IMG/VR virus record: IMGVR_UViG_3300025030_002229 | Span: 1-22,787 of that record | Source: a virus | Reading direction: 5' to 3' (one strand) | DNA: 22,787 nt | Shown: positions 1-22,787 of the stretch, in pieces | Numbering within the stretch: position 1 is the stretch's first letter | Layout of the letters: every line of letters starts with the position of its first letter | The notes under the pieces: model-generated | What the model saw: only the letters and a program-made list of their open reading frames with translations | The model's database searches: none | What the model was told of the DNA's origin: nothing | Position numbers and translations under genes: made by a program

Positions 1-395
1 TCATAAGTTATATCAGAAATCATCCCTGTTAAAGAAGATACTGATTTAGAAATATCTTTGACTATACTGCTTGCCAAAAGCCCAGTTAAAGCAGTAAGCG
101 ATCTTCTTATTCCAAGAATTACTAGAAGATCTAAAGTTAATCCTGCAAGAGGAAGTTTAACGGCTTTTTCAATATCTTTTCTAATTGAGCTTGCTTTAAG
201 GCCATAAGAAAGGTGCCACAAATAACCACCAGTATATAGAATAGTGATAATAAATCTACCCGCCCCATACGGAGTAATTTTATGATCAAGTAAATCAGCA
301 CTATCTACTTCCCAGACATGCATTATTGAATCAAGTTGAACTTTTATTGCATCATAACTTTCTGCAATAGCTGATTGAACTTGTATAATTGCCAT
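1..395 (-). CDS. Putative membrane protein (3'-truncated at window edge)
   Basis: An open frame runs from an ATG at 395 off the left edge, giving at least 131 codons. The protein has a soluble, mildly acidic N-terminus. A hydrophobic aromatic stretch follows at about residues 50-70 (FIITILYTGGYLWHL), and a second one (LTLDLLVILGI) at about residues 88-98, so it probably sits in the membrane or in a hydrophobic virion layer. It is the last visible gene of the minus-strand virion block and follows the coiled-coil/anchor protein closely. I do not recognise a family. A lysis or virion-associated role is only a guess from position. Confidence 0.6.
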   Translation of the reverse strand, partial: MAIIQVQSAIAESYDAIKVQLDSIMHVWEVDSADLLDHKITPYGAGRFIITILYTGGYLWHLSYGLKASSIRKDIEKAVKLPLAGLTLDLLVILGIRRSLTALTGLLASSIVKDISKSVSSLTGMISDITY

Positions 396-419
396 TTAAT
401 CCCTATACTCCTATCTGGT

Positions 420-734
420 TTACCCAAGTAATTTTAAGATTCCAACACTTAAAACACCTGAAGAAATCAATGCGGCTACTAAAATCCAAAAATTTCTACT
501 TAAAATATGATGATCTTCTTCGTTTTCTTCAATTATATTCTTATGTTCTTCTTGATTAGATAAAACAAATTCGTCTTGTTTATCACCAATCTTCACAATA
601 TCCTCATGTAATTCTTCTACTTTTCCTACTAATCCTTTATCACCATTAATTCCAAGAAGTGATGTTTTTATCTGAGTAACACTTGTAGAAAGTTCTCTAA
701 AATCTTTAATATCTTCATTACTTAATTCAGGCAT
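420..734 (-). CDS. Coiled-coil protein with C-terminal membrane anchor
   Basis: This 104-aa protein is a charged heptad-rich helix over about residues 1-80 followed by one hydrophobic segment, FWILVAALISSGVLSVGIL, and a two-residue tail. This is the layout of small XhlA-like phage membrane proteins that act with holins, and of tail-anchored phage proteins in general. The match is to architecture only, because no diagnostic motif is visible. A Shine-Dalgarno sequence (AAAGGAG on the minus strand) lies just upstream of the ATG. It sits between the decoration-like paralogs and the partial membrane gene in the same transcription direction, so late expression is likely. Confidence 0.65.
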   Translation of the reverse strand: MPELSNEDIKDFRELSTSVTQIKTSLLGINGDKGLVGKVEELHEDIVKIGDKQDEFVLSNQEEHKNIIEENEEDHHILSRNFWILVAALISSGVLSVGILKLLG

Positions 735-753
735 CTATACTCTCCTTTAATTT

Positions 754-1278
754 TTAAGATTGAGGGTATCCTAAATCTGTTGGGCACCATTCCATTTCAA
801 CTGTCACATATGATACTGCTGTTTGAACAGTTGCTCCTACGACTAATGTTCCATATACATGTTGCCCATTTAATAAATCTAAATCGGTTGCAGTAGTTGA
901 TAGAACAGCATCAATTGCTGTATCTAATGTAGGAACAGTAGCATCACCGACGGTAATATTAGTACAAAGGTCTATATCTGCAGCTCCAATTACGGCTTTT
1001 GTCAATTTCACTGTTGAAGTTTCTGCTGTATCATTATCAATAAATGGAGTTCCGTTTGCTGTAATTCTTACAACTTTACCATCGCAGGGAGCTACAAATA
1101 GGCCAAAAATATATGTTTCTCCAGCAATTGCATCTGCCATAATTCTATTTGGAGCAGTGTTATTGGTTCTAGCATTGCCAACTATAATACTTTTTGATAC
1201 AACATATCTAGTTCGTCTTCCACGAGCTAATTGCTCTATTAATCTAGCATCATTATCCGTTGATCTTATATTTGCCAT
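754..1278 (-). CDS. Decoration/fibre-like virion protein, paralog B
   Basis: This 174-aa protein begins MANIRSTDNDARLIEQLARG and is a clear tandem paralog of the gene at 1292-1816. The first 23 residues are almost identical, as are the centre (FVAPCDGKVVRI, TVPTLDTAIDAVLSTTATDLDLLNGQHVY) and the end (TVEMEWCPTDLGY). The two differ mainly at about residues 25-45 and 140-160. The sequence is beta-rich with no signal peptide or membrane segment. Its position downstream of the capsid gene suggests a head decoration or head-fibre protein; I infer this and see no family signature. A good Shine-Dalgarno (AAAGGAG) precedes the ATG. Confidence 0.75.
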   Translation of the reverse strand: MANIRSTDNDARLIEQLARGRRTRYVVSKSIIVGNARTNNTAPNRIMADAIAGETYIFGLFVAPCDGKVVRITANGTPFIDNDTAETSTVKLTKAVIGAADIDLCTNITVGDATVPTLDTAIDAVLSTTATDLDLLNGQHVYGTLVVGATVQTAVSYVTVEMEWCPTDLGYPQS

Positions 1279-1291
1279 TTTTTATTCTCCT

Positions 1292-1816
1292 TTAGCTTTG
1301 AGCATATCCAATATCAGTAGGAACCCATTCCATAGTAACAGTAACATATCCAATCAATGACACTGTATGATTAGAAACAACTGCAGTTAAATATACATGT
1401 TGACCATTAAGTAAATCTAAATCAGTAGCTGTAGTAGATAATACTGCATCTATAGCAGTATCTAATGTTGGAACTGTTGCTGCACCAATTGCTATAGTTG
1501 AACAAAGGTCTGTATCAGAACCACCAATTACAGCTTTAGTTAATTTTGCTGTAACGGTTCCACTTGTAGCCATATCAATAAAAGGTGACCCATTTGCTAC
1601 AATTCTAACTACCTTTCCATCACAAGGAGCAACAAAGAAAGCTTTTACTAAAGTTTCATTTTTTATAGCATCAGCCATAATTAATGAATCAGTATCATTA
1701 GTGGCTCTATCTTCAGCGACTGAAAAACCAAGACTTTGTGTATAACGAGTTCTTCGACCTCTAGCAAGTTGCTCAATTAAACGAGCATCATTATCAGTAG
1801 ATCTAACATTAGCCAT
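1292..1816 (-). CDS. Decoration/fibre-like virion protein, paralog A
   Basis: This 174-aa protein is the upstream copy of the tandem pair and begins MANVRSTDNDARLIEQLARG. The conserved N-terminus looks like a docking or oligomerisation segment and the rest like a beta-sandwich. The variable stretch after RRTRY (QSLGFSVAEDRATND here, VSKSIIVGNARTNN in the partner) suggests that the copies diverged at an exposed surface. The Shine-Dalgarno GGAGGT is followed by the ATG, which overlaps the stop of the 75-aa gene at base 1816, so the two are probably translationally coupled. A role as a capsid-surface protein is inferred from context. Confidence 0.75.
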   Translation of the reverse strand: MANVRSTDNDARLIEQLARGRRTRYTQSLGFSVAEDRATNDTDSLIMADAIKNETLVKAFFVAPCDGKVVRIVANGSPFIDMATSGTVTAKLTKAVIGGSDTDLCSTIAIGAATVPTLDTAIDAVLSTTATDLDLLNGQHVYLTAVVSNHTVSLIGYVTVTMEWVPTDIGYAQS

Positions 1817-2043
1817 TACTTTACCTCCGAATAAATTTTATCTATACTAGACACTAATTGGCGTGTATTTCTTGTAAAAGCTTGGGAAATTAGAGACCGA
1901 ATAGCTTTTCTAGACTCAACATCTTTACTGGAGGCGTCAAGAATTGTGAGGGCTTCTCCATATAACTTACGATTTATCCACTCTGAAATTAATGCCTTAA
2001 TAATTACCCGAGTAGATTCACCATCTAAAACTACTTTTTCCAT
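1816..2043 (-). CDS. Small helical protein of the virion block
   Basis: This 75-aa protein (MEKVVLDGESTRVIIKALIS...) is predicted to be mostly alpha-helical, with balanced charge and no cysteines or membrane segment. It is the first gene after a 128-bp gap behind the major capsid gene. It is preceded by the element AGTGTTTAAAA, which also lies before the prohead protease gene. It therefore probably starts its own transcript, which continues into the two decoration-like paralogs through a one-base overlap. I do not recognise a family. Confidence 0.6.
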   Translation of the reverse strand: MEKVVLDGESTRVIIKALISEWINRKLYGEALTILDASSKDVESRKAIRSLISQAFTRNTRQLVSSIDKIYSEVK

Positions 2044-2070
2044 AAAATAACACTACTTCTTTTAAACACT
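2044..2070 (-). promoter_or_regulatory. Candidate late promoter, minus strand
   Basis: On the minus strand AGTGTTTAAAA (2070-2060) lies 16 nt before the ATG of the 75-aa gene. The identical 11-mer lies 15 nt before the protease ATG at 16523. The two sites head separate minus-strand units. That they are promoters is inferred from the shared spacing. Confidence 0.4.
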
Positions 2071-2090
2071 AAACTTATTTTTTATTAAAT

Positions 2091-2149
2091 AGAGTTCGTA
2101 GCTTATTTTATAAATTATTTTTATAATTCTTAATTTCTCTACGAACCCT
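2091..2149 (-). other. Nested inverted repeats between capsid gene and next unit
   Basis: GTTCGTAG (2094-2101) pairs perfectly with CTACGAAC (2139-2146). Inside the loop, AATTAT-TTTT-ATAATT (2113-2128) forms a second perfect hairpin. The structure lies directly behind the capsid gene stop, so an mRNA-end or processing role is plausible. No clear U-tract follows on the minus strand, so I do not call it a canonical terminator. Confidence 0.45.
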
Positions 2150-2171
2150 ATCTATATTTTACTATACTAGC

Positions 2172-3545
2172 TTAACTATTTAAATCCGCGATTTTCGAAA
2201 TAGTATCGGGTCTTAAACTTCGCATTTCCATTAAGGTAATAAACATTCCCCTAAGAACTAAGCTATTAGCCGCAAAGTAATCTCTATTTTCTACATATTG
2301 AGTTGGATACATTACCGCCATTTCAAGATAATCAGTATCCATAACATAGAGATTTGATCCTAGAACTGCATCAGTCGTACTAAGAGATTTAGCAGTATCA
2401 GGGTCAGGAAGTATGGGAATCCCCCTATAAGTAGCTAACTGGAAACCTGCTCTTGTCCCAGGATAGGTTCTCTCATCACCCGCCCCAACTATATAATCAG
2501 TGACATCCATAAATCTCTGTTGAGCTTGAAGCAGTTGATTCAAATTGTCATATTGGTCAAGACCCGTAGTTATTAGCTTTGGCTCCCCTCCGTTTTGACG
2601 AATATTTTGGAAGCAACTATCAACTAGAGGAAGAGTAAGGTTTCTACCAATGCCAGAATTATAACTACAAAGAGCAGCTGCAGCATATCCCCCTGCAGTA
2701 CGAGTAGTTAAGTTATAAATATTTGCGTGTGCTTGAGCTCCACCAACAGTCGCAGCATCTTCCATAGCAATATCATCTATGCTTGTTAAACCATTTCGAG
2801 CATGAACATAGGCTACATCACCATCAGCCGCAGCGGTATCTGTCTCAGAAATGGTGATTGTTCCAGAATCAGTTGCAACAGCACTAACTACTCCACCTTG
2901 AGTTTCTTCTACTGCTCCTTGATTAGTATCCCAAAAGTACCAAGTATCACCAACTTTAACATGTGCCGCTAATGCCCAAGCAGCGGCTGCTCCACCAATA
3001 ACATAAGAAGTAGTGCCTCCACCAGAAAGCAGATATGCTGAACCAGCAGTTAGTTCTTGATTAATCTCTTTAATGTGATCCCTAGAAGTTCCTTCTTGTT
3101 CTACTGCGAACTGATTTCCAATACCACCTTCAAGAGCAGAAACAGCTTGTCCCTTCAAGCTAACACCGAATGTAGAAACAATCTGCTTAGGATAACTAAA
3201 TACCCCAACATAATTAGAATTGTCAATAGTAGGAAGAGCGCCAGTTTCAGTAACAGGACGAGAACGACCAGAACCACGATCTGTTCTCAACCTCCAACCA
3301 ACCGTCGGACCCCAATCTACTTTCTTTATAGCATTAAAAGTAACCGTCTTGTTATTTAAGGAGTCCCAAACTTTCTTACCATAAGTAGCCGTAAATGTAT
3401 CAGCAATTTTAAGGTATGTTTGTTTCCTGAAAAAATCTGGCCCAAACATATAATTTGATAGAGCACCAGAAACCCTACCATAAGCTCCGCCACCCATTGA
3501 CCTCTGGGCCTGAGCTAAGTACTCACCAAGCGAAAGATCCGCCAT
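2172..3545 (-). CDS. Major capsid protein, HK97 fold
   Basis: This 457-aa protein forms the icosahedral head shell. Length, composition and layout fit HK97-fold major capsid proteins: a helical N-terminus, an extended E-loop-like region with Arg/Gly-rich strands at about residues 70-115 (WRLRTDRGSGRSRPVTETGA), then peptidase-like A/P-domain elements near the C-terminus (RGIPILPDPDTA, LYVMDTDYLEMAV). A beta-rich, Thr/Gly/Ala-rich stretch at about 190-260 looks like an inserted surface domain. The start is set by a strong AGGAGG 7-8 nt upstream. It follows the acidic scaffold-like gene in the usual head-gene order. The maturation protease is not adjacent; it lies about 11 kb away. Confidence 0.85.
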   Translation of the reverse strand: MADLSLGEYLAQAQRSMGGGAYGRVSGALSNYMFGPDFFRKQTYLKIADTFTATYGKKVWDSLNNKTVTFNAIKKVDWGPTVGWRLRTDRGSGRSRPVTETGALPTIDNSNYVGVFSYPKQIVSTFGVSLKGQAVSALEGGIGNQFAVEQEGTSRDHIKEINQELTAGSAYLLSGGGTTSYVIGGAAAAWALAAHVKVGDTWYFWDTNQGAVEETQGGVVSAVATDSGTITISETDTAAADGDVAYVHARNGLTSIDDIAMEDAATVGGAQAHANIYNLTTRTAGGYAAAALCSYNSGIGRNLTLPLVDSCFQNIRQNGGEPKLITTGLDQYDNLNQLLQAQQRFMDVTDYIVGAGDERTYPGTRAGFQLATYRGIPILPDPDTAKSLSTTDAVLGSNLYVMDTDYLEMAVMYPTQYVENRDYFAANSLVLRGMFITLMEMRSLRPDTISKIADLNS

Positions 3546-3579
3546 ATTCTATCCTCCTATATAATTAAATCTTTTTATT

Positions 3580-4269
3580 TTATCGAGTAAATGGGCTAAA
3601 TCCATCTGTCTTCTCTCTAAGTTGCCCAAGCTCTGTCCATGATTTCTTAGTCATATCATCAATAATCTTAGCAACATCCTCCTGTTCCTTATCTTCAGAC
3701 TTAACTATATCTTCGCTTTTCTTAACTTCTTGAGTAATATCGAGGCCTAAAGATTTAGTAGTATCAATTCTTGAAACATCAGGTCTAGTAGGAACAAACC
3801 CTTGTTTTCTTAACATCTTATCTGTTTCTTTTCTGATTGATTCAGGAAGAGACTTCTTAATTTCAGCCTTTACAACCTCAGCAACATTAGATTGTTTAGC
3901 TAAAGCAGAAGAAATATCCTTCAGAAGAGATTTAAGTTCATCCATATCTTTTTTATCTTCTTTCTTTTCATCTTTTTCAGGTTCCTCTTCTTCATCCCCC
4001 TTGGGTTCCTCCTCTTCTTCATCCTCTTCTTCATCCTCTTCTTCATCCTCTTCTGGAACATAATTTTTAGAAATTCTACCAGGAAAAGCTAAATCATCAG
4101 CTTTATTCTTAAAACTAGGATCTTCAGCCCCCTTTATTGCTTCAGGATTTTCCTGCATCTTAGGGGCGTCTTTAATTTTAGCTCTTTCAACAGTGGTGTC
4201 TTGTTTCTCAAGATATGAGTTAATATCTTTAAGCACATTCAACATATCTCCCCAAAATTGTTCATCCAT
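3580..4269 (-). CDS. Acidic scaffold-like head-assembly protein
   Basis: This 229-aa, extremely charged protein has an N-terminal helix (MDEQFWGDMLNVLKDINSYL) and then a Glu/Asp run at about residues 70-105. A Lys/Glu-rich helical centre and a conserved-looking C-terminal tail (SWTELGQLREKTDGFSPFTR) follow. Strong acidity, coiled-coil tendency and position directly upstream of the major capsid gene are typical of phage scaffolding or prohead-core proteins, which the maturation protease usually degrades. The acidic run is encoded by an imperfect GAAGAGGAT-type repeat that could vary in length by slippage. The Shine-Dalgarno GGAGGT precedes the ATG. The function is inferred from composition and context. 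Confidence 0.65.
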   Translation of the reverse strand: MDEQFWGDMLNVLKDINSYLEKQDTTVERAKIKDAPKMQENPEAIKGAEDPSFKNKADDLAFPGRISKNYVPEEDEEEDEEEDEEEEEPKGDEEEEPEKDEKKEDKKDMDELKSLLKDISSALAKQSNVAEVVKAEIKKSLPESIRKETDKMLRKQGFVPTRPDVSRIDTTKSLGLDITQEVKKSEDIVKSEDKEQEDVAKIIDDMTKKSWTELGQLREKTDGFSPFTR

Positions 4270-4350
4270 TTATAATACTTACCTCCAACTATTAAAATTT
4301 TGCTTTGAAACTATAATTTATTATATATACAGGTTTATACCAAGTTAAAA

Positions 4351-4370
4351 TTTTTAACTATTATTATAAA
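4351..4370 (+). promoter_or_regulatory. Phage promoter element, copy 1
   Basis: TTTTTAAC (4351-4358) is followed by TATTAT and TATAAA (4365-4370), with TATG at 4377-4380. It is the first of 12 plus-strand copies in the window. Together with the preceding GTTAAAA (4344-4350) it makes a near-palindrome, and the minus-strand reading TTTTAAC-TTGG-TATAAA could fire leftward toward the scaffold and capsid genes. A TATAAT-type box is the only recognisable core; no TTGACA-like -35 is present. Confidence 0.7.
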
Positions 4371-4377
4371 AATGAGT

Positions 4378-4518
4378 ATGATTGAACTTTGTAGTCATTA
4401 CACAACTACTAAATATCCTTATTTTAAACCTAGGTGTAAATTAGGTTTATTTGCAAGTTTAAAATGTCATAATAAAGAATCTAAATGTAAGAAATATATT
4501 GTGTATGAAAACAAATAA
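4378..4518 (+). CDS. Small cysteine-rich protein, probably leaderless
   Basis: This 46-aa protein reads MIELCSHYTTTKYPYFKPRC... and has five cysteines (C5, C20, C30, C37 and one nearby Lys-flanked position in the ESKCKKY region), which suggests metal binding. An in-frame ATG at 4372 would add Met-Ser. The ATG at 4378 sits 7 nt behind the -10 box of promoter copy 1, the same placement as in other leaderless starts here. There is no Shine-Dalgarno. It overlaps the next gene by 14 nt. The function is unknown. It weakly resembles the cysteine-rich paralogs further right. Confidence 0.6.
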   Translation: MIELCSHYTTTKYPYFKPRCKLGLFASLKCHNKESKCKKYIVYENK

Positions 4519-4768
4519 AGAAAAACAAAAGAAGGTATTATTATCTGTTCTAAAAATGATTGATTTTGAGGGTTTGAGTAAAACCCCCCTTGTTGTAGAT
4601 AAAGTTTTAAAACTAAAGAAAAATAAAGCCTTAATTAGAACTGTAAATGGAGGTAATTCTTCAACAAGATTTTACTTATACGTTAATATAGAATTACCAA
4701 ATTTAAAAATAAGACTAATTACTCCAAATTTAATGAGTTCTATGATAGAATATAATTTTAAGTATTAA
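4505..4768 (+). CDS. Unknown small protein
   Basis: This 87-aa basic protein (MKTNKEKQKKVLLSVLKMID...) is predicted as a helix followed by beta strands (ALIRTVNGG, FYLYVNIELPNLKIRLI). I chose the ATG at 4505; the frame stays open to a TTG at 4499, but ATG is more likely. It overlaps the upstream cysteine-rich gene, so coupling is likely. Its pattern (LLSVLKMID, then a K/L-rich strand, then a Gly-rich turn and YLYV) resembles the protein at 22121-22423 (YLAVFKLLD ... IWIYSI), possibly a distant paralog. The function is unknown. Confidence 0.6.
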   Translation: MKTNKEKQKKVLLSVLKMIDFEGLSKTPLVVDKVLKLKKNKALIRTVNGGNSSTRFYLYVNIELPNLKIRLITPNLMSSMIEYNFKY

Positions 4769-4792
4769 GTATGAATGATATATTATTAATTT

Positions 4793-5053
4793 ATGGAATC
4801 AAATCAAGAACGAGGTTTTCATTATGTTTTAACCGAAGCCAATGGGGCTCTTTTTCTTTGTATGATGGTTGCTGAAAAAGAATATCCTATCTTAAAGTTT
4901 GATGATTTTGATATGTTCAATAAATTTGTAAATGATTTAGAAAAACTAAAAATGGATAATTTAAGTAAGGCATTACAGAATACTTTTAATATCCAAGAAT
5001 CTAAACTTGAAATACCAAAATATATTTTAGAAGCTTTTAAAGAAGATCTTTAA
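4793..5053 (+). CDS. Unknown small acidic protein
   Basis: This 86-aa protein (MESNQERGFHYVLTEANGAL...) has a beta-rich first half (HYVLTEANGALFLCMMVAEKEYPILKF) and a helical second half (MFNKFVNDLEKLKMDNLSKAL). It has no metal motif or membrane segment. It follows the 4505 gene by 24 nt without a clear Shine-Dalgarno and ends against the convergent gene at 5050-5286 with a 4-nt overlap. The function is not recognised. Confidence 0.55.
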   Translation: MESNQERGFHYVLTEANGALFLCMMVAEKEYPILKFDDFDMFNKFVNDLEKLKMDNLSKALQNTFNIQESKLEIPKYILEAFKEDL

Positions 5054-5286
5054 TTATGATCTTTATTTACAATAATTCTTTCTTTTATACAACAAGAACA
5101 TTTCTCATAACTAATTATTAAGTCTTTCTGTCTTTTTTCTTTTTGACAAATCCAATGGTGTGCTTTTGTTGGAGAATTTTCACACTTCCATTTTTCTGAA
5201 GCAAAGTATTTTTTATCTGCTTCTTTAATATTGGGTCTATAATTATAAAGACTTAATAACTCTTTATCTAGTATATCTTCTTCCAT
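5050..5286 (-). CDS. Small zinc-ribbon-like protein
   Basis: This 78-aa protein carries an N-terminal helical segment, then KCENSPTKAHHWICQ (about residues 34-48) and a C-terminal CSCC (about 63-66). This Cys/His spacing is typical of a small zinc-binding fold. It is one of very few minus-strand genes inside the plus-strand block and is convergent with 4793-5053. Its codon composition and coherent motif make it more than a shadow frame. The partner and function are unknown. Confidence 0.6.
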   Translation of the reverse strand: MEEDILDKELLSLYNYRPNIKEADKKYFASEKWKCENSPTKAHHWICQKEKRQKDLIISYEKCSCCIKERIIVNKDHN

Positions 5287-5340
5287 ATATCTATTATTTA
5301 TAATATACTATATGGCCTATTAAAATATAATAAATCTAGA

Positions 5341-5357
5341 TTTTTAACTAATATAAT
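5341..5357 (+). promoter_or_regulatory. Phage promoter element, copy 2
   Basis: TTTTTAAC-TAA-TATAAT, with the -10 box at 5352-5357. The next ATG is at 5368, so the predicted leader is about 4 nt. It drives the cysteine-rich gene and probably continues toward the tRNA-Gln. Confidence 0.75.
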
Positions 5358-5367
5358 AAGATTAATC

Positions 5368-5610
5368 ATGAAAATTGTTAATGGAAATCATATAAAACCA
5401 GATTTTTGTAAAGAATATAATGATGGACGTGAAGTTTATTGTCTTAATATAAATAATAATAGACTAGTTTGTTCGAGTGGATGTAACAATAAATGTTGCT
5501 TTGAATGTCTAAGATGTAATTATAACCATAATTATGAAGACCCATTTTATCTTATTACTTGGAAAATATATTTTGGAAAATATTTAAGAGGTTTAAAAAA
5601 TGAAAGATGA
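5368..5610 (+). CDS. Cysteine-rich paralog 1 (CC-x2-C family)
   Basis: This 80-aa protein has nine cysteines, concentrated in VCSSGCNNKCCFECLRC (about residues 33-49), followed by a hydrophobic/aromatic helix (YLITWKIYFGKYLRGL). The same plan recurs at 13356, 18287, 18522 and 18998: a first Cys pair, a short strand ending in Cys, a CC-x2-C core and a C-terminal helix. A compact zinc-binding fold is likely. The start lies almost at the predicted transcription start, without a Shine-Dalgarno. It overlaps the next ORF by 11 nt. The function is unknown. Confidence 0.65.
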   Translation: MKIVNGNHIKPDFCKEYNDGREVYCLNINNNRLVCSSGCNNKCCFECLRCNYNHNYEDPFYLITWKIYFGKYLRGLKNER

Positions 5611-5719
5611 AATACAAATAATGTTATCTTTATGTTTAACAATATTATTAGAATCAGATAATAAATATGAACCAGATTATTTTTCCTGGGCAGATTTTAT
5701 AAAAGCCAACAAAAATTAA
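5600..5719 (+). CDS. Unknown 39-aa protein
   Basis: The frame MKDEIQIMLSLCLTILLESD... begins inside the end of the cysteine-rich gene and stops 5 nt before the tRNA-Gln. It is an amphipathic or weakly hydrophobic helix followed by an acidic/aromatic tail (YEPDYFSWADFIKANKN). The overlap-type start fits the local habit of coupled small genes. It is unrecognised, and its small size makes the call moderate. Confidence 0.45.
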   Translation: MKDEIQIMLSLCLTILLESDNKYEPDYFSWADFIKANKN

Positions 5720-5724
5720 ATAAT

Positions 5725-5798
5725 TCTGGAGTAGAGTAATGGTAACTCAAGAGGCTTTGAACCTCTTAGTCTAAGTTCAAATCTTAGCTCCAAAACCA
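5725..5798 (+). tRNA. tRNA-Gln (anticodon TTG)
   Basis: The cloverleaf folds by eye. The D-stem is GAGT/ACTC around AATGGTA, the anticodon stem AGAGG/CCTCT has loop CTTTGAA (anticodon TTG), and the T-stem CTAAG/CTTAG has loop TTCAAAT. A 3' CCA is encoded at 5796-5798. The acceptor stem TCTGGAG/CTCCAAA has one C-A mismatch at its second pair. The tRNA reads CAA/CAG codons. It lies between small genes on the promoter copy 2 transcript. Confidence 0.85.
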
Positions 5799-5803
5799 AA
5801 AAA

Positions 5804-5821
5804 TTTAACTATTATTATAAA
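5804..5821 (+). promoter_or_regulatory. Phage promoter element, copy 3
   Basis: TTTAAC (5804-5809) plus TATTAT and TATAAA (5816-5821), immediately behind the tRNA CCA end. The ATG of the 81-aa gene is at 5837, so a leader of about 9 nt is predicted. Confidence 0.65.
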
Positions 5822-5836
5822 GGTAAGAGAAAATTA

Positions 5837-6082
5837 ATGAAAAGAAAATATTTAGTTGATGGCTTCTTTAATTTTGAAAAAGAAGCAAACTCCCCAGAAG
5901 AATTAAAAGAATTTATCTATAAAATTCTTGAAAAAGAAGAAATAGAAAATAAGAATTTTACCATTGATATTTCTAGAGTTTCAGGAAAAGGTGAACCTAT
6001 AGAAGACATTGTTAAAAATAAAGGAGAAGAGAACCAACCAGAAATAAAACAGAAAAGAAAGTATATTAAGAGAAAGAAATGA
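5837..6082 (+). CDS. Unknown small charged protein with basic tail
   Basis: This 81-aa protein has a beta-alpha-beta looking N-terminal half (KYLVDGFFNFEKEANSPEEL, then a helix, then FTIDISRVSG). Its C-terminus is very basic (KQKRKYIKRKK) and could contact nucleic acid. It starts just downstream of promoter copy 3 and overlaps the next gene by 4 nt (ATGA). No family is recognised. Confidence 0.6.
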   Translation: MKRKYLVDGFFNFEKEANSPEELKEFIYKILEKEEIENKNFTIDISRVSGKGEPIEDIVKNKGEENQPEIKQKRKYIKRKK

Positions 6083-6267
6083 AAAGTTGGTTAGAATACT
6101 GTAAATCTTGTAATAGAAAACATAGAATGATACAAAGATCATGTCCAACTTGTAATGTATATGAAACTTCACAGCCTAAATCAGATAAAGTCTATGATAA
6201 ATGTGGAGCAAATTATTCTTGTGATGGTTGTGAAGCATATAAAGAACATACTAATCCATATATTTAA
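6079..6267 (+). CDS. Small zinc-finger-like protein
   Basis: This 62-aa protein contains YCKSC (residues 7-11), SCPTC (about 21-25) and a C-terminal KCGANYSCDGC. Four CxxC-type half-sites suggest one or two zinc sites. It is translationally coupled to the upstream gene through an ATGA overlap. Small zinc ribbons of this sort are common in phage accessory regions. The function is unknown. Confidence 0.6.
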   Translation: MKSWLEYCKSCNRKHRMIQRSCPTCNVYETSQPKSDKVYDKCGANYSCDGCEAYKEHTNPYI

Positions 6268-6279
6268 GGAGATAATAGA

Positions 6280-6420
6280 ATGAGAAAATTATTTAGAATT
6301 TTATTAGTAATAATTTTTTCCCCGCTATTTCTTCTATCCTTTATAATTTTTCAGTTTATAGTTGTCCCTCTAATTTTTATATTTAAGGATGAATGGGTTT
6401 GGTTTTGGAGGGATTGGTAA
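6280..6420 (+). CDS. Small membrane protein
   Basis: This 46-aa protein is almost entirely hydrophobic. A basic MRKLFR start is followed by about 30 apolar residues (ILLVIIFSPLFLLSFIIFQF...) and a Trp-rich C-terminus (DEWVWFWRDW). The basic start implies an N-in orientation, with one long or two short membrane segments. A good Shine-Dalgarno (AAGGAG) precedes the ATG. The next gene begins one base after the stop. The role is unknown. Confidence 0.6.
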   Translation: MRKLFRILLVIIFSPLFLLSFIIFQFIVVPLIFIFKDEWVWFWRDW

Positions 6421-6421
6421 A

Positions 6422-6691
6422 ATGGCTCATACACAAATAGATTCTAGATGTCTATTTTGCAAGAAAGAAATATTACCTAATACTATTTGTAGAAGTATTG
6501 AGGCAGTAAAAGCAGTTAATTTTGGTATCAGAGAAGGAAATATTATGTATGACCCAGGTAAAATAATTCCGGTTAAAGAAGGAAACCTTAGAATTAGAAG
6601 ATTTGGAAATGGATATAAACATTTAGCCCATATAGAATGTTTTGAAAAAGCTTTAGATATATATTTATTTAATTATACTTCTAAGGAATAA
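6422..6691 (+). CDS. Zinc-finger-like protein (CxxC ... HxxC)
   Basis: This 89-aa protein has RCLFCKKEI at about residues 9-17 and HLAHIECFEKAL at about 69-80. Together these give a CxxC plus HxxC metal site, as in PARP-type or LIM-like fingers; the family assignment is tentative. I chose the ATG at 6422 over an in-frame ATG at 6389. GGAGGG lies about 10 nt before it, and 6389 would overlap the membrane gene by 32 nt. The stop directly abuts the ATG of the FAD oxidoreductase, so co-translation is likely. Confidence 0.6.
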   Translation: MAHTQIDSRCLFCKKEILPNTICRSIEAVKAVNFGIREGNIMYDPGKIIPVKEGNLRIRRFGNGYKHLAHIECFEKALDIYLFNYTSKE

Positions 6692-7993
6692 ATGAAAGAA
6701 TTTGATGTAATTATTGTTGGAGCTGGCCCAGCAGGACTGGCTGCCGCAAAACAATTAGATTCTAAGCTTAATCTTGCCATTATTGAAAAAGGCAAAAGTC
6801 TAGAAGAAAGAACTTCAATAACTTCTGGTTTTGGCGGGTCAGGTTTATTTTCAGATGGAAAACTTATAATTTCTGACTCTATTGGTGGAAATCTAAAAGA
6901 CTACACTAAAAATCCCTATAAATATATTGAATTAGCTTCTCAATTATGCGGAATAAAAAAAGAAGAATATTCTTGGTATCCAAAAAATGTTGATACAAAT
7001 TTAATCGATACTGCAAGTAAATATGGACTAGAATTAATCCCAAGTAATGTGGTTCATCTAGGAACTGACGGTAGTAGAAAATTAATAAAAAACCTTTATC
7101 AAGAACTTAACCAAAAATGTAAAATTTATATTAATTCAGAAGTTATTGGAATATATCAAGAAAAACAAACTTCATTTTATGTGTCTTTTTCAAGAAATTG
7201 TATAAAATCTAAATATTTAATTCTAGCTCCAGGAAGAGGGGGCTCGAAATGGTTATCACAAGTTCTTAGAGATTTCAAGATAAAGGTAGAAGGAAATAAA
7301 GTTGATTTGGGGATTAGACTTGAACTTCCTACAAAAATAGTATCAGAATTACTTGAATTTAATAGAGATTTCAAGATTAAATATTATACTAAAGAATTTA
7401 ATGATTTAGTGAGAACTTTTTGTGTTTGTAAAGACGGTGAAGTAGTTAAAGAAGAATTTGATAATCTTTCTATTTCAAATGGTCAAAGTTATAAAATTGG
7501 TAAGACAAAAAATACAAATTTCGCTTTATTAGTAAGTATTCCCTTTAGTCATCCAATTTCTCCAAATAATTATGGGCATTCAATAGTTGAGTTAGCTAAT
7601 GATATATCTCCTGGTATAATTATTCAAAGATTTGGAGATTTAATTGATGGCAAAAGATCAACAGAAGATAGGATAAAAAATAATGGAATTAAACCAACTT
7701 TAAATGCATATCCTGGTGATCTAAGTTTAGTATTACCATATAGATATTTAACTGACATAAAAGAAATGATTTTACAACTTGACGCGATTGCTCCTGGGAT
7801 AGCCTCTAGAAACACCTTAATGTATGGAGTAGAAGCTAAATTTTATAGTAATATATTGCAGTTAAATGAAATGGAAACAATTATACCAAATCTATTTTGT
7901 TGTGGTGATGGGGCAGGAGTATCAAGAGGAATAATACAAGCGATGGCTTCTGGAATTACTGCAGCTGAGGTAATAAATGGAAGAGAAAATTAA
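6692..7993 (+). CDS. FAD-dependent oxidoreductase (COG2509-like)
   Basis: This 433-aa flavoprotein has a Rossmann dinucleotide-binding start (DVIIVGAGPAGLAAAKQL, GxGxxG at residues 10-15) and an acidic beta-2 end (IIEKGKSLEER). The segment GFGGSGLFSDGKL is characteristic of the uncharacterised COG2509 FAD dehydrogenase group. The C-terminal FAD-binding motif is NLFCCGDGAGVSRGIIQAMA. Length is normal for the group and the frame is intact. The substrate is unknown. Relatives are discussed in sulfur/iron metabolism and RNA modification, but nothing here decides. Such an enzyme is unusual cargo for a phage. It overlaps the next small gene by 17 nt. Confidence 0.8.
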   Translation: MKEFDVIIVGAGPAGLAAAKQLDSKLNLAIIEKGKSLEERTSITSGFGGSGLFSDGKLIISDSIGGNLKDYTKNPYKYIELASQLCGIKKEEYSWYPKNVDTNLIDTASKYGLELIPSNVVHLGTDGSRKLIKNLYQELNQKCKIYINSEVIGIYQEKQTSFYVSFSRNCIKSKYLILAPGRGGSKWLSQVLRDFKIKVEGNKVDLGIRLELPTKIVSELLEFNRDFKIKYYTKEFNDLVRTFCVCKDGEVVKEEFDNLSISNGQSYKIGKTKNTNFALLVSIPFSHPISPNNYGHSIVELANDISPGIIIQRFGDLIDGKRSTEDRIKNNGIKPTLNAYPGDLSLVLPYRYLTDIKEMILQLDAIAPGIASRNTLMYGVEAKFYSNILQLNEMETIIPNLFCCGDGAGVSRGIIQAMASGITAAEVINGREN

Positions 7994-8177
7994 ATTTTAT
8001 CAAACATATCATGGTCTTCATGTTATTGACAATGTTTATGTTAAGAATTGTGAACAATGTAAACAAAGAGCTATTCTCAAATCAGTAGCGGTTTTTCTTA
8101 ATTTAGACCCTGAAAAAGTAAGTTCTGATGCTATATGGGCAAGTAAATTAATTAAAAATGTTGGGAACCTGAAATAA
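7977..8177 (+). CDS. Small protein with CxxC motif
   Basis: This 66-aa protein ([20 protein letters not shown]...) has a central [10 protein letters not shown] helical C-terminus follows ([24 protein letters not shown]). The single CxxC could bind metal as a dimer or be redox active. It starts inside the last codons of the FAD oxidoreductase gene, so the two are probably co-translated. Whether they work together is unknown. Confidence 0.55.
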
Positions 8178-8182
8178 TAAAA

Positions 8183-8581
8183 ATGACAAAAAATGAAGCT
8201 TATAAAATACTTGGACTAAATTATAAAGCCTCTGGGGTTGTATCTGAAGAAGAGATTAAATCTGCTTATAGAAAATTAGCTAAACAGTGGCACCCAGATA
8301 TTAATAAATTACCAGAGGCTACAGAGAAATTTAAGCAAATAAATCTAGCTTATGAATTTCTAATAAATAATAAGAATGAATTAGATATTGACCCATTTTT
8401 TAATATTGATTTTGGAACAATAAATTTTGATACTTTTTTCAGAGAAAATCTTAGAAGAAGACCTCCCCAAATCTCTCTCACACTAAACTTAGAATCTAAT
8501 GAAGATATAAATAAAATTCTTCAATTACTTAGAAATAATGGAATTAAAGTAAATGGGTATAGCTCAACTACAAGAATGTAA
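8183..8581 (+). CDS. J-domain protein (DnaJ-like)
   Basis: This 132-aa protein has a complete N-terminal J domain. Helix I is NEAYKILGL, helix II is [16 protein letters not shown] with the HPD motif at residues 37-39, and helix III is [17 protein letters not shown] domains stimulate Hsp70 ATPase, so the protein may recruit host DnaK to a phage substrate. The C-terminal 65 residues ([13 protein letters not shown]..., [16 protein letters not shown]) show no Gly/Phe-rich linker or zinc fingers, so this is a class C-like J protein with its own targeting region. It is the last gene before promoter copy 4. Confidence 0.85.
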
Positions 8582-8586
8582 TAAAC

Positions 8587-8602
8587 TTTTAACTATTATA
8601 AT
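8587..8602 (+). promoter_or_regulatory. Phage promoter element, copy 4
   Basis: TTTTAAC-TAT-TATAAT, with the -10 box at 8597-8602 and TATG at 8608-8611. The ATG of the next gene (8609) falls exactly where transcription should start, which predicts a leaderless mRNA. Confidence 0.75.
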
Positions 8603-8608
8603 TTAAGT

Positions 8609-8995
8609 ATGGGATTATTCTCAACTTATCTTAAGCCATTTGAAAACGATATAAAAACATATATTTCTACAAGATTATTTCTTACTGAAGATAGAAATTA
8701 TAATACTTGGGTTTATATATCAAAATCTTATACTCCTCAAATATTATTTGAAAGACTTAAAATGTTCCCTGAAGAAGAAATAGAAAAATTTAAAAATTAT
8801 CTTTCAAGAAATATGACTTATAAAGGAACTTCAAAATTAAGCTTACAAAAATTTGTATATGATAAATCTAAATTATTAAGTTTTTATTCTAAAAATATAT
8901 ATTTATTTACTCAAAAATCTTGTATTAAATCATCAATCAAAAAAGAAAATTGCACACCTAATTATTATAGAATAAACTGTAAAAAGGATAATTAA
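8609..8995 (+). CDS. Unknown protein, leaderless start
   Basis: This 128-aa basic, Tyr/Lys-rich protein (MGLFSTYLKPFENDIKTYIS...) has mostly helical character with two cysteines near the C-terminus. The start has no Shine-Dalgarno and lies 6 nt behind the TATAAT of promoter copy 4. The stop directly abuts the ATG of the RNA ligase, so the two form one unit. I recognise no domain. A partner role for the ligase is possible from coupling alone. Confidence 0.6.
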   Translation: MGLFSTYLKPFENDIKTYISTRLFLTEDRNYNTWVYISKSYTPQILFERLKMFPEEEIEKFKNYLSRNMTYKGTSKLSLQKFVYDKSKLLSFYSKNIYLFTQKSCIKSSIKKENCTPNYYRINCKKDN

Positions 8996-10126
8996 ATGAA
9001 TCCTGAAGAAATATTTGGTAAGAATTATCAAGAATTTGAAGAGGTAGATCCATATAATCTACAAAATCTTGTAAAAGGATTTATTTCCCATAATTCTAAT
9101 GAATATTATGGAACACTTATAATTACTCATATAAATAATATTGAAGTTACTCCACAACTAATAATGGGAACTCCTAAAATGCATTATCCGTTTGATTCCA
9201 GAGAAGATGGGACTAGAAACTATAAATTTCCTGTTGTAAAAGATATTGAAATTTATGAAAAATTAGATGGAACTAATATTTTAGCTTATAGATATAATGA
9301 TGGAATTAGAGATTATTTTTCATATAAAACTCGTTTAACACCTTTTGTTAAGTCTGGAAGATTTGGTGATTTTTATAGTATGTGGAATGAAGTTGCAAGT
9401 AAATATTTCGATAATATTAAAAAAGTAATGAATTATACTAATTGCAACTTATCATTTGAACTTTATGGGGCTAGAAATCCTCATTTACTGGCTTATGATA
9501 ATTCTTTAGACTTTATCTTGCTTTTTGCTATAGGAACAGATGGGCATATTTTCTCTCCGAAAAGATTAAATGCTTCACAGATAATTGATTTCCCTAACTT
9601 ATTTCCTATGAAAATTATTGATAAAGATTATGTATTGAATTATGAAGAGCTTCAGAAAGAACTCCAAGATAAATTAATAAAAACCGAAGGCGACTATTAT
9701 AAAGGAATGGAAGGAACTGTTTGGTATCTTCATACCTTAAATGGAAGATGTATTCAATTAAAATGTAAACCAGAAACAATTGAAGCTATTCATTTTAGTG
9801 CCGGAAAAGGAATTAGTAAAAATGTTATTTTAGCGACCTGCTGGAATGCCTTAGAAAATACAGATAATTTAACTGTAGATTTTATTAAACAACTACTTCA
9901 AGAAGAATTTAAACCTGAAGTAGTTGAAGCTAATCATTATTTAATAGAATCTTGTATAGAAATTGTAACAAAAGAAATGATATTTAAAACAGAAGTTCTT
10001 AACAAATATAAATCAACTGGTAAAAATATTTTATTGGAAAAGAGAGAAGTTATGAGAGAGTTATCTCAGTATTTCCCAAAAGATAAAATGAAAAGAGTAT
10101 ATTCTTATATCGCAGAAGGGATTTAA
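8996..10126 (+). CDS. RNA ligase (nucleotidyltransferase superfamily)
   Basis: This 376-aa protein contains the ordered motifs of covalent nucleotidyl transferases. Motif I is YEKLDGTN, with K89 as the presumed adenylated lysine. Motif III is SFELYGARNPH (about 153-163), motif IV is GMEGTVWYL (E239) and motif V is QLKCKPE (K256/K258). ATP-dependent RNA ligases of the T4 type reseal broken RNA, classically tRNAs cut by host anticodon nucleases. That fits a phage carrying tRNA genes and could act in antidefence repair. The N-terminal 80 residues and helical C-terminal 100 residues are less conserved. No polynucleotide kinase is seen in the window. Confidence 0.85.
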   Translation: MNPEEIFGKNYQEFEEVDPYNLQNLVKGFISHNSNEYYGTLIITHINNIEVTPQLIMGTPKMHYPFDSREDGTRNYKFPVVKDIEIYEKLDGTNILAYRYNDGIRDYFSYKTRLTPFVKSGRFGDFYSMWNEVASKYFDNIKKVMNYTNCNLSFELYGARNPHLLAYDNSLDFILLFAIGTDGHIFSPKRLNASQIIDFPNLFPMKIIDKDYVLNYEELQKELQDKLIKTEGDYYKGMEGTVWYLHTLNGRCIQLKCKPETIEAIHFSAGKGISKNVILATCWNALENTDNLTVDFIKQLLQEEFKPEVVEANHYLIESCIEIVTKEMIFKTEVLNKYKSTGKNILLEKREVMRELSQYFPKDKMKRVYSYIAEGI

Positions 10127-10137
10127 GAAGAAATAGA

Positions 10138-10404
10138 ATGACTATTATAACAAATTATAAAATAGTTATGTCAGTAATAAAGTTTACTAATTATAATGTT
10201 TTGGAAAAAAATGACAATAATTCTCTTATTCAAAATTGTCTTCCATGTATAAAATGTCATAAACCAAGAAGTCATACAAAATGGCAAATTAAATCTTTTA
10301 ATAGTCAGACTAGTAAAAAGGAGTATAAATTATTAGGATTTAGTAAAGTTTGTAAATGTGGATTTAAGAAAGGGTCAGGCTGGCATGTTATACTACATTT
10401 TTAA
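10138..10404 (+). CDS. Zinc-ribbon-like protein
   Basis: This 88-aa protein has CLPCIKCHKPRSH in the middle and KVCKCGFKKGSGWH near the end, giving a probable four-cysteine zinc ribbon. The first ATG is used here; a second at 10168 (MSVIKF) is possible. It follows the RNA ligase by 11 nt and its last codons overlap promoter copy 5. The function is unknown. Confidence 0.55.
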   Translation: MTIITNYKIVMSVIKFTNYNVLEKNDNNSLIQNCLPCIKCHKPRSHTKWQIKSFNSQTSKKEYKLLGFSKVCKCGFKKGSGWHVILHF

Positions 10405-10419
10405 CTATTATTATATAAA
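10398..10419 (+). promoter_or_regulatory. Phage promoter element, copy 5
   Basis: TTTTTAAC (10398-10405) with TATTAT and TATAAA (10414-10419). It overlaps the stop codon of the upstream gene. The downstream leader is about 6 nt, to a TTG start with AGAGG just before it. Confidence 0.6.
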
Positions 10420-10431
10420 AGAGGTAAAAAA

Positions 10432-10629
10432 TTGAAAGAAACAATTTGTCCATTTTGTAGTAAATCTAATAGAATAGTTTGGGCTTCTTTATTTACCTTT
10501 ATAATAGACTGGAACAATAAGGTACCAAAAACGATTCTAATTACTTATGAATGCCAAGAATGTAAAAGAAAATTTGATGTAGATACTCATATTACTTATT
10601 GGCATCAAATGCAGGAGAAAGGAAATTGA
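10432..10629 (+). CDS. Zinc-ribbon protein, TTG start
   Basis: This 65-aa protein (MKETICPFCSKSN...) has CPFC at residues 6-9 and CQEC at about 44-47, a classic four-Cys zinc ribbon. No ATG is available; a TTG at 10432 with AGAGG upstream is the best start. Its stop overlaps the TTG start of the next gene (TTGA). It is probably a small nucleic-acid- or protein-binding accessory factor of unknown role. Confidence 0.6.
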   Translation: MKETICPFCSKSNRIVWASLFTFIIDWNNKVPKTILITYECQECKRKFDVDTHITYWHQMQEKGN

Positions 10630-10862
10630 CAGAAGAAAGAAACACAATAATTGATTTTCCAAAATGGATTAAAGAAGAACATCAAAAAGCAGAGTTACTT
10701 AGATTAGAACAAGGCTGGACTGGATGTGGATGTTCTGATTGCCAAGAATTTTATAAAACAATAGATCTTAAGAAATATGGTGATAGAGTTAAAGAAATTG
10801 CGGATATAATTTTAATCTCCGGAAATAGAAAATTAGAGCCAAAAATAAAAGGAGAAGAATAA
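10626..10862 (+). CDS. Small Cys-containing protein, TTG start
   Basis: This 78-aa protein (MTEERNTIIDFPKWIKEEHQ...) contains GCGCSDCQEF, a probable metal site. I chose the TTG at 10626 because AGGAGAAAGG precedes it and it forms a TTGA stop-start overlap with the upstream gene. An earlier in-frame TTG at 10599 would overlap more. The rest is helical and charged. The function is unknown. Confidence 0.55.
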   Translation: MTEERNTIIDFPKWIKEEHQKAELLRLEQGWTGCGCSDCQEFYKTIDLKKYGDRVKEIADIILISGNRKLEPKIKGEE

Positions 10863-10985
10863 ATGCCAGAAGAAACTAAAAAGAAAAAGCGTAAAAATGC
10901 TCCTGGGGCAATCACATCAAGTAAACTAAAAAACCAAACTATGCGTCGAACACGAAATAAAAACAAAAAGAAGAAGCATGATTAA
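10863..10985 (+). CDS. Very basic 40-aa peptide
   Basis: MPEETKKKKRKNAPGAITSS continues with an Arg/Lys/Asn-rich tail ending KKKKHD; about half the residues are basic. GGAG lies 9 nt before the ATG, which follows the upstream stop directly, and the end overlaps the next gene by 8 nt. Such peptides usually bind nucleic acid or acidic proteins; that is inference from composition. Confidence 0.5.
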   Translation: MPEETKKKKRKNAPGAITSSKLKNQTMRRTRNKNKKKKHD

Positions 10986-11310
10986 TAAAATATATTATGG
11001 GAATAAGATAGTTTCGCCTGAAAAATCCAAAAAAATTGAGGTTTATTATATAGATATTGATGGAACTCATCAATTAACTCCAGATCTTAGTAGAGCTGTT
11101 TCTAAAATCTCTTCTACAGATTTTGATTGGGGTTATGAAGATCTTAGATCAAATCAATTATCTTTATCCATATTGCTAGACTATTCAAATGATGTTGAAT
11201 TATCTGAAAAATTCTATCATGACTTTAAAATAGATTATGTTAAAAATTGGGGGCTTAATTGGAGGTTAACTACTAAGGAAATTGATGAATGGTTAAAGAT
11301 ACAGAATTAG
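10978..11310 (+). CDS. DUF6166-like protein
   Basis: This 110-aa protein has the layout of the DUF6166 family found in phages and bacteria. A beta strand ends in an FDWGY turn (about residues 49-53). A QLSLSILLDYSND motif follows (about 60-72), then YHDFKIDYV and a C-terminal W-x-L-T-x-x-x-I-x-x-W-L pattern (WRLTTKEIDEWL). I recognised it from this pattern, not from a search. The biochemical role of the family is unknown to me. It overlaps both neighbours and is part of one tightly packed operon. Confidence 0.65.
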   Translation: MINKIYYGNKIVSPEKSKKIEVYYIDIDGTHQLTPDLSRAVSKISSTDFDWGYEDLRSNQLSLSILLDYSNDVELSEKFYHDFKIDYVKNWGLNWRLTTKEIDEWLKIQN

Positions 11311-11459
11311 AAGAAGACTGTAACACCTGTGAATTTTATAAATCTTTAATAAGATATATTGTTAATGGAAAGCTAGTTCAATATTGTACTTTAGGAGAAA
11401 TACCTAAATCTTGTAATTTAACAAAAAATAGAGTTTTTATAAAGAAAATATATGGCTAA
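11289..11459 (+). CDS. Small four-cysteine protein
   Basis: This 56-aa protein (MVKDTELEEDCNTCEFYKSL...) has CNTC at residues 11-14, then two further cysteines (YCTLGEIPKSC). This resembles small zinc- or Fe-S-binding phage proteins. The ATG lies inside the end of the DUF6166-like gene and the stop lies inside the start of the next one, which supports its reality. The function is unknown. Confidence 0.55.
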   Translation: MVKDTELEEDCNTCEFYKSLIRYIVNGKLVQYCTLGEIPKSCNLTKNRVFIKKIYG

Positions 11460-11808
11460 TAAAAATATTAGTATTAGATTATTTGATATCATAGACCAAT
11501 GCAAGACAATGAAAGAAGCGGCTCAAAAGCTTGGGGCTACAGAACAATATCTTTATCGTTTAACACGTAAATATGGAATAACAAAATGGCGACAAAAAAA
11601 TAGAATACACAAGGACATAAAAAAAGTTACAAAGGTATGTATTGAATGTGAAGAAGTTTTTACTGTTGAAGCAGGAAATAACCCCACTAAATTTTGTTCT
11701 AGAAAATGTCATGGGAGTTGGTTGGGAAAAAATTATGGGTTTAAAGTTAATAAACAAAATATAATTACTTTGAAGAGGATAAATTCAAATGATAAGAACA
11801 TTATCTAA
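11452..11808 (+). CDS. HTH plus zinc-finger protein
   Basis: This 118-aa protein has an N-terminal helix-turn-helix (TMKEAAQKLGATEQYLYRLT, about residues 19-38) and a basic linker. A zinc knuckle VCIECEEVF ... KFCSRKCHGSW follows (about 63-90). The CSRKC module is the one found beside HNH and Vsr-type homing endonucleases, and related knuckles occur in the endonuclease at 14191-14901. No nuclease residues are visible, so it may be a DNA-binding regulator or a remnant DNA-recognition module. It overlaps the next gene by 20 nt. Confidence 0.65.
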   Translation: MANKNISIRLFDIIDQCKTMKEAAQKLGATEQYLYRLTRKYGITKWRQKNRIHKDIKKVTKVCIECEEVFTVEAGNNPTKFCSRKCHGSWLGKNYGFKVNKQNIITLKRINSNDKNII

Positions 11809-12412
11809 TATACAACAAAATAATAAATATTATTCTGTTGCTCCGCAACATAAAAATATAAAAAAAGAAAAAGTAAAAACTTCAGAATATTTAGAATCAA
11901 TCCAAATTAAAAGATTAAAAATAAAATTTAAGAATTTTATTATAAGAAAAATAGAAAAAGAGCCTCAAATAATTGACCTTAAGTTAAAATGCAAAGAACT
12001 CATAAACGGTATTGTAAATATAAACAAAGAGATTTCTGAGGTTACCAGAAAAAGTAGAAGAGAAACTAGACTAGAAATTAAAAAAAGTAAAGCTACGGAA
12101 TCATTAGAACAAATAATAAAAGAAATATATAAAAAAGAACATCCTAATCAATCACGTTGGAGGACGTTACCAAATTTTAAAAGTCAAGCTGAAAATATTT
12201 TATTAAATTTACCCCCCTCTGAACAACTTGTAAATCTAAAAAATACAAAGGAAAAAAAGATTCAAGAAGCTATAAATTTAATATCAGAAATAAAAAGACT
12301 TAGATCTGAATTAAAAATGGAATGGGCAAATAATCCAGAAATTTATAAAAAGCTTCAAGTAGAGTTCAAAGTAAAAGAAACAGTGAAAGTATTTATGCAA
12401 AGTAATACATAA
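11789..12412 (+). CDS. Lys/Glu-rich coiled-coil protein
   Basis: This 207-aa protein is predicted almost wholly helical, with long charged repeats (LKCKELINGIVNINKEISEVT, NLKNTKEKKIQEAINLISEI). It has no cysteine motif or membrane segment. The C-terminus (KETVKVFMQSNT) faintly resembles the SVxxML tail of neighbouring proteins. It overlaps the zinc-finger gene by 20 nt. It is likely structural or an adaptor; no family is recognised. Confidence 0.55.
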   Translation: MIRTLSNIQQNNKYYSVAPQHKNIKKEKVKTSEYLESIQIKRLKIKFKNFIIRKIEKEPQIIDLKLKCKELINGIVNINKEISEVTRKSRRETRLEIKKSKATESLEQIIKEIYKKEHPNQSRWRTLPNFKSQAENILLNLPPSEQLVNLKNTKEKKIQEAINLISEIKRLRSELKMEWANNPEIYKKLQVEFKVKETVKVFMQSNT

Positions 12413-12430
12413 TTTACGTGGATAAATTTA

Positions 12431-12811
12431 ATGAATCTTATTAAACATATATTAAAACAAACAAAACCACATCCCCATGAAAAATTAGAGATTCCTGAAG
12501 TAACGACTAGGATCCCTTTAAATGATTTTTTGATGTGGTATAATAAACAAATTTTAGAGGATTTTTCTAACTTAAGTTTTGAAGAAGTTTCAAACTACAT
12601 TGATAATACTTCTAAAGATGTATTAGATAAAGAAATTATTAAATATAAAAGAAAAGAAGCTAAAGGTTATACTCCGTGGACTCCCCCTTACTTAATTTAT
12701 TATAGAATGAAAAGATTCTCAGAATTAGAAAATAATAAAGAATTATTAATGAAAGAAGTAAAATCTTTTATATTCCATAAATCTGTAGAAAAAATGCTAG
12801 AAAGTAAGTAG
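12431..12811 (+). CDS. Unknown helical protein with SVEKMLESK tail
   Basis: This 126-aa helical protein (MNLIKHILKQTKPHPHEKLE...) has an aromatic centre (YTPWTPPYLIYYRMKRF) and ends in SVEKMLESK. The same short tail ends the proteins decoded from 21363-21709 and 21711-22124, and SVETML occurs near the end of 12948-13340. The bodies are otherwise dissimilar, so the tail may be a shared docking or sorting peptide. The function is unknown. Confidence 0.6.
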   Translation: MNLIKHILKQTKPHPHEKLEIPEVTTRIPLNDFLMWYNKQILEDFSNLSFEEVSNYIDNTSKDVLDKEIIKYKRKEAKGYTPWTPPYLIYYRMKRFSELENNKELLMKEVKSFIFHKSVEKMLESK

Positions 12812-12819
12812 GAGGGAAA

Positions 12820-12951
12820 ATGAAAAACACTAAAATAATGTCAAAAGGTAAAGAAGTAAAAATAAATAAGAAAAAACTTGCCCACAAAGTTATCCGTGGA
12901 CTTGTAATGCTTGTAATAGGAATAATTATGGTTGTGAGAGGAAATAAATGA
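12820..12951 (+). CDS. Small single-pass membrane protein
   Basis: This 43-aa protein has a strongly basic N-terminus (KEVKINKKKLAHKVIRG) followed by one apolar helix, LVMLVIGIIMVV, and the tail RGNK. GGAGGG precedes the ATG. The stop overlaps the ATG of the next gene (ATGA). It could be an inner-membrane peptide such as a small lysis-related or regulatory protein; nothing specific is visible. Confidence 0.6.
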   Translation: MKNTKIMSKGKEVKINKKKLAHKVIRGLVMLVIGIIMVVRGNK

Positions 12952-13340
12952 AGATATTAGCAAAATATCTAGAATTGCCAGGGACTGAAATTTCATTGTT
13001 TGGGGCTTCAGCATATGCAATTAAAGAAATGATAAAAAATGAGGCTGCAGACTCTATTGTAGTAAAAGTTCAACCCCATAGAAAAAAGAAAAATAGTTTT
13101 AATGAGTTACATAATCTTTATACTTCTAATTTTCATCAAGTAGTTTTACTTAAAGACTGTTTTACCAAAATACAAGTTAAAATATATTCAGTCCCATTAA
13201 GTTATAAAGAAGTAGAAGATCTAAAATTAACTCCCATACCAGAAATGATAAAGAAAGAAAAAATTAGAGGGTCAGTAGAAACGATGTTAGGTACTGACAA
13301 ACCGACTTCTAAATATAAAAGCTTTAACAGAACATTTTAA
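12948..13340 (+). CDS. Unknown protein with internal SVETML motif
   Basis: This 130-aa protein (MKILAKYLELPGTEISLFGA...) appears alpha/beta: a helix (YAIKEMIKNEA), then strands (SIVVKVQPH, HQVVLLKDC, KIQVKIYSV), then a helical C-terminus with SVETML. A basic RKKK stretch is at about residue 46. It is coupled to the membrane peptide by an ATGA overlap. No domain is recognised. Confidence 0.55.
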   Translation: MKILAKYLELPGTEISLFGASAYAIKEMIKNEAADSIVVKVQPHRKKKNSFNELHNLYTSNFHQVVLLKDCFTKIQVKIYSVPLSYKEVEDLKLTPIPEMIKKEKIRGSVETMLGTDKPTSKYKSFNRTF

Positions 13341-13355
13341 TACTAAGATAAAATA

Positions 13356-13586
13356 ATGAGAGTTAATTGTCAAAAAGAATTTGGATGTAATTTTTAGACC
13401 TTTTGGAGTGAAATAAATGGTGAAAAACTAATTTGTCATCCAGATCTAAATTCTTCATTAAGATGTGCTCATGAATGTTGTGCTTTATGTAAAAATAAAT
13501 GTTCTCCGCTAATGGGTGACAAAGCAAACATATTTAAAATCATAACTAAGATGATTTTAATTAAAAACAAGAAAATAAAACTATAA
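13356..13586 (+). pseudogene. Cysteine-rich paralog 2, interrupted by in-frame TAG
   Basis: MRVNCQKEFGCNF is followed by TAG (13395-13397). The same frame then continues for 62 codons with TFWSEINGEKLIC, the CAHECCALCKNKC core and a basic C-terminus, ending at TAA. The Cys-x5-Cys start, the strand ending in Cys and the CC-x2-C core match the intact paralogs at 5368, 18287 and 18522, so both halves belong to one gene. No start codon lies soon after the TAG. It is either a recent nonsense mutation (one transition from CAG) or read-through. The family's function is unknown. Confidence 0.55.
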
Positions 13587-13633
13587 ATAAGTTAATCAAT
13601 TAATGAGACTTGATATATGAAAAGAGGGATAAA

Positions 13634-13819
13634 ATGAAAGTTATAGTTATACAAGATAAATGGTATCCTTGTTATTCAATTTATTCAACTGATATATATG
13701 ACAAAGACAATACTATAGAAATTAAAGAATCTTTCTTTGAAAAGTATAAAAAATGCATGAAAGAATTTCGTGAAATACAAAAAATTTTAGAAAAGAAATA
13801 TGAATTATTACCTAGATGA
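13634..13819 (+). CDS. Unknown small helical protein
   Basis: This 61-aa protein (MKVIVIQDKWYPCYSIYSTD...) has a beta-strand start and a long Lys/Glu helix (FFEKYKKCMKEFREIQKILEKKYELL). The ATG at 13634 is preferred over 13610 because GAGGG lies just before it. It converges with the minus-strand gene at 13808-13975 and overlaps it by 12 nt. The function is unknown. Confidence 0.55.
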   Translation: MKVIVIQDKWYPCYSIYSTDIYDKDNTIEIKESFFEKYKKCMKEFREIQKILEKKYELLPR

Positions 13820-13975
13820 ATAATCAGAACATTTTTCTGCTAATAATTTTTGTAATTTATTTAGTTCTTTTATAAAATCTTTTTTACTACCTTCTTTAAA
13901 TTTTATAAACATTTCTCCATGGAGAAATTTACAAACATTTCTATGAATACATTTCTCACAAGTTAGCTCATTCAT
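13808..13975 (-). CDS. Small CxxC protein of the protease unit
   Basis: This 55-aa protein (MNELTCEKCIHRNVCKFLHG...) has C6-x2-C9 and a further Cys in NVCKFLH, a likely Cys3His-type zinc site, followed by an amphipathic helix (KKDFIKELNKLQKLLAEK). The ATG at 13975 overlaps the stop of the 51-aa gene (ATGAATGA), which decides the start over a more distal ATG at 14020. It is the last gene of the minus-strand protease unit. The function is unknown. Confidence 0.6.
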   Translation of the reverse strand: MNELTCEKCIHRNVCKFLHGEMFIKFKEGSKKDFIKELNKLQKLLAEKCSDYSSR

Positions 13976-14123
13976 CACCGCAGTGGTCTTCAAGGAAATC
14001 TTCTTGTATGTATGGGGCACTAATTAAAGTATCATGTAAAGTAAAATCCCGAGAATGCATTGTGATAAGCCAATCTATTAACATTGATTCTTCTGGGCTG
14101 ATCAAAACAGAATTTTTAGACAT
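13968..14123 (-). CDS. Unknown 51-aa acidic protein
   Basis: MSKNSVLISPEESMLIDWLI continues to HCGDE and is acidic, probably two helices. It begins 11 nt after the relic stop of the protease at 14135. In the ancestral arrangement it would therefore have directly followed the protease gene, before the homing endonuclease arrived. It overlaps the next gene by 8 nt. No family is recognised. Confidence 0.55.
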   Translation of the reverse strand: MSKNSVLISPEESMLIDWLITMHSRDFTLHDTLISAPYIQEDFLEDHCGDE

Positions 14124-14134
14124 TTTTAAACCCT

Positions 14135-14191
14135 TTACACAGATACTTTATCTTTATCCCAAAGCACTTCAAATACTGCCATTTGATTTAC
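14135..14191 (-). pseudogene. Relic C-terminus of the prohead protease
   Basis: Directly after the homing endonuclease stop, the minus strand reads VNQMAVFEVLWDKDKVSV and a stop. The intact protease ends VNQMAVFSILYDPKEIKI. The first seven residues are identical and the rest is similar (AVFx[IV]L[YW]D). At DNA level GCCATTTGATTTACT is identical at 14178-14192 and 14941-14955. This looks like the original end of the protease gene, left behind when the endonuclease cassette brought in a replacement end. The segment has no start of its own. Confidence 0.75.
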
Positions 14192-14901
14192 TAAAAATTT
14201 TTAATCTTATTTAACACCGCATTTAATTCATTATATATTTCATGTTCCCAAATTACTAAACAATCATAACCATATTTTTTATAAGCATCAATTTTTTCTT
14301 GTGGATCATCATTTCTGTGCCAATAATCACCAAATAATTCAATAACTTTATGATCTAATTCATTTAAAAAATCTGGTTTCATATTACCGATTCGGTTGCT
14401 TCCGTTACCTGTAAACTTCCAATTAATAAAATCTTTTTGAAGAAAATTTAATAAATATTTTTCTATTTTATTTGGTGAATTATGATAATTTTTTGCATAA
14501 AAATAATTATTTTTAGTTTTAGACTGTTCCCTTCTTTTATTAATCATATTTAAAGCATTATTTTTATAAATTTCTTTATAAGTTTTTCCTTTTCTCGCTA
14601 AAGATTGTTTTTTATGTAGTTCATTATTATTCAAATTATTATAAATAGCAAAACAATGATGTGAACAAAAAATTCTACTTTTTCTATTTATAATAAAATC
14701 ATTTCCACAATTTGAGCATTTACTTATTTCTTTAAGTTTTGTATGACCTAAATGAGGTTTTCTAAAAATAGTTGAGCATGATTGTGAACAAAATCTGATT
14801 CTTTTAATTTTTGTATAAAAAATTTTATGACATTGAGGACAATTTTTTTCTAGTATATTTAAAGTATTGATAAATTGTCCTTTTTCATTTCTTGCTCTCA
14901 T
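14191..14901 (-). CDS. Free-standing homing endonuclease, Vsr/EDxHD type
   Basis: This 236-aa protein has two N-terminal zinc knuckles (CPQCHKIF ... FCSQSC and CSNCGNDF ... FCSHHC) and a NUMOD3-like segment (GKTYKEIYKNN, about residue 109). The C-terminal Vsr-like nuclease core is KPDF (D177), VIELFGDYWH (E188, D192, H195) and IWEHE (218-221). This arrangement matches EDxHD homing endonucleases that mobilise themselves into related phage genomes. The ATG overlaps the protease stop (ATGA). The stop falls at the joint with the relic protease end, so the gene sits exactly at a duplicated VNQMAVF site. Confidence 0.85.
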   Translation of the reverse strand: MRARNEKGQFINTLNILEKNCPQCHKIFYTKIKRIRFCSQSCSTIFRKPHLGHTKLKEISKCSNCGNDFIINRKSRIFCSHHCFAIYNNLNNNELHKKQSLARKGKTYKEIYKNNALNMINKRREQSKTKNNYFYAKNYHNSPNKIEKYLLNFLQKDFINWKFTGNGSNRIGNMKPDFLNELDHKVIELFGDYWHRNDDPQEKIDAYKKYGYDCLVIWEHEIYNELNAVLNKIKNF

Positions 14902-16523
14902 ATTTTAATCTCTTTAGGATCATATAAGATTGAAAACACAGCCATTTGATTTACTGGGACAGTGCAGAAGGTAATTTCTAGGAGATCTAACTCATCTATT
15001 TCAGTATATGGCATTCCATTTTGCATAGCCTCATGCTTTGCTTTAGAAGATCCTGCAACTGAAAAGCTTCTAATATTTCCTTTTTGTATTTCATCCCAGA
15101 TTTTGTTTGCTAACTCTAAGTCTGTTCTTAATTCACCAACAATTTTCCAACCTAAATCATCAACCTCTGTTTTATATTCTTCACCGGTTTTAGGATCTGT
15201 CCATTTTGGTAATACTCTACCTACGACGGCATCTGAATTATGATATACAATTCCTTTACCAACATAGGTATGATCTATATCAACATCTAAGTTATAAACC
15301 ATTCCAGTATACCAGACTCTTTTTATTTGTTTAATAGAAGTTCCATTTACAAGAGGAATTCTATTTTGTAATTGTTTTTGAAAATATTCTGCCCAATATT
15401 CTCTTTTATAATTAACCTTGCCATTACACACACAGCATAAAGTAATTAAATTTAAATTATCACAATTATTTTTATCATAATCAACATGATGAACATTTAA
15501 TTTATGATGTCTTTTTTCTAATTCTTGACTCTGAGTTCTACCACATAATTGACAAACATGATTATCTCTTAATCGTACAAATTCTTTTTTGTCATTAAAT
15601 TCAAATGGATATGGTAAGGCTGAAATTCCACCTTTCCACATAGAGTTTTTTTCTCCAGCATTACCACCATAATTTGGTCTTTCATGACCATAAGTTTCTT
15701 TCCAAGTTTTTCCTTTTCTTTGTTGTGAGTTATGCTTATCTGTTAAAGTATAATTTTCTCTTGGAACAGCTATTTTTAATATAATTTCTTTTGCTTTCTC
15801 TTCACCATAAATTTCTGAAAGAGTGAGGCCTCTAACCTGATTAGCCCTATTCTTAGGCCCAATATTATTATGATTATAATTTAAGCTCATGTTTTCTTTC
15901 ATTTTTGAAGCTAATACAAATCCATAAATTTCCTCTAAAGTTTTGCCTTTTGTTTTTTCTATCATTTTCTTCCCACCAATTTTTCCAGATTCTGCCATTT
16001 GTTTTGGTGGGCAATGTAATAGAATGTCTGTTTCTAAAAGGTCTTTAGATTTTACCCATCCTCGATCACGAGTTAAAACTTGATGTTCATCAGTAATAAA
16101 TATTTCCTCATCATTAGATAAAATAATTTTATTTAGATCACAATTAATAAAATAAGAAAAAACTTCATTTACTTTTCTTAAAACACCAGTATGTGAATAT
16201 ACTTTATCACCAACTTTTATTTTACTAATTGGAATATACTTATTCCCTTTCTTACAAGCTAAAATCTTAGTATCTGGATCTAAACAATGAAAAATGGTTA
16301 AAATTCTGTACTTATCCTCAGCCATAAATCTTTTTACAGCTTCCTTTAATGCAGGAATAGATATTTTCTGATTCTCTCTATCTATCATTGCTACAGAAGC
16401 GTAGCCGTAAACTATGCGTCTATTTGTTACTTGTGGAATAGAAGATAATATTTGAGAGATTTCACTATTGGAAATATTTCTTTTTTGTATTTCAGATTCT
16501 ACTTTTTCTAATAATTTATCCAT
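14898..16523 (-). CDS. Prohead maturation protease interrupted by an intein
   Basis: The 541-aa precursor should splice to a 191-aa protease (residues 1-79 plus 430-541). The exteins resemble S78/XkdF-type phage prohead serine proteases: RIVYGYASVAMIDRENQKIS, then IFH-SDAVVGRVL with the presumed catalytic His79 at the splice junction. GNIRSFSVAGS carries the likely nucleophile Ser at about 136-138 after splicing. The His-Ser spacing of about 57 is near that of T4 gp21 and HK97 proteases. It would process the scaffold and capsid encoded at 2172-4269. The start follows AGTGTTTAAAA and TATAAT with almost no leader. The C-terminus (SILYDPKEIKI) came with the homing endonuclease. Confidence 0.8.
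   Translation of the reverse strand: MDKLLEKVESEIQKRNISNSEISQILSSIPQVTNRRIVYGYASVAMIDRENQKISIPALKEAVKRFMAEDKYRILTIFHCLDPDTKILACKKGNKYIPISKIKVGDKVYSHTGVLRKVNEVFSYFINCDLNKIILSNDEEIFITDEHQVLTRDRGWVKSKDLLETDILLHCPPKQMAESGKIGGKKMIEKTKGKTLEEIYGFVLASKMKENMSLNYNHNNIGPKNRANQVRGLTLSEIYGEEKAKEIILKIAVPRENYTLTDKHNSQQRKGKTWKETYGHERPNYGGNAGEKNSMWKGGISALPYPFEFNDKKEFVRLRDNHVCQLCGRTQSQELEKRHHKLNVHHVDYDKNNCDNLNLITLCCVCNGKVNYKREYWAEYFQKQLQNRIPLVNGTSIKQIKRVWYTGMVYNLDVDIDHTYVGKGIVYHNSDAVVGRVLPKWTDPKTGEEYKTEVDDLGWKIVGELRTDLELANKIWDEIQKGNIRSFSVAGSSKAKHEAMQNGMPYTEIDELDLLEITFCTVPVNQMAVFSILYDPKEIKI
15237..16286 (-). mobile_element. Intein with HNH endonuclease and NUMOD3-like repeats
   Basis: A 350-aa intein covers precursor residues 80-429. 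It begins CLDPDTKILACKKG (Cys80, block A), has TDEH at 144-147 (block B), and ends VYNLDVDIDHTYVGKGIVYHN before Ser430 (blocks F and G, His-Asn/Ser). Between them are three NUMOD3-like repeats (GKTLEEIYG, GLTLSEIYG, GKTWKETYG). An HNH nuclease follows at about residues 322-371 (HVCQLCG ... LNVHHVDYDKNN ... LCCVCN). All splicing residues are present, so it should be active. It is inserted between the presumed catalytic His and the next residue of the host protein. Confidence 0.9.
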
Positions 16524-16549
16524 ATTTTTATTATAACTTTTTAAACACT
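16524..16549 (-). promoter_or_regulatory. Candidate late promoter of the protease unit
   Basis: On the minus strand AGTGTTTAAAA (16549-16539) is followed by AGT and TATAAT, then six bases to the ATG at 16523. The 11-mer is identical to that at 2070-2060. The position of TATAAT predicts a leaderless protease mRNA. Confidence 0.45.
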
Positions 16550-16562
16550 TAAAATTAAAAAA

Positions 16563-16579
16563 TTTTTAACTAATATAAT
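16563..16579 (+). promoter_or_regulatory. Phage promoter element, copy 6
   Basis: TTTTTAAC-TAA-TATAAT, with the -10 box at 16574-16579 and TATG at 16585-16588. Transcription should begin at about 16586, two bases before the 5' end of the tRNA-like gene. Confidence 0.75.
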
Positions 16580-16587
16580 AATTATAT

Positions 16588-16681
16588 GGAGAGATGACCG
16601 AGTGGTTAGGTGGCTACGTAGAGTAATGGGTTAAAATCTTGAAGTAGCATAACGTAAGTTCGAATCTTACTCTCTCCCCCA
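16588..16681 (+). tRNA. tRNA-like gene with 26-nt anticodon loop, anticodon unassigned
   Basis: The acceptor GGAGAGA/TCTCTCC, the D-arm ACC-GAGTGGTTA-GGT, the T-arm GTAAG-TTCGAAT-CTTAC, the five-base variable loop ATAAC and an encoded CCA after a C discriminator are all canonical. The anticodon stem GCTAC (16613-16617) pairs with GTAGC (16644-16648) but encloses 26 nt instead of 7. The first 12 loop bases, GTAGAGTAATGG, are identical to part of the tRNA-Gln gene (5731-5742, its D-arm). Either 19 nt must be removed or the gene is a damaged chimera. I cannot assign an anticodon. Removing 19 nt so as to leave GT-TTGAA would give TTG. Confidence 0.65.
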
Positions 16682-16709
16682 TTAATTCTTTTTTAAATAA
16701 GGAGGAATA

Positions 16710-16841
16710 GTGTACCTGCCTAGAGATCCAAAGGTTCCTATTTTCAATAAAAGTTGGAGTAACAGAAAACTTATTCTTATAGGCTTAGCGATTTTAATCA
16801 TATCTATTTTAAGTGCTATCCCTGCTATTATATGGGGTTAA
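16710..16841 (+). CDS. Small membrane protein, GTG start
   Basis: This 43-aa protein has a polar N-terminus (MYLPRDPKVPIFNKSWSNRK) and one hydrophobic helix (LILIGLAILIISILSAIPAI) ending IWG. AAGGAGG lies 7-8 nt before a GTG at 16710. It is on the same transcript as the upstream tRNA-like gene. The role is unknown. Confidence 0.55.
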   Translation: MYLPRDPKVPIFNKSWSNRKLILIGLAILIISILSAIPAIIWG

Positions 16842-16845
16842 AAAT

Positions 16846-17073
16846 ATGGATATTTCATTATACTGCAAAGCCCCAGTCAAGATAGGTGGAGATGATGAAG
16901 AAGGTACTCATTATTATACTTGCACAAAATGTGATGAGTCTTGTGATTTAAGCCACTTAGAAAATGAGATAATAAAATATATTGATGAGATGTACTTTAA
17001 TGAGCAACATAATTCACAGCATAATTTTTATATTCTTCATAAACATGTATGGGAAAGACTAATTGACAAGTAG
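16846..17073 (+). CDS. Small zinc-binding-like protein
   Basis: This 75-aa protein has C7, a Gly/Asp turn and YYTCTKCDESC, a likely zinc site. A helical His-rich C-terminus follows (HNSQHNFYILHKHVWERLI). The ATG at 16846 is chosen because an upstream in-frame ATG at 16813 lies inside the previous gene. It resembles small phage zinc ribbons with TCTKC. The function is unknown. Confidence 0.55.
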   Translation: MDISLYCKAPVKIGGDDEEGTHYYTCTKCDESCDLSHLENEIIKYIDEMYFNEQHNSQHNFYILHKHVWERLIDK

Positions 17074-17085
17074 CGAGGTGGACAC

Positions 17086-17144
17086 AATACTAGTGTTCTA
17101 ACAAGCAGACCAGTATGACTCAAAACTAGCTAGAGTATTTTTTA
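17086..17144 (+). terminator. Possible terminator fused to next promoter
   Basis: AATACTAGT (17086-17094) can pair with ACTAG (17125-17129) and TATT (17136-17139), leaving a 6-nt bulge. The six T residues that follow also begin promoter copy 7. The stem is imperfect, so the call is tentative. Confidence 0.3.
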
Positions 17145-17155
17145 ATTATTATAAT
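17139..17155 (+). promoter_or_regulatory. Phage promoter element, copy 7 (variant)
   Basis: TTTTTAAT-TAT-TATAAT, with C replaced by T in the upstream block and the -10 box at 17150-17155. The predicted leader is about 12 nt and carries GGAG before the radical SAM gene. Confidence 0.65.
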
Positions 17156-17173
17156 ATTTATTGTGGAGATTAT

Positions 17174-18160
17174 ATGAAGTTAGAAGATATTGGTTTTTAT
17201 ACCCTATCAGATAAAAGAGCTAAAGAAGCTAGCAAATCTTCTCCTTTGCAGAGATGTGAAATTTTAATTACAGATAGATGTAATTTTAAATGCACATATT
17301 GTCGTGGTGTGATGTCCCTGATAAAAGGAGAATCTTACCAAGAAGATATTAAAAATACTATTAATCTTTGGCTTGACGAAGGCCTTCAGAATATTAGATT
17401 TACTGGAGGAGAACCTACATTATATAACCATCAAGATTTACTTTCATTTATTAATATTTGTAAAGCTGGACAAGTTAAACATATTGCAATATCAACAAAT
17501 GGAACTGCAAGTCAATCATTTTATGAGACTTTAATTGAACATGGAGTTAATGATTTTTCTGTATCGTTAGATGGAGGTTGTTGCTCTATTGGTGATATGA
17601 TGTCTGGTGGAATAACTGGAGCTTGGAATAGAGTAGTAGATAATATTAAATTCTTAGCTTCAAAAACATATGTTAGTGTTGGTATAGTATTCACAGAACA
17701 AAATATTAATGAAACAATTGAAACTATTTTATTTGCAGACTCATTAGAAGTTAAAGACATCAGAGTCATTCCTGCTGCACAATATAGCCAAGCACTCTAT
17801 AATTTAAGCAAACTTCCTAATGAAATAATAAATAAATACCCAATACTAAAATATCGAATAAATAATTTTTCTCAAGGAATTCATGTTAGAGGGTTACAAG
17901 AGTCAGACTATTATAAATGTCCATTAGTATTAGATGATATGGCTGTAGCATTAAATTATCATTTTCCTTGTGTAATTTATATGAGAGAACAAGGAAATCC
18001 TATTGGTAAAGTAAGCAAAAATATGCGAAAAGAAAGACAAGAATGGTTTGAAAAGCATAACACTTTCTTAGACCCTATTTGCAAGAATAATTGCCTTGAT
18101 GTTTGCCGAGATTATAATAATAAATGGGGAGAATTTCATCCACAGCAAATAATTTTTTAA
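17174..18160 (+). CDS. Radical SAM protein with SPASM-like C-terminus
   Basis: This 328-aa enzyme has the iron-sulfur motif C36-x3-C40-x2-C43 (RCNFKCTYCRG) that binds the 4Fe-4S/SAM cluster. GGEP follows at 78-81 for SAM amino-group binding, and conserved strand ends include HIAISTNGT and DFSVSLDGG. C-terminal cysteines at about 249, 266, 303, 307 and 311 suggest an auxiliary cluster of the SPASM/twitch type, as in MoaA-like and peptide-modifying enzymes. It stands alone between promoter copies 7 and 8, so it is transcribed separately. No obvious precursor peptide or partner enzyme adjoins it. The substrate is unknown; protein, peptide or nucleotide modification are all possible. Confidence 0.8.
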   Translation: MKLEDIGFYTLSDKRAKEASKSSPLQRCEILITDRCNFKCTYCRGVMSLIKGESYQEDIKNTINLWLDEGLQNIRFTGGEPTLYNHQDLLSFINICKAGQVKHIAISTNGTASQSFYETLIEHGVNDFSVSLDGGCCSIGDMMSGGITGAWNRVVDNIKFLASKTYVSVGIVFTEQNINETIETILFADSLEVKDIRVIPAAQYSQALYNLSKLPNEIINKYPILKYRINNFSQGIHVRGLQESDYYKCPLVLDDMAVALNYHFPCVIYMREQGNPIGKVSKNMRKERQEWFEKHNTFLDPICKNNCLDVCRDYNNKWGEFHPQQIIF

Positions 18161-18170
18161 CTATTATAAT
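18154..18170 (+). promoter_or_regulatory. Phage promoter element, copy 8
   Basis: TTTTTAAC-TAT-TATAAT, with the -10 box at 18165-18170 and TATG at 18176-18179. It overlaps the stop of the radical SAM gene and lies 16 nt before tRNA-Leu. Although the product is a tRNA, the ATG is still at the fixed position. Confidence 0.75.
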
Positions 18171-18186
18171 ATTTATATGTCAAAAA

Positions 18187-18275
18187 GCCAGGATGGTGAA
18201 ATCGGCAGACACGACGGACTTAAAATCCGTTGACTGTAAAAAGTCTTAAGGGTTCAAGTCCCTTTCCTGGCACCA
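18187..18275 (+). tRNA. tRNA-Leu (anticodon TAA)
   Basis: This is a complete class II tRNA. The acceptor is GCCAGGA/TCCTGGC, and the anticodon stem ACGGA/TCCGT has loop CTTAAAA (TAA at 18221-18223). The variable arm is GACT/AGTC, the T-arm is AGGG-TTCAAGT-CCCT, and 3' CCA is encoded at 18273-18275. It reads UUA, a codon heavily used by this AT-rich genome. Confidence 0.95.
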
Positions 18276-18286
18276 AGATTAAGATT

Positions 18287-18541
18287 ATGAAAATAGAATG
18301 TACTAAATATCTCCCATGTCCCTTTTATAATAAAATCACCTCCTTTTTTGCAGACCTGAAAATTGAAGAAGATAAAGTTATACTTATTTGTAATTTGGTG
18401 ACTAGTGCTTGTCAAACTTGTTGTTGTCAATGTTCTCCTGAACCAATATATTCTTGTGATAAAAATAGCCGGGTAAATGATTTCTTTAGTATTGTTGGTT
18501 TAATGAAGATAAAAAAAGACTATGAAAGACACTTATTGTAA
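18287..18541 (+). CDS. Cysteine-rich paralog 3
   Basis: This 84-aa protein reads MKIECTKYLPCPFYN..., then a strand ending VILIC, then ACQTCCCQC and a later Cys, and a C-terminal amphipathic helix (FFSIVGLMKIKKDYERHLL). It is the best intact member of the family also seen at 5368, 13356, 18522 and 18998. I chose the ATG at 18287 because the longer frame would run into the tRNA. Co-transcription with tRNA-Leu is implied. Zinc binding is inferred from the cysteines; the function is unknown. Confidence 0.65.
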   Translation: MKIECTKYLPCPFYNKITSFFADLKIEEDKVILICNLVTSACQTCCCQCSPEPIYSCDKNSRVNDFFSIVGLMKIKKDYERHLL

Positions 18542-18779
18542 ATTAATGGGATGCCTTGGTAGTCATCCCCCAATAATTAGCCTCAATAATACTAAACATA
18601 TAAGTATTAAATGTACTGAAACAGTAGGGCCCAATGACTGTTGTGATTGTTGTAATATCTGCACTAAATTTAATTGTACAATCATTAATGACACAAGAAG
18701 TAAAGAAAATATTTTCTTTAATATCTGTAAGTTTCTAAAATTTGAGAAAGACTACTTAAAGAACCACAAAGATGACTAA
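18522..18779 (+). CDS. Cysteine-rich paralog 4
   Basis: This 85-aa protein reads MKDTYCKLMGC..., a strand ending ISIKC, then DCCDCCNICTKFNC and a C-terminal helix (NIFFNICKFLKFEKDYLKNH). It overlaps paralog 3 by 20 nt and ends in nearly the same helix as that protein, so the pair is probably a tandem duplication. The cysteine core differs slightly in spacing. The function is unknown. Confidence 0.65.
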   Translation: MKDTYCKLMGCLGSHPPIISLNNTKHISIKCTETVGPNDCCDCCNICTKFNCTIINDTRSKENIFFNICKFLKFEKDYLKNHKDD

Positions 18780-18975
18780 AGAAAAGATATTAACTAAATT
18801 AAAACCAAAAGAAGTAGAATCATCTTCTAGCATATATTGCCATCTTTGCCAGACTAAAGATGGGTTATTTATAACAATATTTCCTCAAAGAATTGAATAT
18901 ACTTGCATAAAATGCTTGAAGAAAGTTTATCCATCTTTGTGGGGAATTACTAATGAAAAGTATGACTTATATTGA
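18772..18975 (+). CDS. Zinc-ribbon protein
   Basis: This 67-aa protein has YCHLCQTKDG (about residues 23-32) and YTCIKCLKK (about 45-53), a regular two-knuckle zinc ribbon with intervening strands. It overlaps paralog 4 by 8 nt. The last codons (NEKYDLY) are followed by a short gap to the interrupted paralog 5. The function is unknown. Confidence 0.6.
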   Translation: MTKEKILTKLKPKEVESSSSIYCHLCQTKDGLFITIFPQRIEYTCIKCLKKVYPSLWGITNEKYDLY

Positions 18976-18997
18976 CTATCAATAAAAGAATTAGAAA

Positions 18998-19252
18998 ATG
19001 AAGACATATAAAGTTAATTGTTATGAAGTTTTTCAAAGCTATGCAACTGGACAATCTATTTTAAAAATATATAAAAATAAACAATTAAAATTAGTATGCT
19101 AAAGACAGGCTAATGAGGGCTGTATAAGTCCTGTAAGTTGTTGTTATATTTGTGGTTTAGGACAAAAGTTTTATTGTGAAGAAAGAAGAAATAATATTTT
19201 TATTCCATACATAAAACTAATTAAATATGCAAAAGACCATAATTATATGTAG
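18998..19252 (+). pseudogene. Cysteine-rich paralog 5, interrupted by in-frame TAA
   Basis: MKTYKVNCYEVFQSYATG runs to KLKLVC-like strand end QLKLVC and then TAA (19100-19102). The frame continues RQANEGCISPVSCCYICGLG and a helical end (NIFIPYIKLIKYAKD) to TAG at 19250. The strand-Cys, CC-x2-C and helix order matches the intact paralogs, so the stop interrupts one gene. It is one transition from CAA. No start codon follows the TAA promptly. As with paralog 2, mutation or read-through are both possible. Confidence 0.55.
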
Positions 19253-19355
19253 TCTCTTATTTTACAGCTCTAGATTTCAATTCTAGTGTTTCTCAGATAT
19301 GGTAGAAGATGAATCAGTAGAAGTATTTTAAGATAGACTAAGGAATCTAAATAAC

Positions 19356-19371
19356 TTTTAACTAATATAAT
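19356..19371 (+). promoter_or_regulatory. Phage promoter element, copy 9
   Basis: TTTTAAC-TAA-TATAAT, with the -10 box at 19366-19371 and TATG at 19378-19381. The start codon at 19379 coincides with the predicted transcription start. The 100 nt before it (19253-19355) contain one hairpin (CTAGA/TCTAG, 19270-19286) and no convincing gene. Confidence 0.75.
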
Positions 19372-19378
19372 ACAAAAT

Positions 19379-19591
19379 ATGAATGTAGATTGGATTCTTC
19401 ATAATAATATAAATCATATAGTATATTTCGGCGAAGGAAAATATACTGAGTTTGCTTGTGGAGAGGATACTGAAGAAGACCTTTTTCCTAGTGATCCATT
19501 TAAACTTACTTGTAAAAACTGTATGAACTGGCTTAAAGATAAAGTTGTTACAGGTCCTGAAAATATGACTTTAACTCTTCCTAACTCATAA
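19379..19591 (+). CDS. Small CxxC protein, leaderless start
   Basis: This 70-aa protein (MNVDWILHNNINHIVYFGEG...) has ACGEDTEEDL then TCKNCMNWL. This is a layout shared by many short phage zinc proteins (an H or C near an acidic turn, then TCxxC). It lacks a Shine-Dalgarno and starts at the predicted transcript end. It stands alone between promoter copies 9 and 10. The function is unknown. Confidence 0.6.
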   Translation: MNVDWILHNNINHIVYFGEGKYTEFACGEDTEEDLFPSDPFKLTCKNCMNWLKDKVVTGPENMTLTLPNS

Positions 19592-19607
19592 TAAAAATGT
19601 ATAAAAC

Positions 19608-19623
19608 TTTTAACTAATATAAT
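19608..19623 (+). promoter_or_regulatory. Phage promoter element, copy 10
   Basis: TTTTAAC-TAA-TATAAT, with the -10 box at 19618-19623 and transcription predicted from about 19630, just before the structured RNA. No TATG follows at the fixed position. Confidence 0.75.
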
Positions 19624-19629
19624 ATATTT

Positions 19630-20033
19630 AGTAGATTAATAATTGAATAGCTTGCTGGTATCTTGCTAATGACCGCCAAACCAGTTAATTAAGTAGACTG
19701 TGAAAAGCCCCGGTTATAGCCAGCAAGCCTGCCCTTTGCCGAACACGGAGAACCTGAAACAAGGATAATCCAATATATAAAAGAAAGGTAGGCAGAGGGC
19801 AGAGCCAGCCACCCTAGAAATAGGGCAGGAGTCTTCATCTAACACTTAGACGCAAGAGATGGTCGTCAAGACTGGTTGGCAGTAAGTCCTGAGCCGGTGG
19901 TGGGGTAAATCCTCAAAGCTAGCAGGCTCAGAGAAGGTAGGTGAGGGTGCTATGTGAGGTGAAAAACCCTCTGATAGTTCATGAGTCCGCTCAGATAGTG
20001 AAACAGGAACTAGCCCTCACCTGCCAGTAAAAT
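19630..20033 (+). ncRNA. Large structured RNA, class unassigned
   Basis: About 400 nt without a coding frame, distinctly GC-richer than its surroundings and dense in perfect helices. GCTTGCTGG/CCAGCAAGC is at 19650-19658 and 19720-19728. A 12-bp stem with one wobble abuts it (19729-19740/19791-19802). CCCTA-GAAA-TAGGG, a GNRA-loop hairpin, is at 19812-19825. AGTCTT/AAGACT stacks on GACG/CGTC (19830-19873). CTGAGCC/GGCTCAG is at 19889-19931. A closing stem, GGTAGGTGAGGG/CCCTCACCTGCC (19936-19947/20014-20025), encloses three further hairpins. Transcription is expected from promoter copy 10. It could be a free ncRNA or the leader of the gene at 20047. Large phage RNAs such as GOLLD and ROOL are comparable in setting, but no match is claimed. 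Confidence 0.75.
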
Positions 20034-20046
20034 AAAGGAGGCCCAT

Positions 20047-20424
20047 ATGGGAATCTATTCTGGCAATCTGGGAGGTAATGAAGAAATGACTGAAGTAGAA
20101 CTGAGAGAGAATATAGCCAAACAACTAGCCATCCAGACATTGGAGGGTGAGTCATTAGCTGGTCGTTATGTGTGGGCTTGGGTAATTAAGAATGATTTTG
20201 TGGATGAATACCTCCAAAAAACCGACCAAATCCTTGCCCTCATCAAAGAGGCTGGCTATCTATCACCAGATAAACATCTCAAGGCTGGCTATGTGAAGCT
20301 GGATGATGTTCTTGCTTTCATTCAGGGTTATATTGATTCACGAAAAGGGCAGAATAAGCCTCTGGCTGAATTGGTAGGACTATCAAGATTACGGAATGTC
20401 CTTAAAGCTAAATTCAGAAAGTAA
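20047..20424 (+). CDS. Unknown 125-aa protein paired with the structured RNA
   Basis: This helical, acidic/amphipathic protein (MGIYSGNLGGNEEMTEVELR...) has no metal motif or membrane segment. The centre reads GRYVWAWVIKNDFVDEYLQ, and the end is basic (RLRNVLKAKFRK). AAAGGAGG at 20035-20042 sets the start; an internal ATG at 20086 is less well placed. Its codons are much GC-richer than those of neighbouring genes, like the RNA before it, which suggests that the two arrived together. It may bind that RNA, but this rests on linkage only. No family is recognised. Confidence 0.7.
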   Translation: MGIYSGNLGGNEEMTEVELRENIAKQLAIQTLEGESLAGRYVWAWVIKNDFVDEYLQKTDQILALIKEAGYLSPDKHLKAGYVKLDDVLAFIQGYIDSRKGQNKPLAELVGLSRLRNVLKAKFRK

Positions 20425-20501
20425 TACTTTATCCAAGAACAACTAAAAACTGTGCCATTATTTCTAATTTTCTTAATCATATTCGTGAATTGGATAAATA
20501 A

Positions 20502-20518
20502 TTTTTAACTAATATAAT
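20502..20518 (+). promoter_or_regulatory. Phage promoter element, copy 11
   Basis: TTTTTAAC-TAA-TATAAT, with the -10 box at 20513-20518. A leader of about 38 nt follows, with the strongest Shine-Dalgarno of the block (AAGGAGG) before the ATG at 20563. The gap from 20425 to 20501 holds no gene. Confidence 0.75.
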
Positions 20519-20562
20519 ATTATTATTAGAAAGAATTTAAAAAAGGAGGTAGAAAGCTAAAA

Positions 20563-20688
20563 ATGAGAGTAGCCAGTGCAAAGACATATACCGCTGCTGT
20601 CAAGAAGGCAAAGCCATTCCGTGGCCAAGGCACCCCAGTCGAAATCAAGCAATTAGCCAACGGCACTTACGCAGTTTATAACACTTAA
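20563..20688 (+). CDS. Small basic protein with GC-rich codons
   Basis: This 41-aa protein (MRVASAKTYTAAVKKAKPFR...) ends in a beta-hairpin-like VEIKQLANGTYAVYNT. It has its own promoter (copy 11), AAGGAGG and a strong terminator right behind it, so it is a monocistronic, probably highly expressed unit. Codon use (GCC, GGC, ACC, CGT) contrasts with the AT-rich neighbours and fits either high expression or foreign origin. It could be an inhibitor of a host enzyme or a DNA mimic-type effector, but nothing in the sequence decides. It was too short for simple ORF lists. Confidence 0.65.
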   Translation: MRVASAKTYTAAVKKAKPFRGQGTPVEIKQLANGTYAVYNT

Positions 20689-20717
20689 CTAAGATAAATT
20701 GTAGTAGGTAATAACTT

Positions 20718-20767
20718 ATATAGCTCTATTGATTCTTGTTCCACAGGATTAATAGAGCTATATTTTT
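20718..20767 (+). terminator. Strong intrinsic terminator
   Basis: A perfect 13-bp stem, ATATAGCTCTATT/AATAGAGCTATAT (20718-20730/20751-20763), extends by about 5 further pairs with two wobbles to a 10-nt loop. Five T residues follow. The T-run is also the first part of promoter copy 12, so one transcript ends where the next promoter begins. Confidence 0.85.
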
Positions 20768-20779
20768 AACTATTATAAT
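20763..20779 (+). promoter_or_regulatory. Phage promoter element, copy 12
   Basis: TTTTTAAC-TAT-TATAAT, with the -10 box at 20774-20779 and TATG at 20785-20788. The start codon of the next gene (20786) lies at the predicted transcription start. Confidence 0.8.
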
Positions 20780-20785
20780 ATAAGT

Positions 20786-21370
20786 ATGAAGAATGATGTT
20801 TTCTATCAAATAGATAATACAAAAACAGTACAAGAAACTCTATTAGAAATCTTTAGACAAGGATTTAGGGTAGAAGCCTCAACAATAGTTTTACTTGGAA
20901 ATGATATTAAAAATATAATTGGCCCTGTGAAATTTTTATGTTTCACAGATCATGGCATTCAAGAATACAGCCAATCAAAAAAGTCAATGGGCATCAATTA
21001 TATCTATCTTCAAATTGAAATTCCGGGGACACATTATAGAGATAAAGATCATATAAAGAGGACTTTACACACAGTAAAAAATGGTAATGTTAATGTCTCT
21101 AAGCTTAGAAGACAATATGAAAAATTAAAAATAATCTATGATAAGGCTAAAGAACAAGACGACACAAACAAACAAAATTTTAAAATAAAAGAAGATAAGT
21201 TAAATGAAATGAGGGTTAATTATAATATAAAATATGAAAATAAAGCATACATTAGTATGTCTTATAATACTTTTAATCTTAATTTAAATGACTTATCTGA
21301 AGCAGAAGTAAAAAATATTATGTCTTTTGTTCATAGTCTAAAAGCAAGGAGATTGCAAAAAGATGCTTAA
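20786..21370 (+). CDS. Unknown protein with central coiled coil, leaderless start
   Basis: This 194-aa protein has an alpha/beta N-terminal part to about residue 85 (VQETLLEIFRQGFRVEASTI, VKFLCFTDHGIQEYS, YIYLQIEIPG) and a charged coiled coil at about 100-145 (KLRRQYEKLKIIYDKAKEQD). It ends in a short strand-helix (AYISMSYNTFNLNL, AEVKNIMSFVHSL). It has no catalytic motif or membrane segment. The start lacks a Shine-Dalgarno and sits 6 nt behind the TATAAT of promoter copy 12. It overlaps the next gene by 8 nt. No family is recognised. Confidence 0.65.
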   Translation: MKNDVFYQIDNTKTVQETLLEIFRQGFRVEASTIVLLGNDIKNIIGPVKFLCFTDHGIQEYSQSKKSMGINYIYLQIEIPGTHYRDKDHIKRTLHTVKNGNVNVSKLRRQYEKLKIIYDKAKEQDDTNKQNFKIKEDKLNEMRVNYNIKYENKAYISMSYNTFNLNLNDLSEAEVKNIMSFVHSLKARRLQKDA

Positions 21371-21709
21371 AGAAAAAGCTATTGAGCTATTTAACATATC
21401 AAAAGAAAAAAAGATTTAAAGATTATATCTAATGAAAAAATTGAATCTTTAAGGCAGCAAGGAGATATTATTGTTCAAGACTACAGAATTAAACTTGATG
21501 CTATTGTTTTAAAAGAAGCAGAAGTATCAAATAAGCTCTCTTCTTTACTTCAACAACTAACTCCTCAAGAAATTGTTTTTGAAAATGAAGAAAAACATTA
21601 TATAGCATATTATGATAGAAAGTTTATGGTAACTAGAGTAAAGCAAGTGATGACTGCAAAAGAAGCTGATATACATCTTTCAGTAAAAACAATGTTGGAA
21701 AGTAAATAA
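21363..21709 (+). CDS. Helical protein probably made by -1 frameshifting
   Basis: The zero frame from ATG 21363 encodes MLKEKAIELFNISKEKK and stops at 21417. The -1 frame continues without a stop from 21413 to TAA 21707-21709 (DLKIISNEKIESLRQQGD ... SVKTMLESK) and has no ATG, GTG or TTG start near its beginning. Joining them at A-AAA-AAG gives one coherent protein of about 115 aa with the SVKTMLESK tail shared by neighbours. Alternatives are a one-base error or indel in the A7 run. The fusion is helical with no recognised family. Confidence 0.6.
21407..21452 (+). promoter_or_regulatory. Candidate -1 ribosomal frameshift signal
   Basis: The slippery heptamer A AAA AAG (21407-21413) is in the correct zero-frame phase. 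Two nt later begins a perfect 9-bp inverted repeat, TTAAAGATT (21416-21424)/AATCTTTAA (21444-21452), with a 19-nt loop. The zero-frame UAA (21417-21419) lies in the stem. A AAA AAG is the slippery sequence of E. coli dnaX. The stem is AT-rich and the spacer shorter than usual. Confidence 0.5.
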
Positions 21710-21710
21710 T

Positions 21711-22124
21711 ATGATATTAACTAAAGAATTAGCAAGATATATTTTATTATTACAAAGTATTGCTGCCCTTGAAAGAGGCTTAGATGAAGATGAGCTAAAA
21801 ATAAAGAATAGTATTTTAAATAATTTTCCTAAAATAAAAGCGGAATTCTTTTTTAAAGAATTCCAAGATTGGCTATGGAAAACTAAAGTTTATGAAGATA
21901 AAATAGTAAAAGAAATAGACAAGCTACAAAATATGATATATAAAGCTAACTCAACTCTCAAGGATGATGAAATGTTTAATTTATAATCAGAGTATGCTGA
22001 AGTGTTATTGGATAAGTTAAACACTAGACGAGAATTAGTTTATGATAGATTATTAAAAAATAAAGAAAAATATGTAAAAGAATTTAAGGTTAAAAAATCA
22101 GTAGAAAAGATGCTAGAAAAATGA
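21711..22124 (+). CDS. Helical protein with in-frame TAA before its SVEKMLEK tail
   Basis: From ATG 21711 a 91-aa acidic helical protein (MILTKELARYILLLQSIAAL...) reaches TAA at 21984-21986. The same frame then stays open for 45 more codons (SEYAEVLLDKLNTRRELVYD ... KKSVEKMLEK) to TGA at 22122. The second part has no near start codon and carries the tail seen on three other proteins here, so the TAA appears to split one gene. A shorter product, mutation or read-through are all possible. The TGA overlaps the next ATG (ATGA), as expected if translation normally reached it. Confidence 0.55.
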
Positions 22125-22423
22125 TTACTAAAAAAGATAAAAATTTTTATTTAGCTGTATTTAAATTGCTTGATAATTCTATTAAATGTAGATGTGGTGG
22201 ACCAACAGAAATAATTGATATTTTAGATTTAAAGGATAATCATCTTTTAATAAAAGTTAAACATACTCTGATAGGTGGAAATCCGATAGACGGAGTAACT
22301 GCTATACAAATATGGATTTATAGCATTAATGAAGCTAAATTCATTAATGATGGGCAATCAACAAAGAATGATACTACAGCAGATTTTATTAAATTTGGTT
22401 GGGATAGAAAAAAGTATGAATAG
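22121..22423 (+). CDS. Unknown alpha/beta protein
   Basis: This 100-aa protein starts with a helix (FYLAVFKLLDN), then KCRCGGPTEI and strands (HLLIKVKHTLIGG, TAIQIWIYSI). A single CxC is unlikely to bind zinc alone. The order of elements resembles the gene at 4505-4768. The ATG overlaps the TGA of the upstream gene. The function is unknown. Confidence 0.6.
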   Translation: MITKKDKNFYLAVFKLLDNSIKCRCGGPTEIIDILDLKDNHLLIKVKHTLIGGNPIDGVTAIQIWIYSINEAKFINDGQSTKNDTTADFIKFGWDRKKYE

Positions 22424-22433
22424 TATATATTGA

Positions 22434-22484
22434 CCGGAAGGTTAAATTTATTGTAACACATATTTGCCGGAAGTTAAAATTATT
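22434..22484 (+). repeat. Pair of imperfect direct repeats
   Basis: CCGGAAGGTTAAATTTATT (22434-22452) and CCGGAAGTTAAAATTATT (22467-22484) start 33 nt apart in the gap between convergent genes. They are the only such copies noticed in the window. Protein-binding sites or a decayed duplication are possible. Confidence 0.45.
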
Positions 22485-22507
22485 AAAGTAAAGTATATTG
22501 TTTTATT

Positions 22508-22787
22508 TTATAATAGTAAAGAAAATTCTTGTTTACCAAGCAATTCTTCAGTCCAGTCATTTTCCGGTTCATTGTTATTCCAAGTAAAAATTTCTTTACC
22601 ACATCTATCACAATAGTATTTATTATCATATAATTCTATTTTACTGTCATGACATTTTGACCTAGAAATTTCTCGGCTATAAGAAAGAATTTTAATTTTT
22701 GTTAAAGAATAATGCTCGAATGATTTTAAACATTTAATAACATATTTATATCCTGTTTCACCAGTTCTTTTTACTTCTCTATATTTT
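22508..22787 (-). CDS. Zinc-ribbon-like protein (5'-truncated at window edge)
   Basis: An open minus-strand frame enters at the right edge and stops at 22508, giving 92 codons. It reads KYREVKRTGETGYKYVIKC..., then KCHDSKIELYDNKYYCDRCG (a Cys/His site with CxxC) and an acidic end (NEPENDWTEELLGKQEFSLL). The YYCDRCGKEIF knuckle is a typical zinc ribbon. The start lies outside the window. It converges with 22121-22423. The function is unknown. Confidence 0.6.
   Translation of the reverse strand, partial: KYREVKRTGETGYKYVIKCLKSFEHYSLTKIKILSYSREISRSKCHDSKIELYDNKYYCDRCGKEIFTWNNNEPENDWTEELLGKQEFSLLL

Follow-up and report, generated by a model that had tools for sequence, protein, structure and literature searches.

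To our knowledge, few RNA elements reprogram RNA polymerase themselves, examples being put of phage HK022 and the EAR of Bacillus. The latter (eps-associated RNA) is a structured, pseudoknotted RNA that lies inside an operon and promotes read-through. GOLLD, ROOL, OLE and HEARO are large, ornate RNAs of bacteria and phages, and HEARO sits before an ORF. The put RNA, about 70 nt long and folded into two stem-loops, suffices for antitermination alone, with no dedicated protein factor (PMC9378689). In lambda nut and in rrn, the boxA sequence recruits NusB and ribosomal protein S10, and RNA polymerase becomes termination-resistant (PMC4807359, PMC12691694). In E. coli, boxA and the Nus factors serve chiefly the folding and maturation of rRNA (PMC4807359), and for this reason a boxA alone is no proof of gene antitermination.

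Here we describe a structured RNA in an uncultured phage (IMG/VR record G000, 22,787 nt; this whole stretch of DNA is called the window), which encodes a capsid protein of SU10 type and an S78 prohead protease. The RNA belongs to a family which, like lambda nut and rrn leaders, often has a boxA-like sequence in transcript leaders or between cistrons and which, in three phages, shows the layout promoter, boxA-like motif, first gene, terminator and operon. Unlike in these systems, the boxA-like sequence precedes a conserved multi-domain RNA of 150-400 nt; in addition, neither the N protein nor the boxB of lambda nut was recognised, and the new RNA also occurs in mid-operon. As with put, a phage cis RNA is proposed to cause terminator read-through and can sit just behind a promoter, but the window RNA, with about 390 nt and four domains plus an extra hairpin, differs from put in size and shape, and the family is larger, modular, usually headed by a boxA-like leader and without visible sequence relation to put. 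The EAR is likewise a structured pseudoknot RNA inside an operon, with the read-through that is proposed here, whereas the new RNA has no Rfam match, differs in sequence, domains and size, and is found in phages, with a boxA-like leader. Large size is shared with GOLLD, ROOL, OLE and HEARO, and, as with HEARO, the window RNA precedes an ORF; the differences are that no model matches, no HNH ORF is present, domains are lost in a modular way and the RNA lies between genes.

A folded RNA in the window

The initial annotation had described a structured RNA of no known class in a GC-rich island, with 12-bp stems and a GNRA hairpin, preceded by a phage promoter element and followed by a 125-aa ORF of equally atypical composition. 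Each of these features could be located (Table 1). The element occupies positions 19636-20025 (+), from the boxA-like leader at its 5' edge to the final helix at its 3' edge, ahead of the Shine-Dalgarno sequence, and contains all four domains of the family, with a private hairpin between D1 and D2. The 12-bp stems pair 19729-19740 with 19791-19802 and 19936-19947 with 20014-20025, and the GAAA hairpin is at 19812-19825. The minimum free energy of 19630-20050 (421 nt) is -142.3 kcal/mol, as compared to a mean of -115.4 (sd 6.35) for dinucleotide shuffles (z -4.23), none of 100 shuffles folding as well. The GC content is 0.486 in the RNA and 0.413 in the 125-aa ORF, with respect to 0.292 in the whole window.

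Table 1. Features of the RNA region in the window and of the early leaders in three related phages.
Feature	Position	Strand	Remarks
Phage promoter-like element TTTTTAACTAWTATAATAT	19607..19625	+	11 copies in total
boxA-like leader TTAATAATTGAATA, 1 mismatch to TTAACAAYWGAATA	19636..19649	+	boxA by similarity only
D1: P1 GCUUGCUGG/CCAGCAAGC (9 bp) around URUCYUGC, and inner helix	19650..19728	+	
D1b: 12-bp hairpin, unrecognised in other members	19729..19802	+	
D2 core: P3 GCCAGCCA/UGGUUGGC, P4 hairpin CCCUA-GAAA-UAGGG, inner helices	19804..19880	+	R2 match, helix tests
D3: CUGAGCC/GGCUCAG domain, present in about five other members	19889..19931	+	by eye
D4: GGUAGGUGAGGG/CCCUCACCUGCC domain with AUGAGU...CUAGCCC	19936..20025	+	covariation; arms picked by eye
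Shine-Dalgarno sequence AAAGGAGG of the following gene	20034..20041	+	
125-aa ORF, passenger	20047..20424	+	no significant Pfam, PHROG or PDB match
Next copy of the promoter-like element	20502..20520	+	
41-aa ORF, 48% GC, possibly of the same transferred island	20563..20688	+	composition
Strong intrinsic terminator (-22.9 kcal/mol, U run), 3' of the island	20717..20763	+	
Early leaders: promoter, boxA, first gene(s), strong terminator	L262 249-1160, L261 239-1375, L260 381-1260	- strand of loci	

It is near certain that this stretch is a real folded RNA of an uncatalogued family. Rfam 15 gave no gathering-level match for the window RNA, a lax search to E 10 returned chance matches only, and none of its covariance models for GOLLD, ROOL, OLE, HEARO, group I/II introns, tmRNA or RNase P matched; the RNA was also left unmatched at gathering and lax thresholds in L071, L001, 11 member loci and L212, the matches below gathering being due to chance (E 3.7-5.2). 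BLASTN found nothing real in the INPHARED phages (queries window, L071, L001 and L197) or the PLSDB plasmids (query window), and no description of the family was found in the published literature searched.

Members of the family

The 125-aa ORF, used as a query, led to two phage contigs, L001 and L002, and BLASTN of the window RNA against them gave a 41-nt match (80%) in an intergenic gap away from the ORF relative. A third member, L071, was found by a pattern scan with GCTTGCTGGTRTCYTGC and has a second block, GTGCCAGCTACCC...AAAGGG, in common with L001. Scanning with GCCAGCTACCCN{1,4}AAAGGG yielded 37 stretches, the majority of which are clear members. The covariance model R1, which describes D2, detected members in 26 of the 28 phage records searched (window included), several of which hold second copies, and scored L071, L185, L200 and L208 at E values of about 1e-9 although they were absent from its training. 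Model R2, built without the window, matched window positions 19802-19882 at E 2.6e-4 (256 kb searched) and found no match in 729 kb of unrelated control phage DNA. Pattern scans and covariance models together place relatives in some 25 uncultured phage records besides that of the window.

The search pattern itself accounts in part for the sequence conservation in the 5' part of D2. P1 (GCUUGCUGG/CCAGCAAG) was not part of the D2 scan, and therefore its near-invariance in the members found via D2 is informative. An exact scan with GGCAGAGGGCAGAGCCAGCC, which lies partly inside the window-specific hairpin, found no member, relaxed P1 scans retrieved only three true members with a remainder of chance matches, and a pattern scan of genome contigs gave two chance matches only. 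No match to the D2 model was obtained in Krumholzibacteriota and 299 Bacillota genomes, a search run without a positive control and therefore uninformative.

Modular anatomy and structure tests

The order of the parts is a boxA-like leader (UUAACAAYWGAAUA), D1, D2, and the optional D3 and D4; D1, D3 and D4 are freely lost across members. D1 consists of P1, URUCYUGC and, in many members, CUAUCGG...GCGAAA...CCGAG, and the window has URUCYUGC and a P1 identical to that of the family. The signature of D2 is GCCAGCUACCC-GAAA-GGG ... GCUACUAGCUGGC; the domain is built of P3 (GCCAGCUA/UAGCUGGC), P4 (CCC-GAAA-GGG), an interior of 31-114 nt and (G)GCUAC. D3 was recognised by eye in the window and about five members. 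About half of the members have D4, with the arms (N)GUGGGGUGAA...AGCCCCAC(N). In one locus (L251, G017 2643, - strand), boxA and D1 are present with a compensatory change in P1 (GCUUGUUGG/CCAACAGG) and no D2 was recognised behind them, so D1 may occur alone. An identical hairpin of UUCG type (CUCCCCUUCGGGGGA), with no U run behind it, is found immediately 3' of D2, before the next element, in L198, L212 and L218.

Covariation of helices across homologs, which the initial annotation had proposed as a check, was detected in the closing helix of D4 (0.515 as compared to 0.120 when shuffled, 0/500), a value biased in favour by the selection of the arms by eye. The signal was destroyed by sliding the partner one to three columns. 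In the window, the D4 arms GTAGGTGAGG/CCTCACCTGC are fully paired, with one G-U. For 23 of 28 members, the four nucleotides that immediately precede the 3' strand of P3 in D2 have an exactly complementary stretch within the interior (P6), as compared to 6.5 with a shuffled body and 16.3 with tails swapped among members (0/500 each). A second helix, P5, joins the segments just inside P4 and just before GCUAC; 9 members have at least four pairs in it, as compared to 2.6 when tails are swapped (0/1000). Since P5 and P6 cross, the natural reading is an H-type pseudoknot in D2. The window departs from the P6 pattern: its tail AAGAC pairs with GUCUU, in a helix which may be nested and not knotted.

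Genomic context

Wherever the neighbours could be called, the RNA lies in sense between co-directional genes, and the next Shine-Dalgarno sequence is often close behind it. In one related group (L001, L197) the gene on its 5' side encodes a protein with the C-terminus ...DENGVYHKVVA, and the gene on its 3' side is similar to those of phage exonucleases. Elsewhere, as read from sequence alone, the downstream genes are scaffold-like (L192, L194) or portal-like (L191), and L071 and L204 have small ORFs downstream. This site would suit a post-transcriptional cis element, perhaps the target of a phage or host protein, that acts on mRNA stability, on RNase processing between cistrons or on translation of the next gene, and the lack of boxA at some loci agrees with it. 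We consider this distinctly unlikely, as the helices do not include the Shine-Dalgarno sequence, the downstream genes are diverse, and boxA at operon starts and terminators behind the RNA would be left unexplained.

Among the approximately 25 other phage records, no conserved protein partner was found beside the RNA. As the downstream genes differ among members, a unit of RNA plus protein, be it like a retron, an omega RNA or a toxin-antitoxin system, is unsupported. Thus, of the transferred two-part unit that had been suggested for the window, the transfer is probable in view of the foreign composition, and the partnership is not upheld, relatives of the RNA preceding unrelated genes. The 125-aa ORF distantly resembles a 150-aa protein of L001 (21 aa at 67%, with the stretch LALIKEAGY), encoded about 3 kb from the RNA in that phage. 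The 125-aa protein is a passenger and not a partner of the RNA.

The element TTTTTAACTAWTATAATAT occurs 11 times in the window, always on the + strand (0.38 expected), and several copies are directly 5' of genes, namely ORFs, a tRNA-Leu and the RNA described here. Since the RNA and the 125-aa ORF have a copy on either side, at 19607 and 20502, they are unlikely to stem from chimeric assembly. The D2 covariance model found no D2 in two relatives of the window phage (the L008 record and L004), and L001 shares 86% DNA identity with the window over 35 nt. The foreign composition, the absence of D2 from these two relatives and the similarity to L001 suggest that RNA and ORF arrived jointly from the early operon of an L001-like phage; the window RNA was probably acquired in this way and would be transcribed from a promoter of the recipient phage. 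A mobile element, such as a degenerate intron or a remnant of a guide-RNA transposon, would also account for foreign composition and for genomic sites that differ among phages; we give it hardly any credence, given that no Rfam intron, HEARO or other match was obtained, no protein is shared and the flanking genes look intact. Elsewhere in the window, the S78-type prohead protease gene (14898-16523, -) is split by an intein with similarity to HNH endonucleases. By eye, we also noted an apparent frameshift at 21364-21460 (+), where a stretch of A residues lies near 21410, and a reading frame at 19001-19290 (+) that is open except for one in-frame TAA, each of which may be a sequencing error or a real interruption.

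The boxA-like leader, promoters and terminators

The leader, which the initial annotation had overlooked, is the best clue to the function of the RNA. Allowing up to 2 mismatches, 14 of about 26 loci have it immediately ahead of the RNA, and about half of the loci are without a recognisable boxA. In the 25 records with the RNA, TTAACAAYWGAATA has about 20 matches at no more than one mismatch; almost all share the strand of the RNA, and most immediately precede it, the others being in operon leaders or intergenic gaps; the reversed motif gave few matches, even at a looser setting of two mismatches. Its low frequency and its association with RNA starts and operon leaders ruled out a general phage promoter. 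The leader of L192 (CTCTTTAACA) agrees at 10 of 11 positions with the published boxA consensus GYTCTTTAANA (PMC5725501); the boxA of Taylorella is TGTTCTTTAACA (PMC2666751). By this sequence similarity the leader is a putative boxA. A comparison of the extended boxA with rRNA operons was negative in the one phylum covered. In L212, a tRNA-like sequence with a long insert (6228-6375, +; 28.1 bits, gathering 29) lies between two boxA-like motifs, directly before the RNA.

Three lambda-like phages (G006, G010 and G020), mutually related and hence not three independent cases, have the order promoter, boxA, first genes, terminator, a run of genes and then the RNA, which has a boxA of its own in two of them. 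A sigma-70 promoter (0-1 mismatch) is followed 64-77 nt later by boxA, and an intrinsic terminator (-16.6 to -21.1 kcal/mol) lies about 0.9-1.1 kb behind the leader and about 6-7 kb before the RNA. The first genes behind the early leaders in L260-L262 include a protein of about 190 aa; no N-like first gene was seen when these proteins were inspected by eye, and a 45-residue segment gave no Pfam match.

Strong terminators are infrequent, with 16 in 244 kb. One is found at most 80 nt behind the RNA in L192, L194 and L204, most loci have none within 400 nt of the RNA, and the only one downstream in the window ends at 20763. In G024, a lone boxA has a terminator directly behind it, and in L204 and L185 a sigma-70 promoter is immediately 5' of the RNA. 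The order promoter, RNA, terminator, gene in L204, and RNA, terminator, gene in L192 and L194, would suit an attenuator or riboswitch, in which sensing of a ligand or protein controls the adjacent terminator. This is most improbable, considering that the terminators are outside the helices of the RNA, that inspection by eye shows no mutually exclusive pairings and that most members lack an adjacent terminator.

Discussion

The similarity of the leader and its context of promoters and terminators point to Nus-factor antitermination. We put at about one half the probability that the element is a cis-acting, multi-domain leader or intercistronic RNA for boxA (Nus-factor) processive antitermination. 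The boxA-like leader on the nascent RNA would be bound by host NusB and S10, D1-D4 would fold co-transcriptionally as a scaffold, RNA polymerase would be converted to, or held in, a termination-resistant form, and the downstream genes would be transcribed through intrinsic or Rho-dependent terminators. From the analysis as a whole we infer that Nus factors may bind the leader and that the RNA may cause terminator read-through. The further-reaching proposal of a hitherto unknown, widespread class of large phage RNAs built of modules, re-used at several sites within one genome, in which boxA loads host Nus factors on a multi-domain scaffold and renders the polymerase termination-resistant with no N-like phage protein, is possible but doubtful.

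The main rival to antitermination is a functional non-coding RNA, released by processing of the operon transcript, that would work in trans or as part of an RNP and for which the role of boxA, as in rRNA, would be limited to helping this RNA to be transcribed and folded. The multi-domain fold, the near-invariant P1 and the pseudoknot are in keeping with such an RNA, as are the promotion of rRNA folding by boxA and the Nus factors (PMC4807359) and the place of the window RNA directly behind a promoter-like element, like a tRNA. We hold it to be somewhat unlikely, because in many members the RNA ends near the ribosome-binding site of the next gene, the domains D1, D3 and D4 come and go freely among members, no signal for processing was seen, and terminators stand directly behind the RNA in three phages.

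On either reading, this is a structured RNA family absent from Rfam 15. If the non-coding RNA were the true explanation, a new class of phage RNA that uses the rRNA transcription machinery would have been found. If the RNA acts in antitermination, a modular phage family of 150-400 nt that frequently starts with boxA would bring RNA-guided antitermination to a set of uncultured phages, and would supply many natural variants for studies of structure and mechanism.
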